Part shown: in pieces, positions 1-64,000 of the stretch
Position numbering within the stretch: the first letter of the stretch is position 1
Layout: every line of letters starts with the position of its first letter
DNA from: Marinibacterium anthonyi
Lineage (GTDB): Bacteria; Pseudomonadota; Alphaproteobacteria; Rhodobacterales; Rhodobacteraceae
NCBI GenBank assembly: GCA_003217735.2
Contig: CP031586.1
Coordinates: 1-64,000 of the forward strand
Reading direction: 5' to 3'
Length of the DNA: 64,000 bases
Translations under genes and position numbers: made by a program
The notes under the pieces: generated by a model
Databases searched by the model: none
What the model was told of the DNA's origin: nothing
Seen by the model: the letters and a program-made list of their open reading frames with translations, nothing else

Positions 1-1254
1 GTGACCCAGTTCCGTCAGATCACCGAACGCGAAAGCCTTCGCAAACATGTGGCCGCCATTCACGTTGGCGGCAAGCTGAGCCTGCTGCAGCGCAAGCTCA
101 GCAATTGCCTGCTGCTGCATGCCTATGACGATCTGCTGACGCGCCCGTCGCACCGGATCGATGCCGAGACGCTGTGCGCGCTGTCGGGCTATGCGTCACG
201 CGACCGCGACACGCTGAAGGCCGCGCTGCGCGCCCTGGCCGAGACGACCGCCGAATGGAACATGCTGGGGGATAATGGCGAAGAGGAATGGGGCATTTCC
301 TCGTTGCTGTCCTATGCCAAGCTGTCCGGCGGGGTTTGCGAATACGCCTATTCCGCGCCGTTGGCCGCCAAGCTGTACGATCCGGCCGTGTTTTCGATGA
401 TCAACATGCGCATCCAGCGCAACTTCACCTCGGGCCACGCCCTGGCGCTTTACGAAAACTGTTTCCGCTTCGTGCGCACCGGGTCGACCGGCTGGTGGGA
501 ACTGGACGTGTTCCGCCGGCTGATGGGTGTGCACGACATGGCCTATTACGACGATTTCTCGAAGCTGAACGCCAAGATCATCAAGCCATCGGTGAAGGAG
601 GTGAACGCCGTCTCCGACATCACGCTGGTGGCCGAGGTCCGCCGCGAAAGCAGGAAGGCGAAGTACATCCGGTTCCTGATCACCCGCAACGGGCAGGAGA
701 CGCTGTTCGATCTGGGCGACGACGACGCGGTGCGCAAGTCCGCGGCCTATAACCGGCTGGTTGAAAACGGAATCTCGGGCCGGCTGGCGCAGCGGTGGAT
801 CGCCGAACACGGCGAGGATTACGTCGGCGAGAAGCTGGATTTCGTCGAGTCCGAACGTCGGCAGGGCAGGGTGCGCAAGACCCCGGCGGGCTATCTGGCG
901 GCCGCGATCAAGGGCGATTTCAAACCGGCCGACGCCCCCGCGCTGGCCGCGGTTCCCGCGCCCGAACCTGCGGGTCCGACCGAAGAACAACTGGCCGAAC
1001 AGGCGCGCGACGAAGAGCGCGCGCGCGATGCCGACTGGCGCAAGGCCTGCCTGGACGTGATCGAGGCGCAGTTGGAAAAACGATCGCCGGCAAGCCGCAA
1101 GGCGATGAAGGATCGGTTCGAACGGATGCTGGACGACGAATTCGAACGCGGACAGTTCCGCCGGTATGGCTGGCAGGCGCGGGGGGTCTTTCCCAAGATC
1201 CGCGAATTCTGGGCCGACCTGGTGCCGGAAGGTCTGCCGTCACGCGACGGGTAG
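1..1254 (+). CDS. Plasmid replication initiator protein, Rep_3 superfamily
   Basis: This 417-residue protein looks like a plasmid initiator of the Rep_3 (two winged-helix) superfamily, which binds repeats at the plasmid origin and opens the DNA for replication. The N-terminal half (about residues 20-230) has the layout of the family: a hydrophobic helix LLQRKLSNCLLLHAY, a segment YASRDRDTLKAALRAL and a positively charged WH2-like stretch ending near RKAKYIRFLITRNG. The C-terminal part (about 300-345) is an Ala/Pro/Glu-rich linker followed by a basic helical tail. It starts with GTG at base 1, so any upstream origin or iterons fall outside the window. Its presence is the main reason to read the window as a plasmid. 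Family assignment is from pattern memory, not a search. Confidence 0.85.
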   Translation: MTQFRQITERESLRKHVAAIHVGGKLSLLQRKLSNCLLLHAYDDLLTRPSHRIDAETLCALSGYASRDRDTLKAALRALAETTAEWNMLGDNGEEEWGISSLLSYAKLSGGVCEYAYSAPLAAKLYDPAVFSMINMRIQRNFTSGHALALYENCFRFVRTGSTGWWELDVFRRLMGVHDMAYYDDFSKLNAKIIKPSVKEVNAVSDITLVAEVRRESRKAKYIRFLITRNGQETLFDLGDDDAVRKSAAYNRLVENGISGRLAQRWIAEHGEDYVGEKLDFVESERRQGRVRKTPAGYLAAAIKGDFKPADAPALAAVPAPEPAGPTEEQLAEQARDEERARDADWRKACLDVIEAQLEKRSPASRKAMKDRFERMLDDEFERGQFRRYGWQARGVFPKIREFWADLVPEGLPSRDG

Positions 1255-1255
1255 G

Positions 1256-1277
1256 GGCGTCTCGCACGCGAGACGCC
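1256..1277 (+). terminator. Stem-loop just after the replication initiator gene
   Basis: Perfect 9-bp arms GGCGTCTCG / CGAGACGCC with a CACG loop start 2 bases after the initiator stop codon. There is no T-run, so it may be a processing or attenuation hairpin rather than a full intrinsic terminator. Confidence 0.5.
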
Positions 1278-1391
1278 GACACCCGGCGGCGCAGGACGGA
1301 TCCGGGGCGCGATCGGCGGGATTTGCGGTGGATAAGCGGGCGTGCGTCGGAGGTTCTTCACATTCGCGGGGCGCTTCCGTACATCGCGGCC

Positions 1392-2114
1392 ATGGCCAAT
1401 ACATCATTCACCTTACACGTCAGGGAAGACGGCAGCGCCCGTCTTTCGCAAAGCTTCAGCCCGGATGGGCGGCGCGGTCTTTCACGGCTGTCCTGCGGGA
1501 TCTCGGCGCCTGATCTGGTGCGGCTGGTGCTGTTTTGCGAAGCCGTCGATCTGCGCGCCACGCTGGGGGCGCCGGGCGCGGCCGAGATCGAACTGGACGG
1601 GCTGTGGCTGTCCGTCCGGGCCAATTTGCGGGACGTCGATATCGTCCGGATCCAGGGTCTGACCCGGCAGGACGCGACCGCCGATTGGCCCGAGGTCCGC
1701 GCCGAGATCGCCGGTGCGCTGGATATCTGCCAGGCGCGGGCGGAAGACAGTCGCCACGGTGCGGTTCTGAAGGACATGATCTGGGACTGCCCCGTGCCGG
1801 ATGTCCTGTCCGACCGGCTGCCCGGGGATCTGTCGGAAGTGGTGTTTCACCGTCTGCGGGAAATGGCGCTGTTGCTGCTTGCGGACGAGGCGGCGGCAAA
1901 GGGGTCGGTGCTGGGCCGCAAGTTGCGCGGCAAGAAGACGCGGGAGGCGGCCGAGCGGGATGTCCGGGCGCTGTTGGACGGACTTGTCGCGGAATTTGTC
2001 CTGACGGGGGAGGGGGCGCCTGACGATGACGCCCACCATGACGCCCACCATGACGCCCGCCATGACTCCGGCCATGACGCCGATTCCGGGCCGACCGGAA
2101 CGGCGACCGGCTAG
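1392..2114 (+). CDS. Hypothetical protein with His/Asp-repeat C-terminus
   Basis: I do not recognise this 240-residue protein. The ATG at 1392 (MANTSFTLHV...) is chosen because the residues before it are compositionally a shadow of the rep frame, while the sequence after it is balanced and protein-like, with alternating hydrophobic strands (about 40-90) and helical segments (about 130-210, for example LSEVVFHRLREMALLLLADE). No signal peptide or membrane span is visible. The last 20 residues are a degenerate DAHH repeat, rich in His and Asp, encoded by a 12-bp tandem repeat. The gene follows the replication initiator by 137 bp on the same strand and overlaps the end of the convergent M20 gene by 4 bp. 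Function unknown; a plasmid-maintenance or metal-binding role is only a guess. Confidence 0.6.
   Translation: MANTSFTLHVREDGSARLSQSFSPDGRRGLSRLSCGISAPDLVRLVLFCEAVDLRATLGAPGAAEIELDGLWLSVRANLRDVDIVRIQGLTRQDATADWPEVRAEIAGALDICQARAEDSRHGAVLKDMIWDCPVPDVLSDRLPGDLSEVVFHRLREMALLLLADEAAAKGSVLGRKLRGKKTREAAERDVRALLDGLVAEFVLTGEGAPDDDAHHDAHHDARHDSGHDADSGPTGTATG
2026..2085 (+). repeat. 12-bp tandem repeat, about five degenerate units
   Basis: Units ATGACGCCCACC (twice exact), ATGACGCCCGCC, ATGACTCCGGCC and ATGACGCCGATT run head to tail. In the reading frame of the hypothetical protein they encode D-A-H-H type repeats. Length variation between strains is likely. Confidence 0.85.
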
Positions 2115-3229
2115 GCCGGGAGCCCCTGCCGGATCAGCGCGCGCATCAGCGGGACGGCGTCGTGCAGGGCGTCGATATGCACCCATTCGTTCGTCGCATG
2201 CGGTTGCCCGGGATCGCCGGGGCCGAAGATGATGGTCGCCGGATTGCCAAGCGCCGGAGTCAGCAGGGCGGCGTCGGTGAAGTAGTTGACACTGGCGGGC
2301 GGCGCGGCCCGCCCGGTCCTGTCCTTCAGCATGGCCGCCGTGGCCCGGACCCAGGGATCGTCCGGATCGGTCCAGATCGACGGCAGGTCGATCAGCGGGG
2401 ACACGGTGGCATCGGGTCCGGCCAGGTCCGCCACGCGGCGGGTCAGGTCGGCATGGTCGGTGCCGGGCAGGGTGCGCAGGTCAAGCGTGACCTCGCACAG
2501 GTCGGGGACGGAGTTGGTGTTGATGCCGCCGTGAATCGTGCCGATGTTCAGCGTCGGGTGCCCCATGACCGGATGCGTCGGCCCCAATGGCATGTCGCGG
2601 ATCCGGGTCAGCGCATCGACGGCCAGCCCGATGGCGTTGCGGCCGGCCTCGGGCATGGCGCCATGGGCCGTCACGCCGTGGAAGGCCAGTTTCAGCCACA
2701 GCACGCCCTTGTGCCCGTGCACGATGGCGTTGCCGGTCGATTCCGGCACCACCAGCGCGCCGATGTGCGGCAGGCCGGCGGCCTGAACCAGCAGGCGCGC
2801 GCCGTCGCAGCCGGTTTCCTCGCCACAGGTCAGGATCACGGCGATGCCGCCGGGCGGCGTGTGCGGATCGCAGCAGGCCACCAGGACCGCCGCGACCGCC
2901 GCCTTCATGTCGGAACTGCCGCGTCCGTACAGGCGCCCGTCCTCGACATGTCCCGACAGCGGCGGGTGGCGCCAGGGGGCGGCGCCGAAGGGCACGGTGT
3001 CAAGATGGGCGCTGAACCCCAGGGCCGGGCCGGTCCCGGTGCCGCGCGTGGCGACCAGGTTGGCGCGCAGCGGCGCGCCGTCGACCGGCGTGAGCCGGCA
3101 GTCGAACCCGGCCTGGGTGAGGATCCCGGCGCACAGGTCCAGCGCCGCGCGTTCGTTGCCCGGCGGGTTGACCGTGTCCAGCGCGATCAGCTTGCGCGCC
3201 AGGTCGACGACATCGGGGCGGGCGGTCAT
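2111..3229 (-). CDS. M20-family deacylase/amidohydrolase (ArgE/DapE-like)
   Basis: A 372-residue zinc-dependent amidohydrolase of peptidase family M20, cytosolic (no signal peptide). All expected residues are present: HLDT (H75, D77), the bridging Asp in GRGSSDMK (D107), the catalytic Glu pair in CGEETG (E137/E138), the ligand in PEST (E163), the dimerisation-domain His in TAHG (H189) and the late ligand in PHATNE (about H346). Family members hydrolyse N-acyl or N-formyl groups from amino acids and heterocycles. It overlaps the upstream nitrilase-family gene by 4 bp (same operon), so the pair would perform two successive amide or nitrile hydrolyses. Substrate not determinable; N-acyl amino acid, carbamoyl or formyl-pyrimidine substrates are all possible. 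Confidence 0.85.
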   Translation of the reverse strand: MTARPDVVDLARKLIALDTVNPPGNERAALDLCAGILTQAGFDCRLTPVDGAPLRANLVATRGTGTGPALGFSAHLDTVPFGAAPWRHPPLSGHVEDGRLYGRGSSDMKAAVAAVLVACCDPHTPPGGIAVILTCGEETGCDGARLLVQAAGLPHIGALVVPESTGNAIVHGHKGVLWLKLAFHGVTAHGAMPEAGRNAIGLAVDALTRIRDMPLGPTHPVMGHPTLNIGTIHGGINTNSVPDLCEVTLDLRTLPGTDHADLTRRVADLAGPDATVSPLIDLPSIWTDPDDPWVRATAAMLKDRTGRAAPPASVNYFTDAALLTPALGNPATIIFGPGDPGQPHATNEWVHIDALHDAVPLMRALIRQGLPA

Positions 3230-4098
3230 ACGAAACCGCGGGGCAGGCCGCTGCCCAGCATCGTGTCGTACAGGTCGGTCCGGCGGTCGCGCAGGGGCTG
3301 GTTGAAGTCGTTCCAGTTCCGCTTGCGCCGGGCGTCGGCCAGGTTGACGGTGGCGATCAGCGTTTCCTCGTCACTGGCGCTGGCGGGGCCGGCGACGGGC
3401 CAACCGGTCTGGGACACGATCAGGGACTGGCCGATGAAGGGCTGGCCGCGTTCGGTGCCGACCCGGTCGGCGGCGGCGACGAACAGCGAATTGGAATGGG
3501 CCGCGCCCATGACGATGATGTTGGCCATCGCCTCGCGCGTCGGGTCCTGCCCGGGGATCGGCACCCAGTTGGTGGGCACGCAGATCAGTTCGGCCCCCTG
3601 CATGGCCTGAAGGCGCCAGACCTCGGGGAACCAGCAATCGTAACAGATGTGGCAGGAGATCCGGCCCAACGGCGTGTCGAAGATCGGGATGCCCAGGTCG
3701 CCGGGCGTGAAATACAGCGCCTCGTCCCCCCACAGGTGCAGCTTGCGGTAGGTGCCAAGATAGCCCGAGGGGCCGATGATCACGGCGGAATTGTACAGCC
3801 GGTCGCCATCGGATTCGGTGATGCCGGCGACGATATGCAGGCCCAGTCGGGCGGCGATGTCGATCCAGGCCCGGCTGGAGGGGCCGGAGGGCACCGGTTC
3901 GGCCAGCGACGCGGCTTCGGCCCGGCTGGCGAACATGTAGCCGGTGTTGCAAAGTTCGGGCAGCACGATGACCTGTGCGCCTTTCGCGGCGGCGTCCTCG
4001 ATCAGGGCAAGCGACCTGGCGACATTGGCCGCGGTCTCGCCAAAGGCGGGTTCCATCTGGAGGACGGCGAGGGTGACGGCGGCTTCGGGCTTCGTCAT
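3226..4098 (-). CDS. Carbon-nitrogen hydrolase (nitrilase superfamily amidase)
   Basis: A 290-residue nitrilase-superfamily enzyme that hydrolyses amides, ureido groups or nitriles through a thioester intermediate. The Glu-Lys-Cys triad is intact: E48 in LPELCNTGY, K119 in YRKLHLWGDE and C152 in ICYDCWFPEV. The ATG at 4098 is chosen because AGGAAG lies about 7 bases upstream; the frame is open to 4158 but without a ribosome site. It is the first gene of a two-gene operon with the M20 deacylase and is divergent from the ABC importer starting at 4478. It may release or process the importer's amide-containing substrate. Closest family resemblance is to the N-carbamoylputrescine-amidase-like branch rather than true aliphatic nitrilases, judged by length and motif spacing only. 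Confidence 0.85.
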   Translation of the reverse strand: MTKPEAAVTLAVLQMEPAFGETAANVARSLALIEDAAAKGAQVIVLPELCNTGYMFASRAEAASLAEPVPSGPSSRAWIDIAARLGLHIVAGITESDGDRLYNSAVIIGPSGYLGTYRKLHLWGDEALYFTPGDLGIPIFDTPLGRISCHICYDCWFPEVWRLQAMQGAELICVPTNWVPIPGQDPTREAMANIIVMGAAHSNSLFVAAADRVGTERGQPFIGQSLIVSQTGWPVAGPASASDEETLIATVNLADARRKRNWNDFNQPLRDRRTDLYDTMLGSGLPRGFV

Positions 4099-4319
4099 GC
4101 GGGATCTTCCTGTTTCGACATGGGACGGGCGGTCATCGGCGGCGCGCGACCTGCGCATTGATCGGACGCGGGCGGGTCCGCGACCAGCGAGAACGTCTTG
4201 CCATGGGGTCCGGTGCGGGCCCCGGGACGGCGGGCCGCCCGTTTGGCGCCACGTTTGCCCAAATTTTGGTCATGTCCTGTCCTGTTGTCTGGGCCCATGG
4301 CGACGGTGATGGCCCTGAA

Positions 4320-4333
4320 ATGAAACGGTTCAT
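4320..4333 (+). promoter_or_regulatory. LacI-type operator, copy 1
   Basis: ATGAAACGGTTCAT, an imperfect palindrome of the LacI/Cra class (compare TGAAACGTTTCA). An identical copy lies 87 bp downstream. It sits in the 379-bp divergent region (4099-4477), which otherwise holds only AT-rich promoter-like DNA and no gene. The LacI-family gene at 7882 is the obvious candidate binder. Confidence 0.6.
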
Positions 4334-4392
4334 ATACGCAATATGGTCGATAGTAACGGTAAATGACGATTTGAGAAGTGTAAAATTGGTGA

Positions 4393-4420
4393 TTGACTTG
4401 CGCAATATGAAACGGTTCAT
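4393..4420 (+). promoter_or_regulatory. Probable promoter overlapped by LacI-type operator, copy 2
   Basis: TTGACT (4393-4398) is a good -35 element, and the second identical ATGAAACGGTTCAT (4407-4420) occupies the spacer and -10 region, 57 bp before the ABC binding-protein start. Binding there would block RNA polymerase, and two sites 87 bp apart allow looping. The -10 hexamer itself is weak. Confidence 0.5.
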
Positions 4421-4477
4421 CATGCCGCCGAGGGCAGGATTCCTTCTGCCCGCACGCATAACAGGGAACATGTCTTG

Positions 4478-5470
4478 ATGCCTAACCGCCGCTCCTTGCT
4501 GGCCTCTGCCGCCGCCGCCGTCCTTGTGTCAGGCGCTGCCTTCGCCCCTGCCGCCCATGCGCAGGATCTGACAAAGCTGACCTTCATCCAGGAATGGCCC
4601 GTGCCCGACGGGTTCTGGATTCCGTGGATCGTCGGGGCCGACCAGGGCTTTTATGCCGAGGAAGGCATCGAGCTGGATATCGTCACCCCGCCGACGGTCG
4701 CCGACACGATGAAGTTCCTGGGCACCGGCCGGGCCGAGGTCGCGTTCACCACGTCGATGGACATCATCTTTGCCAAGGCCGAAGAGGCGCCCGTGATCGC
4801 CATCGGCCGCTATGGGCTGGGCAACAACTGGGGCATCCTGTCGGCCACGGGCGCACCGCTTGAGGTCGCGGACCTCAAGGGCAAGACCATCGGGATCTAC
4901 AATGACGCCTGGACGCTGGCGCAGCTGGGCATGGTGCTGTCCGATGCCGGGCTGGGCATGGATGACATCACTACCGTCGCCGCGTCCGACGACACCGTGC
5001 CGCTGCTGCTGCAGAAGCGCGTGGATGCGATCACCGGCATCACCAATGCCGAGGGCACCGAGATCGTGACCACCACCGGCGAGGCGGGGGAATTCATGCC
5101 CGCGATCGACCACGGCGCGCCCAACACGCCGATCTTTGCGCTGGCGGCCAACACCGACTGGCTGGCCGACAACCCGGAGATGGCCAAGGCCTTCATGCGC
5201 GCGACGAACAAGTCGATCGCCTATGCCGTGTCGCACCCCGACGAAGCCATCGCAGCCTTTGGCGAACGCTATGGCAACGCCTACGACCCGGCATTCATCA
5301 AGCAGCAATGGCTGGACACGATCCCGCTGTTCGGCGAGGTGGGCAGCGCGACGATGGAAACGCAGCTGTCGGATTGGGAAACGCTGGTGTCCGCGCTGGA
5401 CAAGTACGACGTGCTGGACGGGCTGCTGCCGGCGTCGGAGTATTTCACCAACGACTACCTGCCGGAGTGA
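4478..5470 (+). CDS. ABC transporter substrate-binding protein, NMT1/THI5-like (NitT/TauT type)
   Basis: A 330-residue periplasmic binding protein for an ABC importer. Residues 1-28 form a signal peptide with an RRSLLAS start (Tat-like or Sec) and a cleavage site after AAHA. The mature part has the two-lobed NMT1/THI5 pattern: GADQGFYAEEGIELDIV near residue 50, a lobe around GTGRAEVAFTTSMD, and DLKGKTIGIYNDAW near 140. Relatives bind sulfonates, nitrate, riboflavin or formyl-aminopyrimidines. ATG 4478 is preferred over TTG 4475 because AGGGAA lies about 10 bases before it. It opens an operon with an M24 protein, ATPase, permease and LacI regulator. The neighbouring amidohydrolases hint at an amide-bearing or heterocyclic substrate. 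Confidence 0.85.
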   Translation: MPNRRSLLASAAAAVLVSGAAFAPAAHAQDLTKLTFIQEWPVPDGFWIPWIVGADQGFYAEEGIELDIVTPPTVADTMKFLGTGRAEVAFTTSMDIIFAKAEEAPVIAIGRYGLGNNWGILSATGAPLEVADLKGKTIGIYNDAWTLAQLGMVLSDAGLGMDDITTVAASDDTVPLLLQKRVDAITGITNAEGTEIVTTTGEAGEFMPAIDHGAPNTPIFALAANTDWLADNPEMAKAFMRATNKSIAYAVSHPDEAIAAFGERYGNAYDPAFIKQQWLDTIPLFGEVGSATMETQLSDWETLVSALDKYDVLDGLLPASEYFTNDYLPE

Positions 5471-5473
5471 GCC

Positions 5474-6187
5474 TTGCCGCTGCTTGAAAATGGCAGGATC
5501 GTCCCGCCCTGGACCTATCGTCCGGGGCCGGATGTATCCATCGACCCGCCCGCGGGCCTGGTCCGCGCGCAGGAGCTGGCGCGCGGGGCCGCCGCCGCCG
5601 GTTGTGCCGCGGCCCGGCCGGGCGTGAGCGAGGCCCAGATCGACCTGGCCGTCAGCCGGTGGCTGGCGGGGCAGGGGGTCGGCGATGTCTGGACGATCAC
5701 CAACGTGGGGGTCGGGGCGAACGCGCATACCTGTTTCCCCACCCAGGGGCCCGGCGAACAGGTCATGGGTGACAACGACCTGGCGATGATCGACGTGCAC
5801 CCGGTGACGCCGGACGGCTTCTGGGGCGATTGCACCCGCTGCGCGATCACCGGCGACAATCCGGCGGCGACGGCGGGGTTGGCGGATCTGACGGCGCTGT
5901 ATCACGAGGTGATGGCCGGGGCGCGGTCCGGGATGCCGGCGCAGGACCTGTTCGGCGCGATGCACGACCGGATGCGGGCCGAAGGGTTCACCCTGCTGGA
6001 TACGCTGGCCAACATCGGCCATTCGCTGACCCCGGGGGCGGCGTATCTGCACGCCTTCATCGATGCGACGAACGACACGCCGATGTGGGGCGCCTGGGCG
6101 GTGGAACCCTTTGCCGAACGCGACGGCGCCGCCGTGAAGGTCGAGGACCTGTACTGGTTCGGCCGCGACGGTTGCATCCGCGTCTGA
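5474..6187 (+). CDS. M24-fold metallohydrolase (aminopeptidase P/creatinase-like)
   Basis: A 237-residue pita-bread-fold enzyme without the N-terminal creatinase domain. The full five-residue dinuclear metal set of the M24 family is visible: D107 (MIDVHP), D119 (GDCTR), H183 (NIGHSL), E211 (VEPFAE) and E224 (VEDLYW). It is therefore probably an active metallohydrolase, cytosolic. The start is TTG at 5474, supported by GGAG 6 bases upstream and only 3 bp after the binding-protein stop, so it is translationally coupled. An M24 gene between the binding protein and ATPase of an importer is unusual and suggests the imported compound is an X-Pro-like, creatine-like or other C-N-bonded molecule cleaved on entry. 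Confidence 0.85.
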   Translation: MPLLENGRIVPPWTYRPGPDVSIDPPAGLVRAQELARGAAAAGCAAARPGVSEAQIDLAVSRWLAGQGVGDVWTITNVGVGANAHTCFPTQGPGEQVMGDNDLAMIDVHPVTPDGFWGDCTRCAITGDNPAATAGLADLTALYHEVMAGARSGMPAQDLFGAMHDRMRAEGFTLLDTLANIGHSLTPGAAYLHAFIDATNDTPMWGAWAVEPFAERDGAAVKVEDLYWFGRDGCIRV

Positions 6188-6192
6188 GGGAT

Positions 6193-6216
6193 GGCCCATC
6201 CGTCACCGGGTGGGCC
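6193..6216 (+). terminator. Intercistronic stem-loop with short T-run
   Basis: Arms GGCCCATCC / GGGTGGGCC (one wobble) with loop GTCACC are followed by CTTTT. It separates the binding-protein/M24 pair from the ATPase gene. It probably acts as a partial terminator or RNA stabiliser, raising expression of the first two genes. Confidence 0.65.
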
Positions 6217-6266
6217 CTTTTCGCGCCGGTCGGCCGCCGGTGCGCGCAAGATCAAGGAACAGGAAC

Positions 6267-7046
6267 ATGTCTGACACCAGCCCGCCGAAACTTCGGCTTG
6301 CGCAGGTCTCTCGGCGCTTCGATGCCAACCTGGCGTTGTCGCCCACCGACCTGGACATCGCCGAGGGCGAATTCATCTGTGTCGTCGGCCCGTCGGGCTG
6401 CGGCAAGTCGACGATGTTCAACATCGTCGCCGGCGTGCTGAACCCCAGCGGCGGCAAGGTCGAACTGGACGGCCGCGACATCACGGGGCAGGCCGGGCAG
6501 GTGGGGTACATGCTGCAGAAGGACCTGTTGCTGCCCTGGCGCACGGTGCTGGACAACATCTGCCTGGGCGCGATCCTGCATGGCCGGGTCAGCCGGACGC
6601 AGCGGGCCGAAGGCGTGGCGCTGGCCGAACGCTATGGGCTGGGGGAGTTCATCAACCATTATCCGTCCGCCCTGTCGGGCGGGATGCGCCAGCGCGTGGC
6701 GCTGATGCGCACGCTGGCGATGCAGCGCGACGTGCTGCTGCTGGACGAACCGTTCGGCGCGCTGGACAGCATGACGCGGATGGCGATGCAGCAATGGCTG
6801 CTGTCGGTCTGGCAGGCGGAACGGCGCACGGTGATCTTTGTGACACACGACATCGACGAGGCGATCTTCCTGGCCGACCGCGTGGTGGTCATGTCGCCGC
6901 GCCCCGGGCGGATCCGCGACGTGCTGCCGGTGACGCTGCCGCGTCCGCGCGACCGCGAGGTGTTCACGGCGCCCGAGTTCCTGGCCCTGAAGGACCGGAT
7001 CATGCACTACATCTACGACGAAGGGGACGCGACCGATGCAGCCTGA
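6267..7046 (+). CDS. ABC transporter ATP-binding protein (SsuB/TauB type)
   Basis: The 259-residue ATPase that powers the NitT/TauT-type importer. Motifs: Walker A GPSGCGKST (residues 41-49), Q-loop in YMLQKDLLLPW, signature LSGGMRQR (136-143), Walker B VLLLDEP (156-162), D-loop GALD and switch His in THD. The LLLPWRT segment after the Q-loop is characteristic of SsuB/TauB/NrtD proteins. ATG 6267 has AGGAAC just before it; in-frame codons from 6210 lie in the stem-loop region and lack a ribosome site. It overlaps the permease gene by 11 bp. Confidence 0.9.
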   Translation: MSDTSPPKLRLAQVSRRFDANLALSPTDLDIAEGEFICVVGPSGCGKSTMFNIVAGVLNPSGGKVELDGRDITGQAGQVGYMLQKDLLLPWRTVLDNICLGAILHGRVSRTQRAEGVALAERYGLGEFINHYPSALSGGMRQRVALMRTLAMQRDVLLLDEPFGALDSMTRMAMQQWLLSVWQAERRTVIFVTHDIDEAIFLADRVVVMSPRPGRIRDVLPVTLPRPRDREVFTAPEFLALKDRIMHYIYDEGDATDAA

Positions 7047-7842
7047 AAAACAGCCGCTCTGGCGGGTGATCCTGTTCCCCATCATCGCGCTGCTGCTGGT
7101 GATCGGCCTCTGGTGGGGGGCGGTCGCCTGGTACGACATTCCGCGCTACGTGATGCCGTCCCCGGGCGATGTCTGGACCCATATCAAGGGCGATCATGCC
7201 CGGCTGTGGGACGGGTTCGTGGTGACGTTCAAGGAATTCATCGTGGGCTTCGTGCTGGGCGCGGTTTCCGGGTTCGTGATGGCGGTGATCATGGACAGTT
7301 CGAAGACGGTGCGCGGCGTGCTGTATCCGATCCTGATCGTCAGCCAGGCGGTGCCGATCATCGCGATTTCGGCGGCGCTGACGATCTGGCTGGGCTTCGG
7401 GCTGGCGCCGAAGCTGGTGATCGTGGCGCTGGTGGTGTTCTTTCCGGTGGTGGTCAACGTGCTGGACGGGCTGCGGTCGGTCGATGCCGACCTGTTGCGG
7501 CTGGCCCGGTCGATGGGCGGCAGCGCCTGGTCGATCTTTCGCCACGTGAAGATGCCGGCCACGCTGACGCCGCTTTTTTCGTCGTTGAAACTGTCGGCGA
7601 CGTTTTCGGTGACCGGCGCGGTGATCGCGGAATGGTCGGCCTCGACCTCGGGCGGGATCGGGGCCTACCTGATGCAGGCCAATTCGCGGCTGAACACCTC
7701 GGGCACCTTCGCGGCCATCGCCTATCTGGCGGTGCTGGGTCTGGTGGCCTTTGTGCTGGTCATCGCGGTCGAATACCTGATGACGCCGTGGCGCACGCGC
7801 CCGATGCTGCCGCGCTGGTCGCCGCGCTTCTGGCGCAAGTGA
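7036..7842 (+). CDS. ABC transporter permease (SsuC/TauC type)
   Basis: A 268-residue inner-membrane permease with about six membrane segments (first about 10-32, last about 230-250). The EAA-type coupling loop is seen around residues 150-170 (LRLARSMGGSAWSIFRHVKMP). It pairs with the ATPase whose gene overlaps it. The architecture is that of binding-protein-dependent NitT/TauT importers, which usually work as permease homodimers. The start ATG lies inside the end of the ATPase gene. Confidence 0.9.
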   Translation: MQPEKQPLWRVILFPIIALLLVIGLWWGAVAWYDIPRYVMPSPGDVWTHIKGDHARLWDGFVVTFKEFIVGFVLGAVSGFVMAVIMDSSKTVRGVLYPILIVSQAVPIIAISAALTIWLGFGLAPKLVIVALVVFFPVVVNVLDGLRSVDADLLRLARSMGGSAWSIFRHVKMPATLTPLFSSLKLSATFSVTGAVIAEWSASTSGGIGAYLMQANSRLNTSGTFAAIAYLAVLGLVAFVLVIAVEYLMTPWRTRPMLPRWSPRFWRK

Positions 7843-7881
7843 CGGGCCGGTGCTAGAGCCGGGTCATACGGAGAGCGAAGC

Positions 7882-8916
7882 ATGTCAGAGGTGAAGCAGG
7901 GCCGGTCGCGTCCGACGATCAAGGACGTGGCGGCCGAGGCGAAGGTTTCGGTCGGGACGGTCAGCGGCGTGCTGAACGACCGCGCCGGTGTCGCGCAGGA
8001 CACCCGCGACCACGTGCAGGCGGTGATGAAGCGGCTGGGCTATGAACCCAACAGTTCGGCCCGGGCGATGCGGCGGAACCGGGTGTCGACCATCGGGCTG
8101 ATCGTGCCGGACCTGCGCAACAGCTTCTTCAGCCAGGTGGCCGAAGGCGTCGAACGCGGGATTTCCGAACACGATATCCTGATGACGCTGTGCCTGAGCT
8201 GGGCCAAGTCCGAACGCGAGGAATATTTCGCCCAACTGCTGCGCAGCCAGCGGCTGGACGGCGTGGTCTACCTGTCGGGCACCGGCCTGCCGTCGGCGTC
8301 CCTGATCGAGCTGACGCGCAGCGGTGCGGTGGTTTTCGTCGACGAGGTGCTGGCGGGCATCGATTGCCCTTCGGTGCTGAGCGACAACCGGCGCGGCGCG
8401 CGCGAGATCGCGCGCTGCGTGCTGGAAAGCGGTCACCGGCGGATCGCGGTGATCGAGGGGCCGCGGCGGCTGTGGACGGCGGATCAGCGGCTGTCGGGCT
8501 TTCGCGAGGGGTTTTCCGCCGCCGGGATCGACCCGGACGCCGCGCGCTACCTGCCCGGGGATTACACCGAACGGTCGGGCTATCAGGGTGCCGCCGAACT
8601 GTTCGGCGGGCCCGAGGCGGATTGGCCGACGGCGGTGATCTGCGCCAATGACCAGATGGCCTTCGGCGTGATGGCGTTTTGCCGGGAACTGGGCATCGCC
8701 GTGCCGCGCCAGGTGTCGGTCACCGGGTTCGACGACGTGGCCGAGGCCGCGATGACCCGCCCGGCGCTGACAACCGTCGCCCAGCCGGGGTTCGAGATGG
8801 GGCGTTCGGCGGCCCTGTTGCTGCTGCATTCCATCGGCGTCAGGGCGACCGCGCCCGACGCGATCAGTTTTTCGACCAGCGTGCGCATCCGCGAGACCGT
8901 CGCCCGAATCGCCTGA
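7882..8916 (+). CDS. LacI-family transcriptional regulator
   Basis: A 344-residue repressor-type regulator. Residues 12-60 hold the LacI helix-turn-helix and hinge (TIKDVAAEAKVSVGTVSGVL, then RAMRRNRVSTIGLIVPDL). The remainder is a periplasmic-binding-protein-like ligand domain, ending with the conserved VTGFDDVAEAAMTRPALTTV segment. It lies 39 bp after the permease and ends the operon. The two identical ATGAAACGGTTCAT sites in front of the operon (4320, 4407) are of the type such proteins bind, so feedback control of its own operon, and perhaps of the divergent nitrilase/M20 pair, is likely. Confidence 0.9.
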   Translation: MSEVKQGRSRPTIKDVAAEAKVSVGTVSGVLNDRAGVAQDTRDHVQAVMKRLGYEPNSSARAMRRNRVSTIGLIVPDLRNSFFSQVAEGVERGISEHDILMTLCLSWAKSEREEYFAQLLRSQRLDGVVYLSGTGLPSASLIELTRSGAVVFVDEVLAGIDCPSVLSDNRRGAREIARCVLESGHRRIAVIEGPRRLWTADQRLSGFREGFSAAGIDPDAARYLPGDYTERSGYQGAAELFGGPEADWPTAVICANDQMAFGVMAFCRELGIAVPRQVSVTGFDDVAEAAMTRPALTTVAQPGFEMGRSAALLLLHSIGVRATAPDAISFSTSVRIRETVARIA

Positions 8917-8981
8917 CCGATCCGGGGGCTGACGTGCCGCGCCTGTCGGCGTGGGCGTTGTCGTGGGTGCGGAACAATTGA

Positions 8982-9014
8982 CCCGCTCCCGTCGCATCCC
9001 CGGACGGAAGCGGG
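8982..9014. terminator. Bidirectional terminator hairpin between convergent genes
   Basis: Arms CCCGCTCCCGTC / GACGGAAGCGGG pair with one mismatch around a 9-base loop, between the lacI-type gene (+) and the FAH gene (-). No strong T-run on either strand. Confidence 0.6.
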
Positions 9015-9023
9015 CCTGATCAT

Positions 9024-9043
9024 GCGTCCTTGATCATGGACGC
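9024..9043 (-). terminator. Stem-loop 4 bp past the FAH-family stop codon
   Basis: GCGTCC / GGACGC arms enclose TTGATCAT. It sits immediately 3' of the minus-strand FAH gene and probably protects or terminates its transcript. Confidence 0.4.
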
Positions 9044-9047
9044 CCGA

Positions 9048-9749
9048 TCAGGTGACCTTGACGATCATGCTGCCAAGACCCTCGACCGCGATCTCCATCT
9101 CGTCGCCCTTTTCGACCGCCGCAACGCCCGACGGCGTGCCCGACAGGATCACGTCGCCCGCCGCCAGCTCGTAGTATTCCGACAGGTAGGCGATCTGTTC
9201 CGGCACCTTCCAGATCATCTGGTTCAGGTCGCCTTCCTGGCGCAGTTCGCCATTGACCTTCAGCGTGATGGCGCCGTGATCCAGGTGGCCGACCTCGGAC
9301 ACCGGGTGGATCGGCCCGACCGGGGCGGAGCCTTCGAAGGCCTTGCCGATTTCCCAGGGGCGGCCCAGCTTTTTCTGGATGCCCTGCAGGTCGCGCCGCG
9401 TCATGTCCAGCGACAGCGCGTAGCCATAGACATGGTCCAGCGCCTGTTCGACCGGGATGTCGCGGCCGCCGGATTTCAGCATCACCGCCATCTCGACCTC
9501 GTGATGTACGTCGCTGGTCTTTGGCGGATAGGGGAATGCGCCTGTCGGGTTCAGGTTGTCGGCGTTCTTCTGGAAGAAGAACGGATCCTCGCGGTCGGGA
9601 TCGTGGCCCATTTCAATGGCATGCGCCGCGTAATTGCGCCCGATGCAATACACCCGGCGCACCGGGAAGATCAGCCTTGATCCAGCCACCGGCAGTGCCG
9701 TTACGGGGGGCTGTTCAATAGCGAATTGCACTGCCGCGTCGTCCATCAT
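9048..9749 (-). CDS. Fumarylacetoacetate hydrolase family protein (fumarylpyruvate hydrolase-like)
   Basis: A 233-residue metal-dependent C-C hydrolase or decarboxylase of the FAH superfamily. The metal triad is present: E84 and E86 (HHEVEMAVML) and D115 (SLDMTRRDLQ); the lid/active-site stretch is RNYAAHAIEMG and the C-terminal signature is SGTPSGVA. Size and motifs fit the short fumarylpyruvate or acylpyruvase branch, which cleaves fumarylpyruvate or oxaloacetate-like 2,4-dioxo acids late in aromatic catabolism. AAGGAG lies 5 and 8 bases before two adjacent ATGs, so the start may be 9749 or 9746. It is divergent from the GntR gene, whose probable operators lie between them. Confidence 0.85.
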   Translation of the reverse strand: MMDDAAVQFAIEQPPVTALPVAGSRLIFPVRRVYCIGRNYAAHAIEMGHDPDREDPFFFQKNADNLNPTGAFPYPPKTSDVHHEVEMAVMLKSGGRDIPVEQALDHVYGYALSLDMTRRDLQGIQKKLGRPWEIGKAFEGSAPVGPIHPVSEVGHLDHGAITLKVNGELRQEGDLNQMIWKVPEQIAYLSEYYELAAGDVILSGTPSGVAAVEKGDEMEIAVEGLGSMIVKVT

Positions 9750-9778
9750 CAGATCTCCTTAAGCTGCGCCATTGGGCC

Positions 9779-9796
9779 GATTGATCCCGATCAATC
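9779..9796. promoter_or_regulatory. 18-bp palindrome in the FAH/GntR divergent promoter
   Basis: GATTGATC-CC-GATCAATC is a perfect inverted repeat 30 bp upstream of the FAH start. Its position and form suit an operator, most simply for the adjacent GntR protein. Confidence 0.5.
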
Positions 9797-9857
9797 AAAA
9801 CCAATTTACCCCAACCGCGCTTTTTCTGTTGCGATTACCGGCAATTTATCCATATTC

Positions 9858-9888
9858 TCGACCAATGCAACCAAAATGATCGACCAAT
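9858..9888 (+). promoter_or_regulatory. Direct repeats TCGACCAAT before the GntR gene
   Basis: TCGACCAAT occurs at 9858-9866 and 9880-9888, exactly two helical turns (22 bp) apart and just upstream of the GTG at 9901. Candidate autoregulatory sites. Confidence 0.4.
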
Positions 9889-9900
9889 AAGGGGTGCAAG

Positions 9901-10590
9901 GTGACGGCGAAAGTTGAAACGGCGGATCGCAGGGAGGCCACGATGGCGCTGCGCGATTTCATCGAAGCCGGGAACTTTGCGCCGGGCGACCGGCTGCCGC
10001 CGGAACGCGAGCTGATGGTCAGCCTGGGCGTGACCCGCACCATGTTGCGCAAGGCGCTGGACAGCCTGGAACACGAGGGCCGGATCTGGCGTCACGTGGG
10101 CAAGGGGACGTTCATCGCGTCGCAATCGGAATCGACCAGCCCCGGGCGGCTGGCCACGCTGAGCGGGCAGGTGACCCCGGTGCACATGATGCGCGCCCGG
10201 CTGGCGCTGGAACCTGCGCTGGCGCGCGAGGCGGCGATCAATGCGTCGGACGCGGCGGTGCAAAAGATCATGGCGGCGCGCGACCGTGCGGTCGAGGCGC
10301 CGGGCTGGGACGAATACGAGGCCGAGGACGACGCCTTTCACCGCACCATCGCCGAGGCGACGGGCAACGTGCTGCTGCTGGAGCTGTTCGATCAGCTGAA
10401 CCAGGTGCGCCGCGCCGTGGCCTGGAACACCGTGATCCGCCATGCGCCGCGCCCGCCGCGCGATCACAATTCATTCCGCGAACACGACCGCATCGCCCAG
10501 GGCATCGCGGCCCGCAACCCGACCGAGGCCCAGGCCGCCATGCGCGACCACCTGGGATCGGTTTCGGCACGTCTTTTCGGGGAGGTCTGA
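9901..10590 (+). CDS. GntR-family transcriptional regulator (FadR subfamily, FCD domain)
   Basis: A 229-residue regulator. The N-terminal winged helix-turn-helix (about residues 8-75) shows FAPGDRLPPERELMVSLGV and VGKGTFIA. The C-terminal all-helical FCD ligand domain has MRARLALEPALAREAA, an Asp/His-rich EDDAFHRTIAEATGN and REHDRIAQGI, which usually bind a metal and a carboxylic acid effector. The GTG start follows a GGGGTG-rich leader. It lies between the FAH-family gene and the ABC importer and probably controls both in response to a pathway carboxylate. Confidence 0.9.
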   Translation: MTAKVETADRREATMALRDFIEAGNFAPGDRLPPERELMVSLGVTRTMLRKALDSLEHEGRIWRHVGKGTFIASQSESTSPGRLATLSGQVTPVHMMRARLALEPALAREAAINASDAAVQKIMAARDRAVEAPGWDEYEAEDDAFHRTIAEATGNVLLLELFDQLNQVRRAVAWNTVIRHAPRPPRDHNSFREHDRIAQGIAARNPTEAQAAMRDHLGSVSARLFGEV

Positions 10591-10667
10591 GCACCGGACG
10601 CCCCGACCACAAACAGAGAAGACCCGGAGAACCGGGCCCGCATCATGCATTCTTTGGGAGGAGAATA

Positions 10668-11645
10668 ATGAGACACGTCATCAGGAACGTCGCGGCCGCG
10701 GCGATGGCATTGCCCATCGTGCTTGGCCTGACCGTGGCCCCGGCCCAGGCGGACAAGATCCGCATCGCCCTGGCCGAAACGCCGTCGGACGAACTGGCCG
10801 CCTTTTTCGTCGCGCTGGATCGCGCCAAGGCGAACGGGCTGGATTACGAATGGACCGCCTTTTCCGACGAGGAACTGGCCATCCAGGCCGTGCTGAGCGG
10901 GCAGATGGACATCGGGTTCGGCACGCCCTACGCCGCCATGCAAAGGTCGAAGGCGCCGCTCAGGATCGTCTTCCAGTTGTCCAAGCTGAAGTTCTTTCCG
11001 GTCACCACCAAGAAATACAGCACGCTTGAGGACCTGAACGGCGAACCCATCCTGCTGCATTCGCGCGGCGGCGGCACCGATTCCATCGCCAACGTGATCG
11101 AGGAACGGGTGGGCATCACCTTCGGCGAACGGTCTTATGTGCCCGGATCGTCGAACCGGGTTGCAGCACTTCTGGGCGGGCGGGCCGATGCGACGATCAT
11201 CGACCTGTCGAACAAGAACAAGCTGATGCGCAGCGAGGCGGCCGACAACTTCAACGTGCTGGACATGTTCGACGTCGAGGCCAGCGACGAGGCGCTCTTC
11301 GCCAACCTCGACTGGATCCAGGCGCACGAGGACGAGGTCGACATCTTTGTCAGCGCCCTTGTGTCCACCTGGCGCGACATGCAGGCGGATCCCACGATCA
11401 TCCGCCGCGAAACCGACCCCGACGGGCCGATCGGGCAGTTGCCGAAGGAGATCCTGGACGGGCTGGACGGGTTCTATGCCGATGCGGTCGAGGGCGGCCT
11501 GTATGACCCCGATGGCGGCGGGCGCAAGGCGGCGATGGCCGACATGGAATGGTACACCGCCGCGGGCCAGCTGGACGGGGATCCTGCCGAGCTGAACATC
11601 GAGGACTTCTGGTATCTCGCCCCGCTTGACGCCGCGACGAAATGA
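10668..11645 (+). CDS. ABC transporter substrate-binding protein (NitT/TauT type)
   Basis: A 325-residue periplasmic binding protein. Residues 1-28 are a Sec signal peptide cleaved after PAQA. The mature protein has the family pattern: IRIALAETPSDELAAFFVAL at the first lobe, AVLSGQMDIGFGTPYAAM, DLNGEPILLHSRGGG (about 120-135) and a hinge near AALLGGRADATIID. The RBS GGGAGGAG is strong. First gene of the GntR-associated importer operon (binding protein, permease, ATPase, second permease). The neighbouring FAH hydrolase suggests an aromatic or dioxo-acid-forming substrate, but the ligand cannot be read from sequence. Confidence 0.85.
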   Translation: MRHVIRNVAAAAMALPIVLGLTVAPAQADKIRIALAETPSDELAAFFVALDRAKANGLDYEWTAFSDEELAIQAVLSGQMDIGFGTPYAAMQRSKAPLRIVFQLSKLKFFPVTTKKYSTLEDLNGEPILLHSRGGGTDSIANVIEERVGITFGERSYVPGSSNRVAALLGGRADATIIDLSNKNKLMRSEAADNFNVLDMFDVEASDEALFANLDWIQAHEDEVDIFVSALVSTWRDMQADPTIIRRETDPDGPIGQLPKEILDGLDGFYADAVEGGLYDPDGGGRKAAMADMEWYTAAGQLDGDPAELNIEDFWYLAPLDAATK

Positions 11646-11653
11646 CGGGTGAC

Positions 11654-11677
11654 GGCCCCGCGCGCCTGCGCGGGGCC
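11654..11677 (+). terminator. Strong stem-loop after the binding-protein gene
   Basis: Perfect 10-bp arms GGCCCCGCGC / GCGCGGGGCC with a GCCT loop begin 8 bases after the binding-protein stop. No T-run follows, so transcript stabilisation or partial termination is more likely than full stop. Confidence 0.65.
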
Positions 11678-11680
11678 CCG

Positions 11681-11731
11681 CCTGTCCTGCACGAATCCCT
11701 GTTCTGCACGAATTCCTGTCCTGCACGAGGC
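11681..11731 (+). repeat. Three tandem 17-bp repeats between binding protein and permease genes
   Basis: Units CCTGTCCTGCACGAATC, CCTGTTCTGCACGAATT and CCTGTCCTGCACGAGGC run head to tail; the last carries the GAGG ribosome site of the next gene. They are probably a slippage product in the intercistronic leader. Confidence 0.85.
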
Positions 11732-11737
11732 CAGACC

Positions 11738-12499
11738 ATGATTGAGCGATCCCTTCTGTTGAAACTGCTGTCCGTGGCGATCCTGTTCGGCGCCTGGGAA
11801 ATCGCCGGGCGAATCCCGGTCAGCTATGCCTTTCCGACCTTCACCGAGACGATGGGCGCGCTGATCCGGATGATCGCCGACGGCAGCCTGCTGAACGCCT
11901 ACGGCGAAACGCTCCAGCCGCTTGTGGTGGGGGTGGCGATCTCGGCCATCCTCGGGATCGCGATCGGCCTGTGGGTCGGGCTGAACACCTTCTTCGACTG
12001 GCTGTTTTCGCCCATCTTCGTCGTGATGCAGGCCGCGCCGCTGGCCGCGCTGATCCCGCTGCTGGTGCTGGCCTACGGCATCGGGCTGACGTCCAAGGTG
12101 ATGGTGGTGTGCATCATGGCGATGCCGGTGATCGTGCTGAACACTGCCGGGGCCGTGCGCAACACGCCGGAATCGCTGAAGGAAATGGGCCGGTCCTTTC
12201 TGGCCTCGGACCCGTCGATCATCCTGAACATCGTGCTGCCCGCCGCCTCGCCGCTGATCTTTGCGGGCCTGCGGCTGGGGGTATCGGCGGGGTTCATCGG
12301 CGCGATCCTGGCCGAACTCAAGATCACGCCGACCGGCGTCGGCGACATCATCACCTACAGCCGGTCCATCGCCGATTACCCGGCGATGTACGCGGCGATC
12401 CTGTCGATCATCCTGCTCGCGGTCCTGTTCCTGAACCTGCTGGAAAAGACCGAGACCCTGCTCTTCAAAGGAAACCAACGTGGCTATGTCTCAGATTGA
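11738..12499 (+). CDS. ABC transporter permease (NitT/TauT type), first of two
   Basis: A 253-residue inner-membrane permease with about six membrane segments and an EAA-like loop around LKEMGRSFLASDPSIILNIVLPAA (about residue 150). ATG 11738 with GAGG 7 bases upstream is chosen over the in-frame ATG at 11642, whose extra 32 residues would be translated from the hairpin and tandem repeats. It overlaps the ATPase start by 20 bp. It pairs with the second permease (13281), giving a heterodimeric channel. Confidence 0.85.
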   Translation: MIERSLLLKLLSVAILFGAWEIAGRIPVSYAFPTFTETMGALIRMIADGSLLNAYGETLQPLVVGVAISAILGIAIGLWVGLNTFFDWLFSPIFVVMQAAPLAALIPLLVLAYGIGLTSKVMVVCIMAMPVIVLNTAGAVRNTPESLKEMGRSFLASDPSIILNIVLPAASPLIFAGLRLGVSAGFIGAILAELKITPTGVGDIITYSRSIADYPAMYAAILSIILLAVLFLNLLEKTETLLFKGNQRGYVSD

Positions 12500-13277
12500 A
12501 CGGGTGGTGGAACTACCTCTGCCCAAAAGCGCCGTTTCCGTGCGCCACATCTCGAAGAACTTCGGCGCCGTCCAGGCGCTGAGCGACATGTCGCTGGAAT
12601 TCCCGGCCGGCCAGCTGACATCGCTGCTGGGGCCGTCGGGCTGCGGCAAGACCACGCTTCTCAAGATCATCGCGGGGCTGCTGGAACCGAGTTCGGGCGA
12701 GGTCGAGGTCAACGGGCGCAAGGTGTCGGGCCCCGGGCCGGACCGGGCCTTTGTCTTCCAGGATTTCGCGCTGATGCCCTGGGCGACGGTGATGCGCAAC
12801 GTGACCTTCGGGCTGGAAATGCGCGGCACGGCCCGGTCCGAACGCGAGGGGATCGCCGAGAAATACATCAGGGAGGTCGGGCTGGCCGGGTTCGAACGCA
12901 GCTATCCGCACGAACTTTCGGGCGGCATGCGCCAGCGCGTGGGGCTTGCCCGGGCGCTGGCGGTGAACGCGGATGTCCTGTTGATGGACGAACCGTTTTC
13001 GGCGGTCGACGAACAGACCAGGCGCAAGTTCCAGGAAGACCTGCTGGCGCTGGTGCAGAACGAAAAGAAGACCTTCATCTTCGTCACCCATTCGATCGAG
13101 GAAGCGGTCTATGTCTCGGACCAGATCGCCATCCTGCTGCCGCGCCCCAGCCGGGTGTCGGAAATCATCCGCCCGTCGAATTTCCGCAACAAGGGCATCG
13201 ACAACATCCGGCGCGATCCCGAATACCTCGACATCGTGGACGAGATCTGGGCCTCGCTCAGGACCTATGTGGAGTAA
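12480..13277 (+). CDS. ABC transporter ATP-binding protein (SsuB/TauB type)
   Basis: A 265-residue importer ATPase. Walker A GPSGCGKTT (about 51-59), VFQDFALMPWATV after the Q-loop, signature ELSGGMRQR, Walker B LLMDEPFSAVD and switch His in VTHS. GTG 12480 is preferred to ATG 12486 because AAAGGA is 7 bases upstream of it. The C-terminal extension after the switch (RPSRVSEIIRPSNFRNK) is usual for this subfamily. It sits between two permease genes and presumably drives both. Confidence 0.9.
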   Translation: MAMSQIERVVELPLPKSAVSVRHISKNFGAVQALSDMSLEFPAGQLTSLLGPSGCGKTTLLKIIAGLLEPSSGEVEVNGRKVSGPGPDRAFVFQDFALMPWATVMRNVTFGLEMRGTARSEREGIAEKYIREVGLAGFERSYPHELSGGMRQRVGLARALAVNADVLLMDEPFSAVDEQTRRKFQEDLLALVQNEKKTFIFVTHSIEEAVYVSDQIAILLPRPSRVSEIIRPSNFRNKGIDNIRRDPEYLDIVDEIWASLRTYVE

Positions 13278-13280
13278 GCC

Positions 13281-14033
13281 ATGACGCTGTTCGGATACCG
13301 TTTGCCCGCCATGTCGTCGCTGATCGTCTGGGCGCTGTTGTGGGAAATCGTCGGCCGGCTGGGGCTGACGTTCTTCGTGCCGCCGCTGTCGAAGGTGCTG
13401 GTGACGCTGTTCGAGGTGATCCAGACGTCCGCGTTCCAGAAGGCGCTGGCGGAAACCGCCTATGCCTTTTCCGCCGGTGTCTGCATCGCCATCGTGATCG
13501 GCATTCCCGTCGGCATTCTTATGGGCAAAAGCCGCCTGCTGGACGAATTGCTGCTGCCCTGGGTCAACGTGTTCCTCAGCGCGCCGCTGACCGCGCTGGT
13601 GCCGGTGCTGATGGTGCTGTTCGGCTTCGGCATGAAGGCGATCATCATCACCACGACGCTGTTCGCGGTCTGGATCATCATCCTGAACGCGCGGGCCGGG
13701 GTGCGCCAGATCAACCGGTCGCTGGTGGAAATGGCCCACAGCTTTGGCGCGTCGCCATTGAACGCGTTCTTCCAGGTCTATTTCTGGGCTGCCCTGCCGG
13801 AAATCCTGGGCGGCGTGCGCATCGGCGTCATCCGCGCGGTCAAGGGTGTGATCATCGGCCAGCTGCTGATCTCGATCGTGGGGTTCGGCGCGCTGTTCGA
13901 ACTGTATTCGGCGAACTTCCTGATGGCCCATTTCTGGGCGGTGCTGATCGTGCTGTTCGGCCTGGCCTTCACAATATCCGAAATCCTCGCCTACCTGGAA
14001 CGGCGCGTCGCCTATTACGCGGCCAAACGCTAG
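13281..14033 (+). CDS. ABC transporter permease (NitT/TauT type), second of two
   Basis: A 250-residue membrane protein with about six transmembrane segments; the EAA-like loop is near RSLVEMAHSFGASPLNAFFQVYF (about residue 150). It starts 3 bp after the ATPase stop with a GAGTAAGCC leader. It is clearly different in sequence from the first permease, so the transporter probably has two unlike membrane subunits. It is the last gene of the operon, converging on the toxin gene 22 bp away. Confidence 0.9.
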   Translation: MTLFGYRLPAMSSLIVWALLWEIVGRLGLTFFVPPLSKVLVTLFEVIQTSAFQKALAETAYAFSAGVCIAIVIGIPVGILMGKSRLLDELLLPWVNVFLSAPLTALVPVLMVLFGFGMKAIIITTTLFAVWIIILNARAGVRQINRSLVEMAHSFGASPLNAFFQVYFWAALPEILGGVRIGVIRAVKGVIIGQLLISIVGFGALFELYSANFLMAHFWAVLIVLFGLAFTISEILAYLERRVAYYAAKR

Positions 14034-14055
14034 ACCCGGTCGGGGGGCGATGCCG

Positions 14056-14364
14056 TCACACGTCCTGCAGGTAGGCCGTCAGGGTCTGGTGGGCGTGCAG
14101 GATGCGGATGATTTCGATCCCCGGCGGGTCGGCGCGGTAGATGACCAGGTGGGCGCCGTTGGGATGGATGCGCACGGGCGGGGTCAGTTCGGTGCGTTCG
14201 CGCGCCATCTCGGGGAATTGGGCCAGCAGGTCGAACAGCGAAAACAGCCCGTCGGCATAGCGTTCCGCCTGGGATTCGCCCCAGCCGGCCACGCCGGCGC
14301 GCCATATGGCGGCAAGGTCGTCCTGGGCGGCCGGGCGCAGCGTCCAGCCGGGGCTATCGGTCAT
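14056..14364 (-). CDS. parE: ParE/RelE-superfamily toxin
   Basis: A 102-residue protein of the ParE toxin family, which poisons DNA gyrase (ParE branch) or ribosome-bound mRNA (RelE branch). Family features: WTLRPAAQDDLAAIW at the N-terminus, a helix ERYADGLFSLFDLLAQFPEMARER, and C-terminal strands HLVIYRADPPGIEIIRILHAHQ. ATG 14364 is chosen because it overlaps the antitoxin end by 11 bp, as usual in these pairs. On a plasmid it would act as a post-segregational killing or stability module. Confidence 0.85.
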   Translation of the reverse strand: MTDSPGWTLRPAAQDDLAAIWRAGVAGWGESQAERYADGLFSLFDLLAQFPEMARERTELTPPVRIHPNGAHLVIYRADPPGIEIIRILHAHQTLTAYLQDV

Positions 14365-14596
14365 CCCGCGCGCGCATCCGGGCCTTGAAGGCGTCCCGGT
14401 CAAACGGTTCGGCCGGTCCGCTGGCAAGGCCCGCGTCCAGAGCGGATTGCAGTTCGGCAATCGCTTCGCTGCGGGCCCGGTCCCGGCGGATCAGGTCACG
14501 GACATAATCGCTGGTATTGGCATAGCGGCCGGACTTGGCCTGGCTTTCGGCCCAGGCCTTCATCGGATCCGGCAGGGATATGTTCATGGTGCCCAT
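14354..14596 (-). CDS. parD: ParD-type antitoxin (ribbon-helix-helix)
   Basis: An 80-residue antitoxin with an N-terminal ribbon-helix-helix DNA-binding fold (NISLPDPMKAWAESQ, then YANTSDYVRDLIRRD, the RDLI-type signature of ParD/CopG proteins) and an acidic/basic C-terminal tail that would wrap the toxin. ATG 14596 has GGAG 7 bases upstream; 14587 is an alternative. It precedes and overlaps the toxin gene, so the two are co-translated and autoregulated. Confidence 0.85.
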   Translation of the reverse strand: MGTMNISLPDPMKAWAESQAKSGRYANTSDYVRDLIRRDRARSEAIAELQSALDAGLASGPAEPFDRDAFKARMRARDDR

Positions 14597-14669
14597 GGCT
14601 GGTCTCCTTCCCTGCGGAAAGTATGGCAAACCTTGCCATCCCGCAAGCCCGATGAGGGTCCGGGGTGCG

Positions 14670-14887
14670 TTAATGAGCCTGCACCCGCCTGCGCGCGGCG
14701 CGGTGCGACCAGATCCCCATGGCCAAGGGCACCAGGCCGAGGCCGTTCGTCAGCTCCAGCACGCCAAGGGTCAGCCAGGCCAGCAGGCACAGCCCGGCGA
14801 TGGCGGGGAACAGGCCAGCGGGCCGGTGGCCAGCACAAGGGCGCCCATCGCGCCCCCTGCCTGCAAAAGGGTACGGCGGTTGATCAT
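14670..14887 (-). pseudogene. Remnant of a TAXI-TRAP transporter locus (Tat signal joined out of frame to a permease tail)
   Basis: The minus strand starts with ATG 14887 behind a good GGGAGGAG site and encodes a Tat-type leader (MINRRTLLQAGGAMGALVLA), but that frame stops at 14771 after 38 residues. From about 14810 another frame reads a hydrophobic LFPAIAGLCLLAWLTLGVLE... ending RRRVQAH with stop at 14670. The leader resembles that of a TAXI binding protein. The tail resembles the C-terminus of the TRAP permease ending at 24630 (AAMIAGLALL... QWQKRR). The simplest reading is an internal deletion that fused the start of the first gene to the end of the last. Confidence 0.5.
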
Positions 14888-14939
14888 CGACTCTCCTCCC
14901 TGTCGTGATCTTCCTTTGGGTTCAGAAACTCAAATATAG

Positions 14940-14953
14940 TTGATAATGGCAAC
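14940..14953 (+). promoter_or_regulatory. Candidate MarR-type site in AT-rich promoter region of the CoA operon
   Basis: TTGATAATGGCAAC here resembles TTGAAATGGCAAC in the promoter of the MarR gene at 25713 (shared AATGGCAAC). The 228-bp region 14888-15115 carries no gene and is strikingly AT-rich; a weak promoter (TTGTCT at 15001, 17-bp spacer, TATGCG) precedes the operon. Confidence 0.35.
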
Positions 14954-15115
14954 AAATAACTCGTGATCGGAATGCGCGTCTGGTCGCATGGGGCACGTAT
15001 TTGTCTAGTAAAATATGGATATATATGCGGCTTATGCGGAAATTAGGGCGCAAAGAACCCTGTTGATCTTCCCGAACAGATAGATGATAAACGCAACGAA
15101 TATGGAGGACGGACC

Positions 15116-16063
15116 ATGCCGGACATCGTGATCTGCGAATGCTTCGCCCGGGACGGGCTGCAGCACGAACCTGCGGTTCCGCCCACCGAAACCAAGCTGT
15201 CGCTGCTGGAAGGCTTCGCCGCCGCCGGTTTTCGCCGGATCGAGGCGACCAGCTATTCCCACCCCGCCCGCGTGCCCGGGTTCGCCGATGCCTCCGACCT
15301 GCTGGCGCGGCTGCCGCGCCGGGACGGGGTGGCTTACAAGGCGACCTGCCCGAACCCGCGCGCGGTGACCCGCGCGCTGGAGGATCGCGCGATCGGCCAC
15401 GGAGCCGAGGAGATCTCGATTCTGGTGTCGGCGACGGAGGCGCACACCCGGCGCAACCTGCGCGCCACGCGGGACGAACAATGGGACCGGGTTGCCGAAA
15501 TGGCGGCGCTGGGGCGGGGCAGGTTCCGCATGGTGGGCGTAATTTCGATGGCGTTGGGCTGCCCGTTCGAAGGCCCGGTCGATCCGGGCCGCGTGGTCGA
15601 GGATGCGGCGCGCTTCGCCGACCTGGGGTGCGCATTGCTGACCGTGGGCGACACCATCGGGGCGGGCACGCCGACGAAGGTGCGCGCGCTGTTCCGCCGC
15701 CTTCTGGACGAGGTCCCGGCGATCACGCCGGTCGCCCATTTCCACGACACGCGCGGCAGCGGCATCGCCAATTGCATCGCCGCGCTGGAGGCCGGGGCGA
15801 CCCATTTCGACAGCGCCATGGGCGGTGTCGGGGGGCATCCGGCCAAAATCAGCTACGGCGCCGGCGATACCGGCAACGTGGCGACCGAAGACCTGGTGGC
15901 GCTGTTGGACGCCGAGGGACTGGACCACGGGATCGACATGGACAGGCTGATGCGGGCGTCATCCGCTTGCGAAGAGGCCCTGGGCCGGCGGCTTTTGTCG
16001 CGCGTGGCCCGAACGGGATTGTGGCGCGACGCCGCCGAGACGAGGGAAAAGGAGGATGTTTGA
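15116..16063 (+). CDS. HMG-CoA lyase-like enzyme (HMGL/DRE-TIM family), variant active site
   Basis: A 315-residue TIM-barrel lyase of the HMG-CoA lyase branch. It has CFARDGLQHE (R12, D13), metal-binding HFHDT (H208, H210) and TGNVATEDLV near the C-terminus. The family's catalytic-loop Cys in GGCP is replaced by His: GGVGGHPAK (H241). It may thus catalyse a related 3-hydroxyacyl-CoA cleavage, or have altered or no lyase activity. RBS GGAGG is good. First gene of a nine-gene unit, overlapping the next gene by 8 bp; neighbours are CoA-ester enzymes, so its substrate is presumably a 3-hydroxyacyl-CoA formed by one of the adjacent hydratases. Confidence 0.8.
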   Translation: MPDIVICECFARDGLQHEPAVPPTETKLSLLEGFAAAGFRRIEATSYSHPARVPGFADASDLLARLPRRDGVAYKATCPNPRAVTRALEDRAIGHGAEEISILVSATEAHTRRNLRATRDEQWDRVAEMAALGRGRFRMVGVISMALGCPFEGPVDPGRVVEDAARFADLGCALLTVGDTIGAGTPTKVRALFRRLLDEVPAITPVAHFHDTRGSGIANCIAALEAGATHFDSAMGGVGGHPAKISYGAGDTGNVATEDLVALLDAEGLDHGIDMDRLMRASSACEEALGRRLLSRVARTGLWRDAAETREKEDV

Positions 16064-16802
16064 CGTGTCCGACGACCATCTGGTGCTGACCGAGGATCGC
16101 GGCCCGATCCGCATCGTGACGATGAACCGGCCCGACAAGCTGAACGCGCTGAACACCGCGCTGACGCAGCAGCTGCTGGATGCGCTGGAAGCGGCGGATG
16201 GCGATGACACGATCCGTGCGGTGGTCGTGAACGGTGCCGGGCGCGGGTTCTGCGCCGGTGCCGACCTGCAGGAATTCAAGCACCTGACGCCCGCGCAATC
16301 CGGCGCGGTCGAGGCGCGCGCCGATCTGACCTGCCGGTTGCAGATGGCGATGCAGAAGATGGCCAAGCCCGTTGTCGCCGCCGTGCATGGCGCGGCGGTG
16401 GGGGGCGGCGCGGGCATCGCCATCGGCTGCGACATGGTCGTCGTCTCGGACAGCCTGAAATTCGGCTATCCGGAGGTGAAGCATTCCATCGTCCCCGCGC
16501 TGGTGATGACCGGGTTGGTGCGTGCGCTTGGCCGCAAGCAGGCGTTCGAGATGATCTCGCTGGGCCGCCTGATCGGCGCGCAGGAGGCGCAGGCGCTGGG
16601 GCTGGTGAACCGCGTGGTGGCGGGCGATCCGCTGCCGGCCGCGCTGGAGATCGCCGAGGTCTGGGCCAGGGCCGAACCGCGCGCCATGCGCGCCGCCAAA
16701 AGCCTGATGTACCGGGTCGAGGACCTGCCGATGGAGGCCGCGATGCTGGCCGGGCGCGACGTGAACGCGCTGATGCGGTCGTTCCGGGAGAGCGCGGCAT
16801 GA
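16056..16802 (+). CDS. Enoyl-CoA hydratase/isomerase family protein (first of two)
   Basis: A 248-residue crotonase-fold enzyme, cytosolic. The oxyanion-hole segments are GAGRGFCAGADLQEF (about 63-77) and AVHGAAVGGGAGIAIGCDMVV. The catalytic-Glu region reads GYPEVKHSIVPALVMTG. It overlaps the lyase gene by 8 bp and the CoA-transferase by 4 bp. In this operon it would hydrate an enoyl-CoA to the 3-hydroxyacyl-CoA that the HMGL-like enzyme could cleave. Confidence 0.85.
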   Translation: MFDVSDDHLVLTEDRGPIRIVTMNRPDKLNALNTALTQQLLDALEAADGDDTIRAVVVNGAGRGFCAGADLQEFKHLTPAQSGAVEARADLTCRLQMAMQKMAKPVVAAVHGAAVGGGAGIAIGCDMVVVSDSLKFGYPEVKHSIVPALVMTGLVRALGRKQAFEMISLGRLIGAQEAQALGLVNRVVAGDPLPAALEIAEVWARAEPRAMRAAKSLMYRVEDLPMEAAMLAGRDVNALMRSFRESAA

Positions 16803-17989
16803 GGCCACTGGACGGCATCAAAGTGGTCGATTTCAGCCGCGTTCTGGCGGGGCCGATGGCCACCCAGATCATGGCCGAATACGGCGCCGAGGTGACCAAG
16901 ATCGAACGCCCCGGCGTGGGCGACGAAAGCCGCGTGTTCGAGCCGGTTTTCGAAGGCGGCCAAAGCGCCTATTACGCGGCCTTCAACCGATCCAAACGAT
17001 CGATCGCCGTCGATCTGAAGTCGGACGAGGGGCGGCGGCTGGCCTTTGACCTGGCCGCGCAGGCCGACGTGCTGGTGGAAAATTTCCTGCCCGGGGCCAT
17101 GGCCCGCATGGGGCTGGGCTTTGATGCGCTGAAAGAGGCCAATCCGGGGCTGGTCTATGTCTCGAACACCGGGTTCGGGCAAACCGGTCCTTATGCGAAA
17201 CGCAAGGGTTACGACACGATCTTCCAGGCGCTGTCGGGGGTCATCGACCTGACCGGTCATCCCGACGGGCCGCCCGCCAAGGTGGGGGTGCCCTTTGCCG
17301 ATCTGACCTCTGGCCTGTGGATCCTGATCGCGGCGCTGACCGGGCTGCTGGGCCGGGTGAACTCGGGGCAGGGGTGCCACGTCGACATGGCGATGATGGA
17401 CGCGCAGGTCAGCCTGCTGAGCCTGCCCGCCGCGCGCCACTTTGCCCTGGGCGAAACGCCGACACGCACCGGGACTGAACACCTGGGTCGCGTGCCGTCG
17501 TCGGCCTTTGCCTGTCAGGGCGGTGAATGGCTGTTCATCTCGGCCTCGGATCAGCATTGGCCGATCCTGTGCCAGACGCTGGGGCTGGAGGCGATGGCGA
17601 AGGATTCCGGTCTGGCCAAGAACATCGACCGGGTCACGCGGCGGGCCGAGGTGACCCATGCGCTGGCCGATGCCATCGCCACCCGCGACCGGGCCGAGCT
17701 GGCCCCCGCCCTGCGCGCCGCCGGTGTCCCGGCGGGCGAGGTCAACACGGTGCCCGAGATCCTGAACGATCCGCACACCCGGGCCCGCGGCTTGGTCGCC
17801 ACCTATGACGACCCCGACCGCGGCGCGACCCCGGGCCTGCGCACGCCGCTGCGCTATTCCGGCTACGACGCTCACCGGTTCGAAGCGCCGCCCAAGCTGG
17901 GCGCCGACACCGACCGCATCCTGCGCGAGGACCTGGGCCTGGACGAGGCCACCATCGCCGCCCTTTACGAGAAGAGGATCGTGCAATGA
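16799..17989 (+). CDS. CaiB/BaiF-type (class III) CoA-transferase
   Basis: A 396-residue family III CoA-transferase. N-terminal signature GIKVVDFSRVLAGPMATQIMAEYGAEVTKIE-type Rossmann start (residues 5-37), SVDLKSDEGR-like segment near 60, FGQTGPYAKRKGYD (about 126-139) and the region VDMAMMDAQVSL (about 195) that carries the catalytic Asp. It moves CoA from a donor thioester to a carboxylic acid. With the acyl-CoA synthetase three genes later there are two routes to activate acids in the same operon, suggesting either two different acids or a CoA-recycling step. Confidence 0.9.
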   Translation: MRPLDGIKVVDFSRVLAGPMATQIMAEYGAEVTKIERPGVGDESRVFEPVFEGGQSAYYAAFNRSKRSIAVDLKSDEGRRLAFDLAAQADVLVENFLPGAMARMGLGFDALKEANPGLVYVSNTGFGQTGPYAKRKGYDTIFQALSGVIDLTGHPDGPPAKVGVPFADLTSGLWILIAALTGLLGRVNSGQGCHVDMAMMDAQVSLLSLPAARHFALGETPTRTGTEHLGRVPSSAFACQGGEWLFISASDQHWPILCQTLGLEAMAKDSGLAKNIDRVTRRAEVTHALADAIATRDRAELAPALRAAGVPAGEVNTVPEILNDPHTRARGLVATYDDPDRGATPGLRTPLRYSGYDAHRFEAPPKLGADTDRILREDLGLDEATIAALYEKRIVQ

Positions 17990-18765
17990 CGCAGAACGGA
18001 CTGGTCCGGCTGGAGGATCACGGCGCCCGGGTGGACGTGGTGCTGAACCGCCCCGACGCGCGCAATGCGCTGAACCTGCCGATGTGCGAGGACCTGATCG
18101 ACGCCTTCGCCCAGATCGCTTCCATGCCCGACGCCGGGATCGTGGTTCTGCGTGCCGAAGGTCCGGTGTTCTGCGCCGGGGCCGATCTGAAGGAGCGCAA
18201 GGGCCGGGACGAGACCTGGGTCAAGGCGCGTCGCCGGCTGGCGTTTCAGGCCTACGAGACGATCGGCAATTGCGCCCTGCCGGTGATCGCGCAGGTGCAG
18301 GGCGCTCTGGTGGGTTCGGGGGGCGAGATTGCCATGAGCTGCGATTTCATCGTCGCGTCCGACGCCGCCACCTTCCGCTTTCCCGAACCGCAATGGGGCA
18401 CCGTGGGCGCGACCCAGCGCCTGCAGCGCGTCATCGGCGTGCCCCGCGCGAAAGAGCTGTTGTACACCGGCCGCGTCATGGGCGCGCAGGAGGCGCATCG
18501 CGTCGGGCTGGTGACCACCCTGACCCCGGCGGACAGCCTGACCGCGACGGTGAACGAGATGGCCGAACGGATCCTGCACGCGCCGGCGCTGGCGCTGCGG
18601 CTGACCAAGCATTGCATCGACCAGGGCGCGCGGACCGATCTGAATTCGGGCATCCGGATCGAACTGGCGGCCATCGACCGGCTGCTGTCGGAAAGCGACT
18701 GGAAAGGCAGCGTCGACCGGTTCGGCCAGCAGATCGGATCGGCGGTGACGGAGAAGAAGGCATGA
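17986..18765 (+). CDS. Enoyl-CoA hydratase/isomerase family protein (second of two)
   Basis: A 259-residue crotonase-fold enzyme. Oxyanion-hole motifs RAEGPVFCAGADLKER and VQGALVGSGGEIAMSCDF are clear. At the catalytic position the loop reads FPEPQWGTVGATQRL, where the Glu of FPE may serve as base. It overlaps both neighbours by 4 bp. It differs from the first paralogue (16056), so the pathway probably contains two separate hydration or isomerisation steps. Confidence 0.85.
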   Translation: MTQNGLVRLEDHGARVDVVLNRPDARNALNLPMCEDLIDAFAQIASMPDAGIVVLRAEGPVFCAGADLKERKGRDETWVKARRRLAFQAYETIGNCALPVIAQVQGALVGSGGEIAMSCDFIVASDAATFRFPEPQWGTVGATQRLQRVIGVPRAKELLYTGRVMGAQEAHRVGLVTTLTPADSLTATVNEMAERILHAPALALRLTKHCIDQGARTDLNSGIRIELAAIDRLLSESDWKGSVDRFGQQIGSAVTEKKA

Positions 18766-20387
18766 GCTTTGACATTGACACATTGTGCCCCGTCACCGTG
18801 CAGGCCGCCCTGGCCCGCGCCGCTGCATTGGCGCCGGATGTCGAGGCGCTGGTGGCGCCCGACGGGCGGGTGACCTTTGCCGAGCTGGCCGACCGGGTCG
18901 CTCTGACGCGCGCGGCGCTGCATCGGGCGGGCATCCGGCGGGGCGATCACGTGGGCCTGTGCCTGGGCAACGGCGTGGCGTTCGAAACGCTGTTCCTGGC
19001 GCTTGGCACGCTGGGCGCGGTGTCGGTGCCGGTCAACACCCGGCTGAAGGCGGATGAAATCGCCTATGCCCTGCGCCAGTCGCGGGTGCGGGTTCTGCTG
19101 ACCGCCGACCGCCTGCTGACCGTCGATTTCATCGCCACCCTGCGGCAGATCCTGCCGGCCATCGACACGCCCGGCGCACTGCCCGACGCGGCGCTGCCGG
19201 ATCTGGAACGGATCGTGGTGCTGGGCGACAATATCCCCGCCGCTGCCCAGGGCTGGGACGCGATGGTGGCGGGTGCGCCCGCCGATCCCGGCCCGCAGGC
19301 CGGGCCGGATGACACGCTGTTGATCCAGTACACATCGGGCACCACGGCCTATCCCAAGGGCGTGATGCTGAGCCATCGGTCGATGCTGGGCAACGGGTTC
19401 GTGTCGGGCCAGCGGATCGGGCTGCGCACCGGCGACAGGTTCCACTCCTCGCGCCCCTTCTTCCACGTGGCCGGAACCACGCTGTCGATCCTGGCCTGCC
19501 TGCAGAACCTGGCGACGCTGGTGACCATGACCCGGTTCGAACCGGGCGAGGCGCTGGCGATGCTGGAGGCCGAGAGGTGCACGCATTTCTCGGGCAACGA
19601 CACCATGGCGCTGATGCTGCTGAACCATCCCGACCGGCCCAAACGCCAGCTGTCGCTGCGCGGTGGCTGGGTGGCCGGGTCGCAATCGGTGCTGCGCCGG
19701 GTCGCGACCGAGATGGGCGCGCGCGAGGTGGTTTCAGGCTATGGCCTGTCCGAAGCCTCGCCCAATATCGCGCAATCCTGCTGGTGGGAAAACGAGGAGA
19801 TCCGCACCGGCGGGCGCATGCGCCTGCAGCCGGGGCTTGAGCTGCGCGTGGTCGATGCCGCCACGGGGGCCGATTGCGCGCCGGGTCAGGCGGGCGAGAT
19901 CCGGGTGCGCGGCTGGTCGGTGATGAAGGGCTATTTCGACATGCCCGAGAAGACCGCCGAGACGCTGGACGGCGACGGTTGGCTTGCCACCGGCGACCTG
20001 GGTCGGCTGGGTGCGGACGGGCGGTTGGAATTCGTCGGGCGGCTGAAGAACATCGTGCGGGTGGGGGGCGAGAATGTCTCGCCCGAGGAGGTCGAGGACC
20101 GGCTGCACCGCCATCCCGCGATCAAGCAGGCGCAGGTGGTGGGCGTGCCCGACGACCGGCTGGTCGAGGTCTGCGCCGCCTTCGTCATCCTGAACGAGGG
20201 CGCGGTGCTGGAACCCGCCGCGCTGATCGACTGGGCGCGGGGCATGATGGCGGGGTTCAAGGTGCCGCGCCATGTCTGGATCGTCGGCGGGTTCGAAAAG
20301 ATCGGCATGACGGCGTCGTCCAAGATCCAGAAATCGCGACTGGCCGAACACGCCTGCCGCCTGCTGAACCAGGAGACCGCGGCATGA
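18762..20387 (+). CDS. AMP-forming acyl-CoA synthetase (class I adenylate-forming)
   Basis: A 541-residue ligase making acyl-CoA from a carboxylate, ATP and CoA. Motifs in order: P-loop IQYTSGTTAYPKGVML (about 187-202), YGLSEASP (about 326), TGDLGRL with hinge GRLKNIVRVGGENVSPEEVE (about 425-445) and the catalytic Lys region SSKIQKSRL near 517. ATG 18762 overlaps the preceding stop by 4 bp; the open frame extends upstream to 17805 but only as a shadow. It would activate the acid imported by the TAXI-TRAP system encoded downstream. Confidence 0.9.
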   Translation: MSFDIDTLCPVTVQAALARAAALAPDVEALVAPDGRVTFAELADRVALTRAALHRAGIRRGDHVGLCLGNGVAFETLFLALGTLGAVSVPVNTRLKADEIAYALRQSRVRVLLTADRLLTVDFIATLRQILPAIDTPGALPDAALPDLERIVVLGDNIPAAAQGWDAMVAGAPADPGPQAGPDDTLLIQYTSGTTAYPKGVMLSHRSMLGNGFVSGQRIGLRTGDRFHSSRPFFHVAGTTLSILACLQNLATLVTMTRFEPGEALAMLEAERCTHFSGNDTMALMLLNHPDRPKRQLSLRGGWVAGSQSVLRRVATEMGAREVVSGYGLSEASPNIAQSCWWENEEIRTGGRMRLQPGLELRVVDAATGADCAPGQAGEIRVRGWSVMKGYFDMPEKTAETLDGDGWLATGDLGRLGADGRLEFVGRLKNIVRVGGENVSPEEVEDRLHRHPAIKQAQVVGVPDDRLVEVCAAFVILNEGAVLEPAALIDWARGMMAGFKVPRHVWIVGGFEKIGMTASSKIQKSRLAEHACRLLNQETAA

Positions 20388-21367
20388 TGCGGATCGAAAC
20401 CGATGTGACGCGCCTGCTGGGTATCGACCTGCCGATCCTGCAGGCGGGCATGTCCTGGGCGTCGTCCAACGCCGCGCTGCCGCTGGCGGTGTCGCGGGCC
20501 GGCGGGCTGGGCGTGATCGCGGCGGGGCCGATGTATCCGGATGCGCTGGAGGAAGCCATCGACACGGTCCGCGCGGGCACCGACCGGCCCTTTGGCGTGA
20601 ACATGCCGTTGTACCGCAAGGGCGCGGACGAGGTCCTGGACCTGCTGGAGGCCAAGCGCATCCCCGTGCTGATCGCCTCGCAGGGCGGGCCGCAGAAGTA
20701 CCTTGACCGGTTCAAGGCGGCGGGCACCACCTGCCTGCACGTGGTCGCGTCCGAACTGCACGCGGTGAAGGCCGCCGACAAGGGGGTCGACGGGCTGATC
20801 GTGGTGGGCGGCGAGGCGGGGGGGCATCCGCCGGCCGACCTGGTGTCGACGCTGGTGCTGGTGCGCGCGGTGGCCGAGGCGACGCAGGGGCGCGTGCCGC
20901 TGGTGGCCTCGGGCGGCTTTGCCGACGGGCGCGGGTTGGCGGCGGCGCTGGCGCTGGGGGCCGGGGCGGCCAACTTCGGCACCCGGTTCATCGCCACGCC
21001 CGAGGCAGGCGTGGCAGGGGCCTACAAGCAGGCCGTGGTCGGCGCCGGTGTCGCCGACACCCGCGCCATCGGTCGGGGCCTGGGCATGATCCGGGCCATC
21101 GCCAATTCCTTCACCGACCAGATGGAGGCGCTGGAACTTGAAGGCGCTGCCGAGGACACGCGGCGCGCAGTCTTCATGGCTTCGTCGCTGAAGATGGCGG
21201 CCCTGGACGGCGACACGGCGCGCGGCAAGGTCGAGGCCGGCCAGAGCACCGGGCTGGTCCACGCGGTTCTGCCCGCCGCCGAGGTCGTGGCCGAGATCGC
21301 CCGGGATTACGCCGCCTGCCGGACCGCGCTGCCGCAGGCCGAACCCATATCGGTGGCCGCCCAATAG
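20384..21367 (+). CDS. Nitronate monooxygenase family flavoprotein (2-nitropropane dioxygenase-like)
   Basis: A 327-residue FMN-binding TIM-barrel protein. LPILQAGMSWASS at the N-terminus, GGLGVIAAGPMYPD, the catalytic-type His in VGGEAGGHPPAD (about 143-154) and phosphate-binding VASGGFADGRG plus ANFGTRF are all typical. ATGA overlap with the synthetase shows co-translation. True nitronate oxidation needs a nitroalkane substrate. In CoA-ester operons this fold often has other roles (for example enoyl reduction, as in FabK relatives), so the specific reaction is open. Confidence 0.85.
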   Translation: MMRIETDVTRLLGIDLPILQAGMSWASSNAALPLAVSRAGGLGVIAAGPMYPDALEEAIDTVRAGTDRPFGVNMPLYRKGADEVLDLLEAKRIPVLIASQGGPQKYLDRFKAAGTTCLHVVASELHAVKAADKGVDGLIVVGGEAGGHPPADLVSTLVLVRAVAEATQGRVPLVASGGFADGRGLAAALALGAGAANFGTRFIATPEAGVAGAYKQAVVGAGVADTRAIGRGLGMIRAIANSFTDQMEALELEGAAEDTRRAVFMASSLKMAALDGDTARGKVEAGQSTGLVHAVLPAAEVVAEIARDYAACRTALPQAEPISVAAQ

Positions 21368-21492
21368 GCCACCCGGATCGACCGGATTGGTGGAAAAGCC
21401 GCCGGTCCGACAGGAATGCTCCTTGTGGCCCAAGGCCCGGGGAACAGGGAAACGGGGCACGGGAGTGGCCCCAGGAGAGGAGGAAATTCGAA

Positions 21493-22632
21493 ATGATCAG
21501 CGATCTGACACGGCGCGCTTTCATGAAACGCAGCGCCATGGTGGCCGGTGCGGGGCTGGTGATGCCCGGCGCCCTGCAAGCCGGGGTCCCGTCGAAATTG
21601 CAATGGACGGCGGCGGATGTCGGGTCGTCCGGCTATATCGAGGCCACGGCGATCGCCAACGCCTTGATCGAACAGCATGGATCGCGCGTCCGCGTGGTGC
21701 CGTCGGGCACGTCCGTCGGGCGGATGATGCAGCTGAAACAGGGCCGCGTGTCGCTGGGGTTCCTGGCCAACGAGGCCTATTTCGCCTCCGAGGCGCTGTA
21801 CGATTTCTCGACCCGTGAATGGGGGCCGCAGGACCTGCGCGCGCTGATGGGACGCGAGGCGCTGTTCGGCATCGTGACCACGGCCAAGTCCGGCATCACG
21901 TCCATCGCCGATCTGAAGGGCCGCCGGGTGGCGCTGATCCAGGCGCACCCGTCGACCAACTTCAAGGTGCAGGGCGTGCTGGCCTTTGCCGGTCTCGGCT
22001 GGGACGATGTCGAGGCGATCGAGGTGCCGGGCTATTCCGCCGGTCTGCAGGCCGTTCTGGACGGGGCCGTCGATGCCGCGGGCGCCGTGGTCGGCGCATC
22101 CGTCCTGCGCGAGATCGAGGCCAGCCCCGATGGCATCGGCTGGCTGCCCGTGCCCGCCGACGACGCCGAAGGCTGGGCCCGGATCAACGCCAGCGCGCCG
22201 CTTTTCGCGCCGTCGCTGATGACCAGCGGGCCGGGCGCGTCCGAAGAGAACCCCGTGCCGCTGGTGGGCTATCGCTATCCGATCCTGTCGGTCTATGCCG
22301 AGGCGTCCGTCGACGATGTCTATGACATGACCAAGGCCATCGTGGAAGGCTACGACCTGTACAAGGACGCCGCCCCGGTGATGCCGGCCTATGACGTGAA
22401 CAAGGCGGGCCATCCGCCCTACGACACGCCCACCCACGACGGGGCAAAGAAGTACTTCGAGGACATCGGCATCTGGACCGAAGCGGACGAGACCTGGAAC
22501 ACCAACCGCCTGGCGCGGCTGGCCCGGGTGCAGGAAGGCTGGGCCGCGGCGACCGAGGCGGCCGACGACCAGGGCGTCGCCGACAAGGATTGGCCCGCCT
22601 TCTGGGACCAGTACCGCGCCGACCATCTCTGA
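21493..22632 (+). CDS. TAXI-family TRAP transporter solute-binding protein
   Basis: A 379-residue periplasmic receptor for a TAXI-type TRAP transporter. It begins with a twin-arginine leader (TRRAFMKRSAMVAGAGLVM) cleaved near ALQA. The mature region shows the TAXI pattern: DVGSSGYIEATAIANALIEQ, VVPSGTSVGRMMQLKQGRV and, near residue 140, DLKGRRVALIQAHPSTNFK. A GGAGAGGAGG leader supports the start. It follows the flavoprotein gene after 125 bp and precedes the fused permease. Probably binds the organic acid degraded by the operon. Confidence 0.85.
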   Translation: MISDLTRRAFMKRSAMVAGAGLVMPGALQAGVPSKLQWTAADVGSSGYIEATAIANALIEQHGSRVRVVPSGTSVGRMMQLKQGRVSLGFLANEAYFASEALYDFSTREWGPQDLRALMGREALFGIVTTAKSGITSIADLKGRRVALIQAHPSTNFKVQGVLAFAGLGWDDVEAIEVPGYSAGLQAVLDGAVDAAGAVVGASVLREIEASPDGIGWLPVPADDAEGWARINASAPLFAPSLMTSGPGASEENPVPLVGYRYPILSVYAEASVDDVYDMTKAIVEGYDLYKDAAPVMPAYDVNKAGHPPYDTPTHDGAKKYFEDIGIWTEADETWNTNRLARLARVQEGWAAATEAADDQGVADKDWPAFWDQYRADHL

Positions 22633-22641
22633 GCCCTTCAT

Positions 22642-22667
22642 GGCGGGACCGGTGCGCCGGTCCTGCC
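22642..22667 (+). terminator. Stem-loop between TAXI receptor and permease genes
   Basis: The core is GGACCGG-TGCG-CCGGTCC (22646-22663), extended by GGC/GCC at the base. It lies 10 bases past the receptor stop codon and has no T-run. Confidence 0.6.
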
Positions 22668-22692
22668 CGTACTCCCCGATTTCAGGTAAGCC

Positions 22693-24630
22693 ATGTCCGA
22701 TGCCGCAATGACCGATACAGATTTCCCGGGCGAGGATCTGCGCCCCGAAACGTCCCGCCTGCATCAGACCCGGTTCGTCGTCTTTCCGCTGACGGCGGTG
22801 GCGCTGCTGCTGGTGGCCAACCAGGTGTTCCTGCTGCGCATCGGGGGGTTCCAGATGCCCAGCACGGGGCTGTATTACGCCCTGATCGGGTTCTTCTTCG
22901 CGATCCTCTTCCTGACCTTCCCGATGCGCAGGGCCGACGACCGGCGCGTGCCGGTCTATGACTGGGCCTTCGCCGCGGTCTCGCTGGGGGCGGGGGTCTA
23001 TTTCGCGTCGATCTCGGGGGATATCATCAACCGGGGCTGGGATTACAAGGCGCCCGACATGCCCACGCTGCTGGCGCTGGCGCTGTTCCTGCTGGTGCTC
23101 GAAGGGCTCAGGCGGACGGGGGGCATGGTGCTGTTCACCATCTGCCTGGCCTTCGCGGTCTTCCCGACCTTCGCCGATCACCTGCCCGGCCTTCTGTGGG
23201 GCAGCCAGTACACCCCGCGCGAGACGCTGTCGGCCTACGTGATGGGCTCGGGCGCGATCGTCGGCGTGCCGGTGCAGGTGGTCAGCGAGCTGGTCATCGG
23301 CTACCTGCTGTTCGGCGCCGCGCTGACGGTGACCGGGGGTGGCAGGTTCTTCATGGATTTCGCCAGCGCGCTCATGGGCCGTGCCCGGGGCGGGCCGGCC
23401 AAGGTCTCGATCATCTCGTCGGGGCTGTTCGGATCGCTGTCCGGTTCGGTCGTGTCCAACGTGATCTCGACCGGGGCGTTCACCATTCCCACCATGAAAC
23501 GCTGCGGCTACCCGGCCTCCTACGCCGGCGCGGTCGAAGCCTGCGCCTCGACCGGGGGGTCGATCATGCCGCCGGTGATGGGGGCGGCGGGTTTCATCAT
23601 GGCGTCGTTCCTGAACGTACCTTATTCCACCGTTGTTTCGGCCGCGATCCTGCCGGCGGTGCTGTTTTATGCCGCGCTGCTGTTGCAGGTCGACGCCTAT
23701 GCCGCCCGCAACGGGCTGGAAGGCATGGACGAATCCGAATTGCCCCGTCTTGGCCCGACCCTGCGCGAGGGCTGGCCGCACATGGTGGGCGTGCTGACGC
23801 TGGTGGCGCTGATCCTGTTCTTCCACATGGAACGGTCCGCGCCGTTCTTCTCGGCCGGGTTCATGCTGGCCATCTCGATCCTGCGCGCCCCGCGCGACAC
23901 GTGGACCATGATCCGCGACACGCTGGTCGAAACCGGGCGCAGCGGCGCCTACCTTTTCGGCATCCTCGCCGGCATCGGTCTGATCGTCGGCTCACTTTCG
24001 ATCACCGGTGTCGGCAGCTCGGTTTCGCGCGAACTGGTGCATGCGGCGGGCGACAACCTGTACCTGCTGCTGGTCTTCGGCGCGCTGACCAGCTTCGTTC
24101 TGGGCATGGGGATGACGGCCAGCGCCTGCTACATCTTCCTGGCGATCATCCTTGGCCCCGCGCTGACATCGCAGGGGCTGGACGTGGTGGCGAGCCACCT
24201 GTTCATCCTTTACTGGGGCATGCTGTCCTACATCACCCCGCCCGTGGCGCTGGCCGCCGTGGTGGCGGCGGGGATATCGGGCAGCGGCGGGCTGCAGACC
24301 GGCATCCGCGCCATGCGGCTGGGATCGGTGCTGTTCATCCTGCCCTTCGCCTTCGTGCTGAACCCGGCCCTGATCCTGCGGGGCGATGCCCTGCACGTGA
24401 TCCAGGCCATCGGCACCGCCGGTCTGGCGATCTGGTACATCTCGGCGGCCTTCGAGGGGTGGCTGTATTTCGCCGGACGCCTGTCCATGGCGCTGCGCGT
24501 GGCGGCGATGATCGCGGGGCTGGCGCTGTTGATCCCCGAGGGCAACAGCGACGTCATCGGCCTGGCGCTGGCCGTCGCCGTGATGGCCGTGGCACAGTGG
24601 CAGAAACGCCGGAGCACGGCTGCCGCATGA
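22693..24630 (+). CDS. TRAP transporter fused permease (4TM/12TM, DctQ-DctM fusion)
   Basis: A 645-residue inner-membrane protein with about 16 hydrophobic segments: a short N-terminal DctQ-like part (to about residue 190) and a long DctM-like part. The DctM part has SGSVVSNVISTGAFTIPTMK and EACASTGGSIMPPVMGAA (about 250-305), and the second half of the inverted repeat has LGMGMTASACYIFLAIILGP and YITPPVALAAVVAA. The motifs fit Na+-driven carboxylate uptake. It is partnered with the TAXI receptor and overlaps the downstream enolase-superfamily gene by 4 bp. Confidence 0.9.
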   Translation: MSDAAMTDTDFPGEDLRPETSRLHQTRFVVFPLTAVALLLVANQVFLLRIGGFQMPSTGLYYALIGFFFAILFLTFPMRRADDRRVPVYDWAFAAVSLGAGVYFASISGDIINRGWDYKAPDMPTLLALALFLLVLEGLRRTGGMVLFTICLAFAVFPTFADHLPGLLWGSQYTPRETLSAYVMGSGAIVGVPVQVVSELVIGYLLFGAALTVTGGGRFFMDFASALMGRARGGPAKVSIISSGLFGSLSGSVVSNVISTGAFTIPTMKRCGYPASYAGAVEACASTGGSIMPPVMGAAGFIMASFLNVPYSTVVSAAILPAVLFYAALLLQVDAYAARNGLEGMDESELPRLGPTLREGWPHMVGVLTLVALILFFHMERSAPFFSAGFMLAISILRAPRDTWTMIRDTLVETGRSGAYLFGILAGIGLIVGSLSITGVGSSVSRELVHAAGDNLYLLLVFGALTSFVLGMGMTASACYIFLAIILGPALTSQGLDVVASHLFILYWGMLSYITPPVALAAVVAAGISGSGGLQTGIRAMRLGSVLFILPFAFVLNPALILRGDALHVIQAIGTAGLAIWYISAAFEGWLYFAGRLSMALRVAAMIAGLALLIPEGNSDVIGLALAVAVMAVAQWQKRRSTAAA

Positions 24631-25709
24631 AGATCGACGGCTGGTCGGTCGAGGCGGTCGAACACCGCAACCTCGACCCGGAATGGCACTATGCTGGGCG
24701 CGACGTGCCCCGTCTGCCGGGGCTGCGCGTGGCGCTGCGGGCGGGGGCGTGGATGGGCGAAGGCTATGCCCCGTTCCTGCCGCACCTGGATGCCAGCGCG
24801 CAGGCGCTGACGGAAACGGGCCGCGCCCTTGCCGCCCCGATGACGGGGGCGGATGTTCTGGACCTGGATGGCGCGCTGGCGCGTCTTGGCCCCTGTGGTC
24901 GGGCGCTGAACGCGGCGCGCTCGGCCGTCGAGATGGCGTTGCTGGACCTGGCGGCGCGGGCGCGCGGGCAAAGCGTGGCGCGGATGCTGGGGGGCGTGCC
25001 CGTCCCGGTGCCGGTGCTGCGGATCATCCCGGTCAAGACGCCCGATCGCATGGCCGCGATCGCGGCAGCGCTGGTGGCCGAGGGCTATGGCGCATTGAAG
25101 CTGAAGGCGACCGGGACCATCGGGGACGACATCGCCCGCATCGCTGCCGTGCGCGCGCGCGTCGGGGATGACGTGGTGCTGACCGTCGATGCCAACCAGG
25201 CCTGCGATGTGATCGGCGCGCTGGCCTTCGAGACCGCGCTGCGCCCGCTTGGCGTCTGGTCGCTGGAACAACCCGTGCCCGCGGGCGATCCCGCCGTTCT
25301 GGCGCAGGTCCGGGCCGGGGCGGAAACGCGGATCGAAGCGGACGAGGCCCTGTTCACCCAACCCGACCTGGACCGTCTGCTGGCCGCAAGGGCCCCCGAC
25401 GGGATCAGCCTGAAACTGGCCCGGTCCGGCGGGCTGCTGCCGTCCCTGCAGATGGCGCGCGCGGCGCAGGCCCGGGGCGTTCATGCGCGCATCGGCACCG
25501 CCTTCGGCGGCCCGCTGGTGACGCTGGCCACCGCGACGCTGGCGGCGCTGCATGCCTGTTCAGGCCCCGCCGAATGCGCCGAGTTCACCCATTTCAACGA
25601 CGAGGATCACCTTTGGCCCGACATCCGGGCCGGCGTTCTGACCCTGCCGGACTCCCCCGGTTTCGGCCAGGTGCGCCGGACGCCCTGGCAGGCGCCCTGG
25701 CTGGACTAG
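24627..25709 (+). CDS. Mandelate racemase/muconate lactonizing enzyme family protein
   Basis: A 360-residue enolase-superfamily enzyme. Catalytic Lys pair K158/K160 in ALKLKATG, metal ligands D188 (VDANQA), E214 (LEQPV) and D239 (EADEA), and K263 (SLKLARSGG) opposite. This set fits the MLE subgroup (cycloisomerases, dipeptide epimerases, N-succinylamino acid racemases or OSBS-like enzymes). It overlaps the permease gene by 4 bp and is the last gene of the long operon, so it likely epimerises or cycloisomerises the imported acid before CoA activation. The N-terminal capping domain (1-125) is complete. Confidence 0.85.
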   Translation: MKIDGWSVEAVEHRNLDPEWHYAGRDVPRLPGLRVALRAGAWMGEGYAPFLPHLDASAQALTETGRALAAPMTGADVLDLDGALARLGPCGRALNAARSAVEMALLDLAARARGQSVARMLGGVPVPVPVLRIIPVKTPDRMAAIAAALVAEGYGALKLKATGTIGDDIARIAAVRARVGDDVVLTVDANQACDVIGALAFETALRPLGVWSLEQPVPAGDPAVLAQVRAGAETRIEADEALFTQPDLDRLLAARAPDGISLKLARSGGLLPSLQMARAAQARGVHARIGTAFGGPLVTLATATLAALHACSGPAECAEFTHFNDEDHLWPDIRAGVLTLPDSPGFGQVRRTPWQAPWLD

Positions 25710-25712
25710 ACC

Positions 25713-26261
25713 TCAGGGAATTTCGGATTCGAAGATCGTGGCGGGCGGTGGCGGGCGGCGGCGCGGCGTCGTTTCGCCCTTCAGTTCGCGCAGGTACGCC
25801 ATCGACCCGCGCGACACCTTCTCCATCAGGCGCATCAGCTCGCAGCGTTCTTCCTGTGTCAGTTCCGTCAGCATGTGGCGGTTGCGTTCCCGCGACGCGG
25901 CCAACACGTCCCGAACCAGCTTCTGGCCCGCCGGCGTCAGGCGCAGGTTCACGCTGCGCTTGTCGTCGGGGTTCGCTTCGCGCGCGATGAATCCGCGATC
26001 TTCCAGCACGGAAACCGTGCGGCTCATCTGGCTTTTCTGCACGCCCGCACGTTTCGCCAGCACATGCAGCGGCGCGACGCCCAGGAAATCCAGCACGGCC
26101 ATGGCGCGCCAGTCATGGGTGTTCAGGTCGAAATGGGGCTTCAGGCCCAGCAGCGCAATGCGCGAAGACAGACCGGCAAGGCGCTGAAGATTATAGGAAA
26201 ACAGATACCGGATGTCGTCGTCGTTGTGGCCAATTCCATCAATATCGTCGTTGGTGGTCAA
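25713..26261 (-). CDS. MarR-family transcriptional regulator (operon-facing)
   Basis: A 182-residue winged-helix regulator. The core (about residues 40-140) has VLDFLGVAPLHVLAKRAGV, the recognition helix QKSQMSRTVSVLEDRGFI and the wing DDKRSVNLRLTPAGQKL. The C-terminal tail is Pro/Arg-rich. No ATG fits; TTG 26261 is chosen because a GGGGGCGA site precedes it and a promoter (26297-26324) lies 36 bp upstream. It converges on the enolase-superfamily gene 3 bp away and probably represses the 15.1-25.7 kb operon. A shared AATGGCAAC motif at 14945 and 26312 supports that weakly. Confidence 0.75.
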   Translation of the reverse strand: MTTNDDIDGIGHNDDDIRYLFSYNLQRLAGLSSRIALLGLKPHFDLNTHDWRAMAVLDFLGVAPLHVLAKRAGVQKSQMSRTVSVLEDRGFIAREANPDDKRSVNLRLTPAGQKLVRDVLAASRERNRHMLTELTQEERCELMRLMEKVSRGSMAYLRELKGETTPRRRPPPPATIFESEIP

Positions 26262-26296
26262 GGTCGCCCCCTGGGTGCGTAAACGATTTAGGTAAC

Positions 26297-26324
26297 ACTG
26301 TATCCTATATCGTTGCCATTTCAA
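26297..26324 (-). promoter_or_regulatory. Promoter of the MarR gene with candidate operator
   Basis: On the minus strand: -35 TTGAAA (26319-26324), 16-bp spacer, -10 TACAGT (26297-26302). The spacer starts with TGGCAAC; the motif TTGAAATGGCAAC resembles TTGATAATGGCAAC at 14940, in front of the operon it may control. Confidence 0.45.
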
Positions 26325-26421
26325 CCACATGCACGACGACGTGACGGTGCGACAGGTGCGGCTGGCTCTCGGGGGGCATCCCGCTATAGTCGCGACGCGC
26401 CTGAATTTCGCCGGGGAGACC

Positions 26422-27336
26422 ATGAAGAACCTCGATCTGTTCCGTTCCTTTGCCGTGCTGGGCGAGCTGTGCAATTTCTCGGCCGCCGCCGCACGGCTGG
26501 GGATCGCGCAGCCCACGCTGACCAAGCAGATCGCCCGGCTTGAAGACCTTCTGGGCACCCAGCTGTTCAACCGGTCCCGGCAGGGCACCGAGCTGACCGA
26601 GTTCGGCCGTCAGTTCCTGGCCGAGGTGCAGCCGCTGGTGCGCGAGGCGGACCGGATCTGGGACCTGGGCCAGCGGATGGCGGGGGGCGAGACCGGGCGC
26701 CTGGCCGTCGGCTTCACCTTTTCGGCGCTCGAGGTCATGACCCGCGCCCTGATCGCCTATCGCGACGCCTACCCCGAGGTCGAGCTGACCTTCGACGACA
26801 TATCCTCGCGGTCGCAATTGCCGATGGTGCGCGACCGGCAGCTGGACGTGGCCTTTGCCCGCTGGCCCGGCGCGCCGGACCTGGCGTCGCGCATGGTGTC
26901 GCGCGACCGGCTGGCCTTTGTCTTTCCGGCCAGCCTTGCCGACCGGATCGACGACATCGACAGCCCGGCGGTTCGCAACCTGCCGTTCGTGCGGCTGAAG
27001 AAATCCGTCGCGCCCGGGTTCGAAGGCGCGGTCGAACGGCTGTTCGCGTGGAAAGAGCTTAACCCCGTGGTGACCCATTGGGTCAACGAGAGCCTGGTGC
27101 AGCTGCGCATGGTATCGGCCGGGTTCGGCGTTGCGGTCATGCATGAATCGGCGCTGGTTGGCATCATCGACAGCCACGCGATCATTGCCCAGGGCATCGA
27201 AGGTCCGGCGCTGGCCTGGCAGGTGGGCATGTTCTGGCGCAAGGACGAACGGAACCCGGTGGTCTGGAATTTCCTGCGCATCGCGCAGGAGACCATGGGC
27301 CTGCCGCAGGGCAGTGCCGGCGCGCCTCATTCCTAA
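26422..27336 (+). CDS. LysR-family transcriptional regulator
   Basis: A 304-residue LTTR. The N-terminal helix-turn-helix reads LFRSFAVLGELCNFSAAAA then IAQPTLTKQIARLEDLLG (about 5-45). The effector domain (90-300) has two Rossmann-like lobes with VELTFDDISSRSQL and RQLDVAFARWPGAP. ATG 26422 has GGGGAG 4 bases upstream; the in-frame ATG at 26329 lacks a site. It is divergent from the MarR gene and lies 175 bp upstream of, and in the same direction as, the flavin monooxygenase operon, its most likely target. Confidence 0.9.
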   Translation: MKNLDLFRSFAVLGELCNFSAAAARLGIAQPTLTKQIARLEDLLGTQLFNRSRQGTELTEFGRQFLAEVQPLVREADRIWDLGQRMAGGETGRLAVGFTFSALEVMTRALIAYRDAYPEVELTFDDISSRSQLPMVRDRQLDVAFARWPGAPDLASRMVSRDRLAFVFPASLADRIDDIDSPAVRNLPFVRLKKSVAPGFEGAVERLFAWKELNPVVTHWVNESLVQLRMVSAGFGVAVMHESALVGIIDSHAIIAQGIEGPALAWQVGMFWRKDERNPVVWNFLRIAQETMGLPQGSAGAPHS

Positions 27337-27511
27337 ACCTATCACAGATTGAACATCTTTGCGGTTCAAAGCGACCCTGTCCGGGCCCATGTTCCCTATC
27401 GACCAGGAAACAAAGCTTCATGCGCGGCGACGGGTGGTGGGCGCGATGGGCATAAGCCCCCCGCTCAGGCAGACCGGACGCCCCCGCCGTCACAGGAGAC
27501 AGGATCGCCCC

Positions 27512-28861
27512 ATGACCAGACAGATGCACCTTGCCGCTTTCATGAACGCGGGGCCGATGGGCACCACCGGCTGGCGTCACAAGGATGCCGATCCGGGCTT
27601 TCTGACGGCAGCCTATTACAAGAAGGCCGCCCGCATCCTTGAAGCCGCCCGCTTTGACCTGGCCTTCATTCCCGACGCGTTGTCGATGCCCCGGTCGCTG
27701 GGCGGGTCGTTCCGGCCGGCGGTCGAATGGGGATCGGGGACGCCGCGCATCGATCCGATGACCGTGCTGGGCGTAATGGCGGGGGTGACGGAGCACCTGG
27801 GCCTCGCCGCCACGATATCGACCGGCTACCACGAACCCTATAACCTGGCGCGCACGCTGGGCACCTTCGATCACATGACCGACGGGCGCGCGGGCTGGAA
27901 CATCGTGACCTCGTTCCAGGATGCCGAGGCGCAGAATTTCGGCCAGGACAGGCTGCCCCCGCGCGAAGACCGCTATGCCCGCGCCGAAGAGGTGCTGCAG
28001 GCCACGACCCAGCTGTGGGACAGCTGGGATGACGACGTGATCTTCCAGGACAAGGACAGCGGGCATTTCGGCGATCCCGACAAGGTCCGGTCGGTCGATT
28101 ACGCGGGCGATTACGTCAAGACGCAGGGCCCCCTGGGCGTGCCGCGCCCGCCGCAGGGCTATCCGCTGCTGATCCAGGCCGGGGCGTCGCCGCGCGGGCG
28201 CGACTTTGCCGCCCGCTGGGCCGACGTGATCTTTTCCAGCGCCGAGTCGATGGAAAGCGCGGCCGCCTTCTACGCCGACATCAAGGCGCGGGCGAAGGCC
28301 CATGGCCGCGACCCGGACCAGGTCAAGATCCTGACCGCCGCCACCGTCGTGGTGGGCGACACGGACGCCGAAGCCATGGCCAAGCACGAGGCCTTTGCCG
28401 ACCTGGTCCACCCGCTGGCCGGGCTGTCGCGGCTGGCCTACCACGTGAACGTGGACCTGACGAAATACGACCTGGACGGGCCGCTGCCGACGCTGGAAGA
28501 GGTCGGCGTGCAGGGGCATTACGAAGAAGTCGTCGAATTCGCGCGTCGCGAGAACCTGACCGTGCGCGAGATCGGGCGCTGGTACGGGGCGCGCAGCGAA
28601 GGCAACATGATCGGTTCCGCGACGACCATCGCCGACAACATGGAACGCTGGATGGAGGCCGGGGCCTCGGACGGGTTCATGGTGCAGGCGACGCATCTGC
28701 CCGGCGCCTTCGAGGAATTCGCCGATTTCGTGGTGCCGGAACTGCAGCGGCGGGGCCTGCACCGGACGGAATACACCGGCCGCACCGCGCGCGAGACGCT
28801 GGGCCTGGACCGTCCGAAGCGGGACGAATGGAAGACCCGCGCGGCACCGGCTGGCGCATGA
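27512..28861 (+). CDS. LLM-class flavin-dependent monooxygenase (NtaA/SnaA/DszA family)
   Basis: A 449-residue two-component monooxygenase that uses reduced FMN supplied by a separate reductase. The NtaA/SnaA/DszA pattern is clear: LAAFMNAGPMGTTGWRHKD at the start, TISTGYHEPYNLARTLGTFD (about 107-126), GRAGWNIVTSFQDAEAQNFG (about 132-151), a long insertion with DDVIFQDKDSGHF, and LIQAGASPRGRDFAARWAD (about 225-243). Relatives cleave C-N or C-S bonds (nitrilotriacetate, EDTA, dibenzothiophene sulfone). No flavin reductase gene is adjacent. First of six co-directional genes, overlapping the rhodanese by 4 bp. A DszA-like reaction on a sulfur heterocycle is an attractive inference. Confidence 0.85.
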   Translation: MTRQMHLAAFMNAGPMGTTGWRHKDADPGFLTAAYYKKAARILEAARFDLAFIPDALSMPRSLGGSFRPAVEWGSGTPRIDPMTVLGVMAGVTEHLGLAATISTGYHEPYNLARTLGTFDHMTDGRAGWNIVTSFQDAEAQNFGQDRLPPREDRYARAEEVLQATTQLWDSWDDDVIFQDKDSGHFGDPDKVRSVDYAGDYVKTQGPLGVPRPPQGYPLLIQAGASPRGRDFAARWADVIFSSAESMESAAAFYADIKARAKAHGRDPDQVKILTAATVVVGDTDAEAMAKHEAFADLVHPLAGLSRLAYHVNVDLTKYDLDGPLPTLEEVGVQGHYEEVVEFARRENLTVREIGRWYGARSEGNMIGSATTIADNMERWMEAGASDGFMVQATHLPGAFEEFADFVVPELQRRGLHRTEYTGRTARETLGLDRPKRDEWKTRAAPAGA

Positions 28862-29742
28862 CCCGGGCGCCTGACCTGCCCGCGTCGCTGCTGGTCGATC
28901 CGGACTGGCTGGCCGACGCTGTTGAGCGCGTGGTGGTTCTGGATGCGTCCGTCGCGCGGATCGATCGGCCCGGCGGGGTGACCGGGTTCGCCTCGGGCGC
29001 GGATGTCTTTGCCGGGGAACACCTGCCCGGCGCGCAGTTGGCGGACCTGTTCGGCGGTTTCTCGGACATGGATGCGCCGCTGTCCTTCACCCGCCCGTCG
29101 CCCGAGGCGCTGGAGCGCAGCGCCCGTGCGTTGGGTGTGAACAATGACAGCGTGGTGGTGGTCTATGACCGGCTGGGCGGGGCCTATGCCGCGCGGATCT
29201 GGCTGCTGTTTCACAGCGTCGGCTTCGACCGGGTGCGGGTGCTGAACGGCGGGCTTCAGGCGTGGAAAACCTCTGGATATGCCGTCGAAACCGGGCCCGC
29301 CGCGTCGGTCGCCCCGGGTGATTTTAGCGTCGGGCCACTGCGTGCGGATTTCGTTACCACCGACGACGTGGCGCGGATGGTTTCTGATGGTGCTGACGCG
29401 ATGCAGCCGCTGGTCTGCGGGTTGCGGCCGCCGCAATTCACCGGCGAAGGCAGCGACGATCCGCGGCTGGGCCATATCCCGGGCAGCGTGAACCTGCCGT
29501 TTCCCGAGCTGTTGGATGGTGACGGCAAGCTGGACCTGGACCGTTTCCAGGACCGGTTCAACGCGCTGGATCTGGCGATGGATGCCGTGCCGGTGCTTTA
29601 TTGCGGCGGTGGCATCAATGCGGCCGGGCTGGCGCTGGCCCTGGCCGCGACCGGGCACCGCGAATTCCGGGTCTATGACGATTCAATGAGCGGCTGGACG
29701 GCGGACCCGGCCCGCCCCGTGGCCCGTGGAGACGCACCATGA
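28858..29742 (+). CDS. Sulfurtransferase (tandem rhodanese domains)
   Basis: A 294-residue thiosulfate/3-mercaptopyruvate sulfurtransferase-like protein. Two rhodanese domains are seen. The N-terminal one (about 10-140) ends VVVVYDRLGGAYAARIWLLF without the active Cys, and the C-terminal one (about 165-290) carries the persulfide loop LYCGGGINA (Cys about 249). It would accept sulfane sulfur or move it to an acceptor such as cyanide or thiol. Cytosolic, ATGA overlaps on both sides. Its place between a flavin monooxygenase and an amidase implies the pathway releases sulfur. Confidence 0.85.
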   Translation: MTRAPDLPASLLVDPDWLADAVERVVVLDASVARIDRPGGVTGFASGADVFAGEHLPGAQLADLFGGFSDMDAPLSFTRPSPEALERSARALGVNNDSVVVVYDRLGGAYAARIWLLFHSVGFDRVRVLNGGLQAWKTSGYAVETGPAASVAPGDFSVGPLRADFVTTDDVARMVSDGADAMQPLVCGLRPPQFTGEGSDDPRLGHIPGSVNLPFPELLDGDGKLDLDRFQDRFNALDLAMDAVPVLYCGGGINAAGLALALAATGHREFRVYDDSMSGWTADPARPVARGDAP

Positions 29743-31130
29743 CCCGACCGACCATGCTGAGTGGTGCCGAGCTGACCGAAGGCTATCGGCGGGGCAATTT
29801 CACCCCCGTCGATGTCGCCGAAGCGGCGTTGAAGGTGATCACCGGCCCGCTTGATGCGCTGAACGGTCTGTCCAGCCATGATGCCGGCCTGACGCTGGAC
29901 GCCGCCCGCGCCAGCGCCGCGCGCTGGAAAGCGGGTGCGCCGCTGGGGCCGCTGGATGGCGTCCCGATCAGCTTCAAGGACAGTTTCCACATCGGCGGAC
30001 TGCCGCGCTGGCACGGGACGGCCTGTCATTCGGGCACGGTGTCTGCGGCGGATGCGCTGCCGGTGGCGCGGGCGCGCGAGGCGGGAATGATCCCGACCTG
30101 CAAGACCAGCATGCCCGATTTCGCGATGATCATGTCCGGGCTCAGCTCGCAGCACGGGGTGATCCGCAATGCCTGGGATCACGATACCAGCCCCGGCGGG
30201 TCGTCCTCGGGCGCGGGGCCCAGCGTCGTGCTGGGGGCCGCGGCGGTGGCGTTGGGGACCGACATGGTGGGGTCGGTGCGGCTGCCCGCGGCGCTCAGCG
30301 GGCTGGCGTCGATCAAGCCGACGCAGGGGCGGATCGCCTATGATCCGCCGGGATCCTACCGCAGTGCCGGGCCGATGGCGCGCTGCGTGGCGGATGTGTC
30401 GCTGACGCTTGCGGCGCTGGGGCGGTTTTCGCACGGGGATTTCGTGTCCGCGTCGGGGGCCTTTCAGCCCGATGACGTGCCCGCGCGGCTGGACGGCAAG
30501 CGGGTCGCGCTGTGGCGGCAGGCCGGGTGGGGTGACGCGCCGGATGCCGAGACCCGCGCGGCCCTCGACAAGGCGGCGGCGCAGATGTCGGACCTGGGCG
30601 CCGAGATCGTCGAGATCGACGATCTGGCGGCCGATCCGGACGATTACATGGCGATCCACTGGAACATGCTGTACGTCGGCGCGCCCGATTACTTCGGGCT
30701 GAACGCCAAGGCGCGGGGGCTGATCCATCCCGATATCGGGGCGATGTACGACGGGCTGCTTGGCCAGTCGGCGATCCTGGCCGCCGGCATGATCCGGCGG
30801 ATCAACGCGGCGGCGATCCGCATCGCCAGGCAGCTGGATCCGTTCGATCATGTCCTGTCGCCCGCGCTGCCGGTCCGGTCCTTCCCGGCCGACCTGACCT
30901 GCCCCGACCCGTCGCTGGGCGCCGCCAGCCATCAGGCCTTTGCCTGCTGGTTCAACCAGATCGGCTGGCCCGCTGCCACGGTGCCGGTGCATCAGCCCGA
31001 TGATGGCGGCGTGCCGGTGTCGGTGCAGATCGCCGGAAAGCGGTTCGAGGACGCCGGCGTGCTGGGCGTGGCCGCGCGGCTGGAAGCCCTGCGCGGGTTC
31101 ACCATTCAATGGCCCGAGGCGGCGGCATGA
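29739..31130 (+). CDS. Amidase signature family enzyme
   Basis: A 463-residue amidase with a complete Ser-cisSer-Lys triad: K80 (SFKDSF), cis-Ser S155 (PGGSSSGAG) and nucleophile S179 (GTDMVGSVRLPA). The family includes GatA, acetamidase and many heterocycle-derived amide hydrolases. It is longer than a minimal AS domain but without extra domains. Overlaps both neighbours by 4 bp. In this operon it is suited to hydrolysing an amide or formamide formed after oxidative ring opening. Not GatA, since gatB/C are absent and the context is catabolic. Confidence 0.9.
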   Translation: MTRPTMLSGAELTEGYRRGNFTPVDVAEAALKVITGPLDALNGLSSHDAGLTLDAARASAARWKAGAPLGPLDGVPISFKDSFHIGGLPRWHGTACHSGTVSAADALPVARAREAGMIPTCKTSMPDFAMIMSGLSSQHGVIRNAWDHDTSPGGSSSGAGPSVVLGAAAVALGTDMVGSVRLPAALSGLASIKPTQGRIAYDPPGSYRSAGPMARCVADVSLTLAALGRFSHGDFVSASGAFQPDDVPARLDGKRVALWRQAGWGDAPDAETRAALDKAAAQMSDLGAEIVEIDDLAADPDDYMAIHWNMLYVGAPDYFGLNAKARGLIHPDIGAMYDGLLGQSAILAAGMIRRINAAAIRIARQLDPFDHVLSPALPVRSFPADLTCPDPSLGAASHQAFACWFNQIGWPAATVPVHQPDDGGVPVSVQIAGKRFEDAGVLGVAARLEALRGFTIQWPEAAA

Positions 31131-31816
31131 CGGTTCTGGTCGTTTTCGACGTCGACGGCACGCTGCTGGATACGGCGGGGCTGCATCACGACCTGGCGAC
31201 AAAGGTGCTGGCCGACGACGGGCTGGACGTGGCGTTTCAGCCCTGGGGCGCGTACCGCCATTACACCGACCTGGGCGTGCTGGACGAATTGTACAACCAT
31301 GCGCGCGGACGCGGCATCACACCCGAGGAGCTGGCCCGCTATGACCGGCTGTACGAGGCGGCGTTGCGCGACCACCTGGCGACCAACGCAATCGGCGAGA
31401 TCGCCGGTGCGGGGGCGTTACTGGAGGGTCTGTTCGCGATGGAGCACGTGGCGGTGGCCTTTGCCACCGGATCGCTGCGGCGCATGGCGGGGGTGAAGCT
31501 GTCTTTGCTGGGTCTCGATGCGGGCGACCTGGCGCTGGCGACAGGGGGCGAACACCTGACCCGCGAGGCGATTGTCGAGGACGCCATGGCGCAGGCCATG
31601 GGCAACGAGGTGCCCGAACGCGTCGTCATCCTGGGCGACGGCAAATGGGACCAGGTCGCCGCCGACCGCCTGGGCCTGGCCTTTGTCGCGCTTGAAACCG
31701 GGGCGCATGTCTTTGGCACCGGGCCCGTCGAAACCATGAAAGATTTCAGAACGCTGGATGCGCAGGGGCTGGTCGCCCTCGCCGCGCCCCGCGCCCGAAC
31801 AGGAGCCCCCGCATGA
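31127..31816 (+). CDS. HAD-superfamily hydrolase (phosphatase-like)
   Basis: A 229-residue Haloacid Dehalogenase-type enzyme. Motif I FDVDGTLLDT (residues 7-16), a cap domain of subclass I type (about 20-95), motif II Ser/Thr in FATGSLRRM and motif IV VILGDGKWDQVAADRLGL. It probably dephosphorylates a small phosphate ester. A kinase (ThiM) is encoded two genes downstream, so it could act on a phosphorylated hydroxyethyl compound or serve as a salvage counterpart. ATGA overlap with amidase and RidA genes. Confidence 0.85.
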   Translation: MTVLVVFDVDGTLLDTAGLHHDLATKVLADDGLDVAFQPWGAYRHYTDLGVLDELYNHARGRGITPEELARYDRLYEAALRDHLATNAIGEIAGAGALLEGLFAMEHVAVAFATGSLRRMAGVKLSLLGLDAGDLALATGGEHLTREAIVEDAMAQAMGNEVPERVVILGDGKWDQVAADRLGLAFVALETGAHVFGTGPVETMKDFRTLDAQGLVALAAPRARTGAPA

Positions 31817-32205
31817 CCCGCAACACCATCACCACAGGCAGCGCCTACGAAGAGCTGATGGGCTATGCCCGCGCCGTGATCGACAACGGGCAGGTCTTTG
31901 TTTCGGGCTGTTCCGGGCTGCCCCGCGATGGCAGCGCCCCGGGCGATGCCGCAACCCAGTTCGCCCGTGCCGTCGAGAAGGTCGAAGGCATCCTGGCACA
32001 GGCGGGCGCGTCGCTGGGCGACGTGGTGCGCAGCCGGGTCTACCTGACCGACGATGCCGACTGGGACCCGTTGGTCCGCGCCCATGGCCTTGCCTTCGCG
32101 CCCGTCCGCCCGGCCTGCACCATGGTGCAGGTCAGCCGCCTCATCGATCCGGACATGCGGGTCGAACTTGAGGTGACCGCAATCCTGCCCACCGGCACCG
32201 CATAA
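31813..32205 (+). CDS. RidA (YjgF/YER057c/UK114) family protein
   Basis: A 130-residue RidA-fold protein, a trimer that hydrolyses reactive enamines/imines or aminoacrylates to the ketone and ammonia. Expected segments: FVSGCSGLPRDGSAPGDAA near 30, QFARAVEKVEGILAQAGASL, VRSRVYLTDDADWD (key Arg in the VRSRVYL strand) and RPACTMVQVSRLIDPDMRVELE. RutC of the oxidative Rut pyrimidine pathway is a relative that also stands beside an LLM monooxygenase and an amidase. Overlaps the HAD gene by 4 bp. Confidence 0.9.
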   Translation: MTRNTITTGSAYEELMGYARAVIDNGQVFVSGCSGLPRDGSAPGDAATQFARAVEKVEGILAQAGASLGDVVRSRVYLTDDADWDPLVRAHGLAFAPVRPACTMVQVSRLIDPDMRVELEVTAILPTGTA

Positions 32206-32253
32206 TCACACCTGAACGCGCCGAAGACGCGTATCCCCCAACAGGAGCTCCTG

Positions 32254-33039
32254 ATGAAAGAACTGTCCTGGAACGACCCCGCAGTCCGCAACGAACTGAC
32301 CCGGCTGAAGCAGATGAAGCCGTTCTGCTATGGCCTGACCAACTACATCGCCGCCAACCTGTCGGCCAACGTGCTGCTGGCCGTGGGCGCGGGCCCGGCG
32401 ATCGGCACGGCGATGGACTGGCCCAGCGTCTTTGGCGGCCATGCCCACGCGGTCTGGATCAACGCGGCCAGCCTGATGAGCTGCGGCCCCGACGAGATCC
32501 GGCTGGCGGCGAAATCCGCCCATGAAGGCGGTGTGCCCTGGGTCCTGGACCCGGTGGCCGTGGGCGCGGGGGCGGCGGAATACGATGCCGTCGTGCGCGG
32601 CCTGCTGGAATTCAAGCCGACCGCGATCCGCGGCAACGCGTCCGAACTGATCGCGCTGGCGGGCGGTGACGGTGGCGGGCAGGGGGTGGAAACCACCATG
32701 ACCTCGGACCAGGCCGTGCCCTTCCTGGCCAAGGTCGCCGCAGAGATCGGCACCATCGCGGCTGTCAGCGGTCCGGTGGATTACATCACCGACGGCACAT
32801 CGACCTACGCGGTCGGCGGCGGCGACGAGCGGCTGACCCAGGTGACCGGTGCCGGCTGTTCGCTGGGCGCGCTGATGGCGGGCATGCTGGCCAATGCCGA
32901 GGATCCGATCATGGCGGTCGTCGCGGCCCACGCGGTCTATGCCGAGGCCGCCAACCGGGCGAAATCCGCCGTCGGCACGGGCAGCTTCGCGGTGTCCTTC
33001 CTGGATCACCTGTCGCTGATCGACCCGTCCGAAGCGTGA
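32254..33039 (+). CDS. thiM: Hydroxyethylthiazole kinase
   Basis: A 261-residue ribokinase-like enzyme that phosphorylates 4-methyl-5-(2-hydroxyethyl)thiazole, the thiazole half of thiamine. Recognisable family features: CYGLTNYIAANLSANVLLAVGA near the start (ThiM versions start similarly with TN-x-V-x3-x-AN), PWVLDPVAVGAG, IRGNASELIALAG (the family RGNxSE motif) and the anion-hole TGAGCSLGALMAG with its Cys. An AGGAG site precedes the ATG. It lies 48 bp after ridA. No thiD, thiE or other thiamine gene is near, and no TPP riboswitch pattern is visible upstream, so it may serve a catabolic or salvage role peculiar to this operon. Confidence 0.9.
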   Translation: MKELSWNDPAVRNELTRLKQMKPFCYGLTNYIAANLSANVLLAVGAGPAIGTAMDWPSVFGGHAHAVWINAASLMSCGPDEIRLAAKSAHEGGVPWVLDPVAVGAGAAEYDAVVRGLLEFKPTAIRGNASELIALAGGDGGGQGVETTMTSDQAVPFLAKVAAEIGTIAAVSGPVDYITDGTSTYAVGGGDERLTQVTGAGCSLGALMAGMLANAEDPIMAVVAAHAVYAEAANRAKSAVGTGSFAVSFLDHLSLIDPSEA

Positions 33040-33045
33040 CGTCGG

Positions 33046-33070
33046 CGCGGGCGGGGATGCTCCGCCCGCG
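33046..33070 (+). terminator. Stem-loop after thiM
   Basis: Perfect 9-bp arms CGCGGGCGG / CCGCCCGCG with loop GGATGCT, 7 bases past the thiM stop codon. Confidence 0.65.
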
Positions 33071-33119
33071 GCTGAAAGGCCGGGGTTCGGTATCCATGAC
33101 ACTGACCGGCCGAATGTGA

Positions 33120-33147
33120 CCGGGGCGCCGGCGCGACGGCGCCCCGG
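33120..33147 (+). terminator. Second stem-loop after thiM
   Basis: Perfect 10-bp arms CCGGGGCGCC / GGCGCCCCGG with an 8-base loop. Together with the hairpin at 33046 it probably closes the six-gene operon. Confidence 0.65.
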
Positions 33148-33245
33148 GCGTCGCGGTGCTGTCCAGGTTCCCGCCAACGCCGCCCGCATGCGCCGGCGGC
33201 AGGATATTTCCTTGAGAAAATGGAAAAGGCGGAACCCGGGAGGAG

Positions 33246-33977
33246 GTGGGTGCCACCGCGATCCTCGAACAGGGGTTCATCGATTATGCCGCCGTCACCC
33301 TGGGCGCCGTCGATGTCCTGGTCGAAGTCATGGCCCGCAGCGACGGCGAACTGCGCGCGCTGGTCGAGGATCACATCCTGGCCCGCCCGGACGTGGCGCA
33401 GGTGGACATCCACCCCTATGTCGGCCTGTCCTACCAATTGCCGGTCTGGGAGGACGTGCAGCGCGACGACGAAGCCGAAATCGAGATCTACGAGTCCGAG
33501 GCCGACCCGCTGGATGAAACCGATAGGCGGCTGGTCGCCCTGCTGAGCCGCAACGGCCGCGCCACCTTCCAGAGCCTGGCCGAGGCGCTGGAGATATCGG
33601 AAAGCTATGTCCGCAAGCGCTACAAGGCGCTGGTCGGGCGGGGCGACATGCAGGTGCATGCGCTGACCAACCCGGTCAGCCTGGGCTATGATACGCATTG
33701 CTGGCTGAAGATGCGCCTGGATCCGGGCCAGTCGCTGGCGGCCGCGACGCGCCGGATCGCCGCGCTGGAACACGTGGCCTATGTTGCCGTCTGTACGGGC
33801 CGCGCCGATCTGCTGGTCGAGGTCATCTGCCGCAACAAGGCGGAACTGAGGGATTTCATCGGCGAGCGGCTGGGCCGGGTGGCGGGCGTGCGCTGTACCG
33901 AGAGCCTGCTGTGCAGCCGGCTGTTCTATCGCAGCGTGCCCTACAACCTGTTCGACGGATACAGCGCCACCGGCTGA
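33246..33977 (+). CDS. Double Lrp/AsnC-type regulator lacking its first DNA-binding domain
   Basis: A 243-residue protein made of one and a half Lrp units. Residues 1-62 are the end of an AsnC ligand-binding domain (VDVLVEVMARSDGELRALVE, then DVAQVDIHPYVGLSYQ). Residues 85-140 are a complete helix-turn-helix (LDETDRRLVALLSRNGRATF, ESYVRKRYKALVGRG). Residues 150-235 are a second ligand domain. Tandem Lrp proteins normally start with a helix-turn-helix, so about 80 N-terminal residues are missing. The only start is GTG 33246 with AGGAG directly abutting it, and the frame closes at 33213-33215. It is either a decayed gene or a trimmed regulator. Confidence 0.65.
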   Translation: MGATAILEQGFIDYAAVTLGAVDVLVEVMARSDGELRALVEDHILARPDVAQVDIHPYVGLSYQLPVWEDVQRDDEAEIEIYESEADPLDETDRRLVALLSRNGRATFQSLAEALEISESYVRKRYKALVGRGDMQVHALTNPVSLGYDTHCWLKMRLDPGQSLAAATRRIAALEHVAYVAVCTGRADLLVEVICRNKAELRDFIGERLGRVAGVRCTESLLCSRLFYRSVPYNLFDGYSATG

Positions 33978-33997
33978 TCGCCGGGCCTTGCGGTGGT

Positions 33998-34840
33998 TCA
34001 GATCCGCAGCGTCTTCAGCGCGTCAAGCACCGCCCGGATCGGCCCGGCGGTCTTCATGTCGGAATGGCAGATCAACCAGACTTCGCGCATCAGCGGCGGT
34101 TCCTGCGGGTTGGCCGGCACCAGAACGGGATCGTCGGCGGCCAGGAAATCCGGCAGCATGGCCACTCCGGCGCCGTTGCGCGCAAAGGCGTGCTGCATCT
34201 CGATCTGGTCGGTGGACACGCCGGGGCCCCCTGCGCCGGCCCTGACGGGCAGCGCCATCTGCTGGGGCGAATTGGCCAGCGCCCCGCCAAGGGCGATGAA
34301 GGCCCAGTCGACTTCGGGCGTGGTGTCCAGGTAATCGGGCCGCGCGTAAAGACGGAAGGCCATGTCGGCGATCCTTGTCGCGGTCAGGTCGCCGGTTTCG
34401 GGGCGGCGCAGCCGGATGGCGATATCCGCCTCGCGCCGGTCGAGCGATACGGTGTGGATGTCGCTGGAAACAAAGACGTTGAGGTTGGGGTGCTGCTTGC
34501 GCAAGGCCGTCAGCGGCCCTGCCAGAAGCCCCGCCGCCAGCGCGGGCGGCGCGCTGATGGTCACGTCGCCGCCCAGCGTCGATGCGACGCTGCGGGCATG
34601 GCGCAGGACCTGCTCGGCCTCGCGTTTCATCCGCGCGCCGATGGCCGCGATCTGTTCGCCCGCCGGGGTCAGCAGCAGCTTGCGGCCCCGCCGGTCCACC
34701 AGCTTCAGCTTCAGATCGGATTCCAGTGCGGAGATCCGGCGCGCGACGGTCGCATGTTCCACGTCCAGCACCCGCGCCGCACCGGACAGGGACCCGGCGG
34801 CGGCGAAACATTCGAAATAGCGCAGGTCGTCCCAGTTCAT
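33998..34840 (-). CDS. LysR-family transcriptional regulator
   Basis: A 280-residue LTTR, slightly shorter than usual. Helix-turn-helix LRYFECFAAAGSLSGAARVL and EHATVARRISALESDL (about 6-42), then the effector lobe with GGDVTISAPPALAAGLLAG and RREADIAIRLRRPETGDL. The wording ISALESDL and DIAIRLRRP is typical of the branch that controls divergent oxidoreductases. It is divergent from the quinone reductase gene at 34954; three ATGGG-type repeats lie between them. Confidence 0.9.
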   Translation of the reverse strand: MNWDDLRYFECFAAAGSLSGAARVLDVEHATVARRISALESDLKLKLVDRRGRKLLLTPAGEQIAAIGARMKREAEQVLRHARSVASTLGGDVTISAPPALAAGLLAGPLTALRKQHPNLNVFVSSDIHTVSLDRREADIAIRLRRPETGDLTATRIADMAFRLYARPDYLDTTPEVDWAFIALGGALANSPQQMALPVRAGAGGPGVSTDQIEMQHAFARNGAGVAMLPDFLAADDPVLVPANPQEPPLMREVWLICHSDMKTAGPIRAVLDALKTLRI

Positions 34841-34861
34841 GGATGGCAGATCACGATCAAC

Positions 34862-34904
34862 ATGGGAATTTATTCACATACATGGGCAGTTATATGGGAA
34901 TTTA
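34862..34904. promoter_or_regulatory. Three ATGGG-type repeats in the LysR/quinone reductase promoter
   Basis: ATGGGAATTTA at 34862 and 34894 are identical, with a partial ATGGGCAGTTA at 34882. Spacing (20 and 12 bp) suits a LysR-bound region 50-90 bp before the reductase start. Confidence 0.4.
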
Positions 34905-34953
34905 CCGCCATCCGGCAAGCGGTATCCTTGGCCTGAGCAAAGCGAGGATCACC

Positions 34954-35922
34954 ATGGATTATGCACTTGCACTGACAAACCCGGGACCGGACGGAACGCT
35001 GCAACGGGTCGACTGGCCGCCGCTTGACCCCGGCGAAGGGGAATTGCGCATCCGGCACGACAGTGTCGGCGTCAATTTCATCGACAGTTACTACCGGATC
35101 GGCCTGTACCCGCTGCCCGCGCCCGCCATTCCCGGGGTCGAAGGCGTCGGCACGGTCGAGGCGACAGGCCCGGGGGTCACCGGCATCACCGTGGGCCAGC
35201 GGGTGGCCTATTGCGCGCAGCCCGGCGCCTTTGCCGCGACCCGGCTGTTGCCGGCCTGGCGTGCCCTGCCGTTGCCCGCCACGGTCCGGCCGGATGTCGC
35301 CGCGGCGTCGATGCTGCGCGGGATGACGGCGCATATGCTGCTGGGCCATGTCCACCCGGTGGGTCCGGGCGGCACCGTCCTGATCCTTGCCGCGGCGGGC
35401 GGTCTGGGGGGCTTGCTGACGCAATGGGCCAAGGCGCTTGGCGCGGTGGTCATCGGTACTGTGGGCACGGCGGCAAAGGCCGGGATCGCCGAAGGGTACG
35501 GCGCGGATCACGTGATCGTCGGCCGCGACGCGGACCTGGTGGGCCAGGTCGACAGGATCACCGGCGGCGCGGGCGTGGATTACGCGATAGACGGGATCGG
35601 TGGCGCGCGCCTGGCGCAGACGATCGCCGCTGTCCGGGCCGACGGTACCGTGGCCAGCATCGGGCAGGTGGCGGGACCCGTGCCGGCGATGTCGATTGCC
35701 GATATCTCTCCACGCCGGGCCATCCGCCTTGCCCGTCCCAGCATCATGGCCTTTGCCGCCGATCCCGAAGCCTATCGCCAGGCCGGCGCAGCGGTCTTTG
35801 CCATGATGGAACGCGGCATCCTGGTCGCGCCCGGGCAAGCCTGTCCGCTGGTCCGCGCGGCAGACGCCCTGGCCGACCTTGAAGGCGGACAGGGCACCGG
35901 CACGACGCTTTTGACACTTTGA
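34954..35922 (+). CDS. NADPH:quinone reductase (zinc-free MDR family)
   Basis: A 322-residue medium-chain reductase of the zeta-crystallin/QOR type. The N-terminal catalytic fold has GVNFIDSYYRIGLYPLP (about 37-53) and IPGVEGVGTVEATGPGV. The Rossmann motif is AAAGGLGGLLTQWAKALGA (about 145-163) and GGAGVDYAIDGIGG follows. Zn-binding Cys are absent. It reduces quinones or unsaturated carbonyls using NADPH. The start has GAGGA 7 bases upstream. It is under probable control of the divergent LysR protein and may detoxify quinones arising from aromatic breakdown on this plasmid. Confidence 0.9.
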   Translation: MDYALALTNPGPDGTLQRVDWPPLDPGEGELRIRHDSVGVNFIDSYYRIGLYPLPAPAIPGVEGVGTVEATGPGVTGITVGQRVAYCAQPGAFAATRLLPAWRALPLPATVRPDVAAASMLRGMTAHMLLGHVHPVGPGGTVLILAAAGGLGGLLTQWAKALGAVVIGTVGTAAKAGIAEGYGADHVIVGRDADLVGQVDRITGGAGVDYAIDGIGGARLAQTIAAVRADGTVASIGQVAGPVPAMSIADISPRRAIRLARPSIMAFAADPEAYRQAGAAVFAMMERGILVAPGQACPLVRAADALADLEGGQGTGTTLLTL

Positions 35923-35942
35923 TTTGATCGCGGCGTTGCCAT

Positions 35943-35970
35943 GCGGCCCGGCCGGGAAGGGCCGGGCCGC
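35943..35970. terminator. Bidirectional terminator hairpin
   Basis: Perfect 11-bp arms GCGGCCCGGCC / GGCCGGGCCGC with loop GGGAAG between the convergent quinone reductase (+) and SDR (-) genes. Confidence 0.7.
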
Positions 35971-35975
35971 CGGGG

Positions 35976-36737
35976 TCACAGGGTTTCGACAACCCCGCCA
36001 TCCACCCGCAGGCTGGCGCCCGTGGTGGCCGAGGCCAGCGGCGAACAGGCGTAAAGGATCATGTTGGCCACCTCTTCGACGCTGGCGGCGCGCCGGATGA
36101 TGGAGCTTGGGCGCGCTTCCATCACGAATTCCGCCGCGACGGTTTCGATATCCTTGCCGGTCTCGGCGACCCGGCCGGCCAGCATGTCGCGCACCCCGTC
36201 GCTCAGCGTGGGTCCGGGCAGCACGGAATTGACCGTCACGCCGGTGCCCGCCAGCCGCTTGGCCAGCCCGCGCGCCAGCGCCACATCGGCCGCCTTGCTG
36301 ACGCCATAATGGATCATGTCCGCCGGGATGTTGAACGCGGATTCCGAGCCCAGCATCACGATGCGCCCCCACCCCTTGCGCACCATGGAAGGCGCCAGGG
36401 CCCGGCTCAGGCGCATGGCGCTCATCACGTTGACCTGCCAGTGGCGATCCCATTCGGCATCGTCGGTTTCGAAGAAGTCGTTGGGTACGAAGATGCCGGC
36501 ATTGTTGACCAGGATGTCCACATCTCCCACGGCCGCCGCCAGGTCGGCGCAGCCCTGTGCCGTGCCCAGGTCGGCCGCCGCGCTGCGGACTCCAAGCGAG
36601 TCAGCCACCTGCGCAGGATCGCGTCCGTGCAGGATCACGTCGGCCCCGGCATCGCGCATCGCCACGGCGGCGGCCAGGCCGATGCCCTTGGTGGATCCGG
36701 TGACCAGCGCCGTCTTGCCTGTCAGATCGATGTTCAT
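35976..36737 (-). CDS. Short-chain dehydrogenase/reductase (SDR)
   Basis: A 253-residue classical SDR. NAD(P)-binding TGSTKGIGLAAAVAMRDAG (about 14-32), DILVNNAGIF (about 75-84), catalytic Ser in VMLGSESAFN (about 133) and the YGVSKAAD motif (Tyr/Lys about 148/152), with C-terminal SGASLRVDGG-like ending TGASLRVDGGVV. A complete tetrad indicates an active oxidoreductase; substrate unknown. It is the last gene of a three-gene unit (MFS, GDSL hydrolase, SDR), overlapping the hydrolase gene by 4 bp. Confidence 0.9.
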   Translation of the reverse strand: MNIDLTGKTALVTGSTKGIGLAAAVAMRDAGADVILHGRDPAQVADSLGVRSAAADLGTAQGCADLAAAVGDVDILVNNAGIFVPNDFFETDDAEWDRHWQVNVMSAMRLSRALAPSMVRKGWGRIVMLGSESAFNIPADMIHYGVSKAADVALARGLAKRLAGTGVTVNSVLPGPTLSDGVRDMLAGRVAETGKDIETVAAEFVMEARPSSIIRRAASVEEVANMILYACSPLASATTGASLRVDGGVVETL

Positions 36738-37957
36738 TCCGTGTCTCCTTTCAATAGCGTCATGGCCACGGCCTCGGCCATTGCGCGGTTGCCTTCGGCA
36801 CCTGGATGCAGGTGGTCGCCGCTGTCGAAGGCCGGGGCCAGGCGCATGTCGTCGTCCCTGGCACTTAATGTCTGATCGAGATCGGCCAACCCGTCGTGAA
36901 ATTCCGCCGTGCGCAGCCAGTCGTTCAGGGCCCGGCGCAGGGCGTCCTTTTCGGGGCTCCAGTAGGTTGGTTCCATCGGCGTGTCGGGCAGCGCGCCGGC
37001 GAAGGGCGGCAGGGTGGCAACGATCAGCCGCAGGCCCCTGGCGTGGACCCGGGCGGCCACCTGCCGCAGGCCGGCCTGCAGGCGATCCAGCGTCATCGGT
37101 GGGTCTTCGGGCGCGAAGGGGGACCCGGGCCAGGCGATGTCGTTGGTCCCGATCAGCAGCACCAGCGTGTCGGCGCCCGGCACGGCCAGCGCGTCATGAT
37201 CCAGCCGCGCCAGCACGCTGCGGCCCATCCCGTCGCTCAGCAGCCGGTTGCCCGAGATCCCGCCATTGACCACGGCGATGTCCTGCCCGACCAGCGCGCG
37301 GGCCAGGAAATCGGGCCACCTGGCCTGCGCGTCCATCGGCGCGCCGTTCCCGTCGGTGATGGAATCGCCCATGGCGACAACCACAGCGCGTGCCGCCCGG
37401 TCCGACAGCACCGCCGACAGCGTCACCCGTGCCGGCGTCGCGTCCAGCACCTGTGGGGCGGCGATGTCGGCCGCGACGACATAGCTGGTTTCGCGGGCGT
37501 CCCAGTGGAAATCCTCGGCCATCGCGTCGGGGCCGAAGGTCAGCGTGGCGGCGATGCGGGTCCCGGCCGCGACGGGCAGGTCGACAGGATCCGAGATCAC
37601 CTGCGCGCCGGGCGCGATGACCGCAAACCGGTCGCCGCCAAACAGCACCGGGCGCGGGCGGTCGATATTGCCGTCCCCCAGGTCCAGGCCGATTGAGGCC
37701 GCGTCGATCGGCAGGGGCCGCGTGCCGTGGATGTTGGACAGGACCAGCCGCAGGCGGTCGGCGGGGTAGCCCAGCGTCAGGGGCTGGCGGATCGTGGCGC
37801 CGGCGATGCTGTCCGGCAACCCGGTGGCAAAGACGGTCGTGTCGCTCCAGACCGGCTGGGGGCTGGCCATCCAGGCGGGTGTCCAGGTGTCGGCCAGGGC
37901 GGGGGGTGTCAGGGCCATCAGCGCCATGGCGGCCGAAAGGCGGGAGGTCGTGTTCAT
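36734..37957 (-). CDS. Exported SGNH/GDSL-family hydrolase
   Basis: A 407-residue secreted esterase or lipase-like enzyme. Residues 1-22 are a signal peptide (LSAAMALMALTPPALA). An N-terminal beta-rich domain (about 23-175) precedes the SGNH core: block I VVVAMGDSITDGNG (Ser nucleophile), block II GGISGNRLL (Gly), block III LIGTNDIAW (Asn) and block V DSGDHLHPGAEGN (Asp/His). It resembles the SGNH esterases with an N-terminal accessory domain seen in carbohydrate-ester degradation. ATG 37957 has AAAGGA upstream. It begins right at the end of the MFS gene. Confidence 0.85.
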   Translation of the reverse strand: MNTTSRLSAAMALMALTPPALADTWTPAWMASPQPVWSDTTVFATGLPDSIAGATIRQPLTLGYPADRLRLVLSNIHGTRPLPIDAASIGLDLGDGNIDRPRPVLFGGDRFAVIAPGAQVISDPVDLPVAAGTRIAATLTFGPDAMAEDFHWDARETSYVVAADIAAPQVLDATPARVTLSAVLSDRAARAVVVAMGDSITDGNGAPMDAQARWPDFLARALVGQDIAVVNGGISGNRLLSDGMGRSVLARLDHDALAVPGADTLVLLIGTNDIAWPGSPFAPEDPPMTLDRLQAGLRQVAARVHARGLRLIVATLPPFAGALPDTPMEPTYWSPEKDALRRALNDWLRTAEFHDGLADLDQTLSARDDDMRLAPAFDSGDHLHPGAEGNRAMAEAVAMTLLKGDTE

Positions 37958-37958
37958 G

Positions 37959-39134
37959 TCATTTCCTTTCCGGGAAGAACGCCAGGGCCAGCGCGGCCAG
38001 GGGCAGGAGAGCGGCCAGCATCGGCAGCGCGGACAGGCCGAACCCCGCCGACAGCACAAGCCCGCCCAGCCAGGCGCCGATCGCGTTGCCGAAGTTGAAG
38101 GCCGAGATGTTCAGGGTGGCGCCCAGCGTCTCGGCTCCGGCGGGGGTGCGCGACATCATCCGGGCCTGCAAAGGCGCAAGCGTGGTGAAGGCCGCCGCGC
38201 CGAAGATCACCATCGCCGGGGCCATCAGGACGGGCATGGACAGGCCCAGCCGCAGGACCAGCAGGCCGCCCGCCAGCCCGATCAGCGAAATCGCCACCGA
38301 CCTGTCCGCGCGCCAGTCGGCCAACCGGCCGCCCAGCACGTTGCCCCCGACGATGCCCAGTCCGAACAGCAGCAGGTACAGTGCCACGTGATCCTGGGCC
38401 ACGCCGGCGATACCCGTCAGCAGGGGGGCGATGAAGGTGAAGACCATGAAGACGCCGGCATAGCCCAGCACCGTCATGGACAGCGCCCGCAGCGGCGCGG
38501 GGCGGGCGAATTGCCGGAACTGGCGCAGGGTCAGCGGCGGGCTGGGATCGGTCCGCGGGATCAGGGCGGCGATGGCGACAAGGGCCAGCGCGCCGATCGC
38601 GGCCACCGCCCAGAAGGTCGTGCGCCAGCCAAAGACCTGGCCCAGCCAGGTGCCAAAGGGCAGCCCCAGCACCGTGGCCAGCGTCAGCCCGGTGAACACC
38701 ATCGCGATGGCCGAGGCCTTGCGATGCGGCGGGACGACGGCCTGGGCCACGACCGACCCGGTGCCGAAATAGGTGCCATGGGCAAACCCGGTGAGGACGC
38801 GCGCCGCCAGCACCAGGGCAAAGCCCGACGACAGCGCGCTCAGCACGTTGCCCAGGATGAAGATCGCCATCAGCAGCACCAGAACCGACCGGTGCGGCAG
38901 GCGGCTGGCCAGCACGGCCAGAACCGGCCCGCCGAAGGTCACGCCAAGCGCGTAGCCGCTGATCAGCATCCCCGCCGTCGGCAGGCCCACGCCCATGTCC
39001 GTCGCGACCTGGGGCAGAAGCCCCATGATCACGAATTCCGCCAGCCCGATGCCGAAAGCGCCGATGCCCAGGGCGGCCAGCGCCCCGCGTCGGTTCGGGG
39101 GGGCCTGTGTGCAGGGGTCCGTCAAGCTTGCCAT
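37959..39134 (-). CDS. MFS transporter (drug:H+ antiporter-1-like, AraJ/YdhP type)
   Basis: A 391-residue, 12-transmembrane major facilitator. LALGIGAFGIGLAEFVIMGLLP-type first helix (about 18-40; a signature of the AraJ/YdhP/CmlA-like group), a motif A-like loop FGGPVLAVLASRLPHRSVL (about 72-90) and LTGFAHGTYFGTGSVVA in helix 4-5. Members export sugars, arabinose-like compounds or antibiotics such as chloramphenicol. It is the first gene of a unit with the GDSL hydrolase and SDR and is divergent from a LysR gene, its likely regulator. Confidence 0.9.
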   Translation of the reverse strand: MASLTDPCTQAPPNRRGALAALGIGAFGIGLAEFVIMGLLPQVATDMGVGLPTAGMLISGYALGVTFGGPVLAVLASRLPHRSVLVLLMAIFILGNVLSALSSGFALVLAARVLTGFAHGTYFGTGSVVAQAVVPPHRKASAIAMVFTGLTLATVLGLPFGTWLGQVFGWRTTFWAVAAIGALALVAIAALIPRTDPSPPLTLRQFRQFARPAPLRALSMTVLGYAGVFMVFTFIAPLLTGIAGVAQDHVALYLLLFGLGIVGGNVLGGRLADWRADRSVAISLIGLAGGLLVLRLGLSMPVLMAPAMVIFGAAAFTTLAPLQARMMSRTPAGAETLGATLNISAFNFGNAIGAWLGGLVLSAGFGLSALPMLAALLPLAALALAFFPERK

Positions 39135-39238
39135 CTGTCAGTCTCCGATTGTTTCGGGGAAGATGGCCGCAATCGCATTGTGAATTAATCCGCGGCTGCG
39201 TAACAATATCTGTGCCGTCAATTCATGGATGATGCCCC

Positions 39239-40057
39239 ATGCGCGAGGTCAATCGCCTGTTCGAGATGGAGGTCTTTCTGTCCGTCGTGGACGAAGGCAG
39301 CTTTTCGGCCGCCGCGGCCGTGCGAAAGATGACGCCGTCGGCGGTGTCCAAGATGATGACCCGGATGGAACAGCGCCTTGGCACGACGCTTCTGCGGCGC
39401 ACCACCCGGCATATCCGCATCACCGAGGAAGGACAGGCCTTTGCCCGGTCGGCGCGCGGCGTGCTGGCCGCGCTGGACCAGGCCGAACGCGAGGTCGGCC
39501 GGGGCCCCATTGCCGGGACGGTGCGGATCGCGACCAGCTCGGCCTATGCCAACCACATCCTGGCGCCGATCCTGCCGGACCTGCTGCGCCTGCACCCCGA
39601 GCTTGAGCTGGAGCTGATCATCGGCGACACGCTGGTCGACATGGGCGGGCAGCCGATCGACCTGGCGATCCGGGCGGGGCCCTTGCCGAACTCGACGCTG
39701 AAGGCCCGGTCGTTGGGCCTGAGCCGGCTGATCAGCGTCCGCGCCCCCGGCGGGTTGGACGCGGCGCTGGCCTTTGCCTATCCTCGCCGCGATCCGATCT
39801 GGAAGGGCGGGATGTCCCGGATCAGGGCGACCGACGGCGATGTCCTGGCCACGCTTTCCGCGCATGGCGCGGGCACGGCCATCGTCGGGCAATTCGTCGT
39901 CCGGGACGAGATCGCGCGCGGCCGGCTTCAGCAGGTGCCCGGAGGCGACACCGGGCAGGAGGAGTTCCACGTCATCTACCTGGGCGAGGCCGCGACCTTG
40001 CCGGCGCGGATATCGACCGTCGTCGATTTCCTGGTGCGCAAGGGTCGCGTCGACTGA
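39239..40057 (+). CDS. LysR-family transcriptional regulator
   Basis: A 272-residue LTTR. Helix-turn-helix LFEMEVFLSVVDEGSFSAAA and TPSAVSKMMTRMEQRLG (about 6-42), linker helix ARGVLAALDQAEREV and effector domain beginning GTVRIATSSAYANHILAPIL. The segment TLLRRTTRHIRITEEGQAF is typical of the DsdC/PecT-like group that often controls divergent exporters or dehydrogenases. It is divergent from the MFS/GDSL/SDR unit with 104 bp between. Confidence 0.9.
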   Translation: MREVNRLFEMEVFLSVVDEGSFSAAAAVRKMTPSAVSKMMTRMEQRLGTTLLRRTTRHIRITEEGQAFARSARGVLAALDQAEREVGRGPIAGTVRIATSSAYANHILAPILPDLLRLHPELELELIIGDTLVDMGGQPIDLAIRAGPLPNSTLKARSLGLSRLISVRAPGGLDAALAFAYPRRDPIWKGGMSRIRATDGDVLATLSAHGAGTAIVGQFVVRDEIARGRLQQVPGGDTGQEEFHVIYLGEAATLPARISTVVDFLVRKGRVD

Positions 40058-40076
40058 CGGGCAGGGGACATGCCCG
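40058..40076 (+). terminator. Stem-loop at the LysR stop codon
   Basis: CGGGCA / TGCCCG arms around GGGGACA directly after the stop. The 291-bp gap 40058-40348 holds this hairpin, a GC-rich stretch with two GGGCCGGGACA copies near 40220, and the GntR palindrome; I see no gene in it. Confidence 0.4.
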
Positions 40077-40310
40077 ACAAGCGGGATGGCGCGCCGATCC
40101 CGGTGGATGGCGAAGGCCCGTGGAGGGGCCCGTTGCGGGGCTCGTGGAGCGGCTTGTCCCTTGTCGGGGTACGGGAAGGTCTTACAAAGTCCGGCAAAGG
40201 CCGTAGGGTTGCCACAGGGCCGGGACAGGGCCGGGACAGCGCAGTTCAACACGGCACGGAACCGCGTCAACGCGATTGCCAAGGCGGTCTGCCTGCCCCA
40301 TAAAGAAGAT

Positions 40311-40324
40311 CGTTTGATCAAACG
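40311..40324. promoter_or_regulatory. 14-bp perfect palindrome before the GntR gene
   Basis: CGTTTGATCAAACG, 25 bp upstream of the GntR start. The TTTGATCAAA core is of the kind bound by FadR-subfamily GntR regulators, so autoregulation is likely. Confidence 0.55.
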
Positions 40325-40348
40325 GAACCTTCAGGAGAAACGACGCAG

Positions 40349-41047
40349 ATGGCCGCGAACATGACCTTCAAACCGGTGCGAACGCGGCAGACCATCCAGG
40401 ACCAGGTCTATGACCAGCTGCGCGAGGCGCTGGTCAGCGGTGCCTTCGAGGCGGGGGAAAGTTTCACGATCTCGGCCCTGGCCGAGAAGTTCATGACCTC
40501 GCACATGCCGGTGCGCGAGGCGTTGCGCCGGCTGGCGGCGGAAAACGCCCTGCGGATCTCGTCCACCGGGACGGCGATCGTGCCCTGGCTTGACGTGACC
40601 GAGCTGCGCCAGATCTGCCAGGCCCGGCTGATCCTGGAACCCGCGACCGCCGCCATCGCCTTTCCGCTGATCGACGCCGACGTGCTGCGGGATCTGAACG
40701 AAATCCTGCCGCGTCACACGTCGTCGGCCGATTCCGGTGACATCGAGACCATGCTTGATGCCAACCGTGCCTTCCATTTCCGCATCTACCGCGCCTCGGG
40801 CAACGAAGTCCTGTTCAGCCAGATCGAGAACCTCTGGCTGCGCAGCGGGCCGTATGTCCGCTACCTGTCGGACCGGATGGGGGAAATGCTGCGCAGTGGC
40901 CAGAAGACCGTGTTCACCAGCCGCCATGGGGACATGATCGACGCCATCCACGCCAAGGACGCGGCGGCCTTCGAACAGGCGATGCACGCGGATATCTCGG
41001 CCACCCACGAGCTGCTGTTCGATCTTCTGTCCTCCGGAACCACCTGA
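40349..41047 (+). CDS. GntR-family transcriptional regulator (FCD domain)
   Basis: A 232-residue FadR-subfamily regulator. The winged helix-turn-helix spans about 10-75 (TIQDQVYDQLREALVSGAFE, HMPVREALRRLAAENAL). The FCD ligand domain has ICQARLILEPATAAIAF, the metal-site DANRAFHFRIYRASGN (Asp/His) and a later His in SRHGDMIDAIHAKDAA. The start follows an AGGAGA site. It stands alone: a LysR gene ends 291 bp before it and the flavoprotein gene begins 252 bp after it in the same direction, so its targets may be itself and that gene. Confidence 0.9.
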   Translation: MAANMTFKPVRTRQTIQDQVYDQLREALVSGAFEAGESFTISALAEKFMTSHMPVREALRRLAAENALRISSTGTAIVPWLDVTELRQICQARLILEPATAAIAFPLIDADVLRDLNEILPRHTSSADSGDIETMLDANRAFHFRIYRASGNEVLFSQIENLWLRSGPYVRYLSDRMGEMLRSGQKTVFTSRHGDMIDAIHAKDAAAFEQAMHADISATHELLFDLLSSGTT

Positions 41048-41088
41048 CCTGCGCGTTTTTGCGGCATCGCCCTGGGGAAGTGTATCGG

Positions 41089-41105
41089 ACGACCGGATCG
41101 GTCGT
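41089..41105 (+). terminator. Stem-loop after the GntR gene
   Basis: ACGACCG-GAT-CGGTCGT, perfect 7-bp arms, 41 bases past the stop. The remaining gap to 41299 holds an imperfect dyad GAATG-TCATG-CATTC at 41212-41226, a candidate operator for the next gene. Confidence 0.4.
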
Positions 41106-41299
41106 GCCGTCCGTGGCGGTGGGGCCGGTCCGCGCGGGCCGGGAAAATCCAGTTATCCGAGGCGTTTGCAACGCGCCCGACCGCGCCGGAGCATGGCCTT
41201 GCCAAGATAATGAATGTCATGCATTCTGAAGATGATGAATATGAATTTCCTTGATGCCTGCCGTGTCCGCCACAATGCGGCAGCACAAAGGAACCCCTC

Positions 41300-42496
41300 A
41301 TGACCCATATGGACACGGCACTGCCCAATGCCGCGGCACAGGCTGCAGACTTTTCCCGGCTGACCGAGACACCCGAATTCATTCACCTACTCGAGGTGCT
41401 GAAGGCGCGCCGCGACGAGTTCGAGGTGCTTCGCCATATCCCCCGCGACGTGATCGCGCTGATGAAGAAGGCGCGGATCTTCCGGTCGGCCACGCCGGCG
41501 AAGTTCGGCGGGGATGCCATGGCGCCGCATCACTTCCTGAAAATGGTGGACAAGATCGGCACCGTGGACGGATCTGCTGCCTGGGTCTCGGCCTTCGGGT
41601 CGGCCAATACCTACACGGCGGCGCTGTGCGAAGAGGCGCAGGCCATCATGTATGCCGACGGGCCGGACCAGGTCTTTGCCGGCGGGCTGCACCCGGTGCA
41701 GGAAGCCATCCGCGTCGACGGCGGCTGGACAGTGTCGGGGCGCTGGAAATTCGCGTCCGGTTGCATGGGCGCGGACTGGATCGGGGTCGGCATCGCCGGC
41801 GCACCGCAAGGCGCCGAAGAGGGCGCGCCGCCCACGGTGATGATGGCCGTATCACCGGCGTCCGAGGTCGAGATCGTCGAGACCTGGGAAGTCTCGGGCA
41901 TGCAGGGCACCGGCAGCCACGACACGACCGTCACCGACAAGTTCTATCCCGATATCTGGATCTGCGAACGCGGCGCGCCCGGCGTCATCGACGAACCGCT
42001 CTACAAGTACCCGGCCATGGCCTACCAGGCGCAGGTGCACGCGGCCTGCAACCTTGGCCTTGCGCGGGCGGCCATCGAAGAGGCGAAATCGGTTTCTGGC
42101 GCGGCCAAGCTGGCCGTGGGTCATGCGCGCCTGTGCGACCGGCCCTATTACCTGTCGGGCCTGGCGGAATGCGAGGCCAAGCTGCGATCGGCCCGGGCGT
42201 TCTTTTACGAGGCGGCCGAGGATGCGTGGGACAGCCTGATGAAGGGCGATCCGGTGTCTTTGGAGCAGAACAGCATGCTGCGGCTGAGTGCGACGAACGC
42301 GGCGCTGCAGGGGGCCGAGGTGGTCCAGCAGGCCTATCGGATCGCCGGGATGGGTGTGATCAGCCGCAAGAACGTGATGCAGCGGCACATGCGCGACGCC
42401 ATGGTCGTCACCCAGCACGCGGCGGTGACCGAGGCGATCCTGGAAAACGCGGGCCGGGTCATGGTCGGCCTCGAGCCGCCGCGCGGCTATCCCTGA
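41300..42496 (+). CDS. Acyl-CoA-dehydrogenase-fold flavin monooxygenase (HsaA/DszC-like, group D)
   Basis: A 398-residue flavoprotein with the acyl-CoA dehydrogenase fold. The oxygenase-type features are DGSAAWVSAFGSANTYTAAL (about 90-109), VSGRWKFASGCMGADWIGVG (about 147-166) and the C-terminal QRHMRDAMVVTQHA (about 361-374), the R-x-RD...H pattern of HsaA, HpaH and DszC relatives. The usual dehydrogenase Glu context is not seen. Such enzymes use reduced FMN/FAD from a reductase to hydroxylate phenols or oxidise sulfur. AAGGA precedes ATG 41300. It is followed by a co-directional LysR gene, and no reductase is adjacent. Confidence 0.8.
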   Translation: MTHMDTALPNAAAQAADFSRLTETPEFIHLLEVLKARRDEFEVLRHIPRDVIALMKKARIFRSATPAKFGGDAMAPHHFLKMVDKIGTVDGSAAWVSAFGSANTYTAALCEEAQAIMYADGPDQVFAGGLHPVQEAIRVDGGWTVSGRWKFASGCMGADWIGVGIAGAPQGAEEGAPPTVMMAVSPASEVEIVETWEVSGMQGTGSHDTTVTDKFYPDIWICERGAPGVIDEPLYKYPAMAYQAQVHAACNLGLARAAIEEAKSVSGAAKLAVGHARLCDRPYYLSGLAECEAKLRSARAFFYEAAEDAWDSLMKGDPVSLEQNSMLRLSATNAALQGAEVVQQAYRIAGMGVISRKNVMQRHMRDAMVVTQHAAVTEAILENAGRVMVGLEPPRGYP

Positions 42497-42514
42497 TCCC
42501 GGACCGGAGACCGC

Positions 42515-43435
42515 ATGGACACCAAGACCCTTCTGCGGTTCGACCTGAACCTGATCAAGGTGTTCCTGGCGGTCTGGGACAGTGGCAACCTGACGGTGGC
42601 GGCCGGGCGGCTGGGTCTGACCCAGCCGGCCGTCAGTCACGCCCTGCGCCGGTTGCGCGACGAATTCGGCGATCCTCTGTTCGTGCGGTCGGGCAACGGG
42701 ATGGAGCCGACGCAGATGGCGGTTGCCCTGCGCGGATCGTTCGAACAGGCGCTGCGGCTGGTGGCCGACACGATGCAGGCGACCACCCGGTTCGATCCCG
42801 CCACGGCCGACCGGCAGTTCCGCATCGCCATGACCGACACCGGCGAATTCGTCATCCTGCCGCGCCTGCTGGCCGCATTGCAGACGGCGGCGCCGGGGGT
42901 GCGGGTGCACTCCACGCGGGTCGCGCCCGAAGACATCGCCTCGGCCCTGCGGACGGGGCAGGTGGATGCGGCGATCGGCTATCAGCCGTTGCTTGGCGAT
43001 ACGGGCTGCCGGGGGCTGCCGGTGATGACGGATCGGATCATCTGCCTGTATCGCGACGGCCATCAGCTGCGGGGCCGGGACTGGACGCCGGAGGCGTTTT
43101 CAGCCCTGTCCTTCGTCGATGTGGGCGCGGATGCTACGGGCTACCGCCTTGCGCGGGAACGAATTTCCGAGCTGGGGATCCCCTACCGGGTTGTCGCCAA
43201 GATCGACCATTTCACCATCGTGCCGGAGATCATCCGGCGCACCGATTTCGTGGCGCTCTTTCCCCATTCGGTTTGTGCGCTGATGAACCGGCATGGCGAG
43301 TTCGACTTTTCCGAACTGCCCTTCGATGTGCCGGATTTCGACGTGGATTTCTGGATCCACGACAGTTTTGCCTCGGATCCCGGCCTTGTCTGGCTGCACC
43401 GGCTTCTGGCCGACGCCGTGGCGGCGTCAGCCTGA
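42515..43435 (+). CDS. LysR-family transcriptional regulator (NodD/LinR-like branch)
   Basis: A 306-residue LTTR. FDLNLIKVFLAVWDSGNLTV and LTQPAVSHALRRLRDEFGDP (about 10-48) followed by LFVRSGNGMEPTQMA are typical of the NodD/NahR-like group that senses aromatic or phenolic compounds. The effector region contains DRQFRIAMTDTGEFVILPRL. It lies 18 bp after the flavin monooxygenase gene, same strand, and converges on the peptide-type ABC operon 3 bp away. Likely regulates the monooxygenase. Confidence 0.9.
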   Translation: MDTKTLLRFDLNLIKVFLAVWDSGNLTVAAGRLGLTQPAVSHALRRLRDEFGDPLFVRSGNGMEPTQMAVALRGSFEQALRLVADTMQATTRFDPATADRQFRIAMTDTGEFVILPRLLAALQTAAPGVRVHSTRVAPEDIASALRTGQVDAAIGYQPLLGDTGCRGLPVMTDRIICLYRDGHQLRGRDWTPEAFSALSFVDVGADATGYRLARERISELGIPYRVVAKIDHFTIVPEIIRRTDFVALFPHSVCALMNRHGEFDFSELPFDVPDFDVDFWIHDSFASDPGLVWLHRLLADAVAASA

Positions 43436-43438
43436 GAG

Positions 43439-44245
43439 TCAATCGTCGAACCAGGTGTCGTCCAGTTCGGGCAGGGGGATCGCCGACAGCAGCTTGCGCG
43501 TGACCTCGGATTGCGGGTTGTCGAAGACATCCGCCACCGGGCCGGCATCGACGATCTCGCCATGGTTCAGCACAACCACGTCGTCGCACAGGTGCCGGAT
43601 GACGGACAGATCGTGGCTGATGAAGGCCACGGTCAGCCCCATTTCCCGCGCGAGTTGCTTCAGCAGCATCAGCACCTGCGCCTGACTGGATACGTCAAGG
43701 CCCGAGACGATCTCGTCGGCAAGGATAAAGCGCGGTTCCAGCGCGATGGCGCGGGCGATGCCGACGCGCTGGCGCTGGCCGCCGGACAGCTGGTGCGGGT
43801 AGCGGTCGGCGAAATGGGCGGCAAGGCCGACGCGGTCAAGCGCCTCGACCGCCTGTTGTTTCGTGCCGCCCCGGCCATAGCGTTTCAGGGGCTGGGCGAT
43901 CAGGCGCCAGACCTTGTGGCGCGGGTTCAGCGACGACATCGGATCCTGGAAGATCATCTGCAGGTCGCGGCGCATCGGCAGGATGTCGTCCTCGGCCAGG
44001 CCCGCGATGTCCTTGCCGTCGAACAGCACCTGCCCGGAATCCGGGTCCAGCAGGCGCACCAGCACCCGGCCGAAGGTGGATTTTCCCGATCCGGATTCAC
44101 CGACCACGCCGGTGATGCGGCCTTCGGGGATGTCCAGCGTCAGGCCCTTCAGGACCTCGATGCGCGGGGCCGGGCCGAACAGCGGCTTGTTGCCCCGATC
44201 CGGGAAGGACAGGCGCAGGTCGCGGATGGAAAACAGCGCGCTCAT
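43439..44245 (-). CDS. Peptide/nickel-type ABC transporter ATP-binding protein (DppF/OppF type)
   Basis: A 268-residue ATPase. Walker A GESGSGKST (about 49-57), MIFQDPMSSLNPRHKV typical of OppF/DppF, signature LSGGQRQRVGIARA, Walker B FILADEIVSGLD (note E-I-V instead of the common E-P-V) and switch His in ISHD. The C-terminal oligopeptide-ABC extension is short. It overlaps the DppD-type gene by 4 bp and is the last gene of the MarR-linked unit that starts at 57451. Confidence 0.9.
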   Translation of the reverse strand: MSALFSIRDLRLSFPDRGNKPLFGPAPRIEVLKGLTLDIPEGRITGVVGESGSGKSTFGRVLVRLLDPDSGQVLFDGKDIAGLAEDDILPMRRDLQMIFQDPMSSLNPRHKVWRLIAQPLKRYGRGGTKQQAVEALDRVGLAAHFADRYPHQLSGGQRQRVGIARAIALEPRFILADEIVSGLDVSSQAQVLMLLKQLAREMGLTVAFISHDLSVIRHLCDDVVVLNHGEIVDAGPVADVFDNPQSEVTRKLLSAIPLPELDDTWFDD

Positions 44246-45132
44246 CGCCGGGCTCCCTGCCAGAGGGCATCGTCCTGCGCGATCTGGGCATGCAGATCGG
44301 CGATCAATTCGCCCGGAACCGGGCTGAACGGGCGGTCCAGGTCGGCGGAGCTGGGCGTCGCGGCGATCAGGGCGCGGGTGTAGGGATGCGCGGGGTTGGT
44401 GAAGATGTCACGCGTGGGCGCGTCTTCGAGAACCTTGCCGGCGAACAGAACGGTGACCTTCTGGCTGATCTTGGCGACGACGCCCATGTCGTGGGTCACG
44501 AACAGCACGGCGGTCCCGGTTTCCTTCTGCAGCTCGCGGATCAGCTTGAGGATTTCCTTCTGCACCGTCACGTCCAGCGCGGTCGTGGGTTCATCCGCCA
44601 CGATCAGGCGGGGGGAGGGCGCGAAGGCCGAGGCGATCAGGATGCGTTGGCGCATGCCGCCCGACAGTTCATGCGGATAGCTGGCCATCACCCGTTCCGG
44701 CGCGCGGATGTGGACGCGGTTCAAAAGGTCCAGCGCGCGGGCCTGGGCGCGGGCGCGGTCCCAGCCGTGGATGCGCACCAGCGGGTCGGTGATCTGCGGC
44801 CCGATCTTGCGCACCGGGTTCAGCGCGGTCAGCGGGTCCTGCGGGATCAGCGCGGTGATCTCGGCCACCGTCTTGCGGCGGGTCCAGGGGGTCATCATGT
44901 TCAGGTGCTGACCTTCGAGGATGATCTCTCCGCCGGTCTGTTTCAGCCCGTCGGGCAGGATGCCCAGAACCGTCTTGCCGATCATCGACTTGCCGGCGCC
45001 GCTTTCGCCGACCAGCGCGCGGACCTCGCCGGGTTCCAGTTTCAGCGATACGTTGCGCAGCAGACGCTCGCCGCTTGGCAGGGCGATTGACAGGTCGATG
45101 ACCTGAAGCGCGGGAAGGGTGGTGTTCGTCAT
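44242..45132 (-). CDS. Peptide/nickel-type ABC transporter ATP-binding protein (DppD/OppD type)
   Basis: A 296-residue ATPase. Walker A GESGAGKSM (the last residue Met instead of Thr/Ser is common in DppD), IPQDPLTALNPVRKI, signature LSGGMRQR, Walker B LIVADEPTTALD, switch His in VTHD and the C-terminal oligopeptide extension HPYTRALIAATP. ATG 45132 is chosen: it gives a 4-bp overlap with the DppC-type gene, and the upstream in-frame residues are a shadow of it. It forms a heterodimer with the DppF-type ATPase. Confidence 0.9.
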   Translation of the reverse strand: MTNTTLPALQVIDLSIALPSGERLLRNVSLKLEPGEVRALVGESGAGKSMIGKTVLGILPDGLKQTGGEIILEGQHLNMMTPWTRRKTVAEITALIPQDPLTALNPVRKIGPQITDPLVRIHGWDRARAQARALDLLNRVHIRAPERVMASYPHELSGGMRQRILIASAFAPSPRLIVADEPTTALDVTVQKEILKLIRELQKETGTAVLFVTHDMGVVAKISQKVTVLFAGKVLEDAPTRDIFTNPAHPYTRALIAATPSSADLDRPFSPVPGELIADLHAQIAQDDALWQGARR

Positions 45133-45992
45133 TGCAGCACCGGGTCGAAACGTTGCTTGAGCCCCTCGCCCAGGGTCGAGAAGCTGAGGACGCTGAGGAA
45201 CAGCGCGATCAGCGGGAAGAGCAGCACCCACCAGGCGAAATGGATCGCGTTGCGGCCCTCGGCGATCATGGAGCCCCAGGTTGGGTCGTCAGAGGAGATC
45301 GACAGGTTCACGAAGCTCAGGATGGCCTCGACGATGATGGCGATGCCCATTTCCAGCATGAGAAGGGCGATGATCGTGGGCAGCACATTGGGCAGGATTT
45401 CCGCCACCAGCGTGGTCAGGCGGCGCGCGCCGCCGATGCGGGCGCTGTCGACGTAATCCATGCGGGCCTGCACCATGGTCTCGGCGCGGATGACGCGGGC
45501 GAAACGGGTCCAGTCAATCAGCGCGATGGCGGCGATGACGGATGTCAGGCCGGTGCCCATGACGGCGACCAGCAGAACGGCGAACAGCACCGGCGGAAAG
45601 GCCATCCAGATGTCGACCAGGCGCGAAATCACGCGGTCCCACCAGCCGCCGTAGAACCCGGCGAGCAGGCCAAGGGCGGATCCGAAGATGCCAGTGGTGG
45701 TGGCGGCGATCAGGCTGACGAACAATGCGATGCGGGCGCCGTAGATCATGCGGGACAGGACGTCGCGGCCCAGGCTGTCGGTGCCCAGCCAGTAGCCGGG
45801 TTCGGTGCCCTTCATGAAGAAGGGCGGCAGCCGTTCCAGCATCAGGTCCTGCGCCAGCGGGTCATGCGGGGCGATCAGCGGCGCGAAGATGGCGGCGGCA
45901 AACAGGATCGCGATCCATGTCAGCGGCAGCCAGAGGCGCAGGTTCAGCCCCTTGCCCGCACGGCTGCGGGGGGCGGCAGAGACATCAGCCAT
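45129..45992 (-). CDS. Peptide/nickel-type ABC transporter permease (DppC type)
   Basis: A 287-residue inner-membrane permease. Typical DppC features: an N-terminal helix (about 20-42), PHDPLAQDLMLERLPP, LGTDSLGRDVLSRMIYGARIALFVS (about 67-90), an EAA loop around YVDSARIGGARRLTTLVAEILPN and a C-terminal GEGLKQRFDP. About six membrane segments. Overlaps neighbours by 4 and 8 bp. Confidence 0.9.
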   Translation of the reverse strand: MADVSAAPRSRAGKGLNLRLWLPLTWIAILFAAAIFAPLIAPHDPLAQDLMLERLPPFFMKGTEPGYWLGTDSLGRDVLSRMIYGARIALFVSLIAATTTGIFGSALGLLAGFYGGWWDRVISRLVDIWMAFPPVLFAVLLVAVMGTGLTSVIAAIALIDWTRFARVIRAETMVQARMDYVDSARIGGARRLTTLVAEILPNVLPTIIALLMLEMGIAIIVEAILSFVNLSISSDDPTWGSMIAEGRNAIHFAWWVLLFPLIALFLSVLSFSTLGEGLKQRFDPVLQ

Positions 45993-46992
45993 GACGCAGC
46001 CTCGGGTTCAGGAAGGTGTAGGACAGATCGACGGCCAGGTTGATCACGATGAACAGCGCGGCGAACAGCATCACGATCCCCTGGATCAGCGGCAGGTCGC
46101 GGTTGATCACGGCGTCGATGGCCATGTTGCCAAGGCCTTCGTAGGCGAACAGCCGTTCGACGATGACGGTGCCGCCGATGAGGAAGGTGAACTGCACCCC
46201 GACCAGCGCCAGCGTCGGCAGGGCGGCATTGCGCAGCGCCTCGCGCAGGATCACGGCGGTTTCGGTAAAACCCCGCACGCGGGACAGCGTGGTGTAATCC
46301 TGCAGCAGTTCCGCCTTGAGGTTCTGTTTCAGCAGCTGCGCGATCATCGCGGCCAGCGGCAGGGCCAGCGCCATGGCGGGCATCAGCATATGCGCGAGCG
46401 TGGATCCCACCACATCGAAACGACCGCGCAGGATCCCTTCGACCACGTAGTAATTGGTGGTGAAGTCGAATTCGATCCGCGGGTCGATCCGCCCCGAGAT
46501 CGACAGCACCGGCCAGAGCACGCCGAAGATCAGGACGAATATCAGGCCCCACAGGAAATCCGGGATCGACAGCACCGCGCCGCTGGTCAGGTCCAGTCCC
46601 ACCTCGGTCGCGGAATTGCGGCGCCGGGCGCCGAGGACCGCCACCAGCCCGCCCAACGCCACGGCGATGAACAACGCCATGACCGACAATTCCAGCGTTG
46701 CGGGCAGGCGGGACAGCACCAGTTCCGACACCGGACGGCGCAGGGTGATCGAGGTTCCGAAATCCCCGTGCAGCACGCCGCCCAGCCAGATCACGAATTG
46801 CTGGGGCAGCGATTTGTCAAAGCCGTAAAGCGCGGTGAGATTGGCGATGTCTTCGTCGGTGGCGCCGGGGGGCAGCATCATGGCGATGGGGTTGCCCGGG
46901 GCGACGCGGACCAGGGTAAAGACGACGACGGCAACGCCGAACAGCGTGATCACCGTGGTCAGCAACCGGATCAGGACGGTTCTGAAAAGCAT
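45985..46992 (-). CDS. Peptide/nickel-type ABC transporter permease (DppB type)
   Basis: A 335-residue inner-membrane permease. FRTVLIRLLTTVITLFGVAV first helix, VRVAPGNPIAMMLPPGAT, YGFDKSLPQQFVIWLGGVLHGDFGTSI-type motif (about 53-79), the EAA loop DYTTLSRVRGFTETAVILREALRNA and a C-terminal VDLSYTFLNPRLRHG, all typical of DppB. ATG 46992 is preferred; the open frame reaches 47130 but into the intercistronic hairpin. Together with the DppC-type protein it forms the channel. Confidence 0.9.
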   Translation of the reverse strand: MLFRTVLIRLLTTVITLFGVAVVVFTLVRVAPGNPIAMMLPPGATDEDIANLTALYGFDKSLPQQFVIWLGGVLHGDFGTSITLRRPVSELVLSRLPATLELSVMALFIAVALGGLVAVLGARRRNSATEVGLDLTSGAVLSIPDFLWGLIFVLIFGVLWPVLSISGRIDPRIEFDFTTNYYVVEGILRGRFDVVGSTLAHMLMPAMALALPLAAMIAQLLKQNLKAELLQDYTTLSRVRGFTETAVILREALRNAALPTLALVGVQFTFLIGGTVIVERLFAYEGLGNMAIDAVINRDLPLIQGIVMLFAALFIVINLAVDLSYTFLNPRLRHG

Positions 46993-47013
46993 GGACACCT
47001 CGGAAATTGGGAA

Positions 47014-47042
47014 GGCCCGGACCGCCAGCGGCAATCCGGGCC
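47014..47042 (-). terminator. Stem-loop between binding-protein and DppB genes
   Basis: Perfect 8-bp arms GGCCCGGA / TCCGGGCC with a 13-base loop, 17 bases past the binding-protein stop on the minus strand. Confidence 0.6.
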
Positions 47043-47059
47043 ATGCCTGACCTGTTATG

Positions 47060-48598
47060 TCAGGACTTGGTGACGGCCTGCGGCAGCAGGTCGCCCGAGG
47101 TATAGGGCACGACCTGCAGGTCCGAGGCATAGACGATCGGCATCACGTATTGCAGCAGCGGGATCACATAGCCTTCCTCGGCGATGTATTTCGACACGGC
47201 CTTGTAGCCGGCGATCCGCGCCTCTTCGTCGGGTTCCACGAACAGGGGGCCGATCTTTTCGACCAGGTCCTGGGTGTCCCAGACCGAATGGGGCGAGGGG
47301 CCGAACATGGAAAACCCGGTCGAGGTCGAGGGATCGCCGATCGAGTTGCCCCAGTTGTAGAACGCCGCCGGCGCCAGCTGGTCGGTCGCGCGCAGTTCAT
47401 AGTGCTTGGCGATCTCGTAGACCTCGATTTCCGCCTCGATCCCCACCTTGCGCCACATGCCCACGATGGCCTGGATCATCTCGTAATCCTTTGGCTTGAA
47501 GCCGCGGGTGGTCTGGATGGTGAACTTGACCGGATTGTCGGTGGAAAAGCCCGAGGCGGCCAGCAGTTCGACGGCCAGATCGGGGTCGTATTCCACCACG
47601 ATGCTGTCGTCATAGGCGGCATAACCCGGCGCTTCCAGTGTCGACAGAGGCACGCCGTAGCCGCGCAGCAGGCGGTCGATGATCAGCTGCTTGTCGATGG
47701 CGTGATGGGCGGCCAGGCGGACGTTCTTGTCCAGCATCGGGCCCACGTCGTTGAGAAAGATCATGCCGATATCGGTGATCGGCACCGCTTCGCCCGACAG
47801 GCCGTCCTTGGCGATCAGGCGGTCGTATTCCTCGTAGGGGATGTTCGTGGTGATGTCGGAATTGCCCGATTCCACCTCGGCCACGCGCGACGCCGCGTCG
47901 GTGACGAACTTGATCGTGACGGTGTCGAATTCGGGTTTGTCGCCCCAGTAGTCCGGGAACGCCTTCAGCCGCACATAAGCGCCCTGCTCAAACGCGTCGA
48001 CCATGTAGGGGCCGCTGCCGACGGGGGCCTTTTCGAAGCCTTCGGGGCCGACTTCCTCGTAGTAATCCTTGGGCAGGACAAAGGCGGTCAGGAAGGCCAT
48101 CCACTTGAACAGCGCCGGTTCGAATTCCAGCACGTCGGCGGTGATCACCTGGCCGTCGACGGCAAAGTTGCCGATCTTGCCCCAGACGAACTGCATCGGG
48201 TTTCCGGTTTCCGGGTTCGCCGCGCGTTCCAGCGACCAGACCACGTCGGCCGGTGTCAGGTCGGCGCCGTTATGCCATTTCACGCCCTCGCGGACGGTCA
48301 TGGTGATCTGGCTCTTGTCGTCGTTGAAGCCCCAGTCGGTCAGCAGGCCGGGTTCGAACGACAGGTCCGGTGCCTGGGCAATGAAACGGTCGAAGACGGC
48401 CAGGTAGACCGATTGCAGCGCCGGGTTCACCGCCGCCGGGCCGGTCGTCGGATCCCAGCTTTGGACGGGCAGGTTGTAGGCGATGGTCAGGTCGGTGCCA
48501 TCCTGTGCCAGGGCCGGAACCCCCGCGGCGATCAGCGCCGACAGGGCCGCCGAGGCGCCCAGAAAGCCGCGCCGGCTGAGGTTTTTGAAGTCATTCAT
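47060..48598 (-). CDS. ABC transporter substrate-binding protein, family 5 (peptide/nickel type)
   Basis: A 512-residue periplasmic binding protein. The leader carries a twin-arginine motif SRRGFLGASAAL and a cleavage site after PALA. Family 5 features: TDWGFNDDKSQITMTVREGVKWHNG (about 88-112), the DLTPADVVWSLERA motif and VGSGPYMVDAFEQGAYVRL. These proteins bind peptides, nickel chelates, opines, sugars and diverse amphipathic organics, so the ligand is open. It is encoded after a 128-bp gap with a hairpin and AT-rich promoter-like DNA, and may have both read-through and its own promoter. Confidence 0.9.
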   Translation of the reverse strand: MNDFKNLSRRGFLGASAALSALIAAGVPALAQDGTDLTIAYNLPVQSWDPTTGPAAVNPALQSVYLAVFDRFIAQAPDLSFEPGLLTDWGFNDDKSQITMTVREGVKWHNGADLTPADVVWSLERAANPETGNPMQFVWGKIGNFAVDGQVITADVLEFEPALFKWMAFLTAFVLPKDYYEEVGPEGFEKAPVGSGPYMVDAFEQGAYVRLKAFPDYWGDKPEFDTVTIKFVTDAASRVAEVESGNSDITTNIPYEEYDRLIAKDGLSGEAVPITDIGMIFLNDVGPMLDKNVRLAAHHAIDKQLIIDRLLRGYGVPLSTLEAPGYAAYDDSIVVEYDPDLAVELLAASGFSTDNPVKFTIQTTRGFKPKDYEMIQAIVGMWRKVGIEAEIEVYEIAKHYELRATDQLAPAAFYNWGNSIGDPSTSTGFSMFGPSPHSVWDTQDLVEKIGPLFVEPDEEARIAGYKAVSKYIAEEGYVIPLLQYVMPIVYASDLQVVPYTSGDLLPQAVTKS

Positions 48599-48623
48599 GT
48601 GCCAGAACTCCTGTTGGTGGGCG

Positions 48624-48639
48624 GCCCGGTTCGCCGGGC
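48624..48639 (-). other. Leader hairpin upstream of the family 5 binding-protein gene
   Basis: GCCCGG-TTCG-CCGGGC on the plus strand (GCCCGG-CGAA-CCGGGC in the transcript), within the 5' leader 26-41 bp before the start. It may modulate translation or stability. Confidence 0.35.
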
Positions 48640-48671
48640 TTGGTCTTCGATTTTAGTTTAGGTTTAAAAAA

Positions 48672-48689
48672 TTCAAAATTGAAGTAAAA
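48672..48689. promoter_or_regulatory. AT-rich dyad and promoter-like DNA before the importer genes
   Basis: TTCAAAATTGAA (48672-48683) is a 12-bp dyad followed by GTAAAA. TTCAAAATT recurs at 57526 and TTGAAGTAAAA at 57759, both in the promoter region of the upstream catabolic genes. This may be a second promoter of the same regulon. Confidence 0.35.
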
Positions 48690-48726
48690 CCGTACGGAAC
48701 CAGGGGGAAATCTGCGGCCCGTCCGG

Positions 48727-50271
48727 TCATCTGATCATCTGTGCGGCGAAGAACCCCGATCCCGCGCCGGTGCCGGCGCCGGGCCAGCAGGCGGCGCCGA
48801 TCATGTGCAGGCCCTCGATCGGGGTCGATCCGTCGGCAAAGCCGCGTACGGGTCGGAACAGGAAGTTCTGCGTCAGGTGATGCGATCCGCAGATCTGGTC
48901 TCCGCCGACGAGATTGGGGTTTCCGGCCTCAAGATCCAGCGGCGAGACGGCGGTGGTGGCCAGGATCCGGTCGCGGAACCCGGGGGCCTGTTCTTCGATC
49001 AGGGACAGGATCCGGTCGGTCATGGGGGCCTTGGCCTGTTCCCAATCTCTTGCGGTGATTTCACCTTTTGCGTCGCCCATGATCTCGGCGGGCACCACGC
49101 GCGCCTGCACCCAGAGCGCCTGCTTGCCCTCGGGCGCGCGGGTCGGATCGAAGACGGACGGCTGCCCGACGACCAGCAGCGGCGTATCGGGCAAGAGCCC
49201 CGCCTTGGCCTGCGCATAGGTGCGCGCGGCCGTGTCGATGGAACGACCGATGTGGACATAGGCGAATTGGCCCAGGGCGTCGGCCATCCATGGCACGGGG
49301 CCGTCAAGGGCCAGGTGCAGCATCATCGTACCCGGCGCATGGCGGAACGTCTTGAGGCCCTGGTCAAAGCCCGTGTTCCCGGTGGCGCCGGTCATGCGGG
49401 CGAGGTGTTTCGGCGCAAGCCCGGCCAGAACGGTTGAAGCCTGCAGTTTCTGGCCATCGGCGATGACCCCCTGCACCTTGACGCAATCGTGCAGGATGCT
49501 TGTCACCTCGCAATTGCAGGTGACGGTGCCGCCATGCGCTTCGATCATCGAGACCAGCGCGCGGGTGGCGACATCGGCGCCGCCCTTGCCGATCACCATG
49601 CCCATGGCCTGTCCGGCCATGGCTTCGAGATAGGGGAAGATCGCGCCGCCGGCGATGTCGGGGGCGAAATCGAGGTGCAGGCCCCAGGTGGAGAGTGCGG
49701 TGCGCAGGCGGGGGTCTTCGAACGTCGCCTCCAGCCAGTCACGCGGCGATGACATCAGGAACTGCGCGATCTCCAGGCTGCCCTTGGTGCCCAGGCTGCG
49801 CCATGTCTTCCAGAGGAACCTGGCCAGGGGGCCACGGCGCATCGGCGTGCCGAGCAAACCACCGACTACACCAGCGCGGGCCGGGAAATCCGCCATCATC
49901 GCGCGCCAGGTGGCCTTGTCGGCGTCGGAGGCGAAGGTCGAAAGCGTTTCGTCCACGTCCTTGGTCACGCCAAGATAGTCGCCCGGCTCCATCGCCTGGG
50001 CGAAGGGGCGGTCGATAGGCACGAAGTCCATGCCGTGCCTGGCCATTTCCGCCCCGTGTTTCGCCATGAAGGCCGATCCGGCGAACATCGACAGGTTCAT
50101 CGCGGCCACGTCGTGGCGAAAGCCGGGGAGGGTCAGTTCCTCGGTCCGGACGGCCCCGCCGGGGGTGGGGCCGCGTTCCAGCACGTGGACCTGTTTGCCG
50201 CGCGCGGCCAGGTCGGCGGCCGCGACAAGCCCGTTGATCCCGGCGCCGATGATAAGGATCGGATCGGACAT
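48727..50271 (-). CDS. FAD-dependent oxidoreductase, phytoene-desaturase/amine-oxidase fold (second of two)
   Basis: A 514-residue flavoprotein. The N-terminal Rossmann motif is LIIGAGINGLVAAADLAARG followed by QVHVLERGPTPGGAVRTEE (residues 5-44; the RxGGR-like loop reads GGAVRT). The C-terminal FAD-binding segment is GLHMIGAACWPGAGTGAGSG, ending the protein. Such crtI-like proteins oxidise C-C or C-N single bonds or isomerise conjugated systems; members outside carotenoid operons are poorly characterised. The carotenoid genes crtB/crtE are absent, so a carotenoid role is unlikely. It lies 3 bp after iorB and is paralogous to the flavoprotein at 55081. Confidence 0.85.
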   Translation of the reverse strand: MSDPILIIGAGINGLVAAADLAARGKQVHVLERGPTPGGAVRTEELTLPGFRHDVAAMNLSMFAGSAFMAKHGAEMARHGMDFVPIDRPFAQAMEPGDYLGVTKDVDETLSTFASDADKATWRAMMADFPARAGVVGGLLGTPMRRGPLARFLWKTWRSLGTKGSLEIAQFLMSSPRDWLEATFEDPRLRTALSTWGLHLDFAPDIAGGAIFPYLEAMAGQAMGMVIGKGGADVATRALVSMIEAHGGTVTCNCEVTSILHDCVKVQGVIADGQKLQASTVLAGLAPKHLARMTGATGNTGFDQGLKTFRHAPGTMMLHLALDGPVPWMADALGQFAYVHIGRSIDTAARTYAQAKAGLLPDTPLLVVGQPSVFDPTRAPEGKQALWVQARVVPAEIMGDAKGEITARDWEQAKAPMTDRILSLIEEQAPGFRDRILATTAVSPLDLEAGNPNLVGGDQICGSHHLTQNFLFRPVRGFADGSTPIEGLHMIGAACWPGAGTGAGSGFFAAQMIR

Positions 50272-50274
50272 GGT

Positions 50275-51819
50275 TTACCCCGCGAAGCTGCGCACGGTGG
50301 CCAGCGCCCCGTCGAGCTTTTCGCCCTCGACATCGTCCAGCGCGGCGGTGCGCAGGCGGCGCATCCAGTCGGCGGCATCCGCGCGGCCCCTGAGCATGTC
50401 GAGCGCGGACATGACCTTGGAAAACTTGGACAATCCCCGCGCGTGGGTGTCGGAATACCCCTTGATCAGCCGGTAGTTGGCCAGGATCTCGGCCGCCAGC
50501 GCGCGGTCCGTCGGCGCGGTGTCCAGCACCTTGGCAAACCACGCATCCACATGGGCCATTTCGCTTTCATGGCGCAGCAGGCGGCGGCGCATCGGGCGCA
50601 GGGACGACACGATCCACAAGGCCAGGAAGCCCGGGATCGAATCCGTGCGGATCCGGCGGCCCTTGTCGAAGCGTTTCGAATACCACGCCTCGATCCCCGA
50701 GCAATTCTGCAGACGGCGGCCGATGAACCGGGGCATCGTGGTGCAGAATTCCTCGTAGCGCGGGTGGAAATATTCGGTCAGCATCAGCAGCTGGTCGTCC
50801 TTGACCACGACCTCGTCCTTGACCCGGTCGAAGCGGGTGGCGCGGGTCTTGATGTCGGCGACGCGGGGCAGATCGTCATAGCACAAGGCACGGGCGCAAT
50901 ATTTCGCGGCGGCGATGGTCATGTCCCAGGGCGCGGCATCCAGCGCCAGCACCTTCTCGATCATGTCCAGATACTGCGCGCCATAGGCGATGTCCTGGTA
51001 GTCGACGACCTTCTTGATGCCCAGGCCCGCCATCTCCTGCACTTCGACCGGCAGGGCGGTCAGGCGGGTTTCCAGCGCGGCCCACTTGGCCTTCAGCTTT
51101 TCGGGCACATGCAGCACCGGAACCGGGCGCGCCGGTTCCTCGGGCAGCATGGGCGCGGGCTTGGCGCCGGTGGCGATGTCATAGGCGGCGTTGAAGCTGC
51201 GCAGCGACGCATCCACCCCACGGCCGGACCGCTTGATGACCTCTTCGTAGCTTTCGCGCGGGAAGGGCAGGGCGCCGGATCCCGCGAGGGCACCCAGCAG
51301 CGACGACGAGATGACTGAACCGGCCTCTTTCGCCACGGTTTCCATGTCGAACGCCACCACGTGGTCGGCGGCGATGCCCATGGCCTCGATGACCTCGGGG
51401 CTGTTGGCGCGGCCATCGCCCGGGATGACCTTTTCCGACACCGCCGGGATCCGGTGGGTCGAGGCGATCAGCGTGGTGCGTCCGGGGGTGACGAAGCCGC
51501 GCATGATGGCGCGCCCGCCTTCCATGAGTTCGGACGCCATCAGGATGTCGACGTCCCCGATGGACGGCGACAGCGCGAAGACCGGAGCCCGGCCGGTGTC
51601 GCGGCACATCTCGACGTAATAGATCGTGGCGCCGGTCCGCTGGGCGACGCCGGCCACGGAGGTCGATTGCGCGCGGTAGCCGTTGGATTCGGCCACGTCG
51701 ACGATCCAGTTGGTCAGGACGCCGCCGCCCTGACCGCCGACGGCCAGCGCCGCCAGCGTGATGACCTTTTCCCCCTGCGGACCGGGGGAGCGGCGGGCGA
51801 TGATCGGTTGCATGTTCAT
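50275..51819 (-). CDS. iorB: Indolepyruvate:ferredoxin oxidoreductase beta-type subunit with long C-terminal extension
   Basis: A 514-residue protein whose first 190 or so residues are the gamma-type catalytic domain of 2-oxoacid:ferredoxin oxidoreductases (LAALAVGGQGGGVLTNWIVD at 22-41, then SVAGVAQRTGATIYYVEM). The remaining 320 residues are a helical extension seen in long proteobacterial homologues but not in the about 200-residue archaeal IorB. Together with IorA it would decarboxylate an aryl pyruvate to the aryl-acetyl-CoA. ATG 51819 has AGGA 7 bases upstream and lies 10 bp after the iorA stop. Confidence 0.8.
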   Translation of the reverse strand: MNMQPIIARRSPGPQGEKVITLAALAVGGQGGGVLTNWIVDVAESNGYRAQSTSVAGVAQRTGATIYYVEMCRDTGRAPVFALSPSIGDVDILMASELMEGGRAIMRGFVTPGRTTLIASTHRIPAVSEKVIPGDGRANSPEVIEAMGIAADHVVAFDMETVAKEAGSVISSSLLGALAGSGALPFPRESYEEVIKRSGRGVDASLRSFNAAYDIATGAKPAPMLPEEPARPVPVLHVPEKLKAKWAALETRLTALPVEVQEMAGLGIKKVVDYQDIAYGAQYLDMIEKVLALDAAPWDMTIAAAKYCARALCYDDLPRVADIKTRATRFDRVKDEVVVKDDQLLMLTEYFHPRYEEFCTTMPRFIGRRLQNCSGIEAWYSKRFDKGRRIRTDSIPGFLALWIVSSLRPMRRRLLRHESEMAHVDAWFAKVLDTAPTDRALAAEILANYRLIKGYSDTHARGLSKFSKVMSALDMLRGRADAADWMRRLRTAALDDVEGEKLDGALATVRSFAG

Positions 51820-51829
51820 GACCGGATCC

Positions 51830-53974
51830 TCAGGCGAAGGCGACGCGCTTGGCGTCACGGCGGGTTTGCAGCCACGAGATGACCTTGTGCGCGCGGGTCG
51901 CCCGGCGCTTTTCCTTCTCGGTGGGGTTCGAGACGATCTCGGCCTGGTAGAACGACGGACACAGCACGGCGGCATCGGCCACCTCGCCGCAATTGCCGCA
52001 GCCGACACAGGTCTGGTCGATGGCGGCGACCGGATCGTCGCGCAGCGGATCGCCGGTGTCCTTCACCGACAGCGACGGACAGCCCGACAGCCGCATGCAG
52101 GCGTGATCGCCGGTGCAGACGTCTTCATCCACGCCGAACCGGGGCCGGATGACACGCTTGCCGTCCTTGGCGGCCTTGGCCATTTCGGGCTTCACCCGGC
52201 GCTGCTTGTTCAGCATGCATTCGGACGAGGCGACGATGACCTTGGGGCCTTCTTCCTCGGTGGTCAGCGCCTCTTTCAGCGTGTCGCGAACCTTGGTCAC
52301 GTCATAGGTGCGGTCGATCTGGCGCACCCATTTCACGCCCATGCCCTTGACCGCCGTGACGATGGAATTCTGCGTCTGCTTGGTCTTGTTGTTGGCCCGT
52401 GACGACAGGATGTCCTGCCCGCCGGTGGCCGCCGAATAGAAGTTGTCGACGATGATGATGACGTTGTCGGACTTGTTGAAGACCGCGTTGCCGATGGATG
52501 ACGTCAACCCGTTGTGCCAGAACCCGCCGTCCCCGACGAAGGAGATCGACCGGCGGCCCTTCTTGTTTTCATTGTGGAACGCGGCGGCCGAGGCGGGGCC
52601 AAGGCCGTATCCCATGGTCGTCGCGCCCAGGTCGAAAGGCGGCATGATCGAAAACAGGTGACAGCCGATGTCGGACGAGATGTGGTGTTCGCCCAGTTCT
52701 TGCTCGACCAGCTTGGTGGCGGCAAAGATCGGGCGTTCCGGGCAGCCGGTGCAGAACCCGGGCGGGCGCGCCGGCAGGGTTTGCGACAGATCCGGGATCG
52801 GCGTCGGTTCCTCGTTGGTGGCGACCTTGGCCACGGGCAGCAGGCCGGGCGCATGTTCGGCGAAAAACGCGCCGAGCCCGTCGACCATGACCTGCCCGGT
52901 GTATTCGCCGCCCATGGGCAGCTTTCCCTTGCCCTCCAGCTTCACGGACTTGCCGTTTTGGTAAAGCATGTGCGCGATCTGCTGTTCGACGTAGTTCGGG
53001 TGGCCTTCCTCGACGATCAGCACGGCGTCCTTGCCCTCGCAGAAGTCGAGGATCTGGCTGTCGACCAGCGGGTAGACGCAGTTCAGGCAAAGGATATCGA
53101 CCTGCGTGTCGCCATACAGATCGGCCAGGTCCAGACGGTTCAGCGCGCGGATGACGGTGTTGTAGGTACCACCCTGGATGATCAGGCCGACCTTGGACGC
53201 GGGCGAGCCGAAGCGTTCGTTGATCCCGCGATCCAGGATGAATTGTTCCGCCGCCGGCTTGCGCTTGGTCAGCTTCTCGGCCTCGTGCAGGTAGGTGGCC
53301 GGGGGCAGCACGATCCGGTCAAGCTTGCGCCGGGGGTTTTCCAGCGCGTCCGACACGGTCTGCGTGGGGCGCTTGTTGTCGGAGGCGGTGAAATGGCCGT
53401 GCACGTGGCAGGACCGGATGCCGACCTGCAGCATCACGGGCGTGTTCGAGATTTCCGACATCTCGAACCCGTCGCCCACCGCCTTGACGATCGACGGCAG
53501 GTTGGGCCGGGGATCCAGCATCCAGACCTGGGACTTCATCGCGAAGGCATAGGTCCGTTCCTGCATGATCGAGGAGCCTTCGCCGTAATCCTCGCCCACG
53601 ATGATCAGCGCACCGCCCGTCACTCCGCCCGAGGCGAGGTTCGACAGCGCGTCGGACGCCACGTTGGTGCCGACGACGGACTTGTAGGTCACCGCGCCGC
53701 GGATCGGGTAGTGGACGGATGCGGCCAGCATGGCGGTCGCGGTCGCCTCCGACGCCGAGGCCTCGAAATGGACGCCCAGCTCGCCCAGGATCTCCTGCGC
53801 GTCGGCCAGCACGTCCATCAGGTGCGAAATGGGCGAGCCCTGGTAGCCGCCGACATAGCCCACGCCGTTTTCCAGCAGGGCCTTGGTGATGGCCAGGATG
53901 CCTTCGCCGGTAAAGGTCTCGCCTTCCCCCTGCTTCAGCTTCTGGACTTCCTTGGCGAATGATCTTTCGGCCAT
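51830..53974 (-). CDS. iorA: Indolepyruvate:ferredoxin oxidoreductase alpha subunit (TPP and 4Fe-4S)
   Basis: A 714-residue thiamine-diphosphate enzyme. Order: pyrimidine-binding domain (about 20-200, with GYQGSPISHLMDVLAD and EASASEATATAMLAAS), a transketolase C-like domain (about 240-390), the FCTGCPERPIF motif (about 410), a TPP-binding GDGGFWHNGLTSSIGNAV with NN...D ligand region (about 495-525), and two 4Fe-4S clusters (CTGDHACMRLSGCP and CVGCGNCGEVADAAVLCP, about 625-680). It oxidatively decarboxylates aryl pyruvates. Ferredoxin must come from elsewhere. In an aerobe this enzyme usually serves aromatic amino-acid or indole-compound catabolism. Confidence 0.9.
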   Translation of the reverse strand: MAERSFAKEVQKLKQGEGETFTGEGILAITKALLENGVGYVGGYQGSPISHLMDVLADAQEILGELGVHFEASASEATATAMLAASVHYPIRGAVTYKSVVGTNVASDALSNLASGGVTGGALIIVGEDYGEGSSIMQERTYAFAMKSQVWMLDPRPNLPSIVKAVGDGFEMSEISNTPVMLQVGIRSCHVHGHFTASDNKRPTQTVSDALENPRRKLDRIVLPPATYLHEAEKLTKRKPAAEQFILDRGINERFGSPASKVGLIIQGGTYNTVIRALNRLDLADLYGDTQVDILCLNCVYPLVDSQILDFCEGKDAVLIVEEGHPNYVEQQIAHMLYQNGKSVKLEGKGKLPMGGEYTGQVMVDGLGAFFAEHAPGLLPVAKVATNEEPTPIPDLSQTLPARPPGFCTGCPERPIFAATKLVEQELGEHHISSDIGCHLFSIMPPFDLGATTMGYGLGPASAAAFHNENKKGRRSISFVGDGGFWHNGLTSSIGNAVFNKSDNVIIIVDNFYSAATGGQDILSSRANNKTKQTQNSIVTAVKGMGVKWVRQIDRTYDVTKVRDTLKEALTTEEEGPKVIVASSECMLNKQRRVKPEMAKAAKDGKRVIRPRFGVDEDVCTGDHACMRLSGCPSLSVKDTGDPLRDDPVAAIDQTCVGCGNCGEVADAAVLCPSFYQAEIVSNPTEKEKRRATRAHKVISWLQTRRDAKRVAFA

Positions 53975-53998
53975 GGGTGGTCTCCCTGGATCTAGGTG

Positions 53999-54601
53999 TT
54001 ATTCGGCGGGTGCCTTGGGCGACCACAGGACGGTGTCCGCGTCGCTCTCGTAGGCCATGCCGTCAGGATAGGTGATGGCTTCCATTTGCAGCCCCCATGG
54101 GGCGTAGAAATAGATGATCTTCTGACCGGCGGTCGGGCCGTCGGTCACGGGCAGCGGGCCCCAGTTGTGCTTGACGCCCTTGTCGTCGAAATAGGCGATC
54201 GCCGCGTCGATATCGTCGACGTAGATGGCGATGTGATAGGCGCCGATGTCGCTGTTCTTCTGGGTGATCGTGGTCTGATCGGGGGCGCTGTACTGGAACA
54301 GTTCAAGGTTGGCGCCGAAACCGCAGCGCATCAGCGTGACCTTTTCGATCACCGCCTTGGGGTTCACGGCCAGCAGGTCCTGCATGAAGGTGCCTTCGGG
54401 ATCCGACAGCGGGCCGAAGCCGGTGACCGCGCTGCAGCCCAGCACGTCGCCAAAGAAGGACACCGCCTGGTCGAGGTCGGGCACGGTCAACCCGATATGG
54501 TCGATGCCGCGCATGCCGGGCAGGCCGTCGGCCTGGGCAAGTGCGGGCAGGGCAAACGCGGGAAGAGCGGCGAGGGCGGCAATCAGGAGGGGGTGTTTCA
54601 T
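53999..54601 (-). CDS. VOC-superfamily (glyoxalase-like) protein with signal peptide
   Basis: A 200-residue vicinal-oxygen-chelate protein. After a clear signal peptide (residues 1-22, LLIAALAALPAFALPALAQ) one VOC domain follows: IDHIGLTVPDLDQAVSFFGDV (metal-ligand His), NLELFQYSAP (Glu), a second half beginning AYHIAIYVDDIDAAIAYF (His) and a terminal GLQMEAITYP (Glu). All four candidate metal ligands are present. Export of a VOC enzyme is unusual since most are cytosolic. It may act on or bind the pathway substrate in the periplasm. Located between MarR (36 bp) and iorA (24 bp). Confidence 0.85.
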   Translation of the reverse strand: MKHPLLIAALAALPAFALPALAQADGLPGMRGIDHIGLTVPDLDQAVSFFGDVLGCSAVTGFGPLSDPEGTFMQDLLAVNPKAVIEKVTLMRCGFGANLELFQYSAPDQTTITQKNSDIGAYHIAIYVDDIDAAIAYFDDKGVKHNWGPLPVTDGPTAGQKIIYFYAPWGLQMEAITYPDGMAYESDADTVLWSPKAPAE

Positions 54602-54637
54602 GTGGTGTCCTTTCGGCGGCCGGGGCAGGTGGCAGGA

Positions 54638-55084
54638 TCAGAAGTCGTGGTGGCGGATGTCGTAGAAGACCCGCAGCAGCATCTTGTTCAGTGTCTCGCG
54701 CTCGTCCGGGGACAGCGCCTTGAGCATCGTGTCGCGCATGCCCAGCATCGCGGGCCAGCCGGCGTCATAGGCGGCGCGGCCGTCGTCCGTCAGGCTGATC
54801 AGGCGGTATCTATTGTCGCCGTCAGGCGCCTGGCGCAGGATCAGGCCAGCCTTTTCCATGGCGTCCAGCGTGCGGGACAGGGTGGATTGCTTGATGACCG
54901 TCAGGACGGAAAGTTCGTTGATCGTGCAGGGCCCGCCTTCGGCCAGCACTGCCAGCGCGCGCATCTGCGCGACGGAAACGCCAACGTCCTGCAGGGCGGA
55001 TTCCACCCCCTTGTTGTACCGCGCGATGATGCGGTTGATCAGGTAGGGCGTGAATTCCTCAAGTTCCTCGGGGCGGTCGATCAT
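54638..55084 (-). CDS. MarR-family transcriptional regulator (operon-internal)
   Basis: A 148-residue MarR. Helices around residues 15-45, recognition region INELSVLTVIKQSTLSRTLDAMEKAG (about 60-85) and the wing DGDNRYRLISLTDDG. ATG 55084 overlaps the preceding flavoprotein stop by 4 bp. It is embedded as the third gene of the catabolic unit, so it is produced with the enzymes it probably controls. The 16-bp dyad ATATGCA-AC-TGCATAT over the promoter at 57494 is the best candidate operator. Confidence 0.9.
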   Translation of the reverse strand: MIDRPEELEEFTPYLINRIIARYNKGVESALQDVGVSVAQMRALAVLAEGGPCTINELSVLTVIKQSTLSRTLDAMEKAGLILRQAPDGDNRYRLISLTDDGRAAYDAGWPAMLGMRDTMLKALSPDERETLNKMLLRVFYDIRHHDF

Positions 55085-56646
55085 GCGCCCAGTTCCCTGG
55101 CCACCAGGAAGCCCGATCCGCCCGACAGGCCCGGCCCCGGATGGGTCGAGGCGCCGATGTGGTACAGACCCTTGATGCCGGTGTCGTGGCGTTTGCTGTC
55201 GGCAAAGGGGCGCCACAGGAAGAACTGGTCCAGCGTGCAAGCCCCGCCATAGGGATCGCCGCCGACGAGGTTGACGTTGTATTGCTCCAGATCCGCAGGA
55301 GAGATTGCGCGGCGGGTGACGATCTGGTCGTCCAGGCCGTCGATGTGGTTGGACAGGATCGCCTGGATCCGGTCGGCATAGGCTTCGCGCAGGTTTTCCG
55401 TCCACTGGCCGTCGGCGGGCGTATCGATCAGGCCGGCGGCATCGCCTTTGACGTGGCGCGGGGCCTCGGGCATCTGCAGCCACAGCACGGTCTGGCCTTC
55501 GGGCGCGCGGCTGGGATCGGCGGCGCAGGGCTGGCCGACGCAGATCGTCGGGACCTCGGGCAGCATCCCGCGCTCGGCCTCGTTGCCGGCCTTGGACACA
55601 CCGTCAAGGCCGGGGGTCAGGTGCAGCAGCTGGACCTTTTCCAGCCCTTCGGTCTTCCATTTGACGGGGCCGTCCAACAGGAAGTGGAGCTGGAAATTTC
55701 CCTTTCCGTACTGGTACTTGCGCAAGTCATCCTTGCGCTCTGGCGTCGGGGCAAGATCGGTGTAAAGCTTGTTCGGCGTGACGGATGCCAGCACGGTCGG
55801 CGCGGCGATCGTCTCGCCGGATGCGAGCTTGATGCCCGTCGCACGGTCGCCCTGGCGGGTGATCTCGGTGACCTCGGCATTACATCGGACCGCGCCGCCG
55901 TGTTCTTCGATGATCGCGGTCAGACCGCGCACCATGTTGGCAGAACCGCCCTTGACGACGGGCGCGCCCGCCACTTCCAGCGCAAAGCCGATCACCTGGC
56001 CCATCTGGCCGGAAAACGCGGCTTCGGGGCCGAGGCCCGCGTGCAGGCACCAGGGCGCCCAAAGGGCACGGGTCAGATCGCTGTCAAAGGAGGTTTCCAG
56101 CCAGCCGCGCATCGATTGCAGCGCGCTGCCGAGGGTCGTGGCGAGGCCGCGCGGCTTGCGCTTCCAGGCTTCCTTGCCCAGCAGTTTCGCGGTGGTGCGC
56201 GACCACGGATCACCGCCCATCAGACCGAACAGCAGTTCCGCATCCGCGCCGAACGCGTCCAGGTCGGCGGCCAGCTGGGCGCCGTCGCCGGGCGCGGCCG
56301 CGTCGAAGGCGGCCACGTTGGCGGCGCGGTCCATGCGGTAGGTCAGCGCGCGGCCATCGGGCAGCAACACGCCCGTCGGCGTATCGGTCGCGCAGAATTC
56401 AACGCCGTGCTTTGCCAGATCACCCGCCAGCGCGCCATGCGCGGCGCCGGTGACCCAAAGCACGAAGGTGGTGGCGAGGGGATCATAGGTGACCCCCTCG
56501 GCCAGGGTTTCGGACCGCATGCAGCCACCCGCGACGGCCGCGCGTTCAAACACGGCGACGCGCTTGCCCGTCCGGGTAAGCATGGCCCCGGCGGCAAGCG
56601 CGTTGATGCCGGAGCCGATGATGGCGATGTCTGCGGATGCGGTCAT
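55081..56646 (-). CDS. FAD-dependent oxidoreductase, phytoene-desaturase/amine-oxidase fold (first of two)
   Basis: A 521-residue flavoprotein. Rossmann start IAIIGSGINALAAGAMLTRTG and RVAVFERAAVAGGCMRSE (about 6-45), a mid-domain STxNKLY-like segment (ASVTPNKLYTDLAP) and a C-terminal GLYHIGASTHPGPGLSGGSG. It is a paralogue of the flavoprotein at 48727, similar in length and end motifs but diverged. Two such enzymes in one unit suggest two dehydrogenation or isomerisation steps, or a heterodimer. It lies 10 bp after the cyclase gene and overlaps the MarR gene by 4 bp. Confidence 0.85.
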   Translation of the reverse strand: MTASADIAIIGSGINALAAGAMLTRTGKRVAVFERAAVAGGCMRSETLAEGVTYDPLATTFVLWVTGAAHGALAGDLAKHGVEFCATDTPTGVLLPDGRALTYRMDRAANVAAFDAAAPGDGAQLAADLDAFGADAELLFGLMGGDPWSRTTAKLLGKEAWKRKPRGLATTLGSALQSMRGWLETSFDSDLTRALWAPWCLHAGLGPEAAFSGQMGQVIGFALEVAGAPVVKGGSANMVRGLTAIIEEHGGAVRCNAEVTEITRQGDRATGIKLASGETIAAPTVLASVTPNKLYTDLAPTPERKDDLRKYQYGKGNFQLHFLLDGPVKWKTEGLEKVQLLHLTPGLDGVSKAGNEAERGMLPEVPTICVGQPCAADPSRAPEGQTVLWLQMPEAPRHVKGDAAGLIDTPADGQWTENLREAYADRIQAILSNHIDGLDDQIVTRRAISPADLEQYNVNLVGGDPYGGACTLDQFFLWRPFADSKRHDTGIKGLYHIGASTHPGPGLSGGSGFLVARELGA

Positions 56647-56656
56647 GGTCGGGCCC

Positions 56657-57451
56657 TTACGCGGCGGGAACCATGGCGATCGCGCGGATCGGCGAACCGG
56701 TGCCCTTGACGATCTTCAGCGGCGCGGTGACCAGGATCGACCCCTTGGCGGGCAGTTCGCCGAGGTTGGTCAGCGAGGCCAGGCCGTATTTGTTGTGCTT
56801 GTGCAGCAGGTTATGCGCCGGGAACGGAATTTCGAACCCGCCGGCCGCGCCTGCGTCGGTGCCCACGCATTGCGAACCCCAGCCAAGCGCCTTCTTCTCT
56901 TCCATCAGGTAGATGATGGCTTCGGCGGTGGGGCCGGGGGTGACGGGGCTGTCACCGACGACGTTCAGGAACTTTGCTTCGTCGGTGTTGAACTGGTCCC
57001 AGTCGGACCGGAACAGGACCCATTCGCCTTCCTTGATCTCGCCGTGCTCGGCTTCCCAGGCCTTGATGTGGTCGACCGTCAGCAGGAAACCGGGATCCTC
57101 GGCGCATTCCTTCGAGAAATCGAGGACATTGGCGGGGGCGACGAAGTTCTGGGGCGCGATCGTGTCGACCGATCCGTCGGGGTAATCCTTGCCGGTGATC
57201 CAGTGGTGCGGCGCATCGTAATGGGTGCCGGAATGTTCGCCCAGTTTCAGCCAGTTCCACGCCCACCACGGACCCCGGTCGCCGTATTCCGAGATCTTGT
57301 GGATCTCGATCGGCGGCGTGTCGTCGGCGATCTCGGGCGGCAGTTTCAGCAGCGGCGTGTCGGGGCCAAGCGGGGCTGTGCAATCGACGATCCTGATCGA
57401 ACCATCGAGCAGCGAAGTGGCGAGCTGGGCCAGGGTGTCCTGTGCGGTCAT
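56657..57451 (-). CDS. Cyclase-family metal-dependent hydrolase (kynurenine formamidase/isatin hydrolase-like)
   Basis: A 264-residue member of the cyclase superfamily (PF04199 type). The metal motif H-x-G-T-H-x-D-x-P-x-H is intact as HSGTHYDAPHHW (about 73-84), preceded by GPWWAWNWLKLGE. Family members include kynurenine formamidase and isatin hydrolase, both indole-related ring or amide hydrolases; isatin hydrolase is known from Rhodobacteraceae-related marine bacteria. Next to IorAB this makes an indole-type substrate plausible. ATG 57451 has GGAG and GAGG upstream. It is the first gene of the MarR-linked unit. Confidence 0.85.
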   Translation of the reverse strand: MTAQDTLAQLATSLLDGSIRIVDCTAPLGPDTPLLKLPPEIADDTPPIEIHKISEYGDRGPWWAWNWLKLGEHSGTHYDAPHHWITGKDYPDGSVDTIAPQNFVAPANVLDFSKECAEDPGFLLTVDHIKAWEAEHGEIKEGEWVLFRSDWDQFNTDEAKFLNVVGDSPVTPGPTAEAIIYLMEEKKALGWGSQCVGTDAGAAGGFEIPFPAHNLLHKHNKYGLASLTNLGELPAKGSILVTAPLKIVKGTGSPIRAIAMVPAA

Positions 57452-57493
57452 CTTGCGTCCTCTCCTGCAGGAAATGGGGTGTGTCACCGGAAG

Positions 57494-57530
57494 ATATGCA
57501 ACTGCATATACCTGGATCCTTCATGTTCAA
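57494..57530 (-). promoter_or_regulatory. Promoter with overlapping 16-bp dyad operator
   Basis: On the minus strand: -35 TTGAAC (57525-57530), 16-bp spacer, -10-like TATGCA (57503-57508). The perfect dyad ATATGCA-AC-TGCATAT (57494-57509) covers the -10. This is a classic MarR repressor layout, 43 bp before the cyclase start. The 386-bp gap 57452-57837 holds no gene. Confidence 0.55.
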
Positions 57531-57714
57531 AATTATTTTCCCGGGAAAGCCGTTTTTCGGTCATGAAAGCCGGGCTGTCGGATCGGGATGCCTAAAAACT
57601 GGTCGATCGACGGATCACCTTGGCGCTTTTCATCGAATATGTTCGTTTTGGTGTGACCTAAGCTTGGGCAGTTTTGACCCGATTCCAACCGGATCCGGGG
57701 TACCCATACGGATC

Positions 57715-57742
57715 GCCCCGCGACCTTGTGCAGGCGCGGGGC
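57715..57742 (-). terminator. Stem-loop downstream of the aldolase gene
   Basis: Perfect 8-bp arms GCCCCGCG / CGCGGGGC with a 12-base loop, about 95 bp past the stop of the minus-strand aldolase operon. Likely its terminator, though no T-run is seen. Confidence 0.45.
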
Positions 57743-57792
57743 GTGATAAGCTTTAGTCTTGAAGTAAAATGCAGCGCGGCTGGACCCATCGG

Positions 57793-57819
57793 CAGATTCG
57801 ACAGATTCGACAGAATCGG
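57793..57819. repeat. Three tandem 9-bp repeats
   Basis: CAGATTCGA, CAGATTCGA and CAGAATCGG in tandem, flanked by GGACCC (57782) and GGGTCC (57821), so they sit in the loop of a possible stem just after the aldolase stop. Confidence 0.7.
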
Positions 57820-57837
57820 CGGGTCCGTCCTGCCGGC

Positions 57838-58581
57838 TTAGTCGAGCGGCGCGCAGGCCGCGTCAGAGGCGAGGCTGAGCAGCAGCGCGTCGGATCCTTC
57901 GATCACGAAGGACAACCGGTCGAGCCAGCGGCGGCTGGCCGCGCGGTCGGGGGAGAAGATGCCGATGGGCACGCCGGCGGTCTTGCCCGCCTCGATCACT
58001 TGGTCGATCATCATATCAAGCGTGCGGTCTTCATCCACCTGCGCGGCCCGGTCGACGCCCAGGTCGCCCGGCCCGATCAGCGCCAGGTCGATGCCCGGCA
58101 CCGCCAGGATCGCGGCGACATCGTCCACGGCCTTGACCGTCTCGATCTGGATCATGACGACGGTGTCCCGCTTCGCGGCCTCTATGTACCCGCCGATATT
58201 GCGGATGTATTTCGCCGCCCGGCCCGGCCCGGCGCCGCGCGTGCCGTGGGGGGGAAGGCGGGCGGCCTTGACCACCGCCGCGGCCTCGTCCGCCGACGAC
58301 ACATGCGGCACCAGAACCCCCACCGCGCCGGCGTCCAGCGCCGCGGCGATGTTCTGGGGCAGGGCGCTGCGCACCCGCACCAGCACGGGCACGTCCGACA
58401 GGTCGGCGGCACGGATCATGTCGGTGACCACGGCGTCGGAAATCGGGCTGTGTTCGGTGTCGATACACATGAAATCGGGGCCCGCCCCGGCCATGATTTC
58501 CGTCACCATGGCCGAGGGGATGGCCAGGAAGGGGCCGCGCAGGGGGGTGCGGTCGGCGATGGATTGTCTCAGGCTGGTCAT
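57838..58581 (-). CDS. HpcH/HpaI-family aldolase (2-keto-3-deoxy acid type)
   Basis: A 247-residue class II aldolase of the HpcH/HpaI family. GPDFMCIDTEHSPISDAVV (about 34-52), the Arg in PVLVRVRSA, metal ligands Glu in MIQIETVKAVDD (about 145) and Asp in IGPGDLGVD (about 171), and a late GIFSPDRAASRRWLD. These cleave 4-hydroxy-2-oxo acids to pyruvate plus an aldehyde. It is the last gene of the TRAP operon and overlaps the GlcD-type dehydrogenase, which could produce its 2-oxo acid substrate. Confidence 0.9.
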   Translation of the reverse strand: MTSLRQSIADRTPLRGPFLAIPSAMVTEIMAGAGPDFMCIDTEHSPISDAVVTDMIRAADLSDVPVLVRVRSALPQNIAAALDAGAVGVLVPHVSSADEAAAVVKAARLPPHGTRGAGPGRAAKYIRNIGGYIEAAKRDTVVMIQIETVKAVDDVAAILAVPGIDLALIGPGDLGVDRAAQVDEDRTLDMMIDQVIEAGKTAGVPIGIFSPDRAASRRWLDRLSFVIEGSDALLLSLASDAACAPLD

Positions 58582-59975
58582 GCTTGTGTCTCTTCGTCGA
58601 AGCCCTTGCCGGGGTTCAGGATGCCCTTTGGGTCGAGCAGTTTCTTGATCTGCCGCATCAGCGCGATTTCGGCGGGCGTGCGGCTGTAGGCCAGGTAGTC
58701 GCGCTTGATCGCGCCGATCCCGTGTTCGGCGGAAATGGTGCCGCCAAGGCTGCGCACGATCTCGTAGACCTTTGCCTTGACCGGCCCGTGCGGCTGGTCG
58801 CGCCCGGCTTCGGGGACATTGACCACCACGTGCAGGTTGGAATCACCGATATGGCCGTAGGACAGCGCGCGGGCCGTCGGGTACAGCGTGGCGATGCCGG
58901 CTTCGATGGCGGCCACGGCCTCTTCCATGCGGGCGATGGGGATGCCCACGTCGAAGGGGATCACCGGGCCCAGCACGGTTTCGTATTCCGCCGGGCTTTC
59001 GCGCACGGACCACAGCGCGCGTTCTTCCTTGACCGAACTGGCCAGCACGCCGTCTTCGACGAGGCCCTGTTCAAAGGCGGTTTCGAAGAACCGTTCCAGC
59101 GTCTCGCGGGTATAGGTGTCATCGAAACCGGTGGCCTCGATGATGATATAGGCGCCGTGTTCGCCCGCCAACGGCGAGCCGAGGCCGGTGGCCTTGGACA
59201 TGTAGTGGAAGAAGCTGGGCCACATGACCTCGAAGCTGGACAGCATCGGGCCAAGCGCGGCCCGGGCGGCGCGCAGCAGAGCGATGGTGGATGCGGTGTC
59301 CTTGCAGCCCAGGAACGCGGTGGCCCGCGCCGGGGGCAGGGGGTGCAGGCGCAGCACGCAGCGGGTGATGATGCCCAACAGGCCCTCGGTGCCGATGAAC
59401 AGCTGTTTCAGGTCCATCCCGGCGTTGTTCTTCAGCATGGTGTTCATGCCGTCGATCACCGTGCCGTCGGCCAGGACCACCTCCAGTCCCAGCACATGGT
59501 CGCGCGCCATGCCATAGCGGATGACGGTGTTGCCGCCCGCGTTGGTGGCCAGCACGCCGCCCAGTTGGCAGGACCCGCGCGCGCCGATGTCGATGCCCAG
59601 CATCAGGCCCTTGTCGCGGGCGGCGTCCTGCGCGGTTTCCAGGATCACGCCGGCGCCGGCGGTCAGGGTGCCGCTGTCGGCGTCGATGTCTTCGATCGTG
59701 TTCAGCCGTTCGAGGCTGAGCACGATGCCCCCTGCGTTCGGGTGTGCCGCGCCTGAAATGCCGGTCAGCCCGCCCTGCGGGACGACCGGAACACCGGCGG
59801 CATGGCAGGCGGCCAACAGCGCCGAGACCTCGGCCGTATCGCGCGGGCGGGCGAGCGCCAGCGGCAGAACGGGGTCAAGACCGGCCCAGTCCGCGCGGTA
59901 CTTGGCGGGGATCGCTTCCCCGGTCGTGATCACATCCGCGCCGAACTGCGCGGTCAACTGGTCGGCGAAGCTCAT
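58578..59975 (-). CDS. FAD-linked 2-hydroxyacid dehydrogenase (GlcD/D-lactate dehydrogenase-like)
   Basis: A 465-residue FAD protein of the VAO/GlcD family. FAD-binding PQGGLTGISGAAHPNAGGIV (about 66-85) and GARGSCQLGGVLATNAGGN (about 130-148); the cap and C-terminal domain end with SAEHGIGAIKRDYLAYSRTP and LLDPKGILNPGK. It oxidises a D-2-hydroxy acid to the 2-oxo acid, passing electrons to a quinone or other acceptor; no GlcE/GlcF genes accompany it, so it resembles the single-subunit type. It overlaps both neighbours by 4 bp. Confidence 0.9.
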   Translation of the reverse strand: MSFADQLTAQFGADVITTGEAIPAKYRADWAGLDPVLPLALARPRDTAEVSALLAACHAAGVPVVPQGGLTGISGAAHPNAGGIVLSLERLNTIEDIDADSGTLTAGAGVILETAQDAARDKGLMLGIDIGARGSCQLGGVLATNAGGNTVIRYGMARDHVLGLEVVLADGTVIDGMNTMLKNNAGMDLKQLFIGTEGLLGIITRCVLRLHPLPPARATAFLGCKDTASTIALLRAARAALGPMLSSFEVMWPSFFHYMSKATGLGSPLAGEHGAYIIIEATGFDDTYTRETLERFFETAFEQGLVEDGVLASSVKEERALWSVRESPAEYETVLGPVIPFDVGIPIARMEEAVAAIEAGIATLYPTARALSYGHIGDSNLHVVVNVPEAGRDQPHGPVKAKVYEIVRSLGGTISAEHGIGAIKRDYLAYSRTPAEIALMRQIKKLLDPKGILNPGKGFDEETQA

Positions 59976-60478
59976 GCGGTGCCCTCCGGGATGCGGCGGG
60001 CGGTGAAGGTGCAGGCCGCGGCGCCCATGGCGGCGCAGGCGGTTTCCATCACCTCGACCGGGCCGCCCAGAACCACCGGCGACACGGCGCGCAACATGCC
60101 CAGGATCGGGGTGCAGACCGGGCGGTCGGCCGGCCCGTAGCCCATGGCAAAGGGCGACCCCGCGACCGTCACGGTCAGAACGTCGCCATCGACCTGTGTC
60201 GTCCAGCTGCCCCAGCCCAGTTGCGGGGCGGTTTCGCGGATGACGGCCAGCAGGGCCTCTCCATCCGCCGCGCCCGCGTCCTGGTAGGTGCGGGCGGACT
60301 TGCCGCCGTTGATGAAGACACTGTCGGCCATCGCCTCCAGCACCGCGCCGCGCTGGTCTTCGGGCAGGGCCAGCGCGATGCCCATCAGGGCCTCGGGCTT
60401 GATGAAGATGTAACGCATGGCGCCGTCGAAATAGGTGCCGGCCTGGGGGTCAAAGGCGACCCTGTCACGGAAACTCAT
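59972..60478 (-). CDS. V4R-domain-like small-molecule-binding protein
   Basis: A 168-residue protein. RYIFIKPEALMGIALALP (about 22-39) and the C-terminal METACAAMGAAACTFTARR fit the V4R (4-vinyl reductase) fold, whose end is a Cys-x-x-x-G-x-x-x-C-x-F pattern (here two Cys). V4R domains bind hydrophobic or aromatic small molecules in sensors such as XylR/DmpR and in bacteriochlorophyll-related proteins. It overlaps the dehydrogenase gene by 4 bp, in a TRAP/dehydrogenase/aldolase operon, where its job is unclear (accessory sensor, chaperone or reductase). Assignment is by pattern and moderate. Confidence 0.6.
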   Translation of the reverse strand: MSFRDRVAFDPQAGTYFDGAMRYIFIKPEALMGIALALPEDQRGAVLEAMADSVFINGGKSARTYQDAGAADGEALLAVIRETAPQLGWGSWTTQVDGDVLTVTVAGSPFAMGYGPADRPVCTPILGMLRAVSPVVLGGPVEVMETACAAMGAAACTFTARRIPEGTA

Positions 60479-60515
60479 GGGTTTCCTCCTTGTCTTTCTT
60501 GGTCTTGTGTCACGG

Positions 60516-61829
60516 CTACATCAGCGATGGGATCAGCGTCGCCAGGATCGGGAAGCAGATGACCAGCGCGATCAGCAGGAAGACACAGGCGATGTAGGGC
60601 AGGGCCGCGCGGGCCACCTGCGGCAGGGTCGTGCCCGGGGGGCTGACGCCGTACATGACGAACAGCAGCAGGCCGAAGGGCGGCGTGGTAAAGCTGACCT
60701 CGAGCATGAGCAGCATGATCAGGCCCCACCAGATCATGTCGAAATGCAGGCTGGCGGCCAGCGGCACGAAGATCGGCAGCGTGATCAGCATCATCGACAC
60801 CTGGTCCATGAACATGCCCAGCACCAGCAGGATCAGCGCCATGACCAGCAGCGTTTCCGTCGGCCCCATGTCCAGCGAGGTGGCCCAGCGGACCAGGCCC
60901 GAGGAGGCGCCCGAAAAGGCCAGCAATTGCGCGAAGGTGGACGAGGCGGTGATCAGCAGGAAGGTCATGCCGGTCACCCGGGCCGCGTCGCTGATGGCTG
61001 TGGTGATGGCCTTGAAATCCAGCGCCTTGAAGATCAGCGCCAGGACCGCCACCGCGACGATGCCAAGCGCGCCGCTTTCGGTGGGTGTGGCGATGCCTGT
61101 CAGGATCGAACCGACGACGGCGAAGATGATCACTGCCATGGGAACGATGTCGCGCGCGAAGATCCTCAGCCGTTCGCCCAGGGGCTTGGGTTCGTAATCG
61201 TAGCTGGGGGCGGCCTCGGGGTCCCATTTCGCCTGGCCATAGATCAGCAGGCCGTAAAGGCAGGCCAGGATCAGGCCGGGCAGCAGGCCGGCGACCAGCA
61301 GCCCGCCGATGTCGATCCGGGCGAGCGAGCCGAACAGCACGGCAAGGGTCGAGGGCGGGATGATCACGGCCAACCCGCCCGATCCCAGGATCGGGCCGAT
61401 GGCCATGTGCTTCTTGTAGCCGCGTTTCATCATCTCGGGCACCATCAGCGTGCCGAGCATCCCGGTGTTTGCCAGCGACGAGCCGGACAGCGCGGCAAAG
61501 ACGGTGCCGGAGGTCACGGTCAGGTACGACAGGCGCGCGGGCAGGCGGCCGATCAGCACGTCGATCGCGTCCAGCACCCGGCGGGCAAGGCCGGAATGGA
61601 AGAACAGCGCGCCCATCACCAGGAACAGCGGCACGGGGGCCAGCGAATAGGTCGACACGGCCACCGTGGCATTGGCGATCATCTGGTCGATGCCGCGCGA
61701 TCCGCCCATGAAGAGGAACACGCCGATGACGTTGATCACGAAGAAGCCCAGGGCAACGGGCAGGCCGATGCCCATCGACAGCAGCAGCCCGCCGATGAGG
61801 ATCGCGATTGAAAGGGTCCAGTCCATCAT
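60516..61829 (-). CDS. TRAP transporter large permease (DctM type)
   Basis: A 437-residue inner-membrane permease with about 12 transmembrane segments. GIGLPVALGFFVINVIGVFLFM, the hairpin motifs SGTVFAALSGSSLANTGMLG and GSGGLAVIIPPSTLAVLFGS (about 115-175), and later VLGMFMDQVSMMLITLPIFVPL and LEVSFTTPPFGLLLFVM. It forms the Na+-coupled channel of the DctPQM system. AAGGA stands 9 bases before ATG 61829; 61826 is also possible. It starts 12 bp after the DctQ-type gene. Confidence 0.9.
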   Translation of the reverse strand: MMDWTLSIAILIGGLLLSMGIGLPVALGFFVINVIGVFLFMGGSRGIDQMIANATVAVSTYSLAPVPLFLVMGALFFHSGLARRVLDAIDVLIGRLPARLSYLTVTSGTVFAALSGSSLANTGMLGTLMVPEMMKRGYKKHMAIGPILGSGGLAVIIPPSTLAVLFGSLARIDIGGLLVAGLLPGLILACLYGLLIYGQAKWDPEAAPSYDYEPKPLGERLRIFARDIVPMAVIIFAVVGSILTGIATPTESGALGIVAVAVLALIFKALDFKAITTAISDAARVTGMTFLLITASSTFAQLLAFSGASSGLVRWATSLDMGPTETLLVMALILLVLGMFMDQVSMMLITLPIFVPLAASLHFDMIWWGLIMLLMLEVSFTTPPFGLLLFVMYGVSPPGTTLPQVARAALPYIACVFLLIALVICFPILATLIPSLM

Positions 61830-61841
61830 GATGTCGGTTCC

Positions 61842-62354
61842 TTACATGCCGGCATGGGCGTCGGGCGCCGCGCCGAAAAAGCTTTCGTGGCGCGGGAAGA
61901 AGGCCAGGAACTGCAGGCCGCCGAACAGGAAGCCGACCGGCATGGTGATGTAGATGGCCCAGTCCGGCATGTCGAAGGCGCGCACTTCGTATGACCCGTC
62001 GAACAAAGACTTCTGAAAGACCTCGAACGTGTGCCAGGCCAGGTAGAAGCAGATCAGCGCCGAGGCGATCTGCAGCGCGGCCTCCCAGGCCTTGCGCAGG
62101 CGGGCGGGCATGTAGGTCAGCAGGATTTCCACGCAGACATGCCCGCGGGTCAGCACCAGGTGCGGCAGGCACAGGAAGGTGATGTAAAGCATCGCGTATT
62201 CGACGGAATTCACCGCCCAGACGGCGGTGGGCAGGCCGAGGTTGCGCGAGGCAACGTCATAGGTGACGATCAGAACGATGCCCAGCACCAGCAGGCAGGC
62301 GAGGCGGAACAGGAACAGCGAAATCGCATCCAGGATGCGCAGGGAAGCAGTCAT
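61842..62354 (-). CDS. TRAP transporter small permease (DctQ type)
   Basis: A 170-residue membrane protein with four segments (about 15-38, 48-68, 88-110, 130-150). FLFRLACLLVLGIVLIVTYDVASRNLGLP and RGHVCVEILLTYMP match the DctQ pattern of a first helix followed by R-x-L and a conserved RGHV. It couples the periplasmic receptor to the large permease. Confidence 0.9.
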   Translation of the reverse strand: MTASLRILDAISLFLFRLACLLVLGIVLIVTYDVASRNLGLPTAVWAVNSVEYAMLYITFLCLPHLVLTRGHVCVEILLTYMPARLRKAWEAALQIASALICFYLAWHTFEVFQKSLFDGSYEVRAFDMPDWAIYITMPVGFLFGGLQFLAFFPRHESFFGAAPDAHAGM

Positions 62355-62407
62355 TGCGGGACCTTTGGTTCAAGCTGCGGGGCGGGCGTGGCACAGGCCG
62401 GAAAGGC

Positions 62408-62429
62408 CGGGCGGCACGATGGCCGCCCG
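62408..62429 (-). terminator. Stem-loop between DctP- and DctQ-type genes
   Basis: Perfect 8-bp arms CGGGCGGC / GCCGCCCG around ACGATG, 12 bases past the receptor stop on the minus strand. No T-run. Confidence 0.65.
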
Positions 62430-62441
62430 ACCCGGTGTGGC

Positions 62442-63431
62442 TCAGAAGTCTTCGAAGAAGACGGCCTTGAGCTGGTCGTGGTAGGTCGCGTCACGGCCCT
62501 GCAGGCGCGCCCATGCGATGTCGTAGGCGGTTTTCAGGAACATCTCCCGTTGCGCGCCGGTCAGCTCGATCGTCTCGATGCCGTTGTCGGCCATGATCTT
62601 GCCCTCTTCCTCGTTCAGCGCGATGTTCGCCTCGTAGGAGGATTTCTCGTGGTCGATGGCGGCCTGCTGGACGATCTCCTGCGCCTCGGGCGACAGGGCG
62701 TTCCACGCGTCGAGGTTCATCGAGATCAGAACGTCGGTCTGGAAGAAGCCGGGGTCGAGCCGGTACTTCAGGAACTTGTCCCAGCCATAATCGCGCAGGC
62801 CGGTGACCGGGTAGCCGGTGCCGTCCACGACGCCGCGTTCCAGCGAGGTATAGACCTCTCCGGCGGGCTGGACGACGATGGTGGCGCCCAGTTCTTCCAG
62901 GAAGGCGCGGTACAGCGGCGAGGACCGCAGGCGCAGGCCGGTCAGGTCAAGCTGGCCGTCATCGGTGGTTCCGGGCTTCTTGGTGGTCCACAGGTGGAAG
63001 CCGGCGCCGCCGTCCACATGGGCCAGCACGTGGGCGTTGCCCTTTTCGTGGAAAGGCTTGTTGATCAGGTCGATCCCGCCATCGGCGCGCACGCTCATCG
63101 GGTCGCGGTTGGACCCGGCAAAGGCTTCGCCTTCCGGCACGATGTTCAGGTACAGGCCGGCGGGCAGCAGGAACATGTCGGCGATGCCGTTCATCTGCGC
63201 TTCGCCCATCTTGGGCTGCGGGATGGTTTCGGGGCCACCGATGACCTGGATCTGCACGACGCCTTCGCCACGTTCGTTCACGAGGTCGACGAAGCCCTGG
63301 AAATTGCGCGAGAACGACACCTGCGCCGGGGTGAAGGTGATCGCGCGGATCAGGTCCTCGGCCTGGGCCGCGACCGACGACAGCCCGAGGGCGGCGGCCG
63401 CGAGGCTGCTGTAGAGAATGGATTTCTTCAT
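62442..63431 (-). CDS. TRAP transporter solute-binding protein (DctP type)
   Basis: A 329-residue periplasmic receptor. Residues 1-24 are a Sec signal peptide (LAAAALGLSSVAAQA). The mature protein has the DctP pattern: RAITFTPAQVSFSRNFQGFVD, GPETIPQPKMGEAQMNGIADM (about 64-84), LRLRSSPLYRAFLEELGATIVVQPAGEVYTSLERGVVDGTGYP-type ligand-binding region (about 167-210, with the conserved Arg) and a long helix near EAQEIVQQAAIDHE. The conserved Arg implies a carboxylate ligand. GAGGAAATC precedes the ATG. It follows the GntR gene. Confidence 0.85.
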   Translation of the reverse strand: MKKSILYSSLAAAALGLSSVAAQAEDLIRAITFTPAQVSFSRNFQGFVDLVNERGEGVVQIQVIGGPETIPQPKMGEAQMNGIADMFLLPAGLYLNIVPEGEAFAGSNRDPMSVRADGGIDLINKPFHEKGNAHVLAHVDGGAGFHLWTTKKPGTTDDGQLDLTGLRLRSSPLYRAFLEELGATIVVQPAGEVYTSLERGVVDGTGYPVTGLRDYGWDKFLKYRLDPGFFQTDVLISMNLDAWNALSPEAQEIVQQAAIDHEKSSYEANIALNEEEGKIMADNGIETIELTGAQREMFLKTAYDIAWARLQGRDATYHDQLKAVFFEDF

Positions 63432-63455
63432 GATTTCCTCACTATTGGAAGGGCC

Positions 63456-63466
63456 ACAACCGTTGT
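63456..63466. promoter_or_regulatory. Dyad ACAAC-C-GTTGT between GntR and DctP genes
   Basis: Perfect 11-bp inverted repeat in the 57-bp gap upstream of the receptor gene. Possible operator for the adjacent GntR protein; short, so only suggestive. Confidence 0.35.
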
Positions 63467-63488
63467 CCGGTCATTGCGTGGCGTCGGG

Positions 63489-64000
63489 TTATTGCCCGCC
63501 ATTGGCGTGCACGGGGGGAAGCTGAAGACCGCCTTCGGCCGCGGCCTGTTCGTAAAAGGTCAGCGCGGTGTCGACGAAGTCGGTCATTTCGGTCAGGGCG
63601 GTGGCGGGATCGCGCGACAGGAAGGCCTGGGCCAGGCGGTGCGCGCCTTCGGCGGCGGCGCGGCGCCCCGATGGGCCCTGAAGGGTGGCGGCCCGCACAA
63701 GCTGGACCTGCAAATGGAACCGCATCAGCGTTTCACGCAGGCGCCGGTTGGGGGTACGGGTCAGCCAGAAGTTGCGGAAATGCCGGTTGGCTTCGGCCGA
63801 GTCCGCCGGCGTCTGCGCCGCCGCGACCCCGTCGCGCAGCACACGGATCTGGGCGTCTTCCTCGGGCCGGGCCTTTGCGACGACGGCGGCAAAGGCCATC
63901 GGTTCCAGCGCGCGCCGGATCTCGAAGATCTCGCGGATGTCCTCGATCGAGGGGCGGATGATGACGTAGCCGGCGGGCGTGGTGGCCTGGATCAGCCCGT
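63489..64000 (-). CDS. GntR-family transcriptional regulator, FCD domain (5' end beyond the window)
   Basis: The visible 170 residues are the end of a wing (GLIQATTPAGYVIIRPSIED) and a complete FCD ligand domain (DIREIFEIRRALEPMAFA, NRHFRNFWLTRTPNRRLRETL, HRLAQAFLSRDPATALTEM). The usual D-x-x-x-H metal pair in the FCD reads E-A-N-R-H-F-R-N-F here. The frame is open to the window edge, so the DNA-binding domain lies outside. It precedes the TRAP/dehydrogenase/aldolase operon in the same direction and is its likely regulator. Confidence 0.85.
   Translation of the reverse strand, partial: GLIQATTPAGYVIIRPSIEDIREIFEIRRALEPMAFAAVVAKARPEEDAQIRVLRDGVAAAQTPADSAEANRHFRNFWLTRTPNRRLRETLMRFHLQVQLVRAATLQGPSGRRAAAEGAHRLAQAFLSRDPATALTEMTDFVDTALTFYEQAAAEGGLQLPPVHANGGQ

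Follow-up and report, generated by a model that had tools for sequence, protein, structure and literature searches.

The 64-kb window (the whole stretch of DNA that was analysed) carries a LysR-type regulator gene followed by six genes and two hairpins on the same strand:

26422 or 26329 to 27336, + strand: LysR-type regulator (Pfam LysR_substrate 93.6 bits, HTH_1 68.3 bits)
27329..27345, + strand: 17-bp box ATTCCWWAASYWATCAC, a candidate operator common to related loci
27512..28861, + strand: NtaA/DmoA/DszA-family FMNH2-dependent monooxygenase, core gene (TIGR03860; Pfam Bac_luciferase)
28858..29742, + strand: two-domain rhodanese, mercaptopyruvate-sulfurtransferase-like, core gene (Pfam Rhodanese 77.3 bits, two stretches)
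29739..31130, + strand: amidase-signature hydrolase (Pfam Amidase 218 bits)
31127..31816, + strand: HAD-superfamily hydrolase, probable small-molecule phosphatase (Pfam HAD_2 37.1 bits)
31813..32205, + strand: RidA-family protein, probable imine/enamine deaminase (Pfam Ribonuc_L-PSP 76.6 bits)
32254..33039, + strand: ThiM-type hydroxyethylthiazole kinase of an operon-linked subfamily, core gene (Pfam HK/ThiM 203.2 bits)
33047..33069, + strand: first hairpin 3′ of thiM (10-bp stem, minimum-energy fold; no U tract)
33120..33147, + strand: second hairpin 3′ of thiM (11-bp stem, minimum-energy fold; no U tract)

Four 4-bp overlaps join the monooxygenase, rhodanese, amidase, HAD and RidA genes, and thiM starts 48 bp further. 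All six operon proteins scored above the family cut-off in a Pfam search, and the gene calls and Pfam matches bore out the six genes and coordinates of a preliminary description of this DNA. Its DszA/NtaA-type monooxygenase is likewise an NtaA/DmoA-family enzyme by NCBIfam (505.8 bits vs a curated cut-off of 279.7). The two stem-loops said to close the operon are both present as strong hairpins, but their role as terminators is unproven because the folding energy of the region is only modestly unusual for its composition (z −2.04; 8 of 200 shuffles were equally stable) and neither has a U tract. No Rfam family, including the TPP riboswitch, reached the gathering score in the 64-kb window.

The operon was compared across 12 loci, including that of the window, from at least 11 species, whose monooxygenases are 68.7–89% identical to the window's. 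They come from Rhodobacteraceae, Acetobacter, Acidisoma, Pararobbsia, a Pseudonocardia plasmid and three further genomes. ThiM and the rhodanese adjoin the monooxygenase at all 12 loci, in two gene orders and across two phyla, and the ThiMs of the close loci are 57–84% identical to that of the window. The preliminary description had named homologous operons without thiM and rhodanese as evidence against its reading; the opposite was found. At six loci with a monooxygenase of approximately 50% identity, no ThiM was found within 10–16.5 kb of DNA; three of these have a similar rhodanese and a nearby NMT1-type ABC importer (Pfam-scanned fully in L063 and partly in L061 and L062). Given the constant association at the close loci and the lack of ThiM at the distant ones, the kinase, monooxygenase and rhodanese form the core. 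Pairwise identities of the monooxygenase, ThiM, rhodanese and amidase correlate (r 0.81–0.94; for each of the six pairs, none of 2000 permutations reached the observed value), to which host relatedness also contributes. The distribution is rare, patchy and partly plasmid-borne, and horizontal spread of the operon is part of our preferred reading.

The regulator belongs to this unit. The LysR ORF could start at 26329, and its homologues align from approximately residue 32, the Met codon at 26422. A LysR gene (57–84% identical) lies just 5′ of the monooxygenase at all six other loci with this arrangement; at locus L089, a LysR of 48% identity adjoins ThiM. The 17-bp box has no second match at ≤2 mismatches in the 64-kb window (expected, 0.02) and occurs once 5′ of the monooxygenase at 7/7 LysR–monooxygenase loci, with no mismatches at six and one at L020, these being the loci from which the motif was derived. 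At ≤2 mismatches it is absent from the five other loci, including L089 with its more distant LysR.

The closest solved structure to the monooxygenase by sequence is BdsA/DszA (5tlc, E 1.3e-116), and the Pfam Bac_luciferase score is 171.6 bits. The window enzyme retains BdsA residues F12, F56, N135, V137, S139, R159, Y160, F246 and H316, among which the FMN/O2 residues N135, V137, S139, R159 and Y160, together with His316, are invariant in the 12 ThiM-linked monooxygenases. Asn135, Ser139 and His316 of BdsA/DszA are tied to N5-hydroperoxide chemistry in excerpts of PMC11134501 and PMC5819316. Other positions differ: the alignment of BdsA to the window protein places its sulfone-binding His20 within a gap of two residues, H156 and the FMN-side L230 are replaced by Arg and Ala, respectively, and the sulfone-binding V248 and V372 are both Ser. 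The V248 position is Ser in all 12 ThiM-linked enzymes and the V372 position is Ser or Thr, and the Leu230 position is occupied by Ala or Ser in these 12, as it is in 10 further members of the family. A Leu230-to-Ala change abolished the activity of BdsA, according to the portion of PMC5819316 consulted. Since Leu230, His20, His156, Val248 and Val372 all differ, the analogy with DszA is partial.

The best NCBIfam match of the rhodanese is 3-mercaptopyruvate sulfurtransferase (NF008557, 113.4 bits), under the equivalog cut-off of 250, and its best PDB sequence match is 1urh. It resembles SseA/MST in having two rhodanese domains and a neutral loop: CGGG here and CGSG in SseA, in contrast to the CRKG of bovine rhodanese. 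The active loop is YCGGGIN in the window and YCGGG in 12/12 loci, with the cysteine in a C-terminal CG(S/G)G-type loop. We took Arg188 and Arg197 of human MST to map onto SseA, and in an alignment made by eye the counterpart of Arg188 is Arg in none of the 12 rhodaneses, with an Arg at the likely place of Arg197 in 11 of them (not Pseudonocardia). The loop before GHIPG is also approximately four residues shorter in the window protein (by eye). The operon rhodanese differs from SseA/MST in score, in the Arg188 counterpart and in this loop. Both arginines bind 3-mercaptopyruvate in the human enzyme (excerpt of PMC12926118), and loss of the Arg188 counterpart would be expected for a substrate without a carboxylate.

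The operonic ThiM scores 203.2 bits against the Pfam HK cut-off of 27 and 210 bits against the NF006830 cut-off of 180, but 200 bits against the TIGR00694 equivalog cut-off of 256.4. We compared the 12 operonic ThiMs with 10 ordinary ones in the numbering of S. aureus ThiM, from which the residue roles are taken (part of PMC4785402). The thiazole contacts N19, P37, A38, V90, T186, G187 and C190 are identical in 12/12 operonic ThiMs, as are the Mg/ATP residues D88, N117 and E120, and the V21 contact is Val or Ile. The Lys115 position is Arg in the nine operonic ThiMs checked and likewise in the 10 ordinary ones. At two other thiazole contacts, Met39Ile and Gly61Ala occur in all 12 operonic ThiMs vs none of the 10 ordinary ones. 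Judged from these residues, the operonic ThiMs are a distinct subfamily. They belong to the family of the ThiM/ThiK of thiamine salvage and have the same catalytic Cys, the same residues for Mg and ATP and mostly the same thiazole contacts, and differ in the Ile and Ala, in the TIGR00694 score and in adjoining a monooxygenase and a rhodanese with no ThiD, ThiO, ThiG or ThiE alongside. The retained residues suggest that the thiazole ring is probably intact when phosphorylated, but with two contacts changed, the enzyme may really act on something other than hydroxyethylthiazole itself. In the consulted part of PMC4785402, S. aureus ThiM also phosphorylates one pyrazole and one imidazole analogue.

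The amidase, RidA and HAD are optional operon members. The window amidase has Lys80, GGSSSG at 153 and VGSVR at 177, residues to which we presumptively assign the Ser-Ser-Lys triad; homologues occur at 9/12 loci, with GGSS(S/A)G in eight (not G1058) and a GSVR/GSIR-type motif in all nine. RidA homologues are found at six loci and retain Arg99, which we take to be the characteristic RidA arginine, in five; Falsigemmobacter has Tyr. HAD homologues, present at 4/12 loci vs ThiM at 12/12, all have DxDGT and GDGxWD, so the HAD/ThiM pair of the preliminary description is not constant. Three-gene versions in Pararobbsia and Pseudonocardia have no amidase. Other attached genes are an SsuE-like FMN reductase in Acetobacter, an ammonium channel in Acidisoma silvae, an HAD of the IIB type just 5′ of thiM in Pararobbsia, an NCS1 permease and a YcdC/RutR-like regulator upstream at G1059, and an NMT1-type ABC importer in Pseudonocardia. 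Each type was seen at one or two loci only, and among the flank genes scanned no transporter is common to the loci.

Thiamine genes lie elsewhere. Tblastn with the genome's own ThiD, ThiO, ThiG and ThiE gave no match in the 64-kb window or at any of the 12 loci, the cluster itself serving as a positive control. The thiD and thiE reported as missing are therefore absent from the window but present elsewhere in the genome, in a ThiD–ThiO–ThiG–ThiE cluster. Since the genome has this cluster, with its ThiG, ThiE, ThiD and ThiO-like gene, thiamine salvage is not needed, and the earlier remark that plain salvage explains the set poorly holds. ThiG gave a strong match in 6/7 genomes tested; the Falsigemmobacter match (19.9 bits over 39 positions) is above the tool cut-off and is not a full gene, so ThiM could serve salvage there. 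The operonic copy is the sole strong PF02110 match in six of the seven genomes, and Sinirhodobacter has an ordinary ThiM besides the operonic one.

We infer the substrate and chemistry from gene content, conservation, linkage, residues and the upstream box. In our preferred reading, to which we give slightly better than even odds (about 0.52), the operon would degrade the thiazole moiety of thiamine, 4-methyl-5-(2-hydroxyethyl)thiazole, or a compound very similar to it. ThiM would phosphorylate the hydroxyethyl group while the ring is still intact, as its kept residues suggest, and so trap the substrate. The DszA-type monooxygenase, with FMNH2 from a separate reductase, would then form an N5-peroxyflavin that attacks the electrophilic ring C2, giving thiazol-2-one or a ring-opened N-formyl/carbamoyl enethiol. 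The amidase may remove the C2 unit to leave an amino-enethiol, whose enamine/imine RidA would hydrolyse to a ketone and ammonia, yielding 3-mercapto-2-pentanone 5-phosphate. In a reaction like that of mercaptopyruvate sulfurtransferase on 3-mercaptopyruvate, the rhodanese would accept the sulfur of this alpha-mercaptoketone in the form of a persulfide, and the HAD would remove the phosphate to give 5-hydroxy-2-pentanone. The core steps would be those of ThiM, the monooxygenase and the rhodanese; housekeeping enzymes or spontaneous reactions could cover the others, which would explain why the amidase, RidA and HAD are optional, and in the amidase-free versions the C2 unit would have to be removed in some other way. 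The attached reductase, channel, HAD, permease/regulator and importer genes fit the needs and by-products of such a pathway. 5-Hydroxy-3-mercapto-2-pentanone, which corresponds to the proposed mercaptoketone without its phosphate, is described as an intermediate of thermal thiamine breakdown (part of PMC6270652). We counted against the thiazole pathway the HAD at 4/12 and RidA at 6/12 loci, the amidase-free three-gene versions, the ThiM contact swaps, the changed BdsA positions of the monooxygenase, the loss of the Arg188 counterpart in the rhodanese, the short ThiG match and the RidA Tyr of Falsigemmobacter, the lack of a common transporter among the flank genes scanned and the monooxygenase–rhodanese pairs without ThiM at three of the six distant loci.

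The same enzyme logic might act on another small hydroxyalkyl heterocycle, for which ThiM was retuned: an oxazole, an imidazole, a thiazole that is oxidised or substituted at position 2, or a natural product or xenobiotic that contains a thiazole. The Ile and Ala specific to the operonic ThiMs, the analogues accepted by the S. aureus enzyme (PMC4785402) and a patchy distribution that suits a special substrate all speak for this. However, an MST-type rhodanese in every copy argues for sulfur in the substrate, and of the other eight listed thiazole contacts only one varies, between Val and Ile; we consider another ring unlikely, at perhaps half the weight of an even chance.

ThiM might instead keep its textbook role, with the monooxygenase and hydrolases acting on a thiamine-like molecule, either larger or damaged, to release hydroxyethylthiazole, whose phosphate would enter thiamine synthesis. 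Such salvage or repair would suit Falsigemmobacter, the genomes whose sole strong kinase match is operonic, and the presence of ThiE in the window's genome, but we regard it as improbable given the strong ThiG in the other six genomes, the second ThiM of Sinirhodobacter, the lack of any Rfam family, TPP riboswitch included, at gathering score in the window and the absence of an evident place for a sulfur-abstracting rhodanese. More improbable still is assimilation of sulfur from an organosulfur compound cut by a DszA-type enzyme, with ThiM acting on an unrelated alcohol or being a passenger. The ThiM-free loci with a rhodanese and importer indicate that a thiazole kinase need not accompany the monooxygenase and rhodanese, and promiscuity is known among ThiM-family kinases. 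Against this, the presence of ThiM at all 12 close loci, with the identity range, phyla and gene orders given above, argues that it is not a passenger, and the amidase and RidA, along with the one ammonium channel, suggest that nitrogen is involved too.

Among known systems, the Rut-like logic of the preliminary description has to be narrowed to a likeness in plan. In the Rut system, ring opening of a heterocycle by an LLM monooxygenase precedes the steps of an amide hydrolase and a RidA-type protein; G1059, with its regulator and permease, recalls RutR and RutG. By membership the operon is not Rut: the NCBIfam equivalog scores are 67 vs 498.3 bits for RutA and 38.6 vs 169.1 bits for RutC, and RutB is an isochorismatase-type hydrolase, whereas the only Pfam match of the operon hydrolase is Amidase. 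We know of no Rut counterpart of the kinase and rhodanese. The monooxygenase shares with DszA/BdsA, the dibenzothiophene-sulfone monooxygenase of the 4S pathway, the family and the Asn, Ser, His and Phe residues given above; unlike DszA, whose partners are DszB and DszC, it is linked to ThiM and a rhodanese. YtnJ/CmoO-type enzymes, which act in S-alkylcysteine salvage, and riboflavin lyase belong to the same family (YtnJ and riboflavin lyase structures were matched), and to our knowledge these systems have no ThiM or MST-type rhodanese.

Thiamine-destroying microbes leave the thiazole fragment, and among the matches listed from the open-access literature no genes were assigned to its further fate. 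The operon may, as we suggest with rather less than even confidence, be the first gene set for cleavage of the thiamine thiazole ring, combining kinase priming, N5-peroxyflavin opening and a dedicated sulfurtransferase with inter-phylum spread via plasmids and chromosomes. If this is true, a single operon would make it possible to test what becomes of one half of vitamin B1 in microbial communities, the presence of ThiM would not always indicate salvage, and a kinase-primed thiazole oxygenase might offer a starting point for the degradation of drugs and pesticides that contain thiazoles.

The operon occupies positions 27512–33039 of the window, which corresponds to bases 1–64000 of contig C2 in a genome of 6.8 Mb. 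All six genes lie where the preliminary description placed them, and the four 4-bp overlaps and the 48-bp gap ahead of thiM were confirmed. In a Pfam search, each of the six proteins scored above the cut-off for its own family; the monooxygenase is a member of the NtaA/DmoA family, and its closest sequence match of known structure is BdsA/DszA. The two stem-loops thought to close the operon are present as two hairpins 3' of thiM, but a U tract is absent and the fold beats shuffled sequences only modestly (z −2.04; 8 of 200 shuffles as good). No TPP riboswitch or other Rfam RNA reached the gathering score within the window. A separate unit lies upstream of the operon (21493–26258):

21493–22632, TAXI-type TRAP solute receptor
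22693–24630, fused TRAP permease
ending at 25709, enolase/mandelate-racemase-like ORF (identity assigned by eye)
25713–26258, MarR regulator, on the opposite strand to the rest of the unit

Directly 3' of the operon is an AsnC/Lrp-family regulator (33246–33977) with two stretches that fit the AsnC ligand-binding model; the best one follows the helix-turn-helix, and the other probably precedes it, an unusual layout.

Although homologous operons might have lacked thiM and rhodanese, both genes adjoin the monooxygenase in 12/12 close loci (the window and 11 relatives; L038, the sister plasmid of L037, was left uncounted), and chance gene order was rejected on this linkage. Two arrangements were found: LysR-monooxygenase-rhodanese-amidase-(HAD)-(RidA)-ThiM in seven of the 12 loci and ThiM-monooxygenase-rhodanese(-amidase) in the remaining five. 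The other genes are more variable, with an amidase homologue in 9/12 loci, RidA in 6/12 and a HAD of the window type in 4/12; the sequence of locus L089 ends 220 bases past the rhodanese, so that an amidase may lie beyond it, and that of locus L091 begins 178 bases ahead of the monooxygenase, so that one side only is visible. Monooxygenase, ThiM, rhodanese and amidase covary in pairwise identity across all six pairs (r 0.81–0.94; for each pair, 0 of 2000 permutations as high), the pattern expected of genes that travel together, to which host relatedness also contributes. At the six loci whose monooxygenase is about 50% identical, no homologue of ThiM, of the amidase, of the HAD or of RidA was found within the 10–16.5 kb examined. 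Three of these (L061–L063, from genomes of the Pararobbsia family) carry a related, MST-like rhodanese along with an ABC importer and an NMT1-type binding protein (Pfam scan full in L063, partial in L061 and L062), and probably represent a second, ThiM-free operon type for another organosulfur compound.

A 17-bp box, ATTCCWWAASYWATCAC, is located at 27329–27345, where it overlaps the LysR gene at its end. The box is present once upstream of the monooxygenase in all seven loci of the LysR-monooxygenase type, in six without mismatch and in the Acidisoma silvae locus (L020) with one, and is absent from the other five loci when up to two mismatches are allowed; among these five, L089 has a 48% identical LysR adjoining ThiM. 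With up to two mismatches allowed, 0.02 copies would be expected in the window. Since the motif was derived from the same loci, part of its recurrence is built in, which does not apply to its uniqueness and position.

In the 12 close monooxygenases, the counterparts of BdsA Asn135, Val137, Ser139, Arg159 and Tyr160 are invariant, as are those of the named BdsA pocket residues Phe12, Phe56, Phe246 and His316. Published accounts of these enzymes describe that the Asn135 counterpart in DszA guides O2 to N5, that BdsA His20 binds the sulfone and that mutation of Leu230 to Ala inactivates BdsA (PMC5819316, PMC11134501). Several differences speak against a complete analogy with DszA: the operonic monooxygenases have His20 in a gap, Arg for His156, Ser for Val248 and Ser/Thr for Val372, and Ala or Ser takes the place of BdsA Leu230, likewise in ten other family members compared (an outgroup of our own selection). 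We read the enzyme as one that would apply N5-peroxide chemistry to a smaller, more polar substrate. The CGGG loop of the rhodanese is neutral, as in mercaptopyruvate sulfurtransferase (MST) but not in thiosulfate rhodanese. In human MST, two arginines are described as holding mercaptopyruvate (PMC12926118); judged by eye, the counterpart of one is Arg in 0/12 operonic rhodaneses, and in 11/12 an Arg lies close to where the other would be. This pattern would suit a mercaptoketone substrate without a carboxylate.

The ThiM proteins form a recognizable group. For Staphylococcus aureus ThiM, the thiazole contacts listed are N19, V21, G61, V90, T186, G187 and C190 from one chain and P37, A38 and M39 from the next, and the Mg- and ATP-handling residues are D88, K115, E120 and N117 (PMC4785402). 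In all 12 operonic ThiMs, these listed residues are identical except V21, K115, M39 and G61. V21 is Val or Ile, and K115 is Arg (nine checked), as in the ordinary ThiMs compared. By contrast, M39 is replaced by Ile and G61 by Ala in 12/12 operonic ThiMs, whereas Met and Gly are found in 10/10 ordinary ThiMs (nine of the 18 matches listed plus that of locus L047, leaving out the operonic copy and any match that was partial or weak; the second ThiM of Sinirhodobacter is included). The operonic ThiM also scores above the cut-off of one hydroxyethylthiazole-kinase model and below that of another. From these residues we infer that it still binds an intact hydroxyalkyl azole with a tuned specificity, and it would thus act before ring opening. 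A paper on Burkholderia labels ThiM an enzyme of hydroxyethylthiazole 'degradation', taking its phosphorylation as the degradation step, and the account appears to end at the phosphate (PMC4475313).

Thiamine salvage is the classical role of ThiM. The preliminary description had considered it insufficient given that thiD and thiE are missing; they are indeed absent at the locus, but both occur elsewhere in the genome, where ThiD, a ThiO-like oxidase (239.6 bits, just below the cut-off of 250.8), ThiG and ThiE form one cluster. With that cluster as the positive control, these four proteins had no match in any of the 12 loci. The operonic ThiM is the sole strong family member in six of seven operon-bearing genomes, Sinirhodobacter having an ordinary ThiM too. 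A strong ThiG match was found in 6/7 genomes; that of Falsigemmobacter (19.9 bits over 39 positions), although over the tool cut-off, was not taken for ThiG. ThiG in these genomes and the ThiD-ThiO-ThiG-ThiE cluster weaken plain salvage as an explanation. On a single contig of Acetobacter estunensis, two equal-score ThiG genes point in opposite directions with about 6 kb between them (G295:C82:266076-273651), which represents either an inverted duplication or an artefact of assembly.

Searching the genomes of 84,980 species for the monooxygenase by exact peptide patterns yielded 20 loci, 13 at ≤44% identity and seven at 69–89%. The latter are from Acetobacter estunensis (two genomes; L017 and L018, a single species), Sinirhodobacter populi, Acidisoma silvae, Acidisoma cellulosilyticum, Falsigemmobacter intermedius and Pararobbsia silviterrae. 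These counts are lower bounds because the exact-pattern scan missed G1059, G928 and G1058, three further close copies (69–72%) found among 249 genomes of the Acidisoma silvae family, a sample that also returned both Acidisoma genomes and two copies at about 50%. Among 44 matching plasmid records, a pair of Pseudonocardia sister plasmids, with the ant Apterostigma as their source, reached 68.7%; the other 42 were below 60% (≤45.0% among the matches listed). No copy of at least 69% beyond the window and Pararobbsia was found in samples of 295 genomes from the window's family, 398 from the phylum and 200 from the Pararobbsia family, and among 385 genomes of the window's class, a search with ThiM (E ≤ 1e-70) matched the window alone. 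This makes the unit a rare one with a patchy distribution. A phage origin was rejected, since 10 phage records matched, none at ≥60% and the five listed at ≤38.1%. In Falsigemmobacter, two more luciferase-like monooxygenases follow the operon on the opposite strand (L021:8790-11128).

We favor a kinase-primed breakdown of hydroxyethylthiazole phosphate. Removal of C2 and then of nitrogen from the phosphorylated thiazole would give the phosphate of 5-hydroxy-3-mercapto-2-pentanone, an alpha-mercaptoketone like 3-mercaptopyruvate, from which the rhodanese would take the sulfur. The parent mercaptoketone is described as arising from thiamine breakdown in cooking (PMC6270652). The proposed order is attractive in that each gene would have one job and that it would lead to this mercaptoketone. 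Degradation of thiamine by soil bacteria is the subject of older work, and among the matches listed from the open-access literature, which places most subscription journals outside the scope, no thiazole-degrading gene cluster or operon was found.

The flanking genes, Pfam-scanned selectively (L094 left out), include several potential partners. An SsuE-like FMN reductase is directly 3' of thiM in Acetobacter (scanned in L017 only), and an ammonium-channel protein has that position in Acidisoma silvae (scanned in L020 only), with a same-length ORF at its place in A. cellulosilyticum (L022). In Pararobbsia, a IIB-type HAD, with no BLAST match to the window HAD at the thresholds used, is directly 5' of thiM. 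In G1059, thiM is preceded on its own strand by an NCS1-family permease (about 760 bases off) and a YcdC/RutR-like TetR regulator, and in Pseudonocardia an ABC importer whose binding protein is of the NMT1 type is immediately upstream. Each occurs in one or two loci only; genes of this kind could be expected to gather around a pathway that depends on FMNH2, takes up a small heterocyclic compound, gives off ammonia and leaves a phosphate at its end. As for the Rut-like logic proposed in the preliminary description, membership in the Rut system was rejected on scores, and we file the unit as a monooxygenase-led heterocycle operon that would resemble Rut in how it works, yet is no Rut system.
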